The notes beneath the pieces were generated by a model, which made no database searches, was not told the DNA's origin, and was given only the letters and a program-made list of their open reading frames with translations. The translations under genes were made by a program, and so were the position numbers. From Sphingomonadales bacterium (lineage in GTDB: Bacteria; Pseudomonadota; Alphaproteobacteria; Sphingomonadales; Govanellaceae), in NCBI GenBank assembly GCA_019455285.1, contig JACFMS010000008.1, forward strand, positions 9,428-73,427: a stretch of DNA of 64,000 bases. Direction: 5' to 3'. Below are positions 1 to 64,000 of the stretch, piece by piece. Numbering within the stretch: the first letter of the stretch is position 1; the number at the start of each line of letters is the position of its first letter.

Positions 1-305
1 ATTTGGCCCATATTGGCACGCTAGAATTCACCGCGCCCGATCATGAGCGGTTTCCGGCCCTGTCTCTGGCCCGCCATGCCCTGGCCGAAGGCGGCAGCGC
101 GCCGACCGTGCTCAACGCCGCCAATGAGGTGGCCGTGGCTGGGTTTTTGGCCCGAAAAATCGGTTTCCTTCATATTGCGGAGATTGTACAAACGACCCTT
201 GAAACTTTGCCGGCCCGGCCGCTGACAAGCCTGGACGACGTCATGGCGGCGGATCATGAAGCCCGCCATCAGGCCGACGAGATCATGAGGGAATTGGAGC
301 CTTAA
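1..305 (+). CDS. dxr: 1-deoxy-D-xylulose 5-phosphate reductoisomerase, C-terminal part
   Basis: The gene runs in from before the window; only about the last 100 residues are present, read in the frame beginning at base 3. Dxr makes 2-C-methyl-D-erythritol 4-phosphate in the non-mevalonate isoprenoid pathway. The visible part has the family's C-terminal signature: a PD..FP.L.LA segment, then VLNAANEVAVAGFL and a final helical domain. The stop is 10 bases before rseP, the usual alphaproteobacterial arrangement. The catalytic and NADPH-binding parts lie outside the window, so completeness cannot be judged. Confidence 0.93.
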   Translation, partial: LAHIGTLEFTAPDHERFPALSLARHALAEGGSAPTVLNAANEVAVAGFLARKIGFLHIAEIVQTTLETLPARPLTSLDDVMAADHEARHQADEIMRELEP

Positions 306-315
306 AACCCGCGCC

Positions 316-1431
316 ATGGACCTGTTTTCCGACATCATTCATACCGGTGTGACGTTCGTGGTGGTGCTCACCGCGCTGGTCTTTGTGCATGAATGGGGCC
401 ATTACTGGGTCGCCCGGCGCTGCGGGGTTAGGGTGGACGTGTTTTCCATCGGCTTCGGCCCGGAAATTTTCGGCTGGACCGACCGGGCGGGTACCCGCTG
501 GAAAATCAGCGCCTTGCCGCTTGGCGGCTATGTCAAGTTCTTCGGCGACATGAACGCCGCCAGCGCCGGCAAGCTGACCGCCGGGCTTGATCCCGCCGAA
601 CGGGCCTACGCTTTTCACCTCAAGCCGGTCGGCCAGCGCGCCGCTGTGGTCGCCGCCGGCCCCATCGCCAATTTCCTGTTCGCCATCGTGCTCATGGCCG
701 GTTTTTTCGCCACCGTCGGTCAGCCTTACACCCCGGCCGATGTGGGCGAGGTGCTGCCCGGTTCGGCGGCAGAGCGGGCGGGCTTTGAAGTCGGCGACCG
801 GGTGCTGGCCATCGATGGCCAGAAAATCGACCGCTTTCTCGATATGCAGCAGTTGGTGGGCATGAGCCCCGGCGATACCCTGAGCTTTACCATCGACCGC
901 CAGGGCGAGCGGGTGACGCTGACCGCCGTTCCCGATCGTTATGAAAGCACCGATCCCTTGGGCAATCCGCAGATCATCGGCCGGCTGGGGCTGTCGCGGG
1001 CGCCGGAAGGATTTGTCCGCCGCGGCCCGGCGGAGGCGCTGTGGTACGCCACGGTGGAGACCGGCAATATCGTCCGCCTGACCTTCAAGTTTCTCGGCCA
1101 GATATTCGAGGGCAAGCGCTCGGGCGAGGAGCTGGGCGGACCGTTGCGCATCGCCAAGTTCTCCGCCGAGACGGCCAAGGACGGCATCGCCTCATTGATC
1201 ATGTTCATGGCCATGCTGTCGATCAATCTGGGGTTCGTGAACCTGCTGCCGGTGCCGATGCTCGATGGCGGTCATCTGGCGTTTTACGCCTGGGAGGCGG
1301 CGGCGGGACGGCCGTTGAGCGAGCGGGCGCAGGAATACGGTTTTCGCATCGGTCTGGCGCTGGTGTTGTCGCTGATGGTGTTCGTGACGTGGAACGATCT
1401 TAATTATCTCAACATTTTCAATTTCGGGTAA
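316..1431 (+). CDS. rseP: RseP/EcfE site-2 zinc metalloprotease
   Basis: An inner-membrane intramembrane protease that cuts anti-sigma factors and leftover signal peptides. The 371-residue product has the zinc-binding HExxH motif as HEWGH at residues 25-29 in the first membrane segment, one recognisable PDZ domain around residues 145-200 (AERAGFEVGDRVLAIDG), and the third zinc-ligand region NLLPVPMLDGGHL near residue 315. Length fits the single-PDZ alphaproteobacterial form rather than the 450-residue double-PDZ enterobacterial form. It lies between dxr and bamA, the conserved order for envelope assembly genes. Confidence 0.95.
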   Translation: MDLFSDIIHTGVTFVVVLTALVFVHEWGHYWVARRCGVRVDVFSIGFGPEIFGWTDRAGTRWKISALPLGGYVKFFGDMNAASAGKLTAGLDPAERAYAFHLKPVGQRAAVVAAGPIANFLFAIVLMAGFFATVGQPYTPADVGEVLPGSAAERAGFEVGDRVLAIDGQKIDRFLDMQQLVGMSPGDTLSFTIDRQGERVTLTAVPDRYESTDPLGNPQIIGRLGLSRAPEGFVRRGPAEALWYATVETGNIVRLTFKFLGQIFEGKRSGEELGGPLRIAKFSAETAKDGIASLIMFMAMLSINLGFVNLLPVPMLDGGHLAFYAWEAAAGRPLSERAQEYGFRIGLALVLSLMVFVTWNDLNYLNIFNFG

Positions 1432-1475
1432 GGGAACGGCCGGGCCGGTTAGCGGTCCGATCCAAGAGGGGGGTC

Positions 1476-3791
1476 TTGTTGCGTAGGTCATTGAAGGGAA
1501 CGGTTGCCGGCATGGCACTTGCGCTGACACTCGCGGCAGCAGTGTTGCAGACGCCTGAAGCGTCGGCGCAAACCTATGTCATCAGCAATATCGAAGTCAC
1601 CGGTACGCAACGCATCGAGCCGGATACCGTGCGCTCCTATCTGGTGGTGGCGCCGGGCGACATCTATACCGACGAGAAGGTGGACGAAAGCTTGAAAGCG
1701 CTGTTCGCCACCGGTCTTTTCGCCGATGTGACCATTACCCGCCGCGATACGGTGCTGACCGTCAATGTGGTGGAAAATCCCATCATCAACCGGCTGGCCT
1801 TCGAGGGCAACAAGAAGCTCGATGACGAGAAGCTCGGCAAGGAAGTGCGGATCAAGCCGCGCACCGTCTACACCCGCGCCAAGGTGCGCGCCGACGTGCA
1901 GCGCATCCTGGAGCTTTATCGGCGTTCAGGACGTTTTGCGGCGCAAGTCGAGCCCAAGGTGATCCAGCTGCCGCAAAACCGTATCGACTTGGTGTTCGAG
2001 ATTTCCGAAGGCCCGAAAACCACCGTCTCGAAGATCAATTTCATCGGCAACAAGCGCTTTTCCTCCGGTGACTTGCGCGGCAAGATCGCCACCCGGGAGT
2101 CGCGCTGGTGGCGGTTCTTGACCTCGGACGACACCTATGATCCGGACCGCCTCGCTTACGATCGCGAACAGCTGCGGCAGTTCTACCTGTCCAAAGGCTA
2201 CGCTGATTTTCGCGTCAATTCGGCGGTGGCCGAGTTGTCGAACAACAAAAAGGATTTCTATATCACCTTCACCATCGAGGAAGGTGAGCTGTACCACTTC
2301 GGCGACATCGATGTGGAAAGTGAAATCCGCGATCTTAATCCCGACGACTTGCGGCCTTTGATCAAAACCTTCAAAGGTAAAAAATATAACGCCAAGCTGA
2401 TTGACGACACCATCGAGGCAATGACCGACGCCGCCGGCTTGAAGGGCTATGCCTTCGTCGATATTCGGCCGCGGGTGCGGCGCGATCGCAAGGAGCGCAT
2501 CATCAACATCACCTACCGCGTGATGGAAGCGCCGCGGGTGTACGTGGAGCGCATCGACATTCACGGCAACGTTCGCACGCTGGATAAGGTGGTGCGGCGC
2601 GAATTCCGCCTGGTGGAGGGCGACGCCTTCAACACCGCCAAGCTGCGCCGCTCGCGCCAGCGCGCCAAGGCCTTGGGCTTCTTCAAGGAGGTCGAGGTCG
2701 AACAGGTGCAGGGCTCGACGCCGGATCGCACGGTGATCGACGTCAGCGTGCAGGAGCAATCCACCGGCGAGTTGTCCTTGAACGTCGGCTTCTCCAGTGT
2801 GGAGAATTTCATCGCCGGCTTCGGCATCAGCGAGCGCAACTTGTTGGGCAAGGGCCAGACGCTGCGCGCCAACTTCTCGATTTCCAGCATTCGCACGCAG
2901 GTCGATCTGGGCTTTACCGAACCTTATTTCATGGACCGGCCGATCGCCGCCGGCGTCGACCTTTACGCCCGCGAGGCCGACTATCGGGATTACAGCTCGT
3001 TCCTGCAAACAACATACGGCGGCGGCTTGCGCGCGGCGTTCCCGATTACCGAATATTGGACCATGGGCCTGCGCTACACCTTGCGCCAGGACCGCATCGA
3101 AGGCATCGGCAGCACCACCAACCGCTATCTCTTGGCGGCGGAGGGCACGTTTACCACCTCGTCCGTCGGCTACAGCCTGATTTTCGAGAACGTCGACGAT
3201 CGCCAGAACCCCACCACCGGCCATCGCTTCGTGGCGTCGCAGGATGTCGCCGGGCTTGGCGGCTCGGTGAAGTATCTGCGCAGCCGCGCCAACTACGATT
3301 ATTACTTGCCGGTGACCGAGCGCTGGGTGATCAAATTCGCGGCGGAAGGCGGCTATATCTTCGGTTTTGGCGAGGATGTGCGCTTAAGCGATCGCTTTTA
3401 TCCCACCTTGCGCGGCTTCTCACCCCGCGGCCTTGGTCCGCGCGACCGCGATTCCGACGATAGCCTGGGCGGCAACATATACTACACCGGCACTACCGAA
3501 CTTCTGGTGCCGCTCGGATCGGCCGCCAACGAACTCGGGCTGAAGAGCAGCGTTTTCGTCGATGTCGGCGCGCTGTTCTCGGTGGACGACAAGGACATCA
3601 TCGATCCCAACAACGGCAACGTCATACAAAAAATCGTCGCCGATTCCGCCAAGCCGCGGGTCTCTCTGGGCGTCGGGTTCTCGTGGAATTCGCCGTTCGG
3701 ACCGTTCCGCATCGATTTTGCAAAGGCGTTGGTCAAGAACAAATACGACGACACGGAATTCTTCCAATTCAATATCTCCAACCAGTTCTGA
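1476..3791 (+). CDS. bamA: Outer-membrane protein assembly factor BamA
   Basis: The central Omp85 protein that folds and inserts beta-barrel proteins into the outer membrane. The start is a TTG (1476 or the adjacent 1479) behind a purine-rich AAGAGGGGGG. It gives a basic N-terminus and a hydrophobic signal peptide cleaved near ASA|QTY. The next ATG (1512) would remove the basic end. Five POTRA repeats fill roughly residues 33-424, starting with YVISNIEVTGTQRI. The barrel spans about 428-771 and ends with phenylalanine (NISNQF), the normal C-terminal beta signal. Only 10 bases separate it from skp. Confidence 0.97.
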   Translation: MLRRSLKGTVAGMALALTLAAAVLQTPEASAQTYVISNIEVTGTQRIEPDTVRSYLVVAPGDIYTDEKVDESLKALFATGLFADVTITRRDTVLTVNVVENPIINRLAFEGNKKLDDEKLGKEVRIKPRTVYTRAKVRADVQRILELYRRSGRFAAQVEPKVIQLPQNRIDLVFEISEGPKTTVSKINFIGNKRFSSGDLRGKIATRESRWWRFLTSDDTYDPDRLAYDREQLRQFYLSKGYADFRVNSAVAELSNNKKDFYITFTIEEGELYHFGDIDVESEIRDLNPDDLRPLIKTFKGKKYNAKLIDDTIEAMTDAAGLKGYAFVDIRPRVRRDRKERIINITYRVMEAPRVYVERIDIHGNVRTLDKVVRREFRLVEGDAFNTAKLRRSRQRAKALGFFKEVEVEQVQGSTPDRTVIDVSVQEQSTGELSLNVGFSSVENFIAGFGISERNLLGKGQTLRANFSISSIRTQVDLGFTEPYFMDRPIAAGVDLYAREADYRDYSSFLQTTYGGGLRAAFPITEYWTMGLRYTLRQDRIEGIGSTTNRYLLAAEGTFTTSSVGYSLIFENVDDRQNPTTGHRFVASQDVAGLGGSVKYLRSRANYDYYLPVTERWVIKFAAEGGYIFGFGEDVRLSDRFYPTLRGFSPRGLGPRDRDSDDSLGGNIYYTGTTELLVPLGSAANELGLKSSVFVDVGALFSVDDKDIIDPNNGNVIQKIVADSAKPRVSLGVGFSWNSPFGPFRIDFAKALVKNKYDDTEFFQFNISNQF

Positions 3792-3801
3792 CAGGAATGA
3801 C

Positions 3802-4422
3802 ATGAAACGACTTATTAAAAGCCTTTTGGCTGCTTCCCTGATGGTCACCGCCTATATGGCGAGCTCTGTCGGGTTCTCCACCACCGCGCAAGCGCAAGCG
3901 ATGAAACCGGCGGTGATTATCGTAATCGACTCCCGCCGGCTGTTCAGCGAGTCCTTGGTCAGCAAGGATATTCGCAGCCAGTTGACGCAGGTCTCGCAAA
4001 CCTTCGGTGCCGAGGAAAACGCCACCAAGGAAAAGCTGTTGAAGGAGAAAGAGGATCTCGATAAACAGCGCGCCCTGCTGCCGCAGGCGGCCTATGAACA
4101 AAAATATAACGAATTGAAGAACAGGGCCGATCAGCTGAACCGCAAGGTCGATCTTGATCAAAAGAAGCTGAACGTCACGCAAGTACGCGCCAATCAGGCC
4201 CTGCAGCGGGTGTTAAATCCGATCATTGCTCAGGTTGCCGATAAGAAGGGCGCCACCATCGTGCTGGAAAAGGCGCAAATCATCCACCAGGCGCCGGGCC
4301 TTGATGTGACCACCGAAGTGATCGAGCTCCTCGACAAGCAATTGCCGAGCTTGAAAGTCCAGGTACCCAGCGAAGCCGAGATATTGGAGCTGGAGCGCCA
4401 GGCGCAGCAAGGCGGCCGCTAA
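3802..4422 (+). CDS. skp: Periplasmic OmpH/Skp family chaperone
   Basis: Skp holds unfolded outer-membrane proteins in the periplasm for delivery to BamA. The ATG at 3802 gives 206 residues with a signal peptide ending near AQAQA, then a short beta segment (VIIVIDSRRLFSES). A long charged helical stretch follows, residues about 60-140, rich in K, E, Q and L as expected for the Skp coiled-coil arms. It is the immediate partner of bamA. In most alphaproteobacteria lpxD follows; here the next gene is fabZ. Confidence 0.93.
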   Translation: MKRLIKSLLAASLMVTAYMASSVGFSTTAQAQAMKPAVIIVIDSRRLFSESLVSKDIRSQLTQVSQTFGAEENATKEKLLKEKEDLDKQRALLPQAAYEQKYNELKNRADQLNRKVDLDQKKLNVTQVRANQALQRVLNPIIAQVADKKGATIVLEKAQIIHQAPGLDVTTEVIELLDKQLPSLKVQVPSEAEILELERQAQQGGR

Positions 4423-4438
4423 GTAAGGCAAGATGACA

Positions 4439-4467
4439 GTGCGGCCGGGCAATACGCCCGGCCGCAT
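4439..4467. other. Perfect GC-rich hairpin between skp and fabZ
   Basis: GCGGCCGGGC at 4441-4450 pairs perfectly with GCCCGGCCGC at 4456-4465 around the loop AATAC. A further T-A pair, and possibly a G-T pair, extends the stem outward. There is no clear T tract after it, so it is not a textbook intrinsic terminator. It could slow transcription or set mRNA processing between skp and fabZ. It lies exactly where lpxD would be expected. Confidence 0.6.
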
Positions 4468-4490
4468 CAACTTTCGAGGTGAGAAGGAAG

Positions 4491-4952
4491 ATGAGCGAGA
4501 CGACGACCGGCGTGGCCGAGCTCGATATTCACGCCATCATGAAGCTTATTCCGCATCGCTACCCGATGCTGCTTCTCGATAGGCTGACGGCAATTATTCC
4601 CGGTGAATCCGCCATCGGCATCAAGAACGTCACCATCAACGAGCCGTTCTTTCAAGGCCATTTCCCGCAACGTCCCATCATGCCCGGGGTGCTGATCATC
4701 GAGGCCTTGGCGCAGACCGCGGCGGCGCTGGTCGTCCATACGATGGGCGATGATGCCCATGGCAAGCTCGTATATTTCATGGGCATCGAGAAGGCGCGTT
4801 TCCGGCGGCCGGTCGAGCCGGGGGCGCAATTGCATCTTGAGGTGATTAAAGAGCAAAGTCGCGGTAATGTCTGGCGTTTCGCCGGCAAAGCCAGGGTTGA
4901 CGGCGCGGTGGCGGCCGAGGCAACCTTTGCCGCGATGATCGCGTCAGGTTGA
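4491..4952 (+). CDS. fabZ: 3-hydroxyacyl-[acyl-carrier-protein] dehydratase FabZ
   Basis: FabZ dehydrates 3-hydroxyacyl-ACP in fatty-acid elongation. The ATG at 4491 has GAGAAGG just upstream and gives 153 residues, normal for the family; an upstream GTG at 4479 is less likely. The hot-dog fold motifs are present: PHRYPMLLLDR (His22) and GHFP.RPIMPGVLIIEALAQ. The latter contains the catalytic pair His57 and Glu71, spaced 14 residues apart as in E. coli FabZ. In most relatives this gene is flanked by lpxD and lpxA. Here the flanks are skp and a glyoxalase gene. Confidence 0.96.
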   Translation: MSETTTGVAELDIHAIMKLIPHRYPMLLLDRLTAIIPGESAIGIKNVTINEPFFQGHFPQRPIMPGVLIIEALAQTAAALVVHTMGDDAHGKLVYFMGIEKARFRRPVEPGAQLHLEVIKEQSRGNVWRFAGKARVDGAVAAEATFAAMIASG

Positions 4953-4997
4953 GGGAGACTTGGGTGCAGGCCTGACGCATAACGCGGAGGGGAAGAC

Positions 4998-5405
4998 ATG
5001 TCGCAGAACGCGGCCGCAAATTTTCGCATTCTTCATACCATGATCCGGGTACGTGACCTAGATCGCTCGCTGGATTTCTATTGCAATAAGCTCGGCATGA
5101 AGCTCATTCGCAAGAATGACTATCTGGGCGGTGAGTTCACCTTGGCTTTCGTCGGCTACGGCCATGAAAAGCATGGGGCGACCATCGAGCTGACCCATAA
5201 CTGGGGCCAGAAAGAGCCATACGCCATTGGCGGCGGCTTTGGCCATATCGCCATTGGGGTCAAGGATATCTATAGCCTGTGCAATCGTCTGGAAAAGGAT
5301 GGCGTGCCGCTGCCGCGTCCGCCGGGACCAATGAAGCACGGCTCCACCGTGATCGCCTTCATTGAAGACCCCGACGGCTATAAGATCGAGCTTATTCAGG
5401 TGTGA
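4998..5405 (+). CDS. gloA: Lactoylglutathione lyase (glyoxalase I)
   Basis: Glyoxalase I isomerises the methylglyoxal-glutathione hemithioacetal to S-lactoylglutathione in the cytosol. The 135-residue product is of normal length. It has the four metal ligands His13 (LHTMIRV), Glu64 (ATIELTHN), His83 (FGHIAIGV) and Glu131 (YKIELIQ); their spacing nearly matches E. coli GloA (His5, Glu56, His74, Glu122). A GGGGAAG ribosome site precedes the ATG. It occupies the place of lpxA-lpxI-lpxB in the canonical cluster. Confidence 0.93.
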   Translation: MSQNAAANFRILHTMIRVRDLDRSLDFYCNKLGMKLIRKNDYLGGEFTLAFVGYGHEKHGATIELTHNWGQKEPYAIGGGFGHIAIGVKDIYSLCNRLEKDGVPLPRPPGPMKHGSTVIAFIEDPDGYKIELIQV

Positions 5406-5420
5406 GGCGCAATAGATTTA

Positions 5421-5508
5421 GTCATTGCGAGCCCGATTAGGGCGAAGCAATCCAGAAAAACAAAAAAATATGGATTGCTTCGTCGGCTTGTAGCCGCCTC
5501 GCAATGAC
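5421..5508. repeat. Palindromic repeat family A, copy 1
   Basis: An imperfect 88 bp inverted repeat. The outer arms are GTCATTGCGAG and CTCGCAATGAC; the inner arms are GAAGCAATCCA and TGGATTGCTTCG. It lies between the convergent gloA and gltA genes and can fold into a long hairpin in either transcript, so it may serve as a bidirectional terminator. Related copies are at 21506-21584 and 57401-57492. Confidence 0.85.
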
Positions 5509-5532
5509 AAGGCCTTGTCTCTTCACATACCC

Positions 5533-6852
5533 CTACTTCCGCTTCGCCACCGGCATGTAATCGCGTTGCGTGGCGCCGGTATAAAGCTGGCGTGGCCGGC
5601 CGATCTTCTGGCTGGGGTCTTCAACCATTTCATCCCACTGCGCCACCCAGCCGACGGTGCGGGCAAGGGCGAAGATGGCGGTGAACATCTCCACCGGGAA
5701 GCCCATGGCGCGCAGGATCAGACCGGAATAGAAGTCGACGTTGGGATAAAGCTTCTTTTGCACAAAGTAGTCATCGTTTAGCGCAATTTTTTCCAGCTCC
5801 ATCGCCACCTTGAACAACGGACCGTCCTTGGATCCCAGCTCATCCAGCACTTCATGGGCGGTCTGCTGCATCACCTTGGCGCGCGGGTCATAGTTCTTGT
5901 AGACGCGGTGGCCAAACCCCATCAGACGGAAGTTGTCCTGCGGATCCTTGGCGCGCTTGATGTATTCGGGAATGCGATCAACGCTGCCGATTTCTTCCAG
6001 CATTTTCAGCGCCGCTTCATTGGCGCCGCCATGCGCCGGACCCCACAGCGAGGCGATGCCGGCGGCGATGCAGGCAAACGGATTGGCGCCGGAGGAACCG
6101 GCCAGCCGCACCGTCGAGGTTGAGGCGTTTTGTTCATGGTCGGCATGCAGGATGAGGATACGATCCATGGCTTTGGCCAGGGTCTTGCTGGATTTCCATG
6201 GCTCGCAGACCGGCACGCCGAAGGTCATGTAGAGGAAATTCTCAGCGTAGCCGAGATCGTTGCGCGGATAGACGAACGGCTGGCCGACGGAATATTTATA
6301 GGCCATGGCGGCGATGGTCGGCATCTTGGCGATCATGCGGTAGGACGCCACCAGACGCTGGTGCGGATCGTTGATGTCGGTGCTGTCATGGTAGAAGGCC
6401 GATAAAGCGCCCACCACCCCCACCAGCACCGCCATCGGGTGCGCGTCGCGCCGGAAGCCATGGTAGAACCGTTGCAGTTGTTCATGCACCATGGTGTGAT
6501 AGGTGATGTCGTGCTCGAACTTGGCCTTCTGCTCGGCGTTCGGCAGATCGCCGTAAAGCAGGAGATGGCAGACTTCCAGAAAGTCGCTGTTCTTCGCCAG
6601 TTGGTCGATGGGATAACCGCGGTACAACAGCACCCCTTCGTCGCCGTCGATGTAGGTGATCGACGAGCTGCAGCTTGCCGTGGAGGTAAAGCCGGGGTCG
6701 TAGGTGAAATGCCCGGTCGAGGCATAAAGCGAGCGGATGTCGATCACGTCGGGGCCGACCGCTCCCTTATAGACCGGCAGGTCTACCGTCTTGCCGCCCA
6801 CCGTCAGTTTCGCCGGCTCTTTCGCCTGAGTCATGGTGCCGAGGTTTTTCAT
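5533..6852 (-). CDS. gltA: Citrate synthase (type II)
   Basis: Condenses oxaloacetate and acetyl-CoA to citrate, the entry step of the TCA cycle. The 439-residue product has the family catalytic regions: the histidine in [15 protein letters not shown], the second histidine in [15 protein letters not shown], and the aspartate in NVDFYSG. The length and N-terminal beta region match the hexameric, NADH-sensitive Gram-negative type. The start at 6852 has AAGGAG about nine bases upstream, better than the internal ATG six codons later. It normally follows lpxB; here it converges on gloA. Confidence 0.97.
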
Positions 6853-6977
6853 CGCAACTCCTTATACGTTTCTAATCCACCCGCAAACCGGGTCATTAAG
6901 CGCCGGCAAGGGGCGGTTGCGGTACCGATTTTTGTCCTGTGTTATAGCCGGTAAATGTTACGAAAGTATACTCTTCC

Positions 6978-8384
6978 TTATGCCGCCGCCTGATCGGCGA
7001 TGCGGGCCACGCTTTCCTCCCGGCCAAGCAGTGCCAAAACCTCAAAAATCCCCGGTGAGGCGTCAGAGCCGGTCAACGCGGCGCGCAGCGGCTGGGCGAT
7101 CTTACCCAGTTTCAAACCGTGTTCTTCAGCCAAGGCTTTGATTCGAGCCTCGATCTCGCCTTCGCTCCAGACCTCGACGGCGTTGAGCGCCGCTATCGCT
7201 TCGCGCAAGGTTTGCCGGGCCTCGCCATCAAGGAGCTTGGCCGCTTTCTCACTCAATGGCAGCGGTCGGGCGCGAAAGTAGAAAAGCGCGCTTTCCGCCA
7301 AATCCACCAGAGTCCGGGCGCGGGGCTTCAAGCCGGCCATGGCGCGCGCCAAGAGGGCCTTCTCGGTGTCCTGGAGCGCCCGGCCAAGCTTCTTTTCCAC
7401 GAACGGCAGGGTATGATCCGCCAGCGCCGCATCGTCGGCGGCGCGCATGTAGTGGCCGTTGAGACTTTCCAGCTTGACGAAATCGAAGCGCGCCGCCGCC
7501 TTGCCGCAGCCGTCGAGGTCAAACCACTCGATGGCTTGCTCGGTGGAAATGATCTCATCGTCGCCGTGCCCCCAGCCCAGGCGCAGGAGATAATTGCGCA
7601 GGGCTTCCGGCAGATAGCCCATGTCGCGGTAGGCATCGACGCCGAGCGCGCCGTGGCGCTTGGACAGCTTGGCGCCGTCCGGCCCGTGAATGAGCGGGAT
7701 GTGGGCATAGACCGGACGCTGCCAGCCGATGGCGTCGATCAACTGCGCCTGCCGGCCGGCGTTGGTCAGATGATCATCGCCGCGAATGACGTGGGTGACG
7801 CCCATGTCCTGATCGTCCACCACCACGGAGAGCATGTAGGTGGGCGTGCCGTCGGCGCGCAGCAGCACCATGTCGTCCAATTGCTCATTGGCGAAGGTGA
7901 CCGGGCCTTGCACCTTGTCGTCAATGGTGATGGTCCCTTCGTTGGGCGACTTGAAGCGGATGACCGGGGCGACGCCCTTGGGCGCATCCGCCGGATCACG
8001 GTCGCGCCAGGTGCCGTCATAGCGAATAGGCCGCCCTTCGGCGCGGGCGCGGGCGCGCATCTCCTCCAGTTCCTCGGGCGAGCAGTAGCAGGGGTAGGCC
8101 TTGCCGGCAGCCAATAGCTGGCGCGCCACCTCGGCATGGCGCTCCCGCCGCGCGTATTGGTAGACCGTCTCGCCATCCCAGTGGAGCCCGAGCCAGCTCA
8201 GACCGTCGAGAATGGCGGCGATGGCTTCATCGGTGGAGCGGGCGCGGTCGGTATCCTCGATGCGCAGGCGGAACAGGCCGCCGTGGTGCTTGGAAAAAAG
8301 CCAGTTGAACAGCGCCGTGCGCGCCCCGCCGATATGCAGAAAACCGGTGGGCGAGGGGGCGAAGCGGGTAACGACGGACGCCAT
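6978..8384 (-). CDS. gltX: Glutamyl-tRNA synthetase
   Basis: A class I aminoacyl-tRNA synthetase charging tRNA-Glu. The chosen ATG (8384) begins [14 protein letters not shown], the conserved N-terminus, and gives 468 residues; GAAGG lies about ten bases upstream. Visible motifs are the HIGH equivalent ([11 protein letters not shown]) and the KMSKS equivalent (KLSKRHG), with the C-terminal anticodon-binding region intact. It is discriminating-type in length, but whether it also charges tRNA-Gln cannot be told from this sequence. The order gltA-gltX-comEC is conserved in relatives. Confidence 0.96.
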
Positions 8385-8506
8385 GGCGGAGATACCTTCT
8401 TGATGGTCTGGCGGGTGTTCTAACACAAGCCCCCCTCAAGTCAAACGCATGGGGGTGATTGCCAGGAACGCGGGCCGGCCGCACAATGAAAAGATAAGGG
8501 GCAGGG

Positions 8507-10714
8507 ATGGCGGACGACGCAGGGGAAAAAGCGTTATCAGCGATAAAACGGTTCGGCGCGCCATGGCGCGCCGCGCTTCTCGATCACGCGCACAGCCTGG
8601 CGGAAGAAGCCCGGTACGCAGCGGTCATCTGGATCGTCGTCGCCTTTGCCGCCGGCATCGGCGGTTATTTTGCCCTCTCCCGTGAGCCGCCCGTACTGGT
8701 CTCTCTTATTCCCGCTCTGACTTTTGCCGTGGCCGCCTGGCGGCGGCCTGCTGGCGTCTCCCGGTTGAGCTTGGCGCTGCTGTCCGCCGTCGCCGCCGGC
8801 ATCGCCTGGTCGTCAATGATGGCGATGTGGCGACAAGCGCCGCTCCTGGAGCGGCGCATCGGGCCGGCGGCTGTTACGGGCGAGGTCATCTCGATGGAGG
8901 AGCGGACCCGCGGCGAGGTCCGTCTGGTGATCGGCGTGCGGTATATCGAGGGTCTGGCGGCGGAAGAGACGCCCCATAAAATCCGCCTCAGCGTGCGCAC
9001 GGAGATCGGTGATGTCACGCCAGGCCGCCGGGTGCAATCGCGGGCGATCCTGTGGCCGCCCAAGCCGCCGTCGCTGCCCGGCGATTATGATTTTTCCCGG
9101 GAACTTTATTTCCGTCAAATCGGCGCCCTTGGCGTCGCGATATCGCCGGTGACGGCAACCGCAGACGGCGCAGACGCCGATGCCGATGCTGATGCCGGTT
9201 TTCGCGCTCGGACCGAACGGTTACGTTTGGCCATCTCGGCGCGGTTGAAAGCGGCCATTCCCGGCGACGCCAAGTTCATCGCTGACGCCCTGGTCACCGG
9301 CTTTCAAGGCGCGATCCCCGCGCCCGTGGTCGACGCCATGCGCAATGCCGGACTGGCGCACTTGCTGTCAATCTCCGGCCTGCATATGGCGATGGTGACG
9401 GGCATCGTGTTTTTCACGCTCAGGGCGATGCTGGCGCTTATCGAGCCATGGGCGCTGAAATATCCCATCAAGAAATGGGCGGCGGCGTTGTCCATCATCG
9501 CCGCCTATTTCTACCTTCTCATCAGCGGCCTTCAGGTGCCCGCTGAGCGCTCTTTCATCATGGCGAGCCTGGTGCTGATCGCCGTCATTCTCGACCGGCA
9601 GGCGATTTCCCTGCGCATGGTGGCGCTGGCCGGCTTGGCGTTGCTGGCGCTGTCGCCGGTATCCCTGGTCAGCATCAGCTTTCAGATGTCGTTTGCCGCC
9701 GTCACCGCGCTGGTGGCGTTTTACGAGTATATGCGTCAGCGTCGGCGCGCCGCGACGGAACGCCCGGCGACCGGCATGGCCGGCAAGCTCGCTTTGGCCT
9801 TGGCGGGGGTCCTGGTGTCCACCTTGGTTGCCGAGGCCGCCATCGCGCCGGCGGCGCTGTTCTATTTCGGCAATGTGCCGCTCCTGGGTGTGGCGGCAAA
9901 CGCGGTGGCGATCCCGCTTACCGGCAGCCTCATCATGCCGCTACTGATCCTGGGCATCGTCGCCATGCCGTTTGGCCTGGAAGCCTGGCCCTTGGCGCTG
10001 GCCGGCAAGACAATCCAGTTGGTCATTGACATCGCGGCCTGGATTTCGTCCTTCGATAAGGCCATGGTGCACGCGCCGGCGATGCCATTTGCCGCCTATC
10101 TGGCGTTGATTGCCGGCGGCGTCTGGTTGGTGGCGTGGCGGTCGCGGATTAGGCTGCTGGGTGTTGCGCCGCTGCTGCTGGGCGTTGCGCTGACGGTTTT
10201 CGCCCGGCCGGCGGATGTGTTCGTGGCCGGCGAGGGCAACTTGGCGGCGGTGCGTCTGGCCGATGGCAGCTATGCGCTGACGCCGGGGCGGGCGCAGAAA
10301 TGGGAGCGCGATCGCATCGCCCAATGGTCGGCCAAGGAGACCACGACTTGGCCGGACCACGGAGCGAGCTCTGACCGTTGGTTGAGTTGCGATGGCTTGG
10401 GCTGCGTCTATCGGCCGTCTTCCGGTCATGTCGTGACGTTGCCGAAACACACGGACGCGCTGGCCGATGATTGCCGCCGCGCCGATGTCCTGGTGGCGGA
10501 CCTGTGGTTGCCGCGCGCCTGTGTCGGCCCGCAGATCAAGATCGGTCGGCGCGAGCGGCGGGATAACGGCGGCTACGCGCTGTGGTTAGAGGCGGACGAA
10601 GTGCGGGTGGAGACGGTAGGCGATCGTCGCAACGGCCGGCCGTGGGGCCGCCGCTTAGGCGGAGAGGGTCAATCCAACTCTCGCCGTCATTCCCACGAAA
10701 GCGGGAATCCATAG
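8507..10714 (+). CDS. comEC: ComEC/Rec2 family DNA-uptake channel protein
   Basis: A polytopic inner-membrane protein of 735 residues that forms the channel for single-stranded DNA in natural transformation. It has an N-terminal membrane pair, a DUF4131-like soluble part (about 100-210) and the Competence domain with the typical NAGLAHLLSISGLHMAMV motif. Several further membrane spans are followed by a C-terminal domain that is short and lacks an obvious metallo-beta-lactamase HxHxDH motif. Around residue 222 a run of alternating Ala-Asp is encoded by a GCCGAT simple repeat. The last nine codons and the stop come from a palindromic repeat (10685-10754). Confidence 0.93.
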   Translation: MADDAGEKALSAIKRFGAPWRAALLDHAHSLAEEARYAAVIWIVVAFAAGIGGYFALSREPPVLVSLIPALTFAVAAWRRPAGVSRLSLALLSAVAAGIAWSSMMAMWRQAPLLERRIGPAAVTGEVISMEERTRGEVRLVIGVRYIEGLAAEETPHKIRLSVRTEIGDVTPGRRVQSRAILWPPKPPSLPGDYDFSRELYFRQIGALGVAISPVTATADGADADADADAGFRARTERLRLAISARLKAAIPGDAKFIADALVTGFQGAIPAPVVDAMRNAGLAHLLSISGLHMAMVTGIVFFTLRAMLALIEPWALKYPIKKWAAALSIIAAYFYLLISGLQVPAERSFIMASLVLIAVILDRQAISLRMVALAGLALLALSPVSLVSISFQMSFAAVTALVAFYEYMRQRRRAATERPATGMAGKLALALAGVLVSTLVAEAAIAPAALFYFGNVPLLGVAANAVAIPLTGSLIMPLLILGIVAMPFGLEAWPLALAGKTIQLVIDIAAWISSFDKAMVHAPAMPFAAYLALIAGGVWLVAWRSRIRLLGVAPLLLGVALTVFARPADVFVAGEGNLAAVRLADGSYALTPGRAQKWERDRIAQWSAKETTTWPDHGASSDRWLSCDGLGCVYRPSSGHVVTLPKHTDALADDCRRADVLVADLWLPRACVGPQIKIGRRERRDNGGYALWLEADEVRVETVGDRRNGRPWGRRLGGEGQSNSRRHSHESGNP

Positions 10715-10754
10715 TAAAATTAAGTGACTGGATCCCTGCTCACGCGGGGATGAC
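10685..10754. repeat. Palindromic repeat family B (dRS3-like), copy 1
   Basis: A 70 bp element with two half-palindromes. Outer arms are CGTCATTCCC and GGGGATGAC; inner arms are GCGGGAATCCA and TGGATCCC. The core ATTCCC-N8-GGGAAT resembles the dRS3 repeat known from Neisseria. It overlaps the end of comEC, supplying the in-frame codons RHSHESGNP and the TAG stop at 10712-10714. It may also terminate comEC and the convergent lexA transcript. Other copies: 12842-12912, 17075-17102 and 27959-28027. Confidence 0.9.
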
Positions 10755-10800
10755 AGTTAAAGTATGTAATTGCAGCAAATCTATCTGAACGGAAACAAGC

Positions 10801-11484
10801 CTACGAATACCGCCGGTAGAGCCCCACCAGCTTGCCCTGAATCTTAACCTTATGGGCGGGGTAGATCTGCGTTTCCAGGCGTTGATTGGCCGGTTCCAGC
10901 GCCACCTGGGAGCCGCGCTTGCGCAGGATCTTCAAAGTGGCCTCGATGTCGTCCACCAGCGCCACCACCACATCGCCGTTATCGGCGGTATCGCAGCGCT
11001 TGATGACCACCGTGTCGCCGTCATGGATGCCGGCTTCGACCATGGAATCGCCCGATACCTCCAGCGCATAATGATCGCCACGGCCCAAGATCGCCGCCGG
11101 GACGGCAACGCTGCCGTCCTGCTGCAAAGCCTCAATGGGTGTGCCGGCGGCGATGCGGCCATGGAGCGGCAGCTCGACCACCTCGATGCCGGCGGGGGCG
11201 GCGGGTTCGGGCTTGCGGTTGCGGGTAAAGTCGGGGGTGATGACGGCGGCGCCGGGACGGCTCGGCGTTACCTCCGGCAGGCGCAAGACTTCCAGCGCCC
11301 GGGCGCGGTGCGGCAGGCGGCGGATGAAGCCGCGCTCTTCCAGCGCATTGATCAGGCGATGAATGCCCGACTTCGACTTCAAGGACAGCGCTTCCTTCAT
11401 TTCATCGAATGACGGCGCGACGCCCGCCTCTTTAAGTCGTTTATCGATGAAAATGAGCAGTTCTCGCTGCTTTCGGGTTAACAT
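10801..11484 (-). CDS. lexA: SOS repressor LexA
   Basis: Represses DNA-damage genes and cuts itself when RecA is activated. The 227-residue product has an N-terminal winged-helix DNA-binding domain ([13 protein letters not shown]..., residues 1-65). After a Pro-rich linker comes a peptidase S24 domain with the Ala113-Gly114 cleavage site (RIAAGTP), nucleophile Ser147 (GDSM) and general base Lys185 (EATLKIL). A perfect alphaproteobacterial SOS box lies 50 bases upstream, so it is probably autoregulated. It is the last gene of the leftward trp-moa-moe-lexA stretch. Confidence 0.97.
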
Positions 11485-11533
11485 GCCGCCCTCCCACGCG
11501 AAAGATCAGACATCTCATTGATGTTTCCTTATT

Positions 11534-11548
11534 GTTCTACTTTAGTTC
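11534..11548 (-). promoter_or_regulatory. LexA operator (SOS box) of lexA
   Basis: GTTC at 11534-11537 and GTTC at 11545-11548 are separated by exactly seven bases. This is the direct-repeat GTTC-N7-GTTC operator known for LexA in alphaproteobacteria (read on the lexA strand as GAAC-N7-GAAC). It is centred about 57 bases before the lexA start codon, between moeA and lexA. Confidence 0.88.
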
Positions 11549-11577
11549 GCATTTGTCGTCAAGAGGTTCAGGCTGCG

Positions 11578-12792
11578 TCAGGATAATTTGATGATGGCTG
11601 TGATATCGCCGACGGCGGCTGGCGGCGCGAACGGTGGCCGGATGATGAAGGCGTCCGCCGCCGCCAGGGGGGAGAGCATGCTGCTGTCCTGGTTGGCGAA
11701 GGGGGTAGCTACCAGTTCGCCGTCCTTCTCCGTCAGCCGGGCGCGCAGGTATTCCTGGCGTTCGTCGTTCTCGGGCAGGGCGGTTCCCAATCGCGCTGGG
11801 ATTGTCGGCAGACGTTCGGGCGTGCGGCCCAGCATGCGGCGGATCGCCGGCACCAGGAAGAGGTAGCCGCAGACCAGCGATGATACCGGGTTGCCGGGCA
11901 GGCCGAGGAGAGGAAGGCCGGCGAACTTGCCGTAAAGCAAGGGCTTGCCCGGCCGCATGGCGACCCGCCAGAATTCCAGGTCGAGCCCCAACTCGCCGAA
12001 CGCCGCCTGGATAAGGTCGTGTTCACCCACCGAGGCGCCGCCCGAGGTCACCAACAGGTCAAGCTTGGCGGCCAAGGCGGCCTCCCCAACACGCTTCAAA
12101 TCGGTCACCGTATCGCGAGCGATGCCGAAGTCGATGGCCGCGCCACCCTCTGCCTCGATCAGTGCCGCCAAGGCAAGGCTGTTGGAGCTGACAATCTGGC
12201 CCGGACCGCAGGGCTCGCCGGGTAGCACCAGTTCGTCGCCCGAAGCCAGAATGCCGATACGCGGCCGGCGGCGCACCGGCAGGGTTGGCCAATTGGCGGC
12301 GGCGGCCACCGCGATATGGCGGGCATCCAGGCGGGCGCCGGCGGATACCAGTACTTGGCCGGCGGTGAAATCAAGCCCAGCCGGGCGGACGAAGCGCCCC
12401 ACTCCCACCCCTTCCTTGATGACGACTGTATCGCCCTGGCGCTCGGTATTTTCCTGCATCACCACGGCATCCGCGCCAGAGGGCAGCGGCGCGCCGGTAA
12501 AGATCCGCGTGGCTTCTCCCGGCTTGATGGTAACCATGGATACCTTACCGGCGGGAATTTCATCGACGATCTTGAGCGTGGCGGGACAACGGGCGGTGTC
12601 CGCCGCGCGCACCGCATAGCCATCCATGGACGAGGCGGCAAACGGCGGCTGCGAGGCGTGGGCCGTCACGTCGGCGGCCAGGGTACGGCCGGCGGCCTCA
12701 GCGATCGCCACGGATTCCGCGGCCAGCGGGGCGAACGGCGTCAGCGCGGTGGCGATGGCCTGATCGATGGGCAAGAGGGGGGAGCGGGCCAT
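11578..12792 (-). CDS. moeA: Molybdopterin molybdenumtransferase MoeA
   Basis: Inserts molybdate into adenylylated molybdopterin in the last step of molybdenum cofactor synthesis. The ATG at 12792 (MARSPLLPID) gives 404 residues, the family's usual length; longer starts upstream add non-conserved sequence. Recognisable segments are ASSMDGYAVRA near the N-terminus, the IFTGAPLPSGADAVVMQEN region, and the MoCF-binding domain with TSGGASVGEHD and MRPGKPLLYG. It lies downstream of moaC, separated by 165 bases that hold a repeat-B copy. Confidence 0.95.
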   Translation of the reverse strand: MARSPLLPIDQAIATALTPFAPLAAESVAIAEAAGRTLAADVTAHASQPPFAASSMDGYAVRAADTARCPATLKIVDEIPAGKVSMVTIKPGEATRIFTGAPLPSGADAVVMQENTERQGDTVVIKEGVGVGRFVRPAGLDFTAGQVLVSAGARLDARHIAVAAAANWPTLPVRRRPRIGILASGDELVLPGEPCGPGQIVSSNSLALAALIEAEGGAAIDFGIARDTVTDLKRVGEAALAAKLDLLVTSGGASVGEHDLIQAAFGELGLDLEFWRVAMRPGKPLLYGKFAGLPLLGLPGNPVSSLVCGYLFLVPAIRRMLGRTPERLPTIPARLGTALPENDERQEYLRARLTEKDGELVATPFANQDSSMLSPLAAADAFIIRPPFAPPAAVGDITAIIKLS

Positions 12793-12841
12793 GGCTGCTA
12801 AATATCCTTTCGTTCTAACGGGCTCACACCCAATTCTCATC

Positions 12842-12912
12842 CGTCATTCCCGCGCAAGCGGGAATCCAGATTCTTTGATAAAGGACTGGATCCCCGCCTT
12901 CGCGGGGATGAC
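12842..12912. repeat. Palindromic repeat family B (dRS3-like), copy 2
   Basis: A 71 bp full-length element between moaC and moeA. The arms read CGTCATTCCCGCG, GCGGGAATCCAG, CTGGATCCCCGC and GCGGGGATGAC. It splits what is otherwise a tight leftward operon and could form a strong hairpin in the moaC-moeA message. It matches the ATTCCC-N8-GGGAAT core exactly. Confidence 0.92.
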
Positions 12913-12957
12913 TAAGTAAGAAAGCGGCAGCTTTTAATTTCATTGGCGATATTCGTC

Positions 12958-13428
12958 TTACTCCGCCGTAAAATGGCCGGAGCGGCCGCCTTCTTTGGCC
13001 ACCAGTCGGATGTCACCGATCACCATGCGCTTGTCCACCGCCTTGACCATGTCATAGAGGGTGAGCGCGGCGACGCTGACGGCGGTCAGGGCCTCCATCT
13101 CGACGCCGGTGCGGCCGCTGACGGTAACCGTCGCGGTGATCTCGATGGCCTCCTTCTCGACCGTAAAATCCACGTTCACCGCGGACAGCGGCAGGGGATG
13201 GCACAAGGGAATGAGATCGGCGGTTTTCTTGGCCGCCATGATGCCGGCGAGCCGCGCCGCGGCGAACACGTCGCCCTTGGGCGCCTTGCCCTCGACGATC
13301 AGCGCCAAGACCTCAGCGCTCAACCGGACACGGCCCTTGGCCACCGCCTTGCGGCTGGTGACGTCCTTCTCGGAGACGTCCACCATGCGGGCCTGACCTT
13401 TATCGTCCAAATGGCTGAGCTTGCTCAT
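12958..13428 (-). CDS. moaC: Cyclic pyranopterin monophosphate synthase MoaC
   Basis: With MoaA it converts GTP into cyclic pyranopterin monophosphate, the first committed intermediate of molybdenum cofactor. The 156-residue product is full length and shows the conserved segments [32 protein letters not shown] and [10 protein letters not shown] (which includes the active-site Asp/Lys region). Its ATG overlaps the trpC stop in an ATGA, so translation is probably coupled to trpC. The trp-moa linkage is conserved in related orders. Confidence 0.96.
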
Positions 13429-14225
13429 CAGCGGTTCCCTTTCAGGAGGGCGCGGGTGGCGGCCTCGACATCCGTTTGGCGCATCAACGTTTCGCCAATG
13501 AGAAACGCCCGAACGCCCGCCGCCGCCAACCGGTCCAAATCGGCGCGGCTCGACAAGCCGCTTTCGCCCACCACCAGCCGCCCTTTCTTGACCTGAGGGG
13601 CCAATTCAAGGGAGGTTTTAAGATTAACCTCTAATGTCTTTAAATTACGATTGTTTATGCCGATAATTTTACTTTTCAGACGGTGCGCGCGCTCAAGTTC
13701 GGCGGCGTCATGTACTTCGATCAAAACATCCAGGCCCCAGTCAATCGCTGCCGCCTCCAGCTCCGCCGCCTGGGCGTCGCTCAGCGCCGCCAGGATCAGG
13801 AGAATGCAATCCGCACCCAGCGCCCGCGCTTCAACCACCTGATAAGGATCAAGCATGAAATCCTTGCGTAATATAGGCAAATCGACCGCAGAGTGGGCCG
13901 CCATCAGGTAGCTGTCATGGCCCTGGAAATAAGGTTCGTCGGTCAGTACCGAAAGACATGTCGCGCCGCCCGCCGCATAAGCGCGGGCGAGCGCTGCGGG
14001 GTCGAAATCGGCGCGGATCACGCCCTTCGACGGACTGGCCTTCTTGATCTCGCAGATCAGCCCATAGCCATCGGCTTTGCTGGCCGCCGCCAGCGCCCGG
14101 GTAAAGCCCCGGGGCGGGGCGGCAAGGCGCGCCAAGGCTTCCAGGCCGGGCAGCGGCATCATCGCTTTGCGCGTCATGACATGCTGGCGCTTGTCGGCGC
14201 AGATTTGGGCCAGGGTATCGCTCAT
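13428..14225 (-). CDS. trpC: Indole-3-glycerol phosphate synthase
   Basis: Closes the indole ring of tryptophan from carboxyphenylaminodeoxyribulose 5-phosphate. The 265-residue TIM barrel has the typical [10 protein letters not shown] segment, the [12 protein letters not shown] strand, [10 protein letters not shown] and VGESGL, carrying the catalytic Lys/Glu/Asn/Ser positions of the family. It is monofunctional: there is no fused TrpF. The start overlaps the trpD stop by four bases (ATGA) and the stop overlaps moaC. Confidence 0.97.
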
Positions 14226-15256
14226 GACTGGGCTTCCGCCGCCGGTTGATTGGTGAGTGCGATCCAGCGATCGAGGAGGGCGTTGGCGCGGCCGCTGTCG
14301 GTGGCGGTCGCCGCCATCTTCACCCCCGCTTTAAGGTCGTCAGCCTTGCCGGCTACCACCAGGGCGGCGGCAGCGTTGAGGAGGGCAATATCGCGATAAG
14401 CGCCGGCCGCGCCGCGCAGGAGGGCGCGGAGCGCCTCGGCATTGGCCGCAGCGTCGCCGCCCTTCAGGTCGGCCAGCGCGGCGCGTTTCAACCCCACCTC
14501 CTCCGGCGCGATGGCAAAGGTGCGCACACGGCCGTTCTCGAAGGCGGCGACGTCGGTTTCCGCCGTGGTGGTGATTTCGTCCAGACCGTCGCGGCCATGC
14601 ACCACCCACACCCGCTCGGAGCCCAGCCTTCCTAGCACCTCGGCCACTGGCTCGATCCACTTGCGGTCAAAGACGCCGATCAACTGGCGGCGGGTCTCGG
14701 CGGGGTTGGCCAATGGTCCTAAGAGGTTGAAGATGGTGCGGGTGCCCAGCTCGCCGCGCGTTGGCGCAACGTGCCTCATGGCGCCATGGTGGCGCGGCGC
14801 CAGGAGGAAGGTGATGCCCAGGTCGCTGAGCGACCGCCCGGCCGTTTCATGCCCGGCCTCGATGTTGACGCCCAGGGCGGCCAATACGTCGGCCGAGCCT
14901 GATTTCGAGGACACCGCCCTGTTGCCGTGCTTGGCCACCGGCACGCCGCAGGCGGCGGCGATCAGGGCGGCGGCGGTGGAGACGTTATAGGTGCCGGCGC
15001 TGTCGCCGCCGGTGCCGCAGGTATCGATGGCCCCTTGCGGGGCGGCGATGGTGTGGGCGCGCTTACGGAGCGCCATGGCACCGCCGGTGATCTCGTCCAC
15101 CGTCTCGCCGCGCACCCTGAGCGCCATCAAAAAGCCGCCCACCTGGGCCGGCGTGGCGTCGCCCGACATCATGATGTCAAAGGCCTCGCTGGCCTCCGCG
15201 ACGCTCAGCGCCCGCGCCTCGGCCACTTTCGCAATCAGTTCCTTAAACCGCGACAT
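14222..15256 (-). CDS. trpD: Anthranilate phosphoribosyltransferase
   Basis: Joins anthranilate and PRPP. The ATG at 15256 ([13 protein letters not shown]) with GAGG upstream gives 344 residues; the longer reading would overlap trpG and is not conserved. Motifs present are the PRPP-binding [17 protein letters not shown], the [21 protein letters not shown] segment, and the [31 protein letters not shown] region. It starts seven bases after trpG ends and overlaps trpC. Confidence 0.97.
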
Positions 15257-15263
15257 TCCAGCC

Positions 15264-15848
15264 TCAATGAACGGTAAAGGACCGCGCGCGGTCAATGAAA
15301 TTTTTCAAAAGCTTATGCCCATGTTCTGAAGCGATGCTTTCAGGATGGAACTGGACCCCGTGGAGGGGCAGGGTCTTGTGTTCCAAGCCCATGATCAGCC
15401 CATCCTCGGTTTCCGCCGTGACCGCCAGGCAGGCGGGCAGGTTTTCCCGCGCGACCACCAGCGAATGGTAGCGTGTGGCGTGAAAGCCGTTGGGGATGCC
15501 GGCGAAAATACCCCGCGCCCGGTGGTAGATGGCGCTCACCTTGCCGTGTATGGGCACGGGCGCGCGCACCACGCGGCCGCCAAATGCCTGGCCGATGGTC
15601 TGGTGGCCGAGACAGACCCCCATCAGCGGCACCTTGCCGGCGGCCTTGGCGACAAGATCGAGGCAGATGCCGGCCTCATCCGGGGTGCAGGGACCAGGCG
15701 ACAGGACGATGCCCTCGGGCTTGAGCGCCAGCGCTTCATCGGCTGAGAGGGCGTCATTGCGGCGCACCTCGACGTCGACCTTCAATTCCACCAGATAATG
15801 GTAGAGGTTGTAGGTGAAACTGTCATAGTTATCGATCAGCAGAAACAT
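15264..15848 (-). CDS. trpG: Anthranilate synthase glutamine amidotransferase subunit
   Basis: Supplies ammonia from glutamine to TrpE. The 194-residue class I amidotransferase has the N-terminal [13 protein letters not shown], the oxyanion segment [11 protein letters not shown], nucleophile Cys79 in GVCLGHQ, and the HPES His/Glu pair near the C-terminus. It may also serve p-aminobenzoate synthesis, as is known for TrpG in some bacteria. It is separated from trpE by an oppositely oriented gene (15943-17046), so it needs its own promoter in the 94-base gap upstream. Confidence 0.95.
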
Positions 15849-15942
15849 GCTGGACCCTAATCCCTGGCAAACGGTTTGCTTCTTCTAAACCATTTCAGGG
15901 TCATATTAAAGAACGGCTGATAAGCATTTGAAAGGAACTGGA

Positions 15943-17046
15943 GTGGCCAGGCAGCGGCAGAGCAGCCAGCGCAGTACGACGTCTGCCCCAGGGCGGCGGC
16001 GGGCGGCGCTTGGCCTGGCGGTCGAGACTCCTGCGCCCGCGCCGGCCCCGCGCCGAAAAACCAAGCGCTCCGCCAAGCCGCGGCGAAAATGGCTGGCCGT
16101 TCACGCCTTGGCGGTGCTGGCGGCGACGGCTGTCGGCGTGATGTATGTCGCCGACCTGATGCGCCAGCCGGCGGCGGAAGCGGCGTTGGCCGCCACGGTT
16201 CCGCTTGCTCCCGAGGTGAGCGCCGCCATGCCGTCGCTTAAATCGACGCCGCCATCGCCGCTGCCGCGTCCGGCCCAGCATGAGGCAGCGCCAGTGGATG
16301 ATGACTTGCCGCCGTGGCGGCGCTATGCCGCCGCCGTGCCGGCCGGCGCCGAGCATCAGCCGCGGCTTGCCATCGTCATTGATGATTTAGGGCTCAACGA
16401 AGCGGCGGCGCGGCAAGTGGCCGATCTGCCGCGGCCGATCACCATGGCGTTCCTGCCCTATGCCCGCAATCTGCCGGCGCAGACCTTAAACGCCCGCCTC
16501 AAAGGCCAAGAGCTTCTGGTGCATCTGCCCATGGAGCCGGCAAGTCAGGGGGTAGACCCAGGGCGGAACGCGCTCCTGACCGATCTGCCGCCGACCGAGA
16601 TCGAACGGCGGCTGGACTGGAATTTGAGCCGCTTTACCGGCTTCGTCGGCGTCAACAATCATATGGGCAGCCGCTTTACCGCTGACGCCGACGCCATGAC
16701 GCTGGTGTTGCGAAAGCTGGCGGGCAAGGGGTTGTTGTTCCTTGACAGCCGTACCGCCGAGAATTCCCAGGGCGCTCGCATCGCCGCCGCCCTCGCCATG
16801 CCCCACGGCGCGCGCAACGTGTTCCTCGACAACGAACGCAATGCCGACGCCATTCTGGTCCAACTGGAGAAGGCGGAAGCCGTGGCGCGCAGCCGCGGCC
16901 AGGCCATCGCCATCGGCCATCCCCACGCCCAGACCATCGCTGCCCTGCGTCAGTGGATTCCCGACGCTCGCCGGCGCGGCATCGCCCTGGTGCCGCTGTC
17001 ATCCCTGGTCAAAGCGCCAGCCCCGGTGACGGTTGCCAGCCGCTGA
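15943..17046 (+). CDS. Divergent polysaccharide deacetylase family protein (YibQ/COG2861-like)
   Basis: The preferred start is GTG at 15943, with AAAGGA six bases upstream (367 residues). The N-terminus is very basic and is followed by one membrane anchor (WLAVHALAVLAATAVGVMYV, about residues 50-69), a Pro/Ala-rich linker and a periplasmic catalytic-type domain. That domain begins RLAIVIDDLG and contains ITMAFLPYA, HLPMEP, VGVNNHMGSRFT and IAIGHPH, the divergent NodB-like fold of COG2861. In relatives this family sits near envC/ctpA and is linked to peptidoglycan turnover; substrate here is unknown. It lies between trpE and trpG in the opposite direction. Confidence 0.85.
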   Translation: MARQRQSSQRSTTSAPGRRRAALGLAVETPAPAPAPRRKTKRSAKPRRKWLAVHALAVLAATAVGVMYVADLMRQPAAEAALAATVPLAPEVSAAMPSLKSTPPSPLPRPAQHEAAPVDDDLPPWRRYAAAVPAGAEHQPRLAIVIDDLGLNEAAARQVADLPRPITMAFLPYARNLPAQTLNARLKGQELLVHLPMEPASQGVDPGRNALLTDLPPTEIERRLDWNLSRFTGFVGVNNHMGSRFTADADAMTLVLRKLAGKGLLFLDSRTAENSQGARIAAALAMPHGARNVFLDNERNADAILVQLEKAEAVARSRGQAIAIGHPHAQTIAALRQWIPDARRRGIALVPLSSLVKAPAPVTVASR

Positions 17047-17074
17047 AAAGTAAGGCTCATTCAACTCATTCTGC

Positions 17075-17102
17075 CGTCATTCCCGCGAAGGCGGGAATGA
17101 CG
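17075..17102. repeat. Palindromic repeat family B (dRS3-like), solo core, copy 3
   Basis: A perfect 28 bp palindrome: CGTCATTCCCGC, loop GAAG, GCGGGAATGACG. It corresponds to the outer arms of the 70 bp element joined directly, as if the inner half had been deleted. It lies between the convergent deacetylase and trpE genes and could act as a bidirectional terminator stem. Confidence 0.9.
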
Positions 17103-17143
17103 GATAGGGATGCGGGGGTGGCGAATAATAATTCGCAATTATC

Positions 17144-18661
17144 CTACTGCCCCAGGCCGGCTTGCGCGGCGAAGCGCACCGCTTCTTCGGCGGCGCGCAT
17201 GAGCGCCCGCGCCTTGGCCCGGGTTTCCTCGTATTCCTTGTCGGGATCGCTGTCGTAGACGATGCCGGCTCCGGCCTGGACGTGCATGACGCCGTCCTTG
17301 ACGATGGCGGTGCGCAGCACGATGCAGGTGTCGACGTTGCCGTTGGCGGAAAAATAGCCCACCGCGCCGGCATAGACCGAGCGCTTCTCGGGCTCCAGTT
17401 CGTCGATGATCTCCATGGCGCGGATTTTCGGTGCGCCGGACACCGTGCCGGCGGGAAAGCCGGCGGCCAGCGCGTCGATCTCGTCGTGCGCCGGATCAAG
17501 CTCGCCCTCGACGTTGGAGACGATGTGCATGACGTGGGAATAGCGCTCAATGGTCATCTGCTCGGTGACCCGCACGCTGCCGCCCTTGGCCACCCGGCCG
17601 ACGTCGTTGCGCCCGAGGTCGAGGAGCATCAAGTGTTCGGCCAGTTCCTTGGGGTCGGCGAGAAGATCGGCCGCCAGAGCCTGGTCTTCCTCCACCGTCG
17701 CGCCGCGCGGCCGGGTGCCGGCGATGGGTCGGATGGTAACCACGCCGTCGCGCACTCGGACCAGGATTTCCGGGCTCGATCCCACCACCGACAGTTCGTC
17801 AAGGGCGAGGAAGAACAGGAATGGCGAGGGGTTGGTGCGGCGCAGCGCGCGATAGAGCGCCACCGGCGGCAAGGTAAAGGGCAGGAAGAAGCGCTGCGAC
17901 AGCACCACCTGGAAGATGTCGCCGGCGATGATGTAATCCTTGGCCTTGGCCACCATGGCGTGAAAGTCGGCGCGCGACATATTGGCGCTGGGCTCGGCCA
18001 GCGCCAGCATATCGCCGCCGCTACCCTGGGCATGAACCAGCGGCCGCTCCAAGGCGGCCAGCACCTCTTGCAGACGATCTTCAGCGCGGGCGTAGGCGTC
18101 GGCGGCGCTCACCCCCGGCTCAGGGCGAACCGGGGTGACCGCCGTGATGGTGTCCTTGATGGTATCAAAGATCGCCATCACCGTGGGCCGGATGAACACG
18201 CCGTCCGGCGCGCCGATGGCGTCCGCCTTGGGCGCGCTCAGGCGCTCCATCAGGCGCACCATGTCATAACCCATGTAGCCGACCACGCCCGCCGCCATGG
18301 GCGGCAGGCCCTCGGGCAGTTCGATGCGCGATTCATCGAGCAGGGCGCGCAGCGAGGCGAGCGTGCCTTCCGGGCATGGCTCGAAGGCTTGCGTGTCGAA
18401 ACGGGCGCGGCGGTTGATTTCGGCCTCGTTGCCGCGACAGCGCCAGATGAGGTCGGGCTTCAAGCCGATGATGGAGTAGCGGCCGCGCACCGCGCCGCCT
18501 TCCACCGATTCCAAAAGAAAGCTCGGCGGGTTGCCGCCGGTGAGCTTCAAATAGGCGGAAATCGGCGTTTCCAGATCGGCGACCAGGGCGCTCCACACCA
18601 CCTGCGGCCGACCGGCATTGTAAGCCGCGGCGAAGGTAGAAAAATCAGGATCCACCGCCAT
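17144..18661 (-). CDS. trpE: Anthranilate synthase component I
   Basis: Converts chorismate to anthranilate with ammonia from TrpG. The 505-residue chorismate-binding protein has the N-terminal tryptophan-binding region (LLESVEGGAVRGRYSIIGL, the site of feedback inhibition) and the C-terminal catalytic motifs: PSPFLFFLALDE, IRPIAGTRPRG, LMLLDLGRNDVGRVA, FPAGTVSGAPKIRAMEII and GAVGYFSANG. It begins 8 bases after ppiD ends, so it is likely in one transcript with ppiD and has no room for a leader-peptide attenuator. Confidence 0.97.
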   Translation of the reverse strand: MAVDPDFSTFAAAYNAGRPQVVWSALVADLETPISAYLKLTGGNPPSFLLESVEGGAVRGRYSIIGLKPDLIWRCRGNEAEINRRARFDTQAFEPCPEGTLASLRALLDESRIELPEGLPPMAAGVVGYMGYDMVRLMERLSAPKADAIGAPDGVFIRPTVMAIFDTIKDTITAVTPVRPEPGVSAADAYARAEDRLQEVLAALERPLVHAQGSGGDMLALAEPSANMSRADFHAMVAKAKDYIIAGDIFQVVLSQRFFLPFTLPPVALYRALRRTNPSPFLFFLALDELSVVGSSPEILVRVRDGVVTIRPIAGTRPRGATVEEDQALAADLLADPKELAEHLMLLDLGRNDVGRVAKGGSVRVTEQMTIERYSHVMHIVSNVEGELDPAHDEIDALAAGFPAGTVSGAPKIRAMEIIDELEPEKRSVYAGAVGYFSANGNVDTCIVLRTAIVKDGVMHVQAGAGIVYDSDPDKEYEETRAKARALMRAAEEAVRFAAQAGLGQ

Positions 18662-18669
18662 GCCGCCGG

Positions 18670-20580
18670 CTACTCGCTGAGCCGTTCAACCGTCTCGTCG
18701 AACAGTTTTTGATTGAAGGCGACCTCAAACGCGCGGCTCAAGTGGAGCCGATAGGCTTGCAGGACGTCATTGCCGTACTGGGCCGCCATGCCGCGCTTGA
18801 ATTCCTCAAATTCCCGGGCATTGGCGGCGGGGTCGCCGGCTGCGGCGCTGAGCACATGGACCACCACATAGCCGTCGCCATCGGCTGCCCTCACCGTAGC
18901 GCTTTTGCCTACGGTAGCGGCGAAAGCGGCGTTGCGGATTTCCGGCGTCAGCGCCTGGGCGTCGGGCGAGGGCAGGCGGCTGGCTGTTATGCCGGTCTGC
19001 ACCACCGCGCCGGCGGGAATTGCAGCGGCCAGCGGCTTGCCGGCGGCCAGCGCTGCTTTGACGGCTTCGGCGGTTTCCTTGGCGCGGGCGTCGCGGGCGG
19101 TAGCCAGCCATACCGCCTCCACCGCCGCCTTCACCTTATCGAGCGGCCGCACCGCCGGCGGGGTTACGGTATCGACGCGCAGGAGATAATAGGCGTCGTT
19201 GGCGGCCTCATGGAGGACCGGCTCAGCGCCCACTTCGGCGGCAAAGGCATCGCGCAGGAAATTGGCCGCCTTGGGCAGATCCGCCACCACGCTGCCGTCT
19301 GGCGAGAGACCATTGTTGTCGACCGCCGGGATGACAGCCACCGTAAGGCCGAGGTTTTTCGCCACCTCTTCCAAGGTGGCGCCGCTGGCCAGTTCGTCCT
19401 CGATCTTGTTGGTGGCGTCATAGAGGAGGTCAATCGCCTTATCGCGGCGGGCCTTGGCCTCGATTTCGGCACGCACTTCGCTGAGCGGACGTCGCACCTC
19501 GGGCGTCAGGGCCACGACTTTCACCACATGCCAGCCGAAGCTGCTTGCCGCGGGCCCCGCCACTTGGCCGACCGGGGTGGCAAACACCGCCCGCGCCACG
19601 TCTTTACCCAGTTCGTCAGCGATCTGCTGCTCTGAGCGCTCGCCAAGCGCCAATTCGTCGGCATTGAGACCCGCCTTTTCCTTGGCCACGGCGACAAAGT
19701 CGGTGCCGCCGCGAATGGCGTCAGCCGCAGCTGCCGCCGCTTTTTGGTCGGAAAATACCATCTGCTCCAGCTTGCGCGTCTCCGCCGTCGCGTATTCGGC
19801 GGCGTGATCGTCGTAGTAGGCGAGGATGTCCTGCTCGCTTAAGGCGACTTGGCCTTCAAAATCGGCGGCGGTCAGGAAAAGATAACTTATGGCCCGGTAT
19901 TCCGGAGCCGTGAACTGCTCTTGATGTTCTTTATAGTAGGCGTTGAGCGCCGCTTCGTCCGGCGGGGTGATATCCTGCATGGCAGAAGCGCGGATCGCCG
20001 CCACGTCGATGACCCGGCTTTCGCCGTGGTAGGCGTAAAGCCGCTCGGCCAGGCTGTCCGGCAGATGAGCGGCAAGCCCGAGGGCGTTGAGGAGCTGCTC
20101 GCGGGTCAGGTCGGCGCGCGCCGCCGCCTCAAACTGCGCTTCCGACATGCCGACATAGCGCAGGACATTGGCGTAAAGGCCACGGTCGAACTGCCCTACG
20201 CTGTTGCGGAAGGCCGGATTGGTGCGGATGAAGTCGCGCACCTGGGCGTCGGATACCGCCAGCCCGAGATCGCGGCCGGCGGCATCGAACACCTCGCGGT
20301 TGACCATGCGTTGCAGTACGTCGCGGGGCATGCCCATGGCCTTGGCCTGCGCCGGGGTGAAGCTTTCGCCCATCTGCTGCTGCCAGCGGTTGAGTTCGTT
20401 TTGATACTCGCGAACGAACGCCGCCGGCGTGATCTTGCTGCCGCCGACCATCGCCAACGAGTCCGCTCCCCCGGCGCGAAACACGTCACCGATGCCCCAG
20501 ATGGCGAAGCTGGCGATCAGCAGTCCCATCAGCAACATGACAATAAAGGAACCCGTGCGTTTGCGAAGCGATGAAATCAT
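18670..20580 (-). CDS. ppiD: PpiD-like SurA N-terminal domain peptidyl-prolyl isomerase
   Basis: A periplasmic folding helper anchored in the inner membrane near the Sec translocon. The 636-residue product starts [14 protein letters not shown], followed by a membrane segment to about residue 30 ([20 protein letters not shown]). A SurA_N-type chaperone region (about 40-190), a parvulin-like domain in the middle (FGWHVVKVV) and a second C-terminal helical region follow. The ppiD-trpE-trpG order is conserved in alphaproteobacteria. The parvulin domain is degenerate, so isomerase activity is uncertain. Confidence 0.9.
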
Positions 20581-20733
20581 CTACCGGCCCCCTTGGCGCC
20601 CGGCCTAAAATGTGAACTCGGGCCCCGTTGTACGGTATTCGTCGCCGCGTCTCAATGCTTTTGCCGAGATGTTGTGAGCGAGGGAGGAAAAGTGTTAGAA
20701 CCCCGGCAGCAAAACAGGACAGAGGAGACCCCC

Positions 20734-21489
20734 ATGCCGCCACGGCCGTTGGTTGCCGGCAACTGGAAGATGAACGGGCTTCGCGCCAACGCGGCGGAAG
20801 TGGAAAAGCTGAAGCGGTTGATGGCGGGACATGGTGCGCTGCCCTGCGACGTGCTGATTTGCCCGCCGGCGACCCTGGTATCCACCGTGGCTGCCGCCGC
20901 CCAAGGCAGCGCCATCCTGGTCGGCGGCCAGGATTGCCATCCCAAGGTCTCAGGCGCTCATACCGGCGACGTCAGCGCCGCCATGTTCGCCGACCTCGGC
21001 TGCAGCCATATCATCGTCGGCCACTCCGAGCGTCGCGCCGATCATGGCGAGACCAGCGCCCTGGTGGCGGCCAAGGCCGCCGCTGTCCACGCCGCCGGCC
21101 TTGCCGCCATCATCTGCGTCGGCGAGACCGAGGCCGAACGGGATGCCGGGCAGACCTTAAAGGTGGTGGGGGAGCAGGTGGCGCAATCGTTGCCCGCCGG
21201 CGCCCTGCCGGGCAATACCACCATCGCCTATGAACCGGTCTGGGCCATCGGCACCGGCCGCACCCCCACCGAGGCCGAGGTGGCCGAGGTGCACGGCTTC
21301 ATCCGCGATGCTCTCCACAAGCGGTTTGGGGCGGCCGGCGGCGAGGTGCGTATTCTCTACGGCGGCTCGGTCAAGCCGGCGAACGCCAAGGCGCTGATGG
21401 CGGTCAATAACGTCGATGGCGCGCTGGTCGGCGGGGCGAGCCTGAAGGCCGACGATTTCTGGGGCATCATCGGGGCGTATCTAGGCTGA
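20734..21489 (+). CDS. tpiA: Triose-phosphate isomerase
   Basis: Interconverts dihydroxyacetone phosphate and glyceraldehyde 3-phosphate. The ATG at 20734, with GAGGAG upstream, gives 251 residues. Catalytic residues are all visible: Asn10 and Lys12 in GNWKMN, His97 in VGHSERR, Glu167 in [11 protein letters not shown], plus the phosphate-binding LYGGSVKP near the C-terminus. It is divergent from ppiD and heads the rightward tpiA-secG-pyrG-eno-ftsB run. Confidence 0.98.
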
Positions 21490-21505
21490 CGATAATGCCC
21501 AGATG

Positions 21506-21584
21506 CGTCATTGCGAGCCCCAGTAGGGGCGAAGCAATCCAGTCTCTGGATCGCCACGGCCCCTAACGTGGCCTCGCGATGACG
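21506..21584. repeat. Palindromic repeat family A, copy 2
   Basis: A 79 bp element between tpiA and secG. Outer arms are CGTCATTGCGAG and CTCGCGATGACG, and inner arms are GAAGCAATCCAG and CTGGATCGCC. It shares its arms with the copies at 5421-5508 and 57401-57492, while the hairpin tips differ. It would put a long hairpin into a tpiA-secG message. Confidence 0.85.
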
Positions 21585-21718
21585 TCGAAGAGGTTTGTCG
21601 GTCCGCGGCCATTTCTGATCTGGCATTGCGGCGGCAATTGGTATAAACCTGCCACGTCGCCCTCAAGGGTCGACTTCCCTGATGCATTAATACTAAAGAC
21701 GAATAGAAGAGCCGTTCC

Positions 21719-22033
21719 ATGCATGCCGTACTGTTGGTCATTCATTTAATCGTGGCGATCGCGCTGGTGGGCTTCGTGCTCATTCAGCGCTCGGAAGGCG
21801 GCGCGCTGGGCATCGGCGGCGGCCCGGGCGGCCTGGTGTCGGCCCGCGGCGCGGCCAACTTCCTCACCCGCACCACGGCCATCCTGGCGGCGGCGTTTTT
21901 CCTCACCTCTATCGCGCTGACCATCCTGGCGCAGAAGGATACCGGCCGGAGGTCGCTCATGGACCAGCCGGCGACGGAAGCGCCGGCGGAAACGCCGGCA
22001 CCAGCGCTGCCAGAAGTGCCGCTGCCGCAGTAG
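21719..22033 (+). CDS. secG: Preprotein translocase subunit SecG
   Basis: A small Sec translocon subunit of 104 residues with two membrane segments (about residues 2-22 and 52-70). They are joined by a glycine-rich cytoplasmic loop (RSEGGALGIGGGPGGLVSARG) typical of the family. The C-terminal tail is rich in Pro, Ala and Glu. Position between tpiA and pyrG is conserved in alphaproteobacteria. Confidence 0.94.
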   Translation: MHAVLLVIHLIVAIALVGFVLIQRSEGGALGIGGGPGGLVSARGAANFLTRTTAILAAAFFLTSIALTILAQKDTGRRSLMDQPATEAPAETPAPALPEVPLPQ

Positions 22034-22062
22034 GTTTAAGACGAGAAGGTTTAGCGATTTAA

Positions 22063-23730
<1,668 letters not shown>

Positions 23731-23736
23731 CAATAA

Positions 23737-25029
<1,293 letters not shown>

Positions 25030-25105
25030 GCGCCTATAATCACAAAATATAGTGTCCTGAAGTTTTCGCTTGACCCGCGGAATCGGCCGTGATTCGCTAG
25101 CCTTC

Positions 25106-25441
25106 ATGAAACTCTGGTTGGAAGTTCGTCCGCGGCTGAAAGGCGCCATTTTCCCGGCGCTCATGGTGCTGTCGCTGTTCTATTTCAGCTATCACGCCAT
25201 GGAAGGAAACCATGGTCTGAAAGCCTGGCTGCACTTGCGCGGCGAACAGGCGATCCTGTCGCAAAAAGCGGCGGCCATTCGCGCCGAGCGCGAGGCCTTG
25301 GAGCGCAAGGTGGCGCTCCTAAAGCCCGATAACCTCGATCCCGACCTGCTGTCGGAGGAAGTGCGCGGCATCCTCGGTTATACCCATGAAAACGAAGTCG
25401 TGATCTACCAGACGCCGCCCAAGTCTCCCTCAAAGCCCTAA
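25106..25441 (+). CDS. ftsB: FtsB/DivIC-like septum formation initiator protein
   Basis: A small bitopic division protein of 111 residues, expected to pair with FtsL in the divisome. The ATG at 25106 (MKLWLEV) gives one membrane segment (about residues 14-30, IFPALMVLSLFYFSYHAM). A coiled-coil stretch follows (QAILSQKAAAIRAEREALERKVALLK), then the conserved DNLDPDLLSEEVRGILGY segment of the alphaproteobacterial family. No strong ribosome site is visible, so a slightly different start is possible. Position between eno and pdhA is conserved. Confidence 0.88.
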   Translation: MKLWLEVRPRLKGAIFPALMVLSLFYFSYHAMEGNHGLKAWLHLRGEQAILSQKAAAIRAEREALERKVALLKPDNLDPDLLSEEVRGILGYTHENEVVIYQTPPKSPSKP

Positions 25442-25461
25442 ATCAACTGTCTCTCCAAGGC

Positions 25462-25482
25462 CTTAACCATTTTTTGGTTAAG
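25462..25482. other. Hairpin in the ftsB-pdhA gap
   Basis: CTTAACCA at 25462-25469 pairs perfectly with TGGTTAAG at 25475-25482 around a five-T loop. It lies 20 bases after the ftsB stop in an AT-rich gap before pdhA. No T tract follows, so it could equally be a weak terminator or an operator for the pdh genes. Confidence 0.45.
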
Positions 25483-25619
25483 CAAAGATATTTCATGGAA
25501 AAACAATAACTTTTACTATATTAAAAGGACCCGCAATTACAAAAAAAGCCGAATGGTGCGCCTGCCAGGGTCAGTGTGAACTTTCGCCCCCTCATGACGT
25601 GGAAGGACGGCTTTATCTC

Positions 25620-26651
25620 ATGGCTAAGCTTGCAACGAAGAAGATTTCCCCGCGATATCGGCCGTTAAGCCAGATCGCTACGGCCACCTATGACGCCTCT
25701 GCCGAGGAGTTGAAAACCTATTACCGCCAGATGCTGCTGATGCGCCGCTTTGAGGAAAAGGCGGGGCAGATGTACGGCATGGGGCTGATCGGCGGCTTTT
25801 GTCACTTGTATATCGGCCAGGAGGCGGTAGTCACCGGCATTCAGGCGGCCCTGAGGCCCGGCGACAAGGTGATCACCGGCTACCGCGATCACGCCCATAT
25901 GCTGGCCTGCGGCATCGATCCCAGAGCGGTGATGGCGGAATTGACGGGCCGCGCCGGCGGCATTTCCAAGGGCAAAGGCGGCTCCATGCACATGTTCAGC
26001 GTCGAGCACGGCTTCTATGGCGGCCATGGCATCGTCGGCGCGCAGGTATCCTTGGGCACCGGCATTGCGTTCGCCGAGAAATACCGGGAAACCGGCGGCG
26101 TCACCGTCGCCTATTTTGGCGACGGCGCGGCCAACCAGGGCCAGGTTTATGAGTCCTTCAACATGGCCGAGCTGTGGAAGCTGCCGGTGATCTACGTCAT
26201 CGAGAACAACCAATACGCCATGGGCACCTCGGTCAACCGCGCCTCGGCGGAGGGCGAGCTTTATCGGCGCGGCGAAAGCTTCCGCATTCCCGGCCGCCAG
26301 GTGGACGGCATGAATGTGCTCGCCGTCAAGGCAGCGGCGGATGAGGCGGTCGCCTGGAGCCGCGGCGGCAACGGCCCGATCTTGTTGGAAATGAAAACCT
26401 ACCGCTATCGCGGCCATTCCATGTCAGACCCGGCGAAATACCGCTCCAAGGAAGAAGTGCAGAAGATGCGGGCCGAGCATGATCCCCTTGATCAGGCGAA
26501 GAAGCGTCTTCTCGATGCCGGCATCCTCGACGAGGAAAGCTTGAAGACCATCGACCGCGAGGTGAAGGAGATTGTCGCCGACGCCGCCGATTTCGCCACC
26601 GCCAGCCCCGAACCCGAGCCGTCCGAATTGTGGACGGACGTGTACGCGTAA
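25620..26651 (+). CDS. pdhA: Pyruvate dehydrogenase E1 component, alpha subunit
   Basis: The thiamine-diphosphate subunit of the alpha2beta2 E1 that decarboxylates pyruvate. The ATG at 25620 has GGAAGGA about twelve bases upstream and gives 343 residues. The TPP/magnesium motif is clear ([24 protein letters not shown]...ENN). So are the phosphorylation-loop region [14 protein letters not shown] and the [10 protein letters not shown] and [13 protein letters not shown] segments. First of the pdhA-pdhB-pdhC-lpd-lipA operon. Confidence 0.97.
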
Positions 26652-26661
26652 AGGGAGGCGG

Positions 26662-27672
26662 ATGATGTCAATAGATGTGAAAGCCGGACTGAAATCGCAA
26701 ACCGTGCGCGAGGCGTTGCGCGACGCCATGGCCGAGGAAATGCGTCGCGACCCGGATGTGTTTTTAATGGGCGAAGAAGTGGCGCAGTACCAGGGCGCTT
26801 ACAAGGTAAGCCAAGGTCTGTTGGATGAATTCGGACCGAAGCGGGTGATGGATACGCCGATCACCGAGCATGGTTTCGCCGGGCTCGGCGTTGGCGCGGC
26901 GTTTGCCGGCCTTAAACCCATCATCGAGTTCATGACCTTCAACTTCGCCATGCAGGCCATTGATCAGATCATCAACTCGGCGGCGAAAACCCGCTACATG
27001 TCGGGCGGCCAGATCGGTTGCCCCATCGTCTTTCGCGGACCCAACGGCGCGGCGTCCCGGGTTGCCGCCCAGCACAGCCAGAATTACGCCGCCTGGTACG
27101 CGCATATCCCAGGGCTGAAGGTGGTGGCGCCCTATTCAGCGGCGGATGCCAAGGGGTTATTGAAAGCCGCCATCCGCGATCCCAACCCGGTGGTGTTTCT
27201 GGAAAACGAAATTCTCTACGGCAAAACCTTCGACGTGCCGGAGGGCGACGATTGGATCGTGCCGTTGGGCAAATCGGCGGTGGTGCGCGAAGGTTCGGAT
27301 GTGACGCTGGTCGCCTACTCCATCGCCGTCGGCCAGTGCCTGGAAGCGGCCGATGCCTTGGCGGCGGACGGCGTATCGGCGGAAGTGATCGATCTGCGCA
27401 CGCTCAGGCCCTTGGATCTGGAACCGGTCATCGCCTCAGTGCAAAAGACTAATCGCCTGCTGGTGGTCGAGGAAGGCTGGCCCACCTGCGGCATCAGCGC
27501 GGAAGTATCGGCGCGGGTCACCGAACAGGCGTTCGATTATTTGGATGCGCCGGTATTGCGCGTCGCCAACGCCGATGTCCCGACGCCCTATGCCGCCAAT
27601 CTGGAAAAGTTGTGGCTGATATCCCCGGAAAAAATTATCACCGCCGCAAAAGCGGCGCTCTACCGCGATTAG
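26662..27672 (+). CDS. pdhB: Pyruvate dehydrogenase E1 component, beta subunit
   Basis: Partner of PdhA. GGAGGCG precedes two adjacent ATGs (26662 and 26665); the product is about 336 residues. It has the typical [44 protein letters not shown] and [15 protein letters not shown] segments, and the transketolase C-terminal domain. Unlike PdhB of many alphaproteobacteria it has no N-terminal lipoyl domain, so the complex's lipoyl groups must come from PdhC. Confidence 0.97.
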
Positions 27673-27684
27673 GGAGACCAAATA

Positions 27685-28980
27685 ATGTCCATTGAAATTC
27701 GCATGCCGGCGCTGTCGCCGACCATGGAAAAGGGAACGCTGGCGAAGTGGCTGATCAAGGAAGGCGATACCATCGCGGCGGGCGATGTCATCGCTGAGAT
27801 CGAGACCGACAAGGCGACCATGGAAGTGGAAGCGGCGGACGAAGGCAAGGTCGGCAAGCTCGCCGTGGCGGCTGGCACGGCGGATGTGCCGGTGGGGACC
27901 GTAATCGCGGTGTTGTTGGAGGAAGGCGAGGCGGGCGTCGCCAGTCCCTCAACTTCTCCGTCACTCCCGCGAAAGCGGGAGTCCAGTGCAGAAGAAAAGG
28001 TGGATTCCCGCTTGCGCGGGAATGACGAACAAAAAAAATCCGCACCCATACTTCCATCAGCGCCGACACCGCAGCCGACCGTTCCCGCCGCCCATGATGA
28101 CGCGCGGATTTTTGCTTCGCCCCTGGCGCGCCGCATCGCCAAGCAGAGCGGCATTGATCTGAATACCCTGCAAGGCTCCGGTCCCGGCGGCCGGGTGGTG
28201 AAACGCGATCTGGAAGGCAAGGCGCCGCTGGCACGGCCGCAAGTTGCCGCCACTGCCGCTACCGCTGTCGCGCCAGCGACGGTTTATGGACCGGCGGATG
28301 CGCCGCATGAGGAGGTAAAACTCTCCACCATGCGCAAGGTGATCGCCGAGCGCCTGTCGGAATCAAAACGCACCGTGCCGCACTTCTACATGACCGTGGA
28401 CGTGCAAATGGATCACCTGCTGGCGGCGCGCAAGGACATCAACGAGGCGGAAGGATTAAAGCTTTCGGTCAACGACTTCATCATCAAGGCGCTGGCCATC
28501 GCGTTGAAGCGCGTGCCGGAAGCCAACGTACAGTTCGCTGGCGACAAGCTCTATCGCTATAGCCGCGCCGATGTCTCGGTGGCGGTGGCGATCGACGGCG
28601 GGCTGATTACACCGATCATTCGCGGCGCTGATACAAAGGGGCTGATTGAGATCAGCAATGAAATGCGCGCGCTGGCCGAGAAGGCGCGGGCCGGCAAGCT
28701 GATGCCGGAAGATTACAAGGGCGGCACCATCTCTCTATCCAACCTCGGCATGTACGGCATCAAGGAGTTCGAGGCGGTGATCAATCCGCCGCAAGCGGCC
28801 ATTCTGGCGGTGGGCGCGGCGGAACAACGCGCGGTGATCAAGAATGGGCAGATCGTGCCGGCGACCGTGATGTCGGCGACGTTGTCGGTGGATCATCGCG
28901 CCATCGACGGCGCCATCGGCGCGAAGCTCCTGACCGCGTTCAAGGCGCTCATTGAAAACCCGGCGCGCCTGGCGCTTTGA
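27685..28980 (+). CDS. pdhC: Dihydrolipoamide acetyltransferase (E2) with a repeat-encoded linker insert
   Basis: The core of the pyruvate dehydrogenase complex, moving acetyl groups from lipoyl-lysine to CoA. Domains in order are one lipoyl domain (residues 1-78, lipoyl Lys43 in ETDKATME), a linker, the E3/E1-binding domain ([11 protein letters not shown]...VVKRDLE, about 139-176), a second Ala/Pro linker and the catalytic domain ending [15 protein letters not shown]. The first linker contains about 23 residues (SLPRKRESS...DSRLRGNDE) encoded by a complete family-B palindromic repeat at 27959-28027. The frame stays open because the element is 69 bp. Linkers tolerate insertions, so the enzyme is probably active. 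Confidence 0.96.
27959..28027. repeat. Palindromic repeat family B copy 4, inside pdhC
   Basis: A 69 bp element wholly within the pdhC coding region. Left half: CGTCACTCCCGC, GAAA, GCGGGAGTCCA. Right half: TGGATTCCCGC, TTGC, GCGGGAATGACG. The left hairpin has a T-to-C change matched by A-to-G on the other arm, so pairing is preserved. Its length is a multiple of three, and the reading frame used has no stop. Confidence 0.95.
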
Positions 28981-28999
28981 AAAAAATAAGGACAGACTC

Positions 29000-30403
29000 A
29001 TGACGGAACAAACATTCGACCTCGTGGTGATCGGCGGCGGGCCGGGCGGCTATGTGGCGGCGATCCGCGCCGCGCAGCTGGGACTGAAAACCGCGGTCAT
29101 CGAGCGCGAACTCCTCGGTGGCATCTGCCTCAACTGGGGCTGCATTCCCACCAAGGCGCTGCTGCGCTCCTCGGAAGCTTATCATATCATGACGCACGCC
29201 TCGGCGTATGGCTTGAAGGCGGACAACGTCAGCTTTGATATTGCAAAAATCGTCGAGCGCAGCCGCAAGGTGGCCAAGCAGTTGAACGGCGGCGTCACCA
29301 TGCTGTTGAAGAAAAACAAGGTGACGGTGATCGAAGGTCATGCCCGCCTGGCGGCTGCCGGCAAAGTGACGGTGGATAAAAAAGACAGCAAGAAGGAAAC
29401 GGTGGCGGCCAAGAACATCATCCTCGCCACCGGTGCGCGGGCGCGGGAACTGCCGCACCTGAAGGCCGACGGCAAGCTGATCTGGACCTACCGCCACGCC
29501 ATGACGCCGGACGTGATGCCGAAGTCGATTCTGGTGGTGGGCTCGGGCGCCATTGGTATCGAATTCGCCAGTTTCTATCGCGACCTCGGCGCGGAAGTCA
29601 CCGTGGTCGAAATGCTCGACCGGGTGCTGCCGGTGGAGGATGAGGAAATTTCCGCCTTCGCCCAGAAAGCCTTCGTCAAGCAGGGCATGAAGATACTCAC
29701 CTCGGCAAACGTCAAGGAATTGAAGCCCGGCAAGGCCGATGTCACGGCTGTTGTTGAAACCAAGGACGGCAAAACCCAGGAGATCAAGGTCGAGCGGGTG
29801 ATATTGGCCATCGGCATCACCGGCAATGTCGAGGATCTGGGCCTCGAAGCCGCCGGGGTCAAGGTGGAAAAGGGCCATGTGGTCACCAACCAGTGGGGCG
29901 AAACCAACGTCAAAGGCGTGTGGGCCATCGGCGACCTGACCGGCGCGCCCTGGCTCGCCCATAAGGCGAGCCATGAGGGCGTGATCGCGGTGGAAAAGAT
30001 CGCCGGGGTCAAGGACGTCCATCCCCTGGACAAGGGCAACATTCCGGGCTGCACCTACTGCCGGCCGCAGGTGGCCTCGGTGGGGCTGACGGAGGCCAAG
30101 GCCAAGGCGGCGGGCCGGGAGATCAAGGTCGGCCGCTTTCCCTTTATCGGCAACGGCAAGGCCATCGCCCTGGGCGAGTCGGAGGGCTTTATTAAGACCG
30201 TGTTCGACGCCAAGACCGGCGAGCTTCTAGGCGCGCACATGATCGGCGCCGAGGTGACCGAGCTTATCCACAGCTATACCCTGGCCCGGACGCTGGAGAC
30301 CACGGAGGCCGAACTGATGCACACCGTATTCCCGCATCCGACCCTCTCTGAGATGCTGCACGAAAGCGTGCTTGACGCCTACGGCCGCGCCCTCCACATT
30401 TAG
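29000..30403 (+). CDS. lpd: Dihydrolipoyl dehydrogenase (E3)
   Basis: Reoxidises dihydrolipoamide with FAD and NAD+. The ATG at 29000 with TAAGGA upstream gives 467 residues. It has the FAD motif GGGPGG (residues 12-17), the redox disulfide Cys43/Cys48 in GICLNWGCIPTK, the NAD-binding VVGSGAIGIEFA, WAIGDLTGAPWLAHKA, and the C-terminal active-site histidine in PHPTLSE. Fourth gene of the pdh operon. Confidence 0.97.
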   Translation: MTEQTFDLVVIGGGPGGYVAAIRAAQLGLKTAVIERELLGGICLNWGCIPTKALLRSSEAYHIMTHASAYGLKADNVSFDIAKIVERSRKVAKQLNGGVTMLLKKNKVTVIEGHARLAAAGKVTVDKKDSKKETVAAKNIILATGARARELPHLKADGKLIWTYRHAMTPDVMPKSILVVGSGAIGIEFASFYRDLGAEVTVVEMLDRVLPVEDEEISAFAQKAFVKQGMKILTSANVKELKPGKADVTAVVETKDGKTQEIKVERVILAIGITGNVEDLGLEAAGVKVEKGHVVTNQWGETNVKGVWAIGDLTGAPWLAHKASHEGVIAVEKIAGVKDVHPLDKGNIPGCTYCRPQVASVGLTEAKAKAAGREIKVGRFPFIGNGKAIALGESEGFIKTVFDAKTGELLGAHMIGAEVTELIHSYTLARTLETTEAELMHTVFPHPTLSEMLHESVLDAYGRALHI

Positions 30404-30415
30404 GGGGCAAAACTA

Positions 30416-30534
30416 CCTCCCCCTCGATGGGGGAGGTCGTCCACCGAAGCGATAAGCGTAGGTGGGCGGGTGGGGGTGATGAGGCGCGCGAGACACCACC
30501 CCCATCCAAACCTTCCCCCATCAAGGGGGAAGGC
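30416..30534. repeat. Imperfect inverted repeat, family C, between lpd and lipA
   Basis: The left arm CCTCCCCCTCGATGGGGGAGG and the right arm CCTTCCCCCATCAAGGGGGAAGG are each small hairpins. Between them GGCGGGTGGGGGTGATG faces CACCACCCCCATCC, so the whole 119 bp can fold into one long structure. It fills the gap between lpd and lipA and resembles the intergenic repeats often seen in GC-rich proteobacteria. Only one copy is in this window, so calling it a dispersed family is inference. Confidence 0.65.
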
Positions 30535-30547
30535 TTAAGGAGTACGC

Positions 30548-31471
30548 ATGAGCAAGGTTGAAAACATCAGGGGGGAAGGCCCCCGTAAGCCCAAGCCTGA
30601 ATGGCTGAGGGTCAAGGCCCCGACCTCGGCGGAATTCGCCGAAACCCGCCGGCTCATGCGCGGACTGAAGCTCCATACCGTGTGCGAGGAGGCGGCCTGC
30701 CCCAACATCGGTGAATGCTGGCAGAAAAAGCACGCCACCATGATGATTCTGGGCGATATCTGCACCCGCGCCTGCGCCTTTTGCAACATCAAGACCGGCT
30801 TGGGCCGTCCCGTCGATCCCTTGGAACCGCAGCATGTGGCGGAAGCCGTGCGCGACATGAAGTTGGAGCACGTGGTCATTACCTCGGTCGACCGCGACGA
30901 TCTCGACGACGGCGGGGCAAGCCAGTTCGTCAAGGTGATCGAAGCCTTGCGCTGCGAAGCGCCCAACACCACGGTGGAAATACTTACGCCAGATTTTCGG
31001 AACAAGCCCGGCGCATTGGAAGCGGTGGTGGCCGCCAAGCCCGATGTTTACAATCATAATCTTGAAACCGTGCCGCGGCTTTATCCGACCATCCGCCCCG
31101 GCGCACGCTATTTCCATTCGCTCAGGCTCCTAGAGCGGGTGAAGGAACTCGATCCGACGATCTTTACCAAATCCGGCATCATGGTGGGTCTCGGCGAAGA
31201 TAAGATCGAAGTGCAGCAGGTGATGGACGACATGCGTTCTGCCGATATCGATTTCTTGACCATCGGCCAGTACTTGCAGCCGACGCCGCGGCATGCACCG
31301 ATTGACCGCTTCATCACCCCCGATGAGTTCAAGAATTACGAAACCATCGCTTATGCGCGGGGATTTCTGCTGGTGGCGTCCTCGCCGTTGACGCGCTCGT
31401 CCTATCATGCCGGCGACGATTTTGCTCGGCTGCGCGCCAACCGCGCCGCGCAGCTTGCGAAAAATCCATAA
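30548..31471 (+). CDS. lipA: Lipoyl synthase
   Basis: A radical SAM enzyme inserting two sulfurs into protein-bound octanoyl groups; it serves the lipoyl domain of PdhC encoded just upstream. The 307-residue product has the auxiliary cluster motif CX4CX5C (Cys46, 51, 57) and the radical SAM CX3CX2C (Cys72, 76, 79). The C-terminal RSSYHAG supplies the serine ligand of the auxiliary cluster. TTAAGGAG lies upstream of the ATG. Confidence 0.98.
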
Positions 31472-31476
31472 AATAG

Positions 31477-31917
31477 ATGCCTCGCCACGAAGAACGGCGC
31501 ACGCTGCCTTTCAGTGCAGAAGAGCTTTATGCCGTCGTCGTCGATGTCGATCGCTACCCGGAATTTCTCCCATGGTGCCTGGGAGCGCGCATCTTCAAGC
31601 GGGCGCCGAACCAGTTCTGGGCTGATCTGATCATCGGCTTTAAGATGTTTCGCGAAAAGTTCACCTCCCACGTCCATCTCGATCCGGCCAAAAGCATTGA
31701 AGTCTCCTATGTTGATGGCCCGTTGAAGTATCTGCATAACCGCTGGGACTTCATTCCTGAACCGAACGGACACTGCACCATCGATTTCGTGGTCGATTTC
31801 CAGTTCAAGAGCCATCTGTTTGAAAAACTCGTCGGGGCGCTGTTTACCGAGGCGGTGCATCACATGGTGATGGCGTTCGTCAAGCGCGCCGAGGAGATTT
31901 ACGGCAAGCGCAGCTAA
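31477..31917 (+). CDS. COQ10/RatA-type START-domain protein
   Basis: A 146-residue SRPBCC/START fold protein (VVVDVDRYPEFLPWCLGARI, then DGPLKYLHNRWDF and a long C-terminal helix). In eukaryotes COQ10 binds ubiquinone; in enterobacteria RatA acts as a ribosome-association toxin. The alphaproteobacterial form next to lipA is usually annotated as ubiquinone-binding, but this is not demonstrated by the sequence. It starts six bases after lipA and is likely co-transcribed. It ends the conserved pdh-lipA block. Confidence 0.88.
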   Translation: MPRHEERRTLPFSAEELYAVVVDVDRYPEFLPWCLGARIFKRAPNQFWADLIIGFKMFREKFTSHVHLDPAKSIEVSYVDGPLKYLHNRWDFIPEPNGHCTIDFVVDFQFKSHLFEKLVGALFTEAVHHMVMAFVKRAEEIYGKRS

Positions 31918-31967
31918 TTTTGCTGCCGACCCACCCATTTTTTTGGGCGACCCACCCGTCGCCGCGA

Positions 31968-31996
31968 TTGCCTGTCGCGGGCCCTTCCCATATTCC
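31968..31996 (+). promoter_or_regulatory. Candidate sigma-70-type promoter
   Basis: TTGCCT at 31968-31973 and TATTCC at 31991-31996 are 17 bases apart, in the gap after the coq10-like gene. Match to TTGACA/TATAAT is partial. A start near 32003 would give a transcript of about 160 bases ending at the strong terminator at 32127-32164, or lead into the efflux gene if read through. Confidence 0.35.
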
Positions 31997-32002
31997 CTCT
32001 TG

Positions 32003-32164
32003 CCACGAACGACGGATGCTTTTTGTCGTTCCGTAGTTGTGTTTGGAAGCATCCATTCCTCTGTCGGGCAAACTTCGGCATACGTCGGCCGACGGGGTGC
32101 ATATCCCGCATGCCGACTCGCCCCCCCCCCGGTGCGCTTTTACGTGCGCCGGGGTTTCTTTTTT
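32003..32164 (+). ncRNA. Candidate structured small RNA in a 306-base gap
   Basis: The gap 31918-32223 has no credible gene but is rich in paired segments. GGATGCTT (32014-32021) pairs with AAGCATCC (32047-32054), CGTCGGCCGACG (32083-32094) is a perfect palindrome, and GTCGGC (32084-32089) can pair with GCCGAC (32112-32117). A strong terminator ends the region. I do not recognise a known family: it is not tmRNA, SRP RNA or RNase P by their conserved motifs, and resemblance to 6S RNA is only in size. A leader of the efflux gene is the main alternative. Confidence 0.35.
32127..32164 (+). terminator. Strong intrinsic terminator upstream of the efflux gene
   Basis: CCCCGGTGCGC (32127-32137) pairs with GTGCGCCGGGG (32144-32154), 11 pairs including two G-U, around a six-base loop. 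TTTCTTTTTT follows directly. It reads on the plus strand, 210 bases beyond the coq10-like gene and 60 bases before the efflux gene, so it ends a transcript that begins in the gap or upstream. Confidence 0.85.
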
Positions 32165-32223
32165 GCCATCTTGCCAAGCCTTTACGCCCGCGTCATGCTG
32201 ACGCTGGTCAAGAGGGTTAAGCC

Positions 32224-33117
32224 ATGCCTGACGGAACTCATGACAGTCACCGCCATTCCCACCAGGGCGACCGGAAGCGGGTGGGGTTGGCCTTGGCGCT
32301 CACCGTATCGTTCATGGTGGTGGAGGCGGCGGGCGGCCTGATCTCCGGCTCACTGGCGCTGCTCGCCGACGCCGGGCACATGCTGGCCGACAGCGGCGCT
32401 CTGGCGCTGGCGCTGGCCGGCTTTCACTTCGCCGCCCGGCCATCAGACGAAAGACGCTCCTACGGCTATGGTCGGGCGCAGGTGCTGGCGGCGTTCGCCA
32501 ATGGCGTCATGCTGTTGGTGGTGGCCGCCTGGATCATTGCCGAGGCCGCCGAGCGCTTTGTCGCCGGCTCTCAGATCGCCGCCATCCCGATGCTGATCGT
32601 GGCGATAGCCGGCCTCATCGCCAACCTTGCCGCGTTTCGCATTCTCCATGGCGGCGATCGTCACCAAAGCCTCAATCTGCGTGGCGTGCTCCTGCATGTC
32701 GCCGGCGATATCCTAGGCTCGCTGGCGGCGATTATCGCCGCCCTCGTCATCATCTTTGGCGGCTGGACGTTGATCGACCCCTTGCTGTCGCTGCTGGTGG
32801 CGGCGCTTCTGCTGTTCGGCGCCATCGATCTTATTCGCCGCTCCGGCCATATCCTCTTGGAAGGCGCGCCGGAGACGGCGGAAGCGGACGACATCCGCAA
32901 GCGGTTGCTGGCGGCCTTGCCCGAGATTGAGGACGTGCACCACATTCATGTCTGGTCACTGACCGAAAAGCACCCGCTGGTGACCTTGCACGTTCGGGTG
33001 GCCGGGTCCGCGGACGGCGACGCCGCATTGAGCCGGATCAAGGCGTTTCTCGACGAAACCTACGGCATCGCGCACGCCACGGTGCAGCTTGAACGGGGAC
33101 CGTGCCCGGACCGCTGA
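32224..33117 (+). CDS. Cation diffusion facilitator (zinc-type efflux) transporter
   Basis: An inner-membrane proton/metal antiporter of the CzcD/ZitB group, 297 residues. It has a His-rich N-terminus (HDSHRHSHQGD), six membrane spans, the two metal-site HxxxD motifs (HMLAD in the second span, HVAGD in the fifth) and a C-terminal cytoplasmic domain with HHIHVWSLTEKHPL. The HxxxD pair suits zinc, but cadmium or cobalt cannot be excluded. It follows the terminator at 32127-32164, so it probably has its own promoter. Confidence 0.92.
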   Translation: MPDGTHDSHRHSHQGDRKRVGLALALTVSFMVVEAAGGLISGSLALLADAGHMLADSGALALALAGFHFAARPSDERRSYGYGRAQVLAAFANGVMLLVVAAWIIAEAAERFVAGSQIAAIPMLIVAIAGLIANLAAFRILHGGDRHQSLNLRGVLLHVAGDILGSLAAIIAALVIIFGGWTLIDPLLSLLVAALLLFGAIDLIRRSGHILLEGAPETAEADDIRKRLLAALPEIEDVHHIHVWSLTEKHPLVTLHVRVAGSADGDAALSRIKAFLDETYGIAHATVQLERGPCPDR

Positions 33118-33198
33118 GAGGGGCCGAAAATTTCTTGCGGCCACGCCCCCCAGACCCTACTTTACCCGCCGATTGCGCCCCTTGGTGAGTATGCTGGC

Positions 33199-34254
33199 AT
33201 GACCTTGATGCAAAGTTCTGGCCTGACCCTGGCTACCGCGCGGCCGCCGGCCGAGTGGGCGCGCCATGCCGCCCTGTGGTCGGCTTGGCCGAGCCATGGC
33301 GAGCTGTGGCTTGACGACCTGGAGCCGGCGCGGGCCGAGGTGGCGGCGCTCTTTGCCGCCATCGCCGACGTTGACCGGGCCACCGGCCGGGCGCGAGGTG
33401 AAGCCTTGAAAATCTTGGTCGCCAACGCCGAGGCGCGGGCCTCGGCGGAACGGGCGCTGGTGGGTCTCGGCGCACAGATCATCGACGCCGCTTTCGGCGA
33501 CATCTGGCTGCGCGATACCGGGCCGATTTTTGTCGCTGATAAGATGGGTGTTAGCGCTACCGCTTTCCGTTTCAACGGTTGGGGCGGCAAGTACGAGCTT
33601 ACCGGCGATGATCAGGTGGCCGCCCAAGTGGCCGCCCGCGCCGGCATCGACTTGCGGCGCTATGACTGGATCTTGGAAGGCGGCGCCCTTGATGGCGATG
33701 GGCGGGGCTGTGTGCTCACCACCCGGCAATGCCTTCTCAATGCCAACCGTAACCAGGGCATGAGCGAGGCTCAGGCCGAGCGGCTCTTGGCGGAAGCTTT
33801 GGGCTTTGACAAGGTGGTGTGGCTCAATGACGGCCTGATGGCTGATCATACCGACGGCCATGTGGATAATCTGGCGCGCTTTGTCGCGCCGGGCCTGGTG
33901 CTGACCATGGAAGCGCGCGCCAGTGATGATCCCAACCGCGACGTATACGCCGATGCCCTGCGGGTGCTGACGTCGGCCGGGCTGGAAGTGGACACCATAC
34001 CTTCGCCGGGCCGTATCGAGAATGAGGATGGCGACGTTGTGCCGGCCAGCTACATGAACTTCTACATCGCCAATACCACCGTCGTGGTGCCGGTCTACGG
34101 TTCGCGCTATGATGATGAAGCGGTGGCGCGCATCGCCAACCTGTTTCCCACCCGGCGCACCGTGGGGCTGCGCGCTGATCACTTGCTCACCGGCGGCGGT
34201 TCGTTCCATTGCATCACGCAGCAGCAGCCGGCTTGGCCCATCGAGGAGATTTGA
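33199..34254 (+). CDS. aguA: Agmatine deiminase
   Basis: Hydrolyses agmatine to N-carbamoylputrescine and ammonia. The 351-residue peptidyl-arginine-deiminase-like protein has [13 protein letters not shown], the [14 protein letters not shown] segment with catalytic acid/base residues, and nucleophile Cys338 in [13 protein letters not shown]. The next gene, three bases downstream, encodes the following enzyme of the pathway, which strongly supports the assignment. Confidence 0.95.
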
Positions 34255-34257
34255 GCG

Positions 34258-35106
34258 ATGACCGAGATCACCGTCGCCGCCATCCAGCTTTCGTTCACCG
34301 ACGTCATGGCGGATGATATCGCTCGCGTTGCGGCGCGGGTGCGCGAGGCGGCCGCCGTCGGGGCTGAGATCATCCTGCCGCCGGAACTGTTCCAGGGCTA
34401 TTACTTCTGCCGCCATGAGGATGAGAATTTATTTTCCCGCGCTTACCCGGTGGCGGATCACCCGGCGGTGACGGCGATGCGCGAACTGGCGCGTGACTTG
34501 CACGTCGCCATTCCCACCTCGATCTTCGAACGCGATGGGCCGCACTTTTACAACAGCCTGGTAATGATCGACGCCGGCGGTGAGGTGCTTGGCACTTATC
34601 GCAAGAGCCACATTCCCGATGGCCCCGGTTATGAGGAAAAATTTTATTTCCGTCCCGGCAACACCGGCTTCAAGGTGTGGGACACGCGCTTTGGCCGCAT
34701 TGGCGTCGGCATCTGCTGGGATCAATGGTTTCCCGAGTGCGCGCGCGCGATGATGCTGATGGGCGCGGAACTTCTGCTTTATCCCACCGCCATCGGCTCG
34801 GAACCGGAGGAACCCAACCTCGACACCCGGCGCTTATGGCAGCGCGCCATGATCGGCCATGCGGTATCGAACGTCGTCCCGGTGATCGCCGCCAACCGCA
34901 CCGGCACCGAGGAAGGACAGCATTTTTATGGTCATTCCTTCATCGCCGATCACCGCGGCGACACCAAGGCCGAACTGGGCGATGGCGAGGAAGGGGTGAT
35001 CGTGCATAAATTCGATATTGATCAGATCCGCGCCCACCGCGCCGCCTTCGGCTTCTTCCGCGACCGCCGCCCCGATCTCTATGGCCGGCTGGTGGAGGAC
35101 GCTTAG
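34258..35106 (+). CDS. aguB: N-carbamoylputrescine amidase
   Basis: A nitrilase-superfamily enzyme converting N-carbamoylputrescine to putrescine, CO2 and ammonia. The 282-residue protein has the Glu-Lys-Cys triad: Glu43 (PPELFQGYYF), Lys116 (YRKSHIPDGPGY) and Cys153 (GICWDQWFPE). With aguA it completes the agmatine route to putrescine. I see no arginine decarboxylase in the window, so the source of agmatine is elsewhere or external. It converges on the toxin-antitoxin operon five bases away. Confidence 0.95.
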   Translation: MTEITVAAIQLSFTDVMADDIARVAARVREAAAVGAEIILPPELFQGYYFCRHEDENLFSRAYPVADHPAVTAMRELARDLHVAIPTSIFERDGPHFYNSLVMIDAGGEVLGTYRKSHIPDGPGYEEKFYFRPGNTGFKVWDTRFGRIGVGICWDQWFPECARAMMLMGAELLLYPTAIGSEPEEPNLDTRRLWQRAMIGHAVSNVVPVIAANRTGTEEGQHFYGHSFIADHRGDTKAELGDGEEGVIVHKFDIDQIRAHRAAFGFFRDRRPDLYGRLVEDA

Positions 35107-35111
35107 ATTTT

Positions 35112-35519
35112 TTACGCCGCCTCGACGGCTTTTTGCACTGTCTTAGGCGCGGCAGCAATTACTCGTAGCAGGACTTGGGCGGGGCGGTCTGGTACCGTGC
35201 GGCCCTGTTCCCAATTGCGGATCGTCGCCACCGGCAGACCAAACCGCTTGGCGAACGCTCCTTGCGACAAGCCCAGCCGTTTGCGGATGGCTTTGACATC
35301 CGGCCCCATGTCATCGGGATAGCCTTTGGGCAGATATTTGTATCCCCGGCGCAAAGCGAGGCTCATGTCCGGCGCGGCATCCTGATCCGCGGCGATGGCC
35401 TTGGCGATATCAGTGTCCGTCAAGGCGTCTACGCGCGCCCAATCGGTGGCGCTGTTGCGCCTCCTGGACTTGGCCAGGCTTACCCCGACGATCCGGCTCT
35501 TACGGGTTTTGGTGGTCAT
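35112..35519 (-). CDS. BrnA-like antitoxin with an XRE helix-turn-helix domain
   Basis: A 135-residue protein starting inside the 3' end of brnT (20-base overlap). Its N-terminal half has the BrnA-type signature DWARVDALTDTDIAKAIAADQDAAP, which usually leads into a short DNA-binding tail. Here it continues into a full XRE-type helix-turn-helix (VKAIRKRLGLSQGAFAKRFGLPVATIRNWEQGR). Gene order toxin-then-antitoxin is the BrnTA order. Expected to neutralise BrnT and repress the operon. Confidence 0.85.
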   Translation of the reverse strand: MTTKTRKSRIVGVSLAKSRRRNSATDWARVDALTDTDIAKAIAADQDAAPDMSLALRRGYKYLPKGYPDDMGPDVKAIRKRLGLSQGAFAKRFGLPVATIRNWEQGRTVPDRPAQVLLRVIAAAPKTVQKAVEAA

Positions 35520-35766
35520 GACGCTCTCTCTCATTGGCTTTGCGTAAGGAAATAATCCGATACGTCTTGCCGCGAAGGGTAAAAACACAGACGCACAAAC
35601 GGCCGTTAATAGGACCAACGGCGATGTATCGGGCTTCTCCGTAATCGTGGCGTTCGTCCACGGTGATCACAGGTTTGCCGGCCAAAAGTTCAACCGCATC
35701 CCCCAAAGAGAGACCATGTTTGGCGATGTTGGCTTTATCTTTGGCCGCGTCCCATTCGACCCGCAT
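35500..35766 (-). CDS. brnT: BrnT family ribonuclease toxin
   Basis: An 88-residue toxin of the BrnT/RelE-like fold, a ribosome-independent RNase in characterised members. It has the family's opening (VEWDAAKDKANIAKHGLSLGDAVEL), the YGEARYIAVGPINGRL strand pair and the closing YRIISLRKANERE motif. It is encoded before its antitoxin and preceded by a palindromic operator 12 bases upstream of the ATG. Confidence 0.9.
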   Translation of the reverse strand: MRVEWDAAKDKANIAKHGLSLGDAVELLAGKPVITVDERHDYGEARYIAVGPINGRLCVCVFTLRGKTYRIISLRKANERERHDHQNP

Positions 35767-35771
35767 ATTAA

Positions 35772-36413
35772 CTATTGTACGCTATAAGCGTATAAATTAC
35801 AAGCGAAGTCCGCTTTATGCAGAGTTGTTGCCAGGCGGTGGTAATAGCCGTACTCCGTCGCCAGGTCCATATCGGTTTCGGTGAGATGAAGGAGCGGGAT
35901 GCCGCTGGCAGCGAGGGACAGGGGCGGCAGGGGATAATCGCTGTGGCGGTGGATGGTGGGGCCGGCTTGGCAAAGGATCATCTGCTGGCGGCGGGAGAGG
36001 GGCGCTTGCGCCGCCAACGCCCGCAACAAATGGCTGATCTCCCATGCCTCAAGGTGCAGCCTCAGCGTCTCCCATTCCTCGGCGGCGCAGTCGATGGTCA
36101 AGCAGGCAGTTGTCGGAATGGATGACGCTTGGCGCAGCAAGCGGCCAGAAATAGGGTCGGCGCGATAGAGGCGAATGGATGTTTGATCGCCGGCGTCAAA
36201 TCTGACCGCCAGCTCTCGGCCGGCGTGGGCCAGCGCCGTTAAAAACAGACGTAAGGATAGGAAAAGTCCGCCGCCGCCCATGGCTACGGCGCGGAGCATC
36301 ATTTCTTCCATGGTCATCGGCTGATGGTCGTGAAAGACGGCCCAGGTGAGCCGCCGCGCCATCGCCATCATCGCCGCATGGCGGCAGGGCAGGTTGCGGC
36401 GGCTGAGGCGCAT
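35772..36413 (-). CDS. Hypothetical protein of unknown function
   Basis: A 213-residue reading frame I do not recognise. The N-terminus is basic and methionine-rich (MRLSRRNLPC, then two Met-rich stretches) and followed by a hydrophobic segment (GGGGLFLSLRLFLTAL). The rest is a soluble-looking mixture of helix-prone and Leu/Pro-rich sequence (EEWETLRLHLEAWEISHLLRAL). No signal peptide or catalytic motif is clear. It lies between msrA and brnT on the same strand, and its last codons cross the brnT operator at 35778-35792. It could be a lineage-specific gene; a non-coding frame is less likely given its length. Confidence 0.6.
   Translation of the reverse strand: MRLSRRNLPCRHAAMMAMARRLTWAVFHDHQPMTMEEMMLRAVAMGGGGLFLSLRLFLTALAHAGRELAVRFDAGDQTSIRLYRADPISGRLLRQASSIPTTACLTIDCAAEEWETLRLHLEAWEISHLLRALAAQAPLSRRQQMILCQAGPTIHRHSDYPLPPLSLAASGIPLLHLTETDMDLATEYGYYHRLATTLHKADFACNLYAYSVQ
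35778..35792 (-). promoter_or_regulatory. Palindromic operator of the brnT toxin-antitoxin operon
   Basis: TACGCT at 35778-35783 and AGCGTA at 35787-35792 form a perfect 6 bp inverted repeat with a 3-base spacer. It begins 12 bases upstream of the brnT ATG and abuts a TACAAT sequence on the coding strand that could be a -10 box. Binding here by the HTH antitoxin would explain autoregulation. Confidence 0.6.
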
Positions 36414-36481
36414 CGGCTGTCTCTGGGCATGGGATCATGAGCCATGCCCAGACGACGGTCTGCGGTCGGTTTACGTGACGG

Positions 36482-36952
36482 TCAGATATGACAGCTCGCC
36501 AGCCCGCGCTTTTCCAGATAACGCTGGTGGTATTCCTCCGCCGGATAGAAGGGGGCGGCAGGGACAATTTCGGTGACGATGGGACGGGGAAAGCGGCCGG
36601 CCATCGCCGCCATGGAGGCTTCCGCCGCCGCTTTTTGCGCCGCCGAATGATAGAAGATCGCCGAGCGATATTGCGTGCCGACGTCCGGCCCTTGGCGGTT
36701 CAAGGTGGTGGGGTTGTGGTTATCCCAAAACACCTTCAGCAAGTCCTCATAGGAAATTTCAGCGGGGTCATAGGTGACCAAAATGGCCTCGGCGTGGCCG
36801 GTAGCGTCGCTGCACACTTCCTGATAGGTAGGATTGGCGGTATGCCCGCCAGTGTAGCCGACAATGGCGTCCTTGACCCCCGGCGTGTTGCGGAATGTCA
36901 CTTCGACGCCCCAGAAACAGCCCATGGCGAAGGTGGCCTGCTCGGTTGCCAT
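36482..36952 (-). CDS. msrA: Peptide-methionine (S)-S-oxide reductase
   Basis: Repairs oxidised methionine in proteins. The 156-residue product starts with AAGGAG upstream and has the catalytic Cys12 in GCFWG. It also has [25 protein letters not shown], the [21 protein letters not shown] segment and a C-terminal cysteine (LASCHI) that may act as resolving residue. No MsrB domain is fused. Divergent from the oppB gene. Confidence 0.96.
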
Positions 36953-37032
36953 GACGATATCTCCTTGGATGGCCTAGCGTATTTCCCTGTGCTACGGTGT
37001 ACAAATTATCGTGAAGAGGGAGCGCGCCGCAA

Positions 37033-37962
37033 GTGAGTATCGCCTCGTTGGCCCTTCGCCGTCTTTTTACGGCGGTCCCAACCCTGTTCATCATCATCAC
37101 GGCGGCGTTTTTCATGATGCGGGCGGCGCCCGGCGGCCCCTTCGATTCGGAACGCGCCCTGCTGCCCGAGATCGAAGCCAACATCAAAGCCGCCTATGAT
37201 CTCGATAAGCCATTGGTGGATCAATATTTTATATATCTTAAGCGGGTGGTGCGGGGTGATTTCGGCCCCTCCTATAAGTTCAAGGACTTCACGGTCAACG
37301 AGCTGATCGCCACCGGCTTTCCCACCAGCTTGAAGCTGGGCGGCGCGGCCATCATCCTGGCGCTGGCGCTGGGGGTGTCGTTGGGCACGGCCGCCGCCCT
37401 GCGCCAGAACAGCCTGACCGATCATGTGGTGATGACGGCGGCAATGACCGGCATTGCGGTGCCCAATTTCGTCATGGCGCCCTTGATGGCGCTGATCTTC
37501 GGCATTTATTTGAAGCTCTTGCCGGTGGCGGGATGGGAGGAAGGGACCATCAAGGACATGGTGCTGCCGGTGATCGCCTTGACGCTGCCCTATACCGCCT
37601 ACATCGCGCGCCTCACCCGGGGCAGTATGATCGAGGTCTTGCACACCAATTACGTGCGCACGGCGCGGGCCAAGGGACTGCCGGAGCGCCGCATCATCAT
37701 CCGTCATGCGCTGCCCGCTGCGATTCTCCCGGTGGTCAGTTTTCTCGGACCCGCCACCGCCGGCATCATCACCGGCTCGGTGGTAATCGAGCAGATTTTC
37801 CAGGTGCCCGGCATCGGCCGCTATTTCGTGCAAGGGGCGTTGAATCGTGATTACACCCTGGTGATGGGGGTGGTGATTTTTTATGCGGCGCTGATCATGC
37901 TGTTTAATCTCATTGTTGATCTTGTCTACGCCTTCCTTGATCCTCGGGTGCGCTACAAATGA
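37033..37962 (+). CDS. oppB: Oligopeptide ABC transporter permease (OppB-like)
   Basis: A GTG start at 37033 gives a 309-residue inner-membrane protein with six predicted spans. It has the permease EAA-type loop (YVRTARAKGLPERRIIIRHALPAAILP). The N-terminal segment LFTAVPTLFIIITAAFFMMRAAPGGPFD is typical of OppB. The next gene overlaps by four bases. Together 37033-40797 make an opp/dpp transporter without a substrate-binding protein gene in the window, so the peptide specificity cannot be inferred. Confidence 0.93.
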   Translation: MSIASLALRRLFTAVPTLFIIITAAFFMMRAAPGGPFDSERALLPEIEANIKAAYDLDKPLVDQYFIYLKRVVRGDFGPSYKFKDFTVNELIATGFPTSLKLGGAAIILALALGVSLGTAAALRQNSLTDHVVMTAAMTGIAVPNFVMAPLMALIFGIYLKLLPVAGWEEGTIKDMVLPVIALTLPYTAYIARLTRGSMIEVLHTNYVRTARAKGLPERRIIIRHALPAAILPVVSFLGPATAGIITGSVVIEQIFQVPGIGRYFVQGALNRDYTLVMGVVIFYAALIMLFNLIVDLVYAFLDPRVRYK

Positions 37963-38831
37963 CGGCGGCGGTTGAACAGGTTGCCGGACGCAGTTTATGG
38001 CAGGATGCGCAGCACCGTCTGCGGCGCAACCGCGCAGCGGTGATCGCCTTGATGCTGATCATCGGCATTACGGCGCTGTCGATCGTCGGACCATGGGCGG
38101 CGCCGCACCCTTATGACACGCTAAATTATGACTTTATCGCCATTGCGCCCAACTTGGCCCATGGCTTTTTCCTGGGCACCGACGCGGTGGGCCGCGACTT
38201 GTTCGTGCGCATTCTTTATGGCGTGCGAATATCGCTGATGGTGGCGTTGGCCGCCACCACGGTCAGCCTGACCATCGGCATCGTCTATGGCGCGGTGGCG
38301 GGATATGTCGGCGGTCGGCTCGATGAAGCGATGATGCGCGTTGTCGATGTTCTCTATTCGCTGCCGTTCATGTTCTTTGTGATCATTCTAATGGTGGTGT
38401 TCGGGCGCAATATTATCCTGATGTTTCTCGCCCTGGGCGCGGTGGAATGGCTGACCATGGCGCGCATTGTGCGCGGCCAGGCGATGTCCTTGAAAAACCG
38501 CGAGTTCATCGAGGCGGCGATTGCCGCTGGCGCACGCACGCCAACCATTATCCGCCGTCATATCATTCCTAATCTACTGGGACCGGTGGTGGTCTATGTG
38601 ACCTTGACCATTCCGCAGGTGATTTTGGTGGAAAGCTTTTTAAGTTTTCTTGGTCTAGGCGTGCAGGAGCCGCTGACCAGCCTGGGCGTTCTCATCTCCG
38701 AGGGCGCGGACGAGATGGAAACCGCGCCCTGGATGCTGATTTTCCCTGCTGCGACGCTGGCCGTCTTGCTGTTTTCCTTCAACTTCCTGGGTGACGGCGT
38801 GCGCGACGCCCTCGACCCGAAGGATCGCTGA
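37959..38831 (+). CDS. oppC: Oligopeptide ABC transporter permease (OppC-like)
   Basis: A 290-residue permease with the OppC N-terminal extension ([20 protein letters not shown]) and the [25 protein letters not shown] signature. Six spans and an EAA loop ([28 protein letters not shown]) follow. It overlaps oppB in an ATGA and ends two bases before oppD. It would pair with OppB as the translocation pore. Confidence 0.93.
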
Positions 38832-38833
38832 CC

Positions 38834-39811
38834 ATGGCGGCGGTGTTGGAGGCATCCGATTTGTGCGTTTCGTTCACCACGCCGGAAGGCGCGGTGGCGG
38901 CGGTGACGGACGTGAATTTTACCGTGCGTCCGGGCGAGTGCTTAGGGATCGTCGGCGAATCGGGATCGGGCAAAAGCCAGATCTTCATGGCGGTGATGGG
39001 CCTTTTGGCAGCCAACGGCCAGGCCAGCGGCCGGGTGCGGTTTGAGGGCGCGGAAATTCTCGGCGTCTCCGCGGCAGAGCTCAACAAGGTGCGCGGCGAC
39101 CGCATGACCATGATCTTCCAGGATCCCATGACCGCGCTGACGCCCCATGTGCGTATCGGCGATCAATTGGCGGAAGTGCTGGAATGGCATCGCCACATGC
39201 CGCGTGCGGAGGCGTGGCGGCGCGCCACCGACATGCTGGAGCGGGTGCGCATCCCCGATGCGCCGCGGCGCATGACGCAATATCCGCACCAATTATCGGG
39301 CGGCATGCGCCAGCGGGTGATGATCGCCATGGCGCTGCTATGCGAACCGCGCCTGTTGATCGCGGATGAACCGACCACCGCCCTTGACGTCACCGTGCAG
39401 GCGCAAATTCTTACCCTGATGCGCGAGCTGAAGGATCAAACCGGCACCGCACTCATTATGATTACCCATGATCTCGGCGTCATCGCCGGACTGGCCGATC
39501 GCGTTAATGTGATGTACGGCGGCCGCGTGGTCGAAGAAGGGCTGGCGCGCGATATCTTCCGTGCCCCGGCCCATCCTTATACCGCTGGGCTGTTGACATC
39601 CGCCGCGCGCCTGGATCGCGCAGAGACGCGATTGCAGGCGATACCGGGTCAGCCGCCGAATTTGCAGTGCCTGCCGCCAGGCTGCGCGTTCAGTCCGCGC
39701 TGCGTTCATAGGCAAGCACGCTGCGAGACGGAACGCCCGGCGCTTCTCAGCGTCGGCGAGGAGCGGACCTGCGCCTGCCATTTCAATCTGTTGAAAGGCC
39801 GCGCCGCATGA
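38834..39811 (+). CDS. oppD: Oligopeptide ABC transporter ATPase (OppD-like)
   Basis: A 325-residue ATP-binding subunit with Walker A GESGSGKS, signature [15 protein letters not shown], Walker [15 protein letters not shown] and switch histidine (MITHDLGV). The C-terminal oligo_HPY region has the Cys-rich [21 protein letters not shown], which in this family can bind an iron-sulfur cluster. Its stop overlaps oppF by four bases. Confidence 0.95.
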
Positions 39812-40797
39812 GCGAGACGATCCTAAGGGTAGAAGATATGAAAGTGCATTTCCCGGTGCGCGTCGGCGCTGGCTGGGGTGGAAAGACGCTGCCGTTGAAA
39901 GCGGTGGATGGCGTCAGTTTCTTGCTCCGTCGCGGCGAGACGCTGGGCATCGTCGGCGAGTCAGGCTGCGGCAAATCGACGCTCGGCCGCGCCATCTTGC
40001 GTCTGATCGACCCAACCGCCGGACAGGTGGCGTGGCTGGGTGAGGACTTGGCGTCTTTGGACAAGGCCGCCATGCGGCAGAAGCGGCGGCAGATGCAGAT
40101 CATCTTTCAAGACCCGCTGGCCAGCCTTGATCCGCGTCTGACCATCGGTGAAATCATCGCCGAGCCGTTGCGTGAATTGGAACCGACGCTGAAGCGGGCG
40201 GAGCGCCGCGCCCGAGTGGAAGACGCCATGGCCCGCGTCGGATTGCTGCCGCAAATGATCAACCGCTACCCGCATGAATTCTCCGGCGGCCAGTGCCAGC
40301 GCATTGGCATCGCGCGCGCCATCGTGGTGCGACCGGCGCTCATCATCTGTGACGAGCCGGTGAGCGCGCTCGATGTGTCGGTGCAGGCGCAGGTGGTGAA
40401 TTTGCTGATGGACCTGCAACGCGATCTTGGGCTGTCGTTGTTGTTCATCAGCCATGATTTATCGGTGGTGCGCCATATCTGCCATCGCGTGCTGGTCTTG
40501 TATCTTGGCCGTGTCATGGAGCTGGCGTCATCACGCGCCCTCTTCGATCAGCCGCGGCACCCTTATACAAAGGCGCTGATTTCCGCGGTGCCCATCCCCG
40601 ATCCCGAGGTTGCGCATCGACCGATCCTTCTGGAAGGCGACTTGCCGTCGCCGCTGGCGCCGCCCTCGGGCTGCGTCTTTCGCACCCGCTGCCGATATGC
40701 TACGGATAAATGCGCGCAGATACGACCGGCGCTTGAGGATGTGGACGCCGGCGGACATCAAGTTTCCTGTCATCATTGGAAGGAGATTGCGTCATGA
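39808..40797 (+). CDS. oppF: Oligopeptide ABC transporter ATPase (OppF-like)
   Basis: The second ATPase, 329 residues: Walker A GESGCGKS, signature [15 protein letters not shown], Walker [15 protein letters not shown], and a C-terminal oligo_HPY region with [15 protein letters not shown]. The N-terminal part before the Walker motif ([24 protein letters not shown]) is typical of OppF/DppF. Its stop overlaps the start of the metallo-hydrolase gene in an ATGA. Confidence 0.95.
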
Positions 40798-41657
40798 AAC
40801 CGGAAGTAATCAGTTTCTTCCATGACAATACCGCCACCATCAGCCACCTCGTCATTGATCTAACGACCAAATCCTGCGCCGTCATCGATCCGGTGCTGGA
40901 TTATGAGGCGGCGTCGGGCCGCACCGCCACCACGGCGCTGGAGGAGGTGATATCAATCATCACGAAGCGCGGCTTGAAGCTGGAATGGATATTGGAAACC
41001 CACGCCCACGCCGATCATTTATCGTCCGCGGCCGTGTTGAAGAAGAGGTTGGGCGGCAAGATCGGCATCGGCGATCACATCGTCAGCGTGCAGGAGACGT
41101 GGAAAGAAATTTATAATATTCCTGATTTATCGACCGATGGATCACAGTTTGACCGACTGTTTAGGGATGGCGATACCTGCAAGATCGGCGCGCTCGATGT
41201 CACCGTGTGGTGGCTGCCGGGCCACACTCGCGCCGACATCGGCTATGTCATGGATGGCGCGGCGTTCGTCGGCGATACCTTGTTCATGCCCGACTATGGC
41301 ACGGCGCGGGTGGATTTTCCCGGCGGCAATGCCCATGATCTTTTTAAGTCGATCCATCGCCTTTATACCCTGCCGGATGATACGGAGCTTTATCTCTGCC
41401 ACGATTATCTGCCCAAAAGCGGCCGCGCCAAGCATGCCTTCATGGCCACGGTGAAGGAACAACGGCAGGGCAACATTCATATTCGTGAGGGCGTCAGCGA
41501 ACAGGAATTCGTATCCATGCGGGAAGGCCGGGACAAGACTCTGGCGCTGCCGGCGCTGCTGTTACCGTCGATCCAGGTCAATATCCGCGCCGGACATCTG
41601 CCGCCGGCGGAACAGAATGGCGTATCTTATCTGAAGATTCCCTTGAACAAACTGTGA
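40794..41657 (+). CDS. MBL-fold metallo-hydrolase, persulfide dioxygenase/Blh-like
   Basis: A 287-residue metallo-beta-lactamase-fold protein with the metal motif THAHADHL, the WWLPGHTRADIGYV histidine strand, FVGDTLFMPDYGTAR (bridging Asp) and CHDYLPKSG. These are shared with ETHE1-type persulfide dioxygenases and bacterial Blh proteins involved in sulfide detoxification. No rhodanese domain is fused. The start overlaps the oppF stop, so translation is coupled to the peptide importer. The functional link (sulfur released from imported peptides or glutathione?) is only a guess. Confidence 0.82.
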   Translation: MKPEVISFFHDNTATISHLVIDLTTKSCAVIDPVLDYEAASGRTATTALEEVISIITKRGLKLEWILETHAHADHLSSAAVLKKRLGGKIGIGDHIVSVQETWKEIYNIPDLSTDGSQFDRLFRDGDTCKIGALDVTVWWLPGHTRADIGYVMDGAAFVGDTLFMPDYGTARVDFPGGNAHDLFKSIHRLYTLPDDTELYLCHDYLPKSGRAKHAFMATVKEQRQGNIHIREGVSEQEFVSMREGRDKTLALPALLLPSIQVNIRAGHLPPAEQNGVSYLKIPLNKL

Positions 41658-41666
41658 TCGCACGCC

Positions 41667-42371
41667 ATGACGCCGGTTTTCGACATCCGTGGCCTGACCA
41701 AGACCTACGCCATGGGCGAAACCGTGGTGCGGGCGCTGCGGGGCGTGGACTTGCGCGTTGAGGCGGGCGAGCTCATCGTGCTGTTGGGGCCATCGGGCAG
41801 CGGCAAGTCGACGTTTCTTAATATCGTCGGCGGCCTCGATGTGCCCAGCGAAGGCCAGGTGATATTCGAGGGCCGCGATCTCTCGTCCTTGAGCGAGGAT
41901 GAATTGACCTTCTACCGCCGCAACCATGTGGGGTTTGTCTTTCAGGCTTATAACCTGGTGCCCAGTCTGACGGCGAAGGAGAATGTCGATCTGGTGACCG
42001 AGATCACGCCCAACCCGCTGTCTTCGGTGGAAGCGTTGTCGCTGGTGGGGCTTGGCGAGCGCATCAACCATTTCCCGGCGCAGCTTTCGGGCGGCGAACA
42101 GCAACGGGTGGCCATTGCCCGCGCCATCGCCAAGCGACCGGCGGTGCTGCTGTGCGATGAACCAACCGGCGCGCTCGACCACACCACCGGCATCGTGGTG
42201 CTGGAAGCCATCGCCGATGTCAATATGCGCTTCCAGACCACCACCATGATCATCACCCACAACGCCGCCATTGCCGCCATGGCCGATCGGGTTCTGCATT
42301 TCGCCGATGGCCGCATCGCGCGGGAGGAAAAGAATGCTAGCCGCGCCCTGGCATCGGAGGTGACATGGTAA
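41667..42371 (+). CDS. MacB/LolD-type ABC exporter ATPase
   Basis: A 234-residue ATPase with Walker [11 protein letters not shown]-loop [17 protein letters not shown], signature [15 protein letters not shown] and Walker [13 protein letters not shown]. These put it in the MacB/LolD/DevA (3.A.1.122/125) group. It overlaps the downstream FtsX-type permease by seven bases, and a membrane fusion protein gene follows, giving a DevBCA-like tripartite exporter. Confidence 0.92.
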
Positions 42372-44743
42372 GCTGGCGTTTGAGGACGCTTGATCGCAAG
42401 CTGATGCGCGACTTATGGCGGCTGAAGTTCCAGGCCTTGGCCATCGCCCTGGTCATGGCTTGCGGCATTTCCACCTACATCATGTCCATGGGTACGCTGC
42501 ATTCGCTCACCGAAACTCGGGATATCTATTATGACCGCTATCGCTTCGCCGATGTGTTCGCCGCGCTCAAGCGCGCGCCTTTAAGCGTCGCCGAGCGCAT
42601 CGCCGACGTACCCGGCGTGATGACCGTTTATCCCCGCGTGGTGTTCGGCGCCACCTTGGACATGCCGGGCTTGGACGAACCGGCGACGGCGCGGATCATT
42701 TCGGTTCCCGACATGGGCGAGCCGCCCTTGAACGTCGTGCATCTGCGCCGCGGCCGCATGCTGGAGCCGCGCGAGACGGATGCGGTGCTGGTGGGCGAAG
42801 CATTCGCCGAAAAGCATAATCTCAATCCTGGCGACCGCGTGACCATGGTGATCAACGGCCACAAGCGCACGCCGATGATCGCCGGCATCGTGCTCACCCC
42901 GGAATACGTGTTTTCCATCGCGCCCGGCGGTTTGATGCCGGACGACAAGCGGTTCGGCGTCTTCTGGATGAGCCGGCAGGCGCTGGAAGCAGCGGTCAAC
43001 ATGGATGGAGCGTTTAACGACCTGTCGCTGAAATTGACTCATACCGCGCAGGTGAAAAACGTGCTCGATGCCGTGGATCTGGAGCTTGCTCCTTATGGCG
43101 GGTTGGTGGCCTATGAGCGCGCCGACCAGCTCTCGAACTGGTTCCTCTCCGGCGAGCTTGATCAGTTGAAAGTGATGGCCACGGTGTCGCCGGCGATTTT
43201 CCTGTCGGTGGCGGCGTTTCTGTTGCACATCGTACTGGTGCGCCTGATCGCCACCGAGCGGGAGCAGATCGGCACGCTAAAGGCGCTCGGCTACGGCAAC
43301 CGCGCCATCGCCCTGCATTATTTGAAATTCATTGCGGTCATCGCTCTTCTGGGCGCGCTGATGGGCGCCGTTGCCGGCTATATCTTGGGCAAAAATCTGA
43401 CCGGTCTTTACGCCAGTTTCTACCGCTTCCCGATGTTAACCTACGAGATTGTACCGCGCGTATTCATCGAAGGCGCGCTGTTTTGCATCATCGCCGGCTT
43501 TTCCGGCACCCTTGTGCCGGTGGTAAGGGCGTCACGCTTGCCGCCGGCGGTTGCCATGCGACCGGCGGCGCCTCCCTCCTTCCGGCAGACCCTGGTGGAG
43601 CGCTTAGGATTGGAACGCTGGTTCAGCCAGCCGGCGCGCATCATCCTGCGCCATCTGGAGCGGCGGCCGGTGCGCTTTGCCTTTTCGGTGGCCGGCGTCG
43701 GCATGGCGTTGGCGATTTATGTTGGCTCCTCGTTCGTCGTCGACGCCCTCGATTACCTGTTGGAAGTGCAATACGACATCACCGACCGCCAGGATGCCCT
43801 GGTTACCTTTGTCGAAACCCGCGGCAGCCGCGCCTTGGAGGAGGTGCGTGGGCTGCCGGGGGTGATGCGCGCCGAGCCGGGGCGCATGGTGGCGGCGCGG
43901 CTGAAGGCCGGCCCGCGGGAGGAGCGCACCAGTATCACCGGCATCCTGCCCGGCGGCGAATTGCAGCGCGTCATCGATGACAAGCTGCGCGCCGTGACGC
44001 CGCCGGAGAGCGGCCTGGTGCTCGGCCGCAAATTGGCCGAACTGTTGGAAGTGCGCGCGGGCGATCCGGTTGAGGTCGAGGTGCTGGAAGATCGTCGGCC
44101 CAAGGCGACGCTCCTTGTCACCGCCATTGTCGAGGGATTCATCGGCGCGCGCGCCTTCATGGACATCAACGCCCTGCATCGCCTGATGTATGAAGGGCCC
44201 AATGTCTCGGCGGTGGCGGTCAGCCTTGACGCCAGGGAGGCCGCCGGCTTCTTTGCTCAGCTGAAGGAAAGCCCCCTGGTCGCCTCGGTGCTCAGGACCG
44301 AAGCGGCGCGCAAGAATTTCGATGAAACCATGGGCGAGAACATGCGCACCATGACGCTATTCCATATTTTCTTTGCCGGGCTCATTGCCTTTGGCGTCGT
44401 CTACAATACGGTGCGCGTCGCCTTTTCTGAGCGCTCGCGGGAATTGGCCAGCTTGCGCGTCATCGGGCTGACAAGGGGCGAGGTCGGCTATATTCTCCTC
44501 GGCGAGATCGGCGTCGTGGTATTGCTGGCCCTGCCCATTGGCTGCGCCGGGGGCTATGGCGTGGCGGCGGCATTGTCGGCGGCGCTTGATACCGAGCTTT
44601 ACCGCATTCCCACCATCGTCGCGCCGATGACCTACGCCCATGCGATCCTGGTGGTGGTGACAGCGACCCTGATTTCCTCATGGACAGTATGGCGGAATAT
44701 CCGCCATCTTGATCTGGTGAGCGTGCTGAAGACAAGGGATTGA
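42365..44743 (+). CDS. FtsX-like ABC transporter permease with two permease cores
   Basis: A 792-residue inner-membrane protein. It has an N-terminal span near residues 20-40 and a large periplasmic MacB_PCD-like domain. A first FtsX core at about 275-405 contains [30 protein letters not shown] second periplasmic domain and a second FtsX core near the C-terminus follow, with [28 protein letters not shown]. Duplicated cores are usual for lipoprotein- or lipid-related exporters of this group. Substrate unknown. Confidence 0.9.
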
Positions 44744-44747
44744 GCGT

Positions 44748-46010
44748 ATGCTCGATAAACTGAAAAATCTCTCTAATCTTAAGGAGCTTGACAAGCTCAA
44801 GGAGCGCGTCACCCGCCGTCATCTGCTGATCGGCGGCGTGGCGTTGGCGCTCCTCCTGGTGCTTTATTTCCTGATGCGGTCGCCACCGGTATCGGCGGAT
44901 TTCGGCGCCGTCGACAAGGGCGATCTTGCCATCGCTGTGGCGGGGGAGGGCAAGACCCGGGTGCGGGAAATCTATACCGTTTCAGCGCCCATCGCTGGGC
45001 GCATGGAGCGCATCCGCTTCGAGCCCGGCGATCCGGTGACGGCGGAAGAAACCGTGCTCGCCCGCATCGAGCCGGCCGATCCCTTGTTCCTCGATGTGCG
45101 CAGCGCCACCCAGGCCAAGGCCGATGTCGATGCCGCCACCGCGTCGGTGGCGTTATCGCGGGCCAAGCTGTCGCGCGCGGAAGCGGAACGCGCCTTCGCC
45201 CGCTCGGAATTGAAGCGCGCCGAGGAGCTTTTCCAGAAAGGCAACATTTCCTCCCGCGCCCTGGAAAAAGCCCAGTTGGAGGCGCGTATGCGGGGGGCGG
45301 AGGTGGATACCGCGCGCTCCGATCTGGGGGTTGCCCTGGCGTCGCTGGAGGCGGCCCGGGCGCGGCTCATCCAGCCCAATGACAACAAGGGCAATACCGG
45401 CCAGACCTGTTGTCTGGCGGTGCGCTCGCCGGTTTCCGGCCAGGTGCTGCGGGTGCCTGATAAAAGCGAGCGCGTGGTGGCGGTGGGCGAAGCGTTGATC
45501 GAGGTCGGCGATCCGACCGATTTGGAGGCGGTGATCGATATTCTGTCCACCGACGCGGTCAAGGTTCGCCCCGGCGATAAAGCCTTCATCGAGCAGTGGG
45601 GCGGCGGCGACCCGTTCGCGGCGGTGGTCAGCCGGGTGGAGCCGGCGGGCTTTACCAAAATCTCGGCCCTCGGCATCGAGGAGCAGCGGGTCAATGTGAT
45701 CCTAGCCTTTACCGCGCCCGGCGATCGCTGGGCGCGGCTTGGCGATCATTATCGGGTCGAGGCGCGCATCATCATCAGGGAAGTAAAGAATACGCTGCGC
45801 GCGCCCATAAGCGCGCTGTTCCGCCGCGGCGATCAGTGGGCGGTGTTCGTCGTCAAGCGCGGCCGCGCGCGAGAGCGCCTGGTCGAGATTGCCGCCCGAA
45901 ACGATACCCATGCGGCGATCAAGTCCGGCCTTGAGATGGGCGAGACGGTGATCCTGCATCCCGGCGAGAAAGTGCGTGACGGCGTGCGGGTGCGTCGCCG
46001 TAATGACTAG
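44748..46010 (+). CDS. HlyD/DevB-type periplasmic adaptor (membrane fusion) protein
   Basis: A 420-residue adaptor, anchored by one N-terminal span (HLLIGGVALALLLVLYFLM, about residues 25-43). A lipoyl-like half domain (VSAPIAGRMERIRFEPGDPV), an alpha-hairpin coiled coil rich in Ala, Glu and Arg (about 105-210), the second lipoyl half (VRSPVSGQVLRVPDKSERVV) and beta-barrel parts follow. It starts four bases after the permease. No outer-membrane TolC-like factor is nearby. It converges on cbpM with a four-base overlap. Confidence 0.9.
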   Translation: MLDKLKNLSNLKELDKLKERVTRRHLLIGGVALALLLVLYFLMRSPPVSADFGAVDKGDLAIAVAGEGKTRVREIYTVSAPIAGRMERIRFEPGDPVTAEETVLARIEPADPLFLDVRSATQAKADVDAATASVALSRAKLSRAEAERAFARSELKRAEELFQKGNISSRALEKAQLEARMRGAEVDTARSDLGVALASLEAARARLIQPNDNKGNTGQTCCLAVRSPVSGQVLRVPDKSERVVAVGEALIEVGDPTDLEAVIDILSTDAVKVRPGDKAFIEQWGGGDPFAAVVSRVEPAGFTKISALGIEEQRVNVILAFTAPGDRWARLGDHYRVEARIIIREVKNTLRAPISALFRRGDQWAVFVVKRGRARERLVEIAARNDTHAAIKSGLEMGETVILHPGEKVRDGVRVRRRND

Positions 46011-46324
46011 CGGCGCAATAATGCGTATATGGCGGCGCGCACCGACTCCGGTTGAGCGGCCACGGCGCGGCTGAGCGCGTGAAGCTGGCAACGCGCGCCA
46101 TAGAGTTGGTCAAGAAGCGAAAGTACCAGCGGCATGATATCCGTCTCCACGCCCATGTCGTAGCGCATCTCGACGATCAGTCGCAGGCGCGCTTCTTCAG
46201 CCTCGGAAAAGAGATAGCGGTCTTCTTCCCGAATGGGATGCAGCCATGCCGCCGCGATCCATTCGGTCACTTCCGCTTCTTGAACGTAGGCAATCTCGGC
46301 TACTAGTTCGGACAGCGTTTTCAT
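46007..46324 (-). CDS. cbpM: CbpM-like modulator of the DnaJ homologue CbpA
   Basis: A 105-residue protein with a MerR-like helical start (LSELVAEIAYVQEAEVTEWIAAAWLHP) and the FSEAEEARLRLIVEMRYDMGV segment typical of CbpM. In E. coli CbpM binds the J-domain of CbpA and blocks its co-chaperone and DNA-binding functions. It overlaps the cbpA stop by four bases, so the two are translated together; this linkage supports the call. Confidence 0.88.
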   Translation of the reverse strand: MKTLSELVAEIAYVQEAEVTEWIAAAWLHPIREEDRYLFSEAEEARLRLIVEMRYDMGVETDIMPLVLSLLDQLYGARCQLHALSRAVAAQPESVRAAIYALLRR

Positions 46325-47241
46325 GCCGAGCCTCCCATGTTGGATCGCGGCTTGTCCTCCTTCGGCTGCCAGCTTTCGACGAAGGCTTTCAAGGCGGGAT
46401 CGATGACCTTCGGCAGCACCACCTTGAACTTGACGTACTGGTGGCCGCGGGTTTTGCTGCGCGGGTCGTAGATGCCCTTGTCCTTGAGCCGCAGGGTGGT
46501 TCCGGTATTGGAGCCCGCCGGCACGTTCATGCTCACCGGACCATGGACGGTCGGCACATCGACCTTGGCCCCCAAGACCGCCTCCTTGAGGCTGATCGGC
46601 AGCTCCAGGTGGACATCGTTGTCCTTGCGGGTGAAATAGTGGTGGGGCTCGACATGCAGCTCGACGAAGGCGTCGCCCGCCGGCCCGCCGCCGTAACCGG
46701 GGCCGCCCTGGCCCTTCAAGCGCAGGGTCTGGCGGTCATAGGCTCCTTCGGGAATTTGCAGGGAAAGGGTGCGGCCGTCGGGCATGGTGATGGATTTGCT
46801 CACCCCCTTGGCGGCGTCAAGAAAGGAAATGCGCAAGGTGTAGCTGACGTCGGCGCCCCGTGCCTTCATGCCCGCGCCGGCGGCGCTGCGGCCGCCAAAC
46901 AGGCTGGATAAGAGGTCTTCCAGGTCTTCCGGCGAGGCGGAGCCTTCCTGGGCGTAAAACCCGGCGCCGCCCATGCCGTCGGCGAAATCGCGGTAATAGG
47001 CGCCGCGCGGCGCGCGTTCCTGGCCGGCGGCATCGATTTCGCCGGCGTCGAACCGCCGCCGCTTGTCAGGGTCGCTTAAGAGGGCGTAGGCCGATGAAAT
47101 TTCCTTAAAGCGCTCCTCGATGCCCTTTTTGCCGGGATTGAGGTCGGGGTGGAACTCCTTGGCCAGCTTGCGATAGGCGGCCTTGATTTCCTTCTCGCTG
47201 GCGGTTTTGGCCACGCCCAGGATGTCATAGGGGTCGCGCAT
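46321..47241 (-). CDS. cbpA: DnaJ-family co-chaperone CbpA
   Basis: A type B (no zinc finger) J-domain protein of 306 residues. The J-domain at 1-70 has the HPD motif in KEFHPDLNPG. A Gly/Ala/Glu-rich linker follows, with two C-terminal peptide-binding beta domains (LQIPEGAYDRQTLRLKGQGGPGYGG, then ELPISLKEAVLGAKVDVPTVHG). It stimulates DnaK, and in E. coli also binds curved DNA. Paired with cbpM. Confidence 0.93.
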   Translation of the reverse strand: MRDPYDILGVAKTASEKEIKAAYRKLAKEFHPDLNPGKKGIEERFKEISSAYALLSDPDKRRRFDAGEIDAAGQERAPRGAYYRDFADGMGGAGFYAQEGSASPEDLEDLLSSLFGGRSAAGAGMKARGADVSYTLRISFLDAAKGVSKSITMPDGRTLSLQIPEGAYDRQTLRLKGQGGPGYGGGPAGDAFVELHVEPHHYFTRKDNDVHLELPISLKEAVLGAKVDVPTVHGPVSMNVPAGSNTGTTLRLKDKGIYDPRSKTRGHQYVKFKVVLPKVIDPALKAFVESWQPKEDKPRSNMGGSA

Positions 47242-47344
47242 GTCGTTTTGTTGGTCCCTTGCCGATGACAGTCATGCTACCTTATGTAAAAGGATGTGGA
47301 TCGCCAATGGCTAAGATCAAGACCATGGTTGCGGAGGAGCGTTC

Positions 47345-48859
47345 GTGCTCAAGTTGAAGTGCGTTGAAATCGACACCTACGGCGAAAACGTCGCCTTTCT
47401 CAACCGTCGTTGCACGCCCTACCGGCCGGAGGACTTCCAGGCCCTCAACAAGATCGAGATCATCGCCGACGGGCACCGGCTGCTGGCCACCCTCAATATC
47501 GCCGATGATCCGGAGATCGTGGCACCCGATGAGATCGGCCTTTCCATCGCCGGCTTCAAGCGCTTCGGCATGCCCTGCGGGGCGGCGGTGTCTATCATCC
47601 AGGCCAAGCCGCCGGCCAGCCTCGATGCGGTGCGCCAGAAGATCAACGGCGAGGTGTTGAGCGCCGACGCCCTTTACGCCATCATCGAGGATATCGCGAC
47701 GCACCGCTACTCCAAGATGGAGATCGCCGCCTTCCTGGTGGCCTGCGCCGGATTTATGACCACCGATGAAGTTTTGGGACTGACCCGCGCCATGGCCTCG
47801 GTGGGCGGCCGGCTCGAGTGGGGGGTCGAGCAGGTGGTGGACAAGCACTGCATCGGCGGCATTCCCGGCAACCGCACGTCGATGATCGTGGTGCCCATCG
47901 TCGCCGCCCACGGTCTGCCGATTCCCAAAACCTCGTCACGGGCCATCACCTCGCCCGCCGGCACCGCCGACACCATGGAGGTGCTGGCCAACGTCGACGT
48001 GGCGGTGGACGACATGCGGCGCATCGTTCGGGAAACCAATGGCTGCCTGGTATGGGGCGGGCACGTAAATCTATCGCCCGCCGATGACATCCTGATTTCC
48101 GTTGAGCGGCCGCTGGGCATCGACACCCGGGAACAACTGGTGGCGTCGATCCTGTCGAAGAAAGTGGCGGCGGGATCCACCGATCTCCTGCTTGATATTC
48201 CCATCGGTCCGACCGCCAAGGTACGCTCCCGCGCGGACGCCAACCGGTTGCGTAAGCTCTTTGAGCACATCGCCCAGGAGATTGGCATTCGCGTCGATGT
48301 GGTCATCACCGACGGCGCAGAACCCATCGGCCGCGGTATCGGTCCGGTGCTGGAAGCGCGCGACGTGATGGCGGTGCTGCGCAATGATCCTGATGCGCCG
48401 GCAGATTTGCGGGAGCGGGCGATCCTGCTCGCCGGCCGAGTACTGGAATTCGATCCCAAACTCACCGGCGGCGAAGGCGAAGACAAGGCGCGTGACATCT
48501 TGAAGAGCGGCGCGGCGCTCGCCGCCATGGAACGCATCATCGCAGCGCAAGGCCGGCAGACCAAGAGCTTTCCCTTAGGACCGCTGACCCATGAGGTGAT
48601 GTCATCGGCCGACGGCGTGGTCGGCGCCATCGACTGCTATCGCATTGCTCGCATCGCCCGCATCGCCGGTGCGCCCATCGACAAAGGCGCTGGCATCGAC
48701 TTGTTGAAGAAAGTCGGCGATCCGGTGCAGGCGGGCGAGCCCATCTATCGCATCCATGCGCACATCAAGGCGGACTTCTTATTCGCCCTCAACATGGCCC
48801 ATGAGAACAATGGCTACGCCATCGTTACCGCCGATGGCCCTAAGGCGGCCCATGGCTGA
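47345..48859 (+). CDS. Type 2 (archaeal AMP-phosphorylase-like) thymidine phosphorylase family protein
   Basis: A GTG start with GGAGGAG upstream gives 504 residues, the length of the type 2 subfamily rather than the 440 of ordinary DeoA. An N-terminal domain of about 85 residues ([20 protein letters not shown]) precedes the phosphorylase core. The core contains [16 protein letters not shown] and the family signature [18 protein letters not shown]. Archaeal members phosphorolyse AMP and other NMPs to ribose 1,5-bisphosphate; proteobacterial members are only putative thymidine phosphorylases. The substrate is therefore open. It overlaps the PRPP synthetase gene by eight bases. Confidence 0.88.
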
Positions 48860-49742
48860 GGTTTACGCCTTCGCCGATAGCGCCCATGCGGCGCAAAGCT
48901 TCGCCGCCGCCGCCGGTCTGACGCTGCGCTGGATCAAGGAGCACCGCTTTCCCGATGGTGAAACCCTGATCCGGGTGGAGGAGACGAGCGCGGAGGTTTT
49001 TCTGTTCCGCTCGCTGCACCAGCCGACAGCCAAGATTTTTGAGGTGTTGCTGGCGGCGTCGGCCTTGCGCGACAACGGCGCGACGTCGATCACCCTGATT
49101 GCGCCCTACCTTGGCTATATGCGTCAAGACACGGCGTTTCATCCCGGCGAGGCGGTGAGCCAGAAGGTGATGGGCGAGGTGCTGGCGCGCTATGTGGATC
49201 GCATCGTCAGCATCGAGCCGCACCTGCACCGCACCCGTGATTTCTCAACAGTCTTTCCCGGCCGCCGGGCGCTCGCCGTCTCCGGCGCTTCCGCCATCGC
49301 GGCAAGCCTGGGACAGGCCTTGCCGGGCAACACGGTGGTTCTGGGTCCGGATGAGGAATCGGCCACGCTCGCCGAAGCGGTGGCGGCGCCGATGCGGCTT
49401 CGGTGGGCGGTGGGAACCAAGGTCCGCCATGGCGACCGGGCGGTGACGCTGCAATTACCAGAAGACATTGATCTCAACGGGCGGCCGGCGCTGATCGTGG
49501 ATGACGTGATCAGTTCCGGCACGACGATCTTGGCGGTCGCTGACGCGGCGCGCGCGCGCGGCGCGACGGTCGTGGAAGTTGCCTGCGTGCATGCTCTCTA
49601 TGATGAAGCCGCTGCGCGTGAATTTAGCAAGGCAGGGATCGAGCGGGTGCGATCGGGCGATGGCGTGCCCCATGTCAGTAACGCCATGCCGCTGGCGCCG
49701 ATGTTGGTAGACAAGTTGCGTCAGGAAGGATGGTTGGAATGA
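48852..49742 (+). CDS. Ribose-phosphate pyrophosphokinase (archaeal class III-like)
   Basis: A 296-residue PRPP-synthetase homologue: [11 protein letters not shown], the ATP-site [21 protein letters not shown], the metal/ribose region IEPHLHR, and the phosphoribosyl loop [12 protein letters not shown]. The length and the compact form match short archaeal-type enzymes more than the 310-residue bacterial Prs. The loop reads SSGTT instead of the usual TGGT, so specificity may differ. It overlaps both neighbours, consistent with a coupled salvage unit; the housekeeping prs is probably elsewhere. Confidence 0.88.
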
Positions 49743-51337
49743 AGGTCGAGGTAACATTTCATGGCGCGGCGGGGGTTGTCACCGGCTCCTGCTATCTACT
49801 CAAGATCGGCGAGCGCACGCTTCTTATCGACTGCGGTCTTTTTCAAGGCAACAAATCGCTGCGCGAATTGAACTACGGCCCGTTTCCCTTCGAACCGCGC
49901 GAGATTGACGCGGTGCTCCTTACCCACGCCCATGTCGATCATTGCGGCCTCATTCCGAAACTTTGCCGCCTCGGCTTCAAGGGGCCGGTCTATGCGACGC
50001 AAGGCACAGCGGAACTCATCGGCTTCGTGCTGCCTGACAGCGGCCATATTCAAGAGCTTGAGGTGGAGCGCCTCAATCAACGCAACAGCCGGCGCGGCCG
50101 CGAGACGGTGCGGCCGATCTACACCCGCGCGGAGGCGGAGCGCTGTCTTGGCCAAGTCAAGGCCATCGACTACGAACGCTGGGTCGACATATTGCCGGGA
50201 GTGCGGGCGCGCTATTGGGATGTCGGGCACATTCTCGGCTCGGCCTCTATCGAGCTGAGCATCCGCCAGGACAACGGGCGAGCACTGCGCCTGTTGTTCT
50301 CCGGCGACATCGGCCCCGGACATCATGTTTTCCATCCCGATCCCGATGCGCCGCAAGGCTTTGATTATGTGTTTGTGGAATCGACCTACGGCGATCGGGT
50401 GCGCAATGGCGGCGATCCGGTGGCGCGCCGGCAGGAGTTGGCGGAAATCGTCACCGACGGCTTGCGGCGCGGCGGCAACATTCTTATTCCCGCCTTTGCC
50501 ATCGAGCGTACGCAGGAACTACTTTATGATCTGGACGTGCTGTTCGACGATCGTGTCATCCCCACCGTCGATGTGTTTCTGGACTCGCCGCTGGCGATCC
50601 GTGCCACGGAAGTGTTTGATCGCCACCTGACGGAAATCAACAAGGAAGGCACGCCGCATCCATTCCGCCGGCCTAACCTGCATTTTCAGGAAGACGTGGC
50701 CGACAGCAAGCGCCTGAAGCGGCTGTCGGGCGGCGCCATCATCATTGCCGGCAGCGGCATGTGCGACGCCGGACGCATCCGTCACCATCTGCGCGACAAT
50801 CTCTGGCGGCCGGACGCCACCGTGATTCTGGTCGGCTACCAGGCGCCGGGTACGCTCGGCCGGCTGCTTGAGGAGGGCAAAGAGGCCGTACGCATTCAAG
50901 GCGAGGATGTGACGGTGCGCGCGCGCTTGAAGAAAATCGAAGCCTACTCCGGACATGCCGACCGCAATGGATTGGTGGAATGGCTCCTGGATCGTCTGCC
51001 GGTGTGCGGCAATATCTTTCTCACTCATGGCGAGGAATTGGCGCGCAACGGTTTCAAAGCAGCGCTGCTGGCGACTGGACGGTCTTTGCCGGAAATTTCC
51101 ATTCCCCAGCTTGACCAGACGGCGCGGTTGAAGTGCGGCCAATGCTGCGATTGGCTGGAGGGGCCAAGTCGCGCCACCCCCGCCATGACCGAGGAATTAG
51201 ACTGGCACAACGACTATGCGGCGACGATGATCGACATCAACCGTATTCTGCAAGGCCTGCCAGACGATGCGGCGCGCCATGCGTTCTTGAAAAGCATTCG
51301 CGGCGTTATGGGCAGGGCGGAAAATAAGGTAAGCTGA
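49739..51337 (+). CDS. MBL-fold beta-CASP RNA-processing metallo-hydrolase
   Basis: A 532-residue protein whose ATG overlaps the preceding stop (ATGA). It has motif 2 THAHVDHCGL, the FSGDIGPG strand, the beta-CASP motifs (FVESTYGDR, then GSGMCDAGRIRHH), and the RNA-specificity C-terminal region YSGHADRNGL and LTHGE. Such proteins act as RNA endo/exonucleases related to YSH1/CPSF73 and RNase J. An extra C-terminal tail of about 85 residues carries a CGQCCDW cluster. Linkage to a nucleotide phosphorylase and PRPP synthetase suggests RNA turnover feeding salvage (inference). Confidence 0.88.
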   Translation: MKVEVTFHGAAGVVTGSCYLLKIGERTLLIDCGLFQGNKSLRELNYGPFPFEPREIDAVLLTHAHVDHCGLIPKLCRLGFKGPVYATQGTAELIGFVLPDSGHIQELEVERLNQRNSRRGRETVRPIYTRAEAERCLGQVKAIDYERWVDILPGVRARYWDVGHILGSASIELSIRQDNGRALRLLFSGDIGPGHHVFHPDPDAPQGFDYVFVESTYGDRVRNGGDPVARRQELAEIVTDGLRRGGNILIPAFAIERTQELLYDLDVLFDDRVIPTVDVFLDSPLAIRATEVFDRHLTEINKEGTPHPFRRPNLHFQEDVADSKRLKRLSGGAIIIAGSGMCDAGRIRHHLRDNLWRPDATVILVGYQAPGTLGRLLEEGKEAVRIQGEDVTVRARLKKIEAYSGHADRNGLVEWLLDRLPVCGNIFLTHGEELARNGFKAALLATGRSLPEISIPQLDQTARLKCGQCCDWLEGPSRATPAMTEELDWHNDYAATMIDINRILQGLPDDAARHAFLKSIRGVMGRAENKVS

Positions 51338-51359
51338 TCGGCAAGGCGGATAGAAGACG

Positions 51360-52625
51360 ATGGAAAGCCTCGGCGATATCAAGACCTTCGAGAATTTGGC
51401 GGCGGCCTTGGCCTTGGGCTTCGTGGTCGGCTTGGAGCGCGGCTGGAGTTTCCGTGAGCGCGGCGAGGGCACCCGGTTTGCCGGCTTGCGAACCTTCATG
51501 CTGATCGCGCTCCTCGGCGGCTTGACCGTTATCTTGAGTAACGCCCTGGGCGAACTGGTGTTGATCATCGGCTTCGGCGCGCTGGCCCTGGTTTTGGCCG
51601 CCGTGGTGCTGCGCGCCGGCGCGGCGGCCGGCGGTGATCACGGCATCACCACGGTGATCGCGGCGCTCATCACTTATAGCCTCGGGATGCTGTCTGGGCT
51701 TGGGCTTTATACCATTGCCGCCTCGGCGGCGGTGGTCACGGCGGTTATCCTGGGCTTGAAGCCCGTTCTTCACAGTTGGCTGCAAGGCATTGAAAGAAAT
51801 GAACTGGCCGCCGCTTTGAAATTTCTCGTCATTTCCGCCGTGGTGCTGCCGATCCTGCCTGATCAAGGCTATGGGCCGTGGGCGGCGCTTAACCCCTATC
51901 AGATCTGGTGGATGGTGGTGCTGATCAGCGGCATTTCCTTCATTGGTTATTTTGCCATCAAATGGACGGCGCCGGGCAAGGGCATCATGCTCACCGCGCT
52001 CGTCGGTGGTCTGGCCTCCTCGACGGCAATTACCATCAGCTTTTCACGTCTGGGCAGCAAATCGGAGGGTTTGCGGCGGATGTTGTCGGCCGGCATCGTC
52101 GCCAGCTCCACCATGATGCTGCTGCGTATGCTGGTGGTGGCCGCCGCCATCGAACCGATGCTGGCGCAAAAATTATTACCGATGCTGGCTGTGGCGGCGG
52201 CAACCGGCGGCGTGGCGGCATGGCGGATCTGGCCGGCAGGCGAGAAGGGTGCGGTGAATTTAAGTGAGCTCAGCGCTACCTCCTTTGATCTTGACGTACC
52301 GTTGCGCTTTGGCGCGCTGTTGGCCATCGTCCTTCTGGTGTCGGCGGCGGCGCGCGCCTATCTCGGCGATTCCGGGCTTTATCTGGTGGCGGCACTGGCC
52401 GGCTTGACCGACGTCGACGCCATGACCTTAACGGTGGCGCGCAACATATCACTTGGCCTGCCTTTATCCTTGGCGGCGGGGGTGGCGCTGACGGCGGCGG
52501 TGGCCAATACTTTGGTCAAAGCCGCCATCGTCGCCGCCACGGGCGGCAAGGACATGGCGGTGCCGGTGGCGGCGGCTTTTGTGGCGATGATCGCCGCTAT
52601 CATTGCCGCATTGCTGATTTTCTAA
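51360..52625 (+). CDS. MgtC/SapB-type membrane protein with DUF4010
   Basis: A 421-residue polytopic protein with about a dozen hydrophobic segments. It has an N-terminal MgtC-like region (AAALALGFVVGLERGW, RFAGLRTFMLIALLGGL) and a C-terminal DUF4010 region (ALVGGLASSTAITISFSRLG, ALAGLTDVDAMTLTVAR). Function is not established; MgtC itself helps survival at low magnesium. It starts 22 bases after the beta-CASP gene and may be co-transcribed. Its 3' end overlaps the convergent flavodoxin gene by four bases. Confidence 0.85.
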   Translation: MESLGDIKTFENLAAALALGFVVGLERGWSFRERGEGTRFAGLRTFMLIALLGGLTVILSNALGELVLIIGFGALALVLAAVVLRAGAAAGGDHGITTVIAALITYSLGMLSGLGLYTIAASAAVVTAVILGLKPVLHSWLQGIERNELAAALKFLVISAVVLPILPDQGYGPWAALNPYQIWWMVVLISGISFIGYFAIKWTAPGKGIMLTALVGGLASSTAITISFSRLGSKSEGLRRMLSAGIVASSTMMLLRMLVVAAAIEPMLAQKLLPMLAVAAATGGVAAWRIWPAGEKGAVNLSELSATSFDLDVPLRFGALLAIVLLVSAAARAYLGDSGLYLVAALAGLTDVDAMTLTVARNISLGLPLSLAAGVALTAAVANTLVKAAIVAATGGKDMAVPVAAAFVAMIAAIIAALLIF

Positions 52626-53125
52626 ACCGGCGGCTGCTCCATCGTCGAGCGGATGGTGGCGACGAAATTGGCGATTTTTTCATGATCGTCGCCATCGTGT
52701 CGGTCTTTGCTGCTCAACGACATGCGGGCGATGGGCTGGCGGCCGGCCAGCTCCGCCATATCAGCCAGGGTAGGGCGTCCGCCTTGACCGTCAAAGGTGA
52801 CGAAAAAAGCGATGGGGCCTTTCCAGGCCCTAATCGATTCCATATAGGATCGCACCGGCGGCGACACATGCCCCACCCACACCGGCGAGCCGATGATTAG
52901 CAGGTCATAATCGTTCGGCGAGCGGACGGCTGGCCGGATGGCCGCCCCCCGATGGCGCAGGGCGCGCCACCCCCGTTGCAGGAAGCCAAGGACGCCGGGC
53001 CACCTGAAATCATCGGCGACGATTTCCATCAGATCGGCCGCCAGCGCCGCGGCCACGCCTTCGGCGGCGGCCCGGGTATGGCCGGTTTCGGAATAATAGG
53101 CGACGAGAATCTTGGGCGATGCCAT
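52622..53125 (-). CDS. Flavodoxin-like FMN-binding protein
   Basis: A 167-residue flavodoxin-fold protein. It has an FMN phosphate loop (VAYYSETGHTRAAAEGVA), the DLLIIGSPVWVGHVSPPV loop that packs on the flavin, and FFVTFDGQGG. It resembles the flavodoxin/NAD(P)H oxidoreductase family (EmrG, FldA_4-like) rather than a long-chain flavodoxin. Electron partner unknown. Single gene, convergent with the MgtC-like gene. Confidence 0.85.
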   Translation of the reverse strand: MASPKILVAYYSETGHTRAAAEGVAAALAADLMEIVADDFRWPGVLGFLQRGWRALRHRGAAIRPAVRSPNDYDLLIIGSPVWVGHVSPPVRSYMESIRAWKGPIAFFVTFDGQGGRPTLADMAELAGRQPIARMSLSSKDRHDGDDHEKIANFVATIRSTMEQPPV

Positions 53126-53158
53126 GCCCTTACTATAACATCAGACCGCCGTTGGCTG

Positions 53159-54205
53159 TCAAAAGCCGTAAAGCGCCGCCAGTTCGGGGTCTTTGGCCGC
53201 CACTTGGCGGGCCAGGTCGACGATCACCTTGGCCTGCTTCCAGGTGGCGTCATCCTGCATCTTGCCGTCGATCATCACCGCGCCCGAGCCGTCGGGCATG
53301 GCATCGAGGATTTTCTTGGCAAAGGCGACCTCATTGACATCGGGGCTGAAGACGCGCTTGGCGATATCGATCTGACTGGGGTGTAGGGACCACGCGCCGA
53401 CGCAGCCCAAAAGGAAGGCGTTGCGGAACTGCGCCTCACAAGCGGCGGCATCAGAAAAATCGCCGAACGGGCCATAGAACGCCTTGATGCCATTGGAGAC
53501 GCAGGCGTCCACCATCTTGGCTACGGTGTAATGCCAAGGGTCTTGCTGGAAGAGCGTGCGCGCGCCGCTGTCGGCACGGGCATCCTCCAGCACGCCATAG
53601 AAGGGATGGCCGCCGCCGACCCGGGTGGTCTTCATGCCGCGCGAGGCGGCCAAATCCGCCGGCCCCAAGCTCATGCCGTGCATGCGCGGGCTGGCGGCGG
53701 CGATGGCCTCGACGTTTTTCACCCCCTCGGCGGTTTCCAGAATGGCGTGAATGAGGATGGGCTTTTTGACACCATGGCGCGCTTCCAGTTGCGCCAGGAG
53801 CTGATCGAGATAATGAATGTCCCACGGCCCTTCCACCTTGGGCAGCATCATTACGTCAAGCTTATCGCCGACCGCGGCGACGATCTGGGTAATGTCGTCG
53901 AGCACCCAGGGGCTGTTGAGGCAATTGATGCGGGTCCACAGGCCAGTGGCGCCGAAATCATGGGCGCGGGCGACCTCGATGAAGCCTGCCCGGGCAGCTT
54001 CCTTGGCGTCGGCTGGGATGGCGTCTTCCAGGTTGCCCAGAAGCACGTCAACTTTGGCCGCCATTTCCGGGACTTTGGCGCGCATTTTCTCATTCTGGGG
54101 CGGAAAGAAGTGGATCATGCGCTCCACTTTTACCGGCAGCTCGCGGTAGGGGACAGGCGCGCCGATGGCGAGCGGCTTGAAGAAATTGCGCGGCGTTTTG
54201 GTCAT
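53159..54205 (-). CDS. HpcH/HpaI aldolase/citrate-lyase-type CoA ester lyase
   Basis: A 348-residue TIM-barrel lyase of the CitE/malyl-CoA lyase family: [18 protein letters not shown] (metal-binding acid), [11 protein letters not shown], the [36 protein letters not shown] segment, and [22 protein letters not shown]. Likely substrates are malyl-CoA, beta-methylmalyl-CoA or citramalyl-CoA; the sequence alone does not decide. It is divergent from the tetR gene with an AT-rich 186-base gap between them, where the regulator may act. Confidence 0.85.
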
Positions 54206-54391
54206 GCGTTGGCCCTTGAGAGCTTATGGAAGAATCGCCGCGAGTGTAGCGGCGGCGGTTTTCGATGAGAAGAATAAATGTCCGGACCTTTTTTAAAAGA
54301 TCATGCACTGAAAAAATTACTTGGCCGATATACGTATAAAGATTATATTCACTATCAATTTATTGCTCTATAATCTGATAGGAAAGATACT

Positions 54392-55003
54392 TTGTCTCTA
54401 CGAGAACAACGTAAGCAAGAACGCAGGGACGCCATCTTGAAGGCCGCCGAGACGATATTCGGCGATGTGGGCTTTTCTGGCGCCACCATGGACGAGATTG
54501 CCCATAGGGCAGGCGTCGGCGTGGCGACGGTCTATAAATATTTCGGCACCAAGGCGAATATTTTGGAGGGGATCATTCGTCCCAGCCTGGAAAGAGCTTT
54601 TGCCGAAGCGGAGAAAATCATCGCTAATCCGCCAGCCGATCCTGGCATTGCCATGGCGGAATTAGTTGATAAATATAGATATTTACGCAATGACTGGTCC
54701 GACAGAAAGATGCTTCGCGCGCTATCCGCGCTGGGTCCGCACAATGAAGACGTTTTAAAAGGCACCGTGCGGGAATCCGATAGACGCAGCCAGCAGCAAA
54801 TCCGCGATCTGCTGCTCGTGCTCAAGGGACGGGGAGATATTGATCCTGGCCTTAATCTGGATGACGCCACAATCATCATCTTTTGCGTTTTCAACCAGCA
54901 TTATGAAATCTTCATCACTCACGAAGACCTTTCCGCCGATAAGTTTTTCAACGATATGGCGCGCCGGATCGGGATGCTTTTTGCTGATTGGAAAAAAAGA
55001 TAG
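54392..55003 (+). CDS. TetR family transcriptional regulator
   Basis: A TTG start at 54392, with AGGAAAG six bases upstream, gives 203 residues. The N-terminal TetR helix-turn-helix is clear (RDAILKAAETIFGDVGFSGATMDEIAHRAGVGVATVYKYFGTKANIL, residues 12-58), followed by a ligand-sensing helical domain. Surroundings are visibly more AT-rich than the rest of the window. It probably controls itself and the TonB-receptor/amidase/decarboxylase genes downstream, or the divergent lyase; the ligand is unknown. Confidence 0.9.
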   Translation: MSLREQRKQERRDAILKAAETIFGDVGFSGATMDEIAHRAGVGVATVYKYFGTKANILEGIIRPSLERAFAEAEKIIANPPADPGIAMAELVDKYRYLRNDWSDRKMLRALSALGPHNEDVLKGTVRESDRRSQQQIRDLLLVLKGRGDIDPGLNLDDATIIIFCVFNQHYEIFITHEDLSADKFFNDMARRIGMLFADWKKR

Positions 55004-55021
55004 TAATAAAAAAATTACTAT
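55000..55021. other. AT-only hairpin at the tetR stop codon
   Basis: ATAGTAAT (55000-55007) and ATTACTAT (55014-55021) pair perfectly around six A residues, straddling the tetR stop. It is too AT-rich to be a strong terminator; an operator for the regulator is possible. The rest of the 190-base gap to the receptor gene holds a weak hairpin (TGCGGC 55076-55081 with GCCGCA 55091-55096) and the receptor's AAGGGAG ribosome site. Confidence 0.35.
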
Positions 55022-55194
55022 TGATTTATCCTTCATAAAAAGTATAGTCATAGAAGAATAACTATTAAAATCTGTTGCGGCTCGAGTATGGCCGCAGAAT
55101 TCCGGGGCTGTCGGCTTCCCGCAGGGGGTTGCTGTGATCGAAGCGCATGGAAAACCGGACACTTCGTTAGAAATAATCAAGGGAGACGCCAATC

Positions 55195-57393
55195 ATGACC
55201 AAACGAGACAATCGGACTTTACGTCAGGCTGCAACTGGTATTGCCACTTCTTTTGCCGCTTTATGCTTTGGCCTAGCCGGACAATCCTGGGCGGTGGAGG
55301 CCGACACGCTGGCGCTGGAAGAAATTCTGGTTTCCGCTCAACGCCGGGAAGAAAGCCTGCAAAAGGTTCCAATCGCCATCACCTCATTCAGCGCGGAACA
55401 GTTCAATCGTTCCGGCCTGCAGACCACGCTTGATCTGCAATATCGCACGCCGGGCTTAGTATTCACCACCAACGCCGCCTTGGGTCAGCCGTACATTCGC
55501 GGCATCGGCACGGATATCATCAATGTCGGTACCGATCCCAGCGTCGCCGTGCACATAGATGGCCTCTATCAGACTCGGGCAGCCGCGTCGATGCGGGATT
55601 TATTCGATATCGAGCGCGTCGAAGTGGTCAAGGGGCCGCAAGGGACGCTTTATGGCCGCAACGCCACCGGCGGCGCCATCAATATTCTCACCAAGGAACC
55701 TTCCAATGAGATCGAGGCTGCCGCCGATCTCCTCTATGGCAATTATGACAAAAAACGCGCGCGCGGCATGATCAATGTGCCGCTGGTGGAGAATAAAGTC
55801 TCCTTCCGGGCATCCGCCTTCATTTCAAAACGAGATGGTTTCTCCTATGACGCGCTGCGCGATGTGGACCTCGACGATGAGGATGTCTGGGGCGTTCGCG
55901 GCAAGCTGCGTATCGATCTGTCGGAAAACTTAAAGCTGACGCTTAGCGCGGATCACTCCAAAGAGCGCAGTACCCGCAATTTGGCGCCTAAGGTAAATCC
56001 TTACCTTCCGTCGCCGGCGCGGGATATTTTCGGAGCCATCATCGGGCTTGATCCGCGCGTCGTGAATAACAACAATGACATGTTCACGAACATTGACCAT
56101 ACGAGCTTCAGCGCCCATCTTGAGTGGGATCTTGGAGAAGTCGTTTTCAAATCGATTTCAGGCTACACCAAATCGAAGAACGATGTGCAATTGGATATCG
56201 ATGCGACGGAAATCGATTTTTCCTGGGATACCGAAAATGAAGATGACAAATCCTTCAGCCAGGAATTTCAGTTGGCCTCGGCAAACAATGATAAATTCGA
56301 ATGGGTTGTTGGCGCCTTCTATTTACATGAAAAAGCAGGACAGCACTTTCAAATTTTCATCACGCCGCTGGCGGCAGATATGGACTATCCGGTAGAAAAC
56401 CGGGTGGATGCCTACGCCTTGTTCGGGCAAGGGTCTTACAATGTATCTGATAAGCTGCGGCTGACCGCCGGTTTGCGCTACAGCTACGAAAAGAAGAAAG
56501 GGGATTTTCTTAACATTGTAACGGATCCCTTCGGACTGTTGACCGGCGTTCCGGGCGGCGGAGTCTTTGTCTCCCAGTCCTCGCCTAATGAAAGCTGGAA
56601 GGCGTGGACGCCTAAGTTCGGCATCGACTACTTCATCAATGACGACGTGATGCTCTACGTCTCCGCCACCCGTGGCTTCAAGAGCGGGGGCTTCAACCTT
56701 CTGGGCAGCGGCGAGCAGTTCGACCCCGAGTATATCTGGAGTTACGAGGCCGGGTTCAAGTCCATGTTGCTTGACCAACGGCTAAGATTGAATGTCGCCG
56801 CCTTCTATTATGATTATACCGACTTGCAGGTGAACCGCTTTAATCCGGCGACCGGCGGCGCCACAACTTCTGTCACCAATGCGGCATCCGCCGAAGTCAA
56901 GGGGCTTGAGGCTGAGGTATTGGCGCTGCTGGCGAAAGGCCTGGAGCTTGATATGGGCCTTGCCGTATTGGATGCCAAATACAAGGACTTCCTCTCCGCC
57001 AATCCTGATGCGCCAGACCCGTTCGTCGATCAGGATTTGTCCGGCAATACGCTGCCACGCTCGCCCAAGTTTTCTTTGAGCGCCGGATTACAGTATACCC
57101 ATGACATTGGCAACTACGGCAGCGTCACCTTGCGCGGTGAGGCAAAGTACCAGTCCCACATCTGGTTCGATCAGTTCAACTCGTCGGATGTGGAGGAGGA
57201 CAACTATACGCTGCTCAATGCCTTTGCTACCTTTGAAAGCGCCGATGATCGCTGGCGGGTGCAGGTCTATGGCCGCAATCTGACGGATAAGCTCTACCGT
57301 CAGAGTGTCATTCGCGCCACTTCGCTGATCGGCACTTTGGATTTCTGGGGCGCGCCGCGCACTTACGGTATCGAGGTCGGCTTTAGGTACTAA
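55195..57393 (+). CDS. TonB-dependent outer-membrane receptor
   Basis: A 732-residue receptor with a signal peptide (cleavage near WAVEA), and a plug domain opening LALEEILVSAQRREESLQKVPIAITSF. The typical plug motifs IRGIGTD and RVEVVKGPQGTLYGRNATGGAINILTK follow. A 22-stranded barrel ends in aromatic TYGIEVGFRY. It belongs to the large group used for siderophores, vitamins, glycans or aromatic compounds. Its neighbours (TetR, amidase, PLP decarboxylase) point to uptake of an organic nitrogen compound rather than iron, but this is inference. Confidence 0.93.
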   Translation: MTKRDNRTLRQAATGIATSFAALCFGLAGQSWAVEADTLALEEILVSAQRREESLQKVPIAITSFSAEQFNRSGLQTTLDLQYRTPGLVFTTNAALGQPYIRGIGTDIINVGTDPSVAVHIDGLYQTRAAASMRDLFDIERVEVVKGPQGTLYGRNATGGAINILTKEPSNEIEAAADLLYGNYDKKRARGMINVPLVENKVSFRASAFISKRDGFSYDALRDVDLDDEDVWGVRGKLRIDLSENLKLTLSADHSKERSTRNLAPKVNPYLPSPARDIFGAIIGLDPRVVNNNNDMFTNIDHTSFSAHLEWDLGEVVFKSISGYTKSKNDVQLDIDATEIDFSWDTENEDDKSFSQEFQLASANNDKFEWVVGAFYLHEKAGQHFQIFITPLAADMDYPVENRVDAYALFGQGSYNVSDKLRLTAGLRYSYEKKKGDFLNIVTDPFGLLTGVPGGGVFVSQSSPNESWKAWTPKFGIDYFINDDVMLYVSATRGFKSGGFNLLGSGEQFDPEYIWSYEAGFKSMLLDQRLRLNVAAFYYDYTDLQVNRFNPATGGATTSVTNAASAEVKGLEAEVLALLAKGLELDMGLAVLDAKYKDFLSANPDAPDPFVDQDLSGNTLPRSPKFSLSAGLQYTHDIGNYGSVTLRGEAKYQSHIWFDQFNSSDVEEDNYTLLNAFATFESADDRWRVQVYGRNLTDKLYRQSVIRATSLIGTLDFWGAPRTYGIEVGFRY

Positions 57394-57400
57394 AGACCTT

Positions 57401-57492
57401 GTTATTGCGAGGAGGCGCAAAGCACCGACGCGGCAACCCATAAAATAGTTTTAATATCTGGATTGCTTCGTCGCTTCGCTCCTCGCAATGAC
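57401..57492. repeat. Palindromic repeat family A, copy 3
   Basis: A 92 bp element between the TonB receptor and the amidase: left arm TTATTGCGAGG.GGCG, right arm TGGATTGCTTCGTC...CTCCTCGCAATGAC. The right half is nearly identical to the copy at 5421-5508, while the left inner arm has decayed. It could form a hairpin that lowers read-through from receptor to amidase. Confidence 0.8.
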
Positions 57493-57536
57493 GACCAATG
57501 GCTTATCACCTATTGTTGCGACTCAAGGACATCGAT

Positions 57537-58988
57537 ATGAAAATCTCGGAATACGCCAAATACGACGGCATCGGCTTGGCCGAACTGGTCAAGGCGCGGC
57601 AGGTTAGTCCGCGCGAGCTTGCAGAGACGGCCCTTGCGGCAATTGACAAACTCAATGGTAAAATCAATGCGGTGATCGCCAAGGTTCCGGAAGAAACCGA
57701 ACGTTCGCTGAAAGAGGTGCCTGCCAAAGGTACTTTCGAAGGCGTGCCGTTTCTGATCAAGGATGTGGGATCGCATTACGCCAACGTGCCCATGGAATTC
57801 GGCAGCCGGTTGTTTGAAGGGATGGTTTTTCCTTATGACAACGAACTGGCGGCAAGATTCAAGAGGTCAGGGGTGGTGGCGGTGGGCCGCTCCAACATTC
57901 CGGAATTCGGCGCCAATTTATCTACCGAGCCGGTGAGGCATGGCCCCACTGGCAATCCCTGGAACACGGGGCATATCGCCGGCGGCTCCAGCGGCGGCGC
58001 GGCGGCGGCGGTGGCGGCGGGCATGGTTCCCGTTGCCCATGCCAATGACGGCGGCGGCTCCATTCGCGCGCCTGCCTCCTGCTGCGGGGTGTTCGGCCTG
58101 AAGCCCAGCCGTTTCCGTCAACCCTGGGGACCGGATCAGGACGAAGGCATTTTCGGTCTTGGCAGCGAGCTCATAGTCAGCCGCAGCGTGCGCGACAGCG
58201 CCGCCATGCTGGACGCCACTGCCGGGGCTGATGTTGGCGCACGTTACCTGTTGCCGGAACCGCCGATTTCTTTTCTAGAGGCTTCGAAGCGCGATCCTAA
58301 GCGTCTGCGCATCGCATTTTCGGTCACGCCGCCGGCTGGTGCGCCGGCGATACACCCGGAATGCAAGGAAGCGGTGCTCAATGCCGCCAAACTTTGCGAG
58401 AAATTGGGGCACGAGGTGTTCGAGGCGTCGCCGGATGTCACCCATGATGAATCTTGCGCCATTTTCCGCGACATCGCTTCACCCATGATGGCCGGAGCGG
58501 TGCAGAAAGTATGCGCGGCAACCGGGCGGAAAGTGAGCCCTGATAACTTCGAGGCCACCACGCGCGCGTTGATGAAGCATGGCGAGAGTATGAGCGCCGT
58601 CAATCTGGCCGACGCTTTCGGCGTCGCCAATGTGGTGAGCCGCAAACTGGGTCAGTTTTTCACCACCTGCGACGTGTGGCTGACCCCGGTTCTTTCCTCA
58701 CCGCCGCCCAAGCTCGGCGTCCTCAACGCCAACGAGGAAGGTCTGGACGCGCACCAGTGGGTCCGCAAACTGATGGATTTGGCTGCGTTCTGCCCGATGT
58801 TCAATGGCTCCGGCCAGCCCGCCATGTCGGTGCCGTTGCACTGGACCAAGGATGGCTTGCCGGTTGGCATTCATTTCGTCGGTCGATTTGCCGATGAGGT
58901 CACTTTGTTCAAGCTTGCCGGGCAACTGGAGCGAGCGCAACCGTGGATCGACCGCGTGCCTCCTGTCAGCGCCCTCAGGTTGTCTTGA
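57537..58988 (+). CDS. Amidase-signature family amidase
   Basis: The ATG at 57537 with AAGGA seven bases upstream gives 483 residues. The Ser-cisSer-Lys triad is complete: Lys75 (PFLIKDVGS), Ser151 (GGSSGGAAAA) and Ser175 (GGGSIRAPAS), spaced as in known amidase-signature enzymes. No signal peptide, so cytosolic. It is not GatA by context (no gatB or gatC). It lies between the receptor and the decarboxylase, suggesting hydrolysis of an imported amide or acylated amine. Confidence 0.92.
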   Translation: MKISEYAKYDGIGLAELVKARQVSPRELAETALAAIDKLNGKINAVIAKVPEETERSLKEVPAKGTFEGVPFLIKDVGSHYANVPMEFGSRLFEGMVFPYDNELAARFKRSGVVAVGRSNIPEFGANLSTEPVRHGPTGNPWNTGHIAGGSSGGAAAAVAAGMVPVAHANDGGGSIRAPASCCGVFGLKPSRFRQPWGPDQDEGIFGLGSELIVSRSVRDSAAMLDATAGADVGARYLLPEPPISFLEASKRDPKRLRIAFSVTPPAGAPAIHPECKEAVLNAAKLCEKLGHEVFEASPDVTHDESCAIFRDIASPMMAGAVQKVCAATGRKVSPDNFEATTRALMKHGESMSAVNLADAFGVANVVSRKLGQFFTTCDVWLTPVLSSPPPKLGVLNANEEGLDAHQWVRKLMDLAAFCPMFNGSGQPAMSVPLHWTKDGLPVGIHFVGRFADEVTLFKLAGQLERAQPWIDRVPPVSALRLS

Positions 58989-59035
58989 TGATCAAACATA
59001 CACATTATTTCTCATTTTGTAAGGACTGAAGCGTT

Positions 59036-60286
59036 ATGGCTACTTTGGAAGGAAAAGTTGTAAAACCGTTGCCCAAGACCGGCATCAGCGTCGAGGCGAT
59101 CAAGGGACACTTGGATAAAATAGAAATGCGGGATCCTTATGCGCATTTCGCTAGGGCCTTTCGCGGACCTAAGGATGTGCAAGAGGTAGCCAAACTGGCG
59201 TTCGAGCGCTTCATCTCCGATAATGGCTTTTTCTCGATGTATTTGCCCTATATGCAAAGCATCGAACAAGAAGTGATCGCCATGGGGGTGAGCCTTCTGC
59301 ATCCGGAAAAGAACTCCACTGGCAACTTCACCAGCGGCGGCACGGAGAGCAATTTTTCCGGCCTGCATGCGGCAAAAGAATGGGCCAAGGTTCATAAGCC
59401 CAAGGCCAAGAAGCCGAACATCGTGGCGCCTTTCACCATTCATCCCTCGTTCCAGAAGAGCGCGCAGTATCTGGATATCGAACTGATCACCACCGATCTT
59501 GATGAGAATGGTCGCGGCGTCGCCAAGAACATCGCGGCGGCGATCAACGACGATACCATCATGATCGCGGCGTCGGCCCCCACATGGCACTTCGGCAGGA
59601 TCGATCCCATTCCGGAGATTGCCGCTGTGGCCAAGGATGCCGGATTATGGATGCATGTCGACGCCTGCGTCGGCGGCTATGTGTCGCCGTTCTTGGAAAA
59701 ACTTGGCGAAAAACTGACGCCGTGGGATTTTTGCGTCCCCGGCGTGATGTCCATTTCCGCCGATCTGCACAAGTATGGCTATTGCCTGAAGCCGGCTTCC
59801 ACCATCTATTGGCGGGATGCGGAGCTGCAAAAATATCATTATGTCGCCATCGAGGATCATTTTCTTGGCACCTATAAGCTGGCGGGCTTTTCCGGATCGC
59901 GCTCCGCCGGGCCGATTTTCGCCGCCTGGGCGGTGATGAGCTACTTGGGCGAGGAGGGTTATTTGCGCCTCACGCGCCGGCTGTTGGAATTGAAGAAAAA
60001 AATCACGGCGGGCGTGAACGCCATCGAGGGCCTGCGCATGTGGGACGTGGATGTCATGCCGTTGCATTTCCAATCGCACAAGGCGCCGACCGCCGCCGTC
60101 TATCAGTGCCTCTTGGACAAAGGCTGGATCATGCTGGGGCTGGTAAACCCTGAGGCTATTACCATTCCCATTGATCCCGGCTTTTCCGATGAAGCCGCCG
60201 ACCTGTTTTTGAAAGATTTGCGGGATGCGACGGAAAAAATCCTCGCCGGCGGCGAAGCGAAGAAGGGTGATATTCGCTACAGCTGA
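59036..60286 (+). CDS. Pyridoxal-phosphate-dependent decarboxylase/S1P-lyase-like protein
   Basis: A 416-residue group II PLP enzyme with STGNFTSGGTESNFSGL (phosphate and ring binding), MHVDACVGGYVSPFL (Asp contacting the pyridine nitrogen) and the cofactor Lys246 in SADLHKYGY. The overall pattern is that of sphingosine-1-phosphate lyases, tyrosine and glutamate decarboxylases; the DLHKYGY context favours the lyase-like branch. There is no membrane anchor. Neighbours suggest an amine/amino-acid catabolic step. Substrate not assignable from sequence. Confidence 0.88.
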   Translation: MATLEGKVVKPLPKTGISVEAIKGHLDKIEMRDPYAHFARAFRGPKDVQEVAKLAFERFISDNGFFSMYLPYMQSIEQEVIAMGVSLLHPEKNSTGNFTSGGTESNFSGLHAAKEWAKVHKPKAKKPNIVAPFTIHPSFQKSAQYLDIELITTDLDENGRGVAKNIAAAINDDTIMIAASAPTWHFGRIDPIPEIAAVAKDAGLWMHVDACVGGYVSPFLEKLGEKLTPWDFCVPGVMSISADLHKYGYCLKPASTIYWRDAELQKYHYVAIEDHFLGTYKLAGFSGSRSAGPIFAAWAVMSYLGEEGYLRLTRRLLELKKKITAGVNAIEGLRMWDVDVMPLHFQSHKAPTAAVYQCLLDKGWIMLGLVNPEAITIPIDPGFSDEAADLFLKDLRDATEKILAGGEAKKGDIRYS

Positions 60287-60316
60287 GCTTTAAGCTCATT
60301 ATGTCAATGACAGTTC

Positions 60317-60628
60317 TCACGACCTCTCGGATAGAGCGTCATTCACATCGCGAGCGCTGTGCAAGGCGCGGACAATTTCTATGCCGCCCGCTATGGGTCT
60401 GTAAAACAGAATATAGGTTTTGATGGGGAAGCTGCGTAAATCCGGCGCCAGATTAGGAAGAAGATCAGGTCTTGCGCGGCCAAGATGCGGTTGTTCGGCG
60501 AGTATGAGTACTTTTTCCATCAAGGCGTCGAGCCATCGATCCGCCGCTGCGGGATTATCGGCGGCAATATACAGCCATATGGCTTCAAGATCACGCTCAG
60601 CCAGCGCTGTCTTAAAGACCCGGGCCAT
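60317..60628 (-). CDS. parE: ParE-type toxin (RelE/ParE superfamily)
   Basis: A 103-residue toxin with the ParE opening VFKTALAERDLEAIWLYIAADNPAAADRWLDAL, the LGRARPDLLPNLRSF-like middle and the YILFYRPIAGGIEIVRALHSARD core. Characterised ParE proteins poison DNA gyrase. It begins three bases after the antitoxin gene ends. Confidence 0.92.
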   Translation of the reverse strand: MARVFKTALAERDLEAIWLYIAADNPAAADRWLDALMEKVLILAEQPHLGRARPDLLPNLAPDLRSFPIKTYILFYRPIAGGIEIVRALHSARDVNDALSERS

Positions 60629-60631
60629 AAC

Positions 60632-60907
60632 TTAACGGGGTGAGTGCTTTAATTTTGTACGACCACGCCGTTTGATCGCTTTTATATCGAGTTCGCCAGC
60701 CGATCCGCTCGCTATTCCCTCGCGGAGGTCGTCCTGCAAAGCCGATAGTCTTAGGGCTTGCATCTGAGCCAACTGCAGCCGGTCATGCGCTTCCATCAGG
60801 CGAAGGGCATCCCGGATGACTTCGCTCGCGTTGTTGTAAAGCCCCCCCGCCACCTTTTTGCGCACCATTTCTTCCAATACAGGGGTTAGGTTTACGTTAA
60901 GCGTCAT
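60632..60907 (-). CDS. parD: ParD-type antitoxin (ribbon-helix-helix)
   Basis: The ATG at 60907 with AGGAGC upstream gives 91 residues: a ribbon-helix-helix DNA-binding start (MTLNVNLTPVLEEMVRKKVAGGLYNNASEVIRDALRLME) and a charged C-terminal tail that would wrap ParE. Longer upstream starts would cross the operator and are rejected. It precedes the toxin, as usual for parDE. Confidence 0.92.
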   Translation of the reverse strand: MTLNVNLTPVLEEMVRKKVAGGLYNNASEVIRDALRLMEAHDRLQLAQMQALRLSALQDDLREGIASGSAGELDIKAIKRRGRTKLKHSPR

Positions 60908-60937
60908 GGTTGAAGCTCCTGGGGTGGTCGCGCAGGA

Positions 60938-60980
60938 AGAATAAGGCAGGGGTAGATTATTGTCAATCTTTGACAATAAT
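60938..60980 (-). promoter_or_regulatory. parDE promoter with overlapping palindromic operator
   Basis: A perfect 11 bp inverted repeat with a 3-base spacer, ATTATTGTCAA (60956-60966) and TTGACAATAAT (60970-60980). On the minus strand the inner arm provides a consensus -35 box TTGACA (60966-60961), 17 bases before a -10-like TATTCT (60943-60938). ParD binding would block this promoter, giving normal autoregulation. It starts 49 bases upstream of the parD ATG. Confidence 0.8.
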
Positions 60981-61111
60981 TGAAGGAATAACATCGCGCC
61001 ACTGCCATCCGCCGGGGCAGCCGGGCGTCCCATGATCGTCTCCTTGTCCTGAATCGGAGAAGGAGTCTAACAAGAACAAAACAAGAACACAAGCGTTTCG
61101 CGAGCGGAAAC

Positions 61112-61939
61112 TTATTCGGCGGCCTTATGCTCGAAAACTACCTGGTGCGGGAAGGGGATTTCGATGCCCTCAGCGTCCAGGGTTTCCTTGATGGCCCGGA
61201 GAAGATCGAAGCGCACCGGCCAGTAATCCGCCGTCTTCACCCAGGCGCGCACGGTGAGATCGAGCGAGCTCGACCCCAGCCCCGATAGCGCCGCCAAGGG
61301 TTCCGGCTCCTTTAGAATGCGGGGATCCTTGGCGATGGTGGCGCGGATGGCGTCAAAGGCATGTTGCAGGCGGCTGCCGTAGCCGATGCCCACCACAAGG
61401 TCGATGCGGCGGGTATCGTTGACCGTAAGGTTGCGGATGACGTTGCCCCAGATCTGGCCGTTGGGAACGGTGATCTGAATATTATCAGGCGTGGACATCT
61501 CGGTAATGAACAGACTGACGTCCTTGACCACGCCGCCGACCCCCGCCACCTCGACATAATCGCCGACGCGAAACGGCCGAAAAATCAGCAGCATCACGCC
61601 GGCCGCCACATTACTCAACGTTCCCTGCAAGGCCAGGCCGATGGCGAGGCCGGCGGCGCCCAGCACGGTGATCAGGCTGGTGGTCTGGACGCCGAACTGG
61701 CTCAGGACGGCGATGACTGTAAAGGTGAGGATGGCGTACTTGACGAAGCTGGCGAAAAAGCCAACCAGCATCAAGTCGAGCTTGCCGGTGCGCGCCAACC
61801 GCTGATGCAGGAAGCGCTTGGCCCAGCGGGCGAACCACCAACCTAGAATCAGAATGATGATGGCCGCTACCACATCCAGGCCATAGGTGGCGAGAATGGT
61901 CAGAATCTGCTCGGCGATTTTTTCAACCTGTCCGCTCAT
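61112..61939 (-). CDS. mscS: Small-conductance mechanosensitive channel (MscS family)
   Basis: A 275-residue minimal MscS. It has three membrane spans, the pore-lining third helix (LITVLGAAGLAIGLALQGTLSNVAAGVMLLIFRPF) with the Gly/Ala packing pattern, then the VGDYVEVAGVGGVVKDVSLFIT beta domain and the cytoplasmic alpha/beta domain (VPNGQIWGNVIRNLT). It releases solutes on osmotic downshock. A single gene; the 282-base gap between it and the hydrolase gene holds an inverted repeat and a hairpin at 62160-62197. Confidence 0.95.
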   Translation of the reverse strand: MSGQVEKIAEQILTILATYGLDVVAAIIILILGWWFARWAKRFLHQRLARTGKLDLMLVGFFASFVKYAILTFTVIAVLSQFGVQTTSLITVLGAAGLAIGLALQGTLSNVAAGVMLLIFRPFRVGDYVEVAGVGGVVKDVSLFITEMSTPDNIQITVPNGQIWGNVIRNLTVNDTRRIDLVVGIGYGSRLQHAFDAIRATIAKDPRILKEPEPLAALSGLGSSSLDLTVRAWVKTADYWPVRFDLLRAIKETLDAEGIEIPFPHQVVFEHKAAE

Positions 61940-62159
61940 GGCGATGATTTTATTGTGGACTTGCCTGTGCTTAACTTTCCACTAGTAGCAAATATGCGCG
62001 GCGGGTCAAGCGTTAGCGGCCCGAGAAAACCTTGACCAAGGCCAGCGGTGACGCGCGCCGCCCATATAGGCCCCGGCCAAATGGGGGGTGTTTTGCCCAT
62101 GCACTCGGCGATTATCAAGATGCCATCAACCTAGTCTGGGATGGGCAGGCGGTACTTTA

Positions 62160-62197
62160 GTTTCATACATGAAACAACCCCGCCAATAGGTGCGGGG
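62160..62197. promoter_or_regulatory. Inverted repeat and hairpin upstream of the exported hydrolase
   Basis: GTTTCAT-AC-ATGAAAC at 62160-62175 is a perfect 7 bp inverted repeat of operator type. CCCCGC (62178-62183) and GCGGGG (62192-62197) form a hairpin directly after it. Both lie within 62 bases of the hydrolase start, so they may regulate its transcription or translation. Confidence 0.45.
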
Positions 62198-62221
62198 CAG
62201 CCATACTCGAAAGGTCAGATC

Positions 62222-63685
62222 ATGAAGGCTATCGATAAGACGAACCGGGTTACCCCAAAACGGCCCCTTGCGGTCTCCGCCATACGGCCGTTACGCCGTC
62301 TTGCCCTGGCGAGCACGCTGTTGGCCGGCTTGTTTGGCATGGCCCCGTACGCCTACGCCGATGGCCTCTCGGAATTTGGCCCTTGCCCTGAAGACGAGCT
62401 GCCCAAACGGATCGCCGGCAAGGCGCAGTGCGCCATGCTGGTGGTGCCGGAAGACCGCGCCAAACCCGACGGGCGGAAGCTGAGCCTGCCGGTCCTTAAA
62501 ATTCCAGCGGCAGATAAAAACCCCGGCGTGCCGGTTTTTGTGCTCAATGGCGGACCGGGGGAATCAAATTTTGGCGCCATCAGGCCGACTTCCGTTCTCG
62601 AGAAAAAACATGACGTCTTCTATGTAGGGTATCGGGGCGCCGATGGATCGGTTGTGTTGGCATGCCCGGAAGTAAACGAGCGCGTCGACGCTCCGGAGCT
62701 GATGTCTGAGGAAAATCTTGCAAAGTTTGCGGACGCCTTCCAGGCTTGCGCTGAACGGCATCAAAACGCCGGCATTGATTTGTCCCGCTATACGATCTTT
62801 GACGTTATCGAGGATATTGAAACCGTCAGATCCTCGTTGAAATACGATAAAATCAATCTGATGAGCATCAGCTATGGCACGCGGGTGGCGCAATATTATG
62901 CCCGACGTCATCCTGACAGCATTTTTCGCTCCATCATGATCGGCGTCAATCCGCCCGGACATTTCGTTTTCGGCGCCGAGACAAACGACATGGTTCTCGA
63001 TAGGCTTTCGGAGTTGTGCGCGGCGCAGGAAAAGTGCGCGGCAAAAACCGATAATCTTAAAAAGACCATTCTCTACGCTATCAACGGCAGAACCAATGGC
63101 CACGCCAAGGACATTGATGACAGCGTGTCACGTATGGCGTTGTTCCATACGCTTTATAATCGTGAGATGACGCGACTTTTCATCGAAGCGGCGATCGCTG
63201 CGGAGAATGGCGACTGGACGCCTCTTGCCGAAGGCGGCAAAAAGGCGCTCGGTGGCATGAAGATGATGATCTGGGGTGATCTGATGGCGAAAGGCGGCAT
63301 GGATTCTTATCGTTATGCCGCAATGGCGTCTACCTTCCCGACTACAAACGAATCAATGGGATCGCCGGCAGACGCTTTCTATGCAGTCGTATCGAAAAAA
63401 TGGCCGATAACATTTGCACCGGCAGAATATAATCACGCGGTGATGGATAGGACGCAGACCCTCCTCGTCAACGGCGAAATCGATGTGGCGACACCCATCA
63501 AGTTCGCCAAGACCGAGTTGCTGCCCTATCTTCCCAACGGCCAGCTGCTTGCCCTGAAGGATTACGGTCACCAGGACATGGTGTTGCAGGCGGATGCGCT
63601 GGCGCAGATTTATTTTACCTATTATGAAACCGGCAAGCTTGATGCCTCGCCCTTGAAGGAAGATCCCTACATCATTTTCGAATAA
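62222..63685 (+). CDS. Exported alpha/beta hydrolase (proline iminopeptidase/TAP-like)
   Basis: The ATG at 62222 with AAAGGTC upstream gives 487 residues. A basic N-terminus and hydrophobic stretch (LALASTLLAGLFGMAPYAYA) form a signal peptide cleaved near AYA|DG. The triad is visible: Ser217 in SISYGT (the SxSYG form found in tripeptidyl aminopeptidase-like enzymes), Asp421 in NGEIDVATP and His450 in YGHQDM, with the oxyanion loop LNGGPGES. Several cysteine pairs fit a periplasmic or secreted location. Likely a peptidase or esterase; substrate unknown. Confidence 0.88.
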   Translation: MKAIDKTNRVTPKRPLAVSAIRPLRRLALASTLLAGLFGMAPYAYADGLSEFGPCPEDELPKRIAGKAQCAMLVVPEDRAKPDGRKLSLPVLKIPAADKNPGVPVFVLNGGPGESNFGAIRPTSVLEKKHDVFYVGYRGADGSVVLACPEVNERVDAPELMSEENLAKFADAFQACAERHQNAGIDLSRYTIFDVIEDIETVRSSLKYDKINLMSISYGTRVAQYYARRHPDSIFRSIMIGVNPPGHFVFGAETNDMVLDRLSELCAAQEKCAAKTDNLKKTILYAINGRTNGHAKDIDDSVSRMALFHTLYNREMTRLFIEAAIAAENGDWTPLAEGGKKALGGMKMMIWGDLMAKGGMDSYRYAAMASTFPTTNESMGSPADAFYAVVSKKWPITFAPAEYNHAVMDRTQTLLVNGEIDVATPIKFAKTELLPYLPNGQLLALKDYGHQDMVLQADALAQIYFTYYETGKLDASPLKEDPYIIFE

Positions 63686-63747
63686 GAAGTTTTTGAAGAG
63701 CTCCTAGCCGTCGGCGAGGAAGAATCCAACCTCCTGTTGGCAATGAG

Positions 63748-63783
63748 AACCGGGCAGCAGAGTTTCGTTGCCCGGTTTTTTTC
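63748..63783 (+). terminator. Intrinsic terminator after the exported hydrolase
   Basis: AACCGGGCA (63748-63756) pairs with TGCCCGGTT (63769-63777) around a 12-base loop and runs into a T tract (63776-63782). It lies about 60 bases after the hydrolase stop on the same strand. Confidence 0.85.
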
Positions 63784-63817
63784 TATCTGCGTGACAGCGC
63801 AGCTAAGTCTCTCCAGC

Positions 63818-63881
63818 AAAAAAGGGAAGGGCGGATCGGCGAGGGCTGCCTTGATGAACAGCGCCAAACCTTTCCGCCCTT
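63818..63881 (-). terminator. Probable terminator of the leftward gene entering from the right edge
   Basis: AAGGGCGGA (63827-63835) pairs with TCCGCCCTT (63873-63881) across a 37-base loop. On the minus strand the stem is followed by CCC and six T residues (A run at 63818-63823). It sits 46 bases beyond the stop of the partial minus-strand gene at 63927. The long loop makes it weaker than usual. Confidence 0.5.
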
Positions 63882-63926
63882 TTATTCGGTAGTCTCAGCG
63901 CCGGCCTCGCCAGCGCATCAAGCACC

Positions 63927-64000
63927 CTACGGTTGTTCAGCCTTATTGCCATAAATAGGCTGACCCGGCTTTACCCCTTCGACAAATTTATAGTCTGAGA
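63927..64000 (-). CDS. C-terminal end of an unidentified leftward gene
   Basis: On the minus strand one frame is open from the window edge to a TAG at 63929-63927, giving 23 residues ending VKPGQPIYGNKAEQP. The composition (Lys, Gly, Pro, Tyr) looks like a real protein tail and a terminator-like hairpin follows it. It is too short to assign a family. The stretch 63686-63926 otherwise holds only the two terminators. Confidence 0.45.
   Translation of the reverse strand, partial: SDYKFVEGVKPGQPIYGNKAEQP

Follow-up and report, generated by a model that had tools for sequence, protein, structure and literature searches.

CGTC-1 REPs, the dRS3 repeats of Neisseria and RPE-6 of Rickettsia conorii are treated as one family in the main text of Di Nocera, De Gregorio and Rocco (2013; PMC3733652). 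As described there, the family is mostly intergenic, in-frame intragenic dimers encode 20–30 amino acids, and no dedicated transposase is known. The same text suggests that REP inserts are possibly neutral in flexible linkers and loops. A sequence-only reading of the locus described below had contrasted its dRS3-like repeat with the Rickettsia palindromic elements (RPEs); with CGTC-1, dRS3 and RPE-6 in a single family, that contrast falls away. RPEs of 105–146 bp have also been reported, and a guanylate kinase that bears an RPE is translated and active (PMC2229807).

The sequence at positions 27959–28027 of the window (the whole 64,000-nt stretch of DNA that was analyzed) is CGTCACTCCCGCGAAAGCGGGAGTCCAGTGCAGAAGAAAAGGTGGATTCCCGCTTGCGCGGGAATGACG. 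It is 69 nt in length and is located inside the pdhC ORF (positions 27685–28980, + strand, 431 aa), which encodes the dihydrolipoamide acetyltransferase (E2) of pyruvate dehydrogenase as determined by Pfam. The Pfam scan shows three domains, Biotin_lipoyl at residues 4–77, E3_binding at 142–177 and 2-oxoacid_dh at 207–430, all of them intact. The catalytic DHR..DG residues show no variation in 27 E2s compared. The insert represents residues 92–115, i.e., a split codon, 22 residues and a second split codon, and is situated between the Biotin_lipoyl and E3_binding domains with a net addition of 23 residues. Both the 69-bp in-frame element that adds 23 residues to the linker and its location between the lipoyl and E3-binding domains had been proposed from the letters of the sequence; the coordinates and the net addition are exact, and the Pfam domains flank the insert as predicted. 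The insert is free of stop codons and in frame in an otherwise intact conserved protein, and it is not found in orthologues outside the genus.

The element is a head-to-head dimer of the CGTC-1 REP type on the + strand, with the tag CGTC at positions 27959–27962 and its complement, GACG, at 28024–28027. The left arm is GTCACTCCCGCGAAAGCGGGAGTCC (positions 27960–27984, + strand); it has an 8-bp stem and a GAAA loop and reads ACTCCCGC-GAAA-GCGGGAGT, followed by CCA. The right arm (positions 28002–28026, − strand) agrees with the family consensus GTCATTCCCGCGNAAGCGGGAATCC at every position and reads ATTCCCGC-GCAA-GCGGGAAT on its own strand, also followed by CCA. The arms are separated by a spacer of 17 nt (positions 27985–28001, + strand), where the usual spacer is 19–20 nt. 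The first and second stem pairs are both A-T in the right arm; in the left arm they are A-T and then C-G, a compensated pair. The tag, stem, loop, tail and head-to-head dimer arrangement match those of the CGTC-1 REP family, to which the pdhC element belongs.

The description of the element as a dRS3-like intergenic repeat agrees with its distribution, which is genome-wide and mostly intergenic. There are 67 arm matches in the 3.3-Mb alphaproteobacterial draft genome (≤3 mismatches), where the window is part of contig 12, and none to a reversed control pattern. The sister species (G001) has 78 arms, a second genus of the family (G003) has 63 and a third genus (G002) has 0; sequence was read in stretches around element matches, and degenerate copies and copies at contig ends could be missed. 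In the fetched host loci, 32 of 41 elements are dimers and nine are singles, and the dimer cores are mostly 69–70 nt. Intergenic dimers with a 69-nt core (positions 10686–10754) and a 70-nt core (positions 12843–12912) are common to the host and the sister species.

At positions 17076–17101 the host has a single 26-nt hairpin, in contrast to a full 69-nt dimer in the sister species, and L127 compared with L199 shows the opposite arrangement. Dimers appear to collapse into single hairpins, or the reverse. Two intergenic slots that are occupied by a CGTC dimer in the sister species contain a different palindromic repeat in the host (positions 5406–5533 and 30407–30548), and unrelated repeat families seem to swap for one another between genes. 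A search for a Y1_Tnp (PF01797, RAYT-type) transposase gave no match in the host and related genomes (G000–G003), with a positive E. coli control. Flanks were aligned for seven host elements absent from the sister species and for two elements of the sister species absent from the host. At these sites the sequence of the other species has usually been rewritten or is occupied by another palindromic repeat, so that no clean junction was found and a target-site duplication is not readable from these loci. In other genera the linker has diverged too far for a comparison to give the exact insertion unit in pdhC.

The insert is also present at the corresponding place in pdhC of the sister species, where the element differs by one silent change in a loop. 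The two genes differ at 45 of 1293 nt, with 36 of the differences at third codon positions, and there are six amino acid changes, none of which is in the element. This pattern shows clear purifying selection on pdhC since the insertion. The insert, shared with the separately assembled sister species, is thus ancient and not an artefact. The sequence-only reading had proposed an alignment of PdhC from relatives, and this shows that the insert is absent outside the genus. PdhC of G002 and G003, two other genera of the family, is without it; G002 has no family arms, but G003 nonetheless has 63. Since the insert is shared with G001 and absent from PdhC of G002 and G003, the insertion into pdhC can most probably be placed on the stem lineage of this genus. 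The locus represents a clean, dated case of an intergenic palindrome that became part of an essential enzyme, with the insert present in pdhC of two sister species and absent from that of two related genera.

In the AlphaFold model of PdhC, residues 87–103 and 105–139 have pLDDT values <50, and nearly all of the insert is within these segments. The folded domains have pLDDT values mostly of 82–98. The insert is thus predicted to lie in a disordered linker. Minus the insert, the host E2 linker would measure 45 aa, at the 1st percentile of 167 alphaproteobacterial E2 linkers; the insert brings it to 68 aa (69th percentile). The linker of G003 is 48 aa. It is very probable that a CGTC-1 REP dimer inserted in frame into the pdhC linker on the genus stem and was kept as a tolerated passenger. 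A small mobile or formerly mobile dimer would have been copied into pdhC in the stem lineage. The reading frame would have stayed open because the length of 69 nt is a multiple of three and the landing phase has no stop codons. A hydrophilic, disordered segment in a flexible linker would disturb neither the lipoyl nor the E3-binding domain, such that selection would have kept the gene and its passenger. The conservation of the insert and its position suggest that it is harmless or neutral. This mode of insertion is presumed, as is the presence of the segment in the mature PdhC.

The genome was also searched for further coding insertions, as had been suggested. Other element-spanning ORFs in the host and sister species look like antisense frames, and those scanned are without a Pfam match; of the copies examined in the two species, therefore, the one in pdhC alone is a credible insertion inside a coding sequence. 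The element-spanning ORFs of G003 that were scanned, aside from pdhB, also have no Pfam match, with one exception where the element is upstream of the matched kinase domain of the ORF. A class-wide peptide search of 289 genomes gave few matches, and the long-frame ones that were opened are intergenic or antisense.

The pdhB gene of G003 has its own CGTC dimer. PdhB in this genome is a lipoyl domain fused to E1 beta, and the dimer is in frame in the lipoyl linker (L012:384-450, the same as L226:1484-1550). Its codon phase is that of the pdhC insert, and it encodes a similar peptide of the pattern SSSRTRGSSAVEDLDSRVRGND. This insertion is independent of the one in pdhC. The pdhC linker had been regarded as the one place where an insert is harmless, which does not stand in view of an independent copy in the PdhB linker of G003. 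The host PdhB (positions 26572–27672) is without the N-terminal lipoyl domain and linker of G003 PdhB and starts right after their would-be end.

Other explanations of the pdhC insert were considered. That an ordinary charged linker resembles the repeat by chance, or that the insert is an error of assembly, is exceedingly improbable. The arms match a genome-wide 25-mer family, one at 100% and one with two mismatches, where control matches are zero, and the same insert is present in the separately assembled sister species. The element has a predicted fold of -47.3 kcal/mol, with a z value of -8.65 against dinucleotide shuffles, and in the predicted RNA fold both arms are joined in one long hairpin and not two. 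The usual arm has ATTCCC/GGGAAT, and the left arm in pdhC has ACTCCC/GGGAGT. This compensated pair is confined, among all arms listed, to the pdhC copies of the host and sister species; one of its two changes replaces Phe by Leu, and the other is silent (GAA to GAG). The compensatory pair and intact structure noted from the sequence are thus genuine, and a very stable fold with a silent partner change could be taken to signify that the hairpin is retained for the regulation of pdhC-lpd expression, as RNA or as DNA, from a site within the gene. Such a role is very unlikely. The stems of most intergenic copies are as intact as that of the pdhC copy; stem integrity therefore characterizes the family as a whole, and the intact hairpin in pdhC is no evidence of function. 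Hairpin-templated repair can produce compensated pairs without selection, and the pair is no proof of a functional structure. In addition, relatives manage without the element in pdhC, and the parallel insertion is located in another gene, pdhB.

It is rather unlikely, but less so than a regulatory hairpin, that the segment is useful in itself, i.e., that it lengthens an unusually short E2 linker to the normal range and aids the swinging of the lipoyl domain. The 1st-percentile length of the linker without the insert and the lack of amino acid differences between the inserts of host and sister species are consistent with such a use, and the argument is stronger since PdhB of this genus is without a lipoyl domain of its own. 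However, G003 manages with its 48-aa linker (though its PdhB retains the lipoyl domain), one silent substitution in 69 nt is too few to demonstrate selection, and linkers that are insensitive to sequence give no handle on residues. The tolerated passenger is the preferred reading of the pdhC insert.

A survey of 167 E2 linkers of Alphaproteobacteria reveals other multi-copy palindromic repeats, embedded in frame, in five further genomes. Dozens of further copies are present in the respective genomes of G022 (L031), a Sphingomonadales MAG (L052), Sphingopyxis sp. H053 (L103) and Mesorhizobium sp. AR07 (L118), and a few further copies in that of MAG PRO6 (L066). The linker of Sphingopyxis H053 has a CGTC-type dimer in a different reading frame (VAPAQAGA...PAVPASAGTT), where hydrophobic residues have apparently been replaced. 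In Mesorhizobium AR07 the PdhC linker and the PdhB linker each contain hairpin repeats, with copy number confirmed for the PdhC repeat. The E2 linkers of L081 and L095 display strong folding and repeat-like peptides; they were left out of the count because their repeats are not clearly multi-copy in the draft genomes. Independent captures thus number six or more in E2 linkers, plus one in PdhB, and come from several unrelated repeat families.

Hairpin density is approximately 5-fold higher in linker 1 (15 in 24.1 kb) than in folded domains (17 in 136.8 kb). The Poisson p value of this excess is near 1.6e-5 with the two sister species collapsed, where hairpin counts are not events. The seeds for the survey loci included the insert peptide RGNDEQKK; this peptide is in none of the flagged survey linkers, and the seed bias therefore looks small. 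The 22 parsed linkers of other 2-oxoacid E2s have no verified repeat, a control set too small for a claim of PDH specificity.

Because the same kind of event is found independently in the PDH complex of several bacteria, PDH linkers would seem to be natural traps for palindromic repeats. The simplest reading is a sieve, whereby repeats land everywhere and persist in coding sequence where they are in frame, free of stop codons and disordered. A broader proposal can be put forward only tentatively and is somewhat doubtful: the swinging-arm linkers of PDH, in E2 and in lipoyl-bearing E1 beta, may act over the long term as preferred sinks for palindromic repeat families that are unrelated to one another, throughout the Alphaproteobacteria, and the repeats captured there may be a regular source of new linker sequence and length. 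If true, intergenic selfish palindromes would be contributing raw material to an essential enzyme as it evolves.

In relation to known systems, in-frame REP capture and the tolerance of flexible linkers were already published in 2013 (PMC3733652, main text), and the pdhC case has a precedent. The pdhC element is similar to the CGTC-1 REPs of that text in its CGTC tag, 8-bp stem, 4-nt loop, CCA tail and head-to-head dimers, in its alphaproteobacterial host, in a mostly intergenic family with some in-frame dimers, and in that no dedicated transposase is known. It differs in the second pair of the left arm, which is C-G where first and second pairs are almost invariably A-T in the main text, and in its host gene, as PDH E2 is absent from the main text. 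The RPE-1 type elements of Rickettsia, compared here by description, are likewise in-frame palindromic inserts in a conserved essential protein, but they are 105–146 bp and the present element is 69 bp. REPINs, which are mobilized by RAYTs, also consist of two inverted REPs and a spacer, form one long hairpin and are present in dozens of copies; unlike these, the host and related genomes are without a Y1_Tnp (PF01797) gene. Recurrent capture of palindromic repeats in PDH linkers was not found in the literature searched, which includes the main text of PMC3733652, and this recurrence is the part worth following. The natural replicates make the flexible-linker suggestion of 2013 testable in one well-studied enzyme, and they offer a way to ask whether repeats are merely passing through or are supplying linker sequence.
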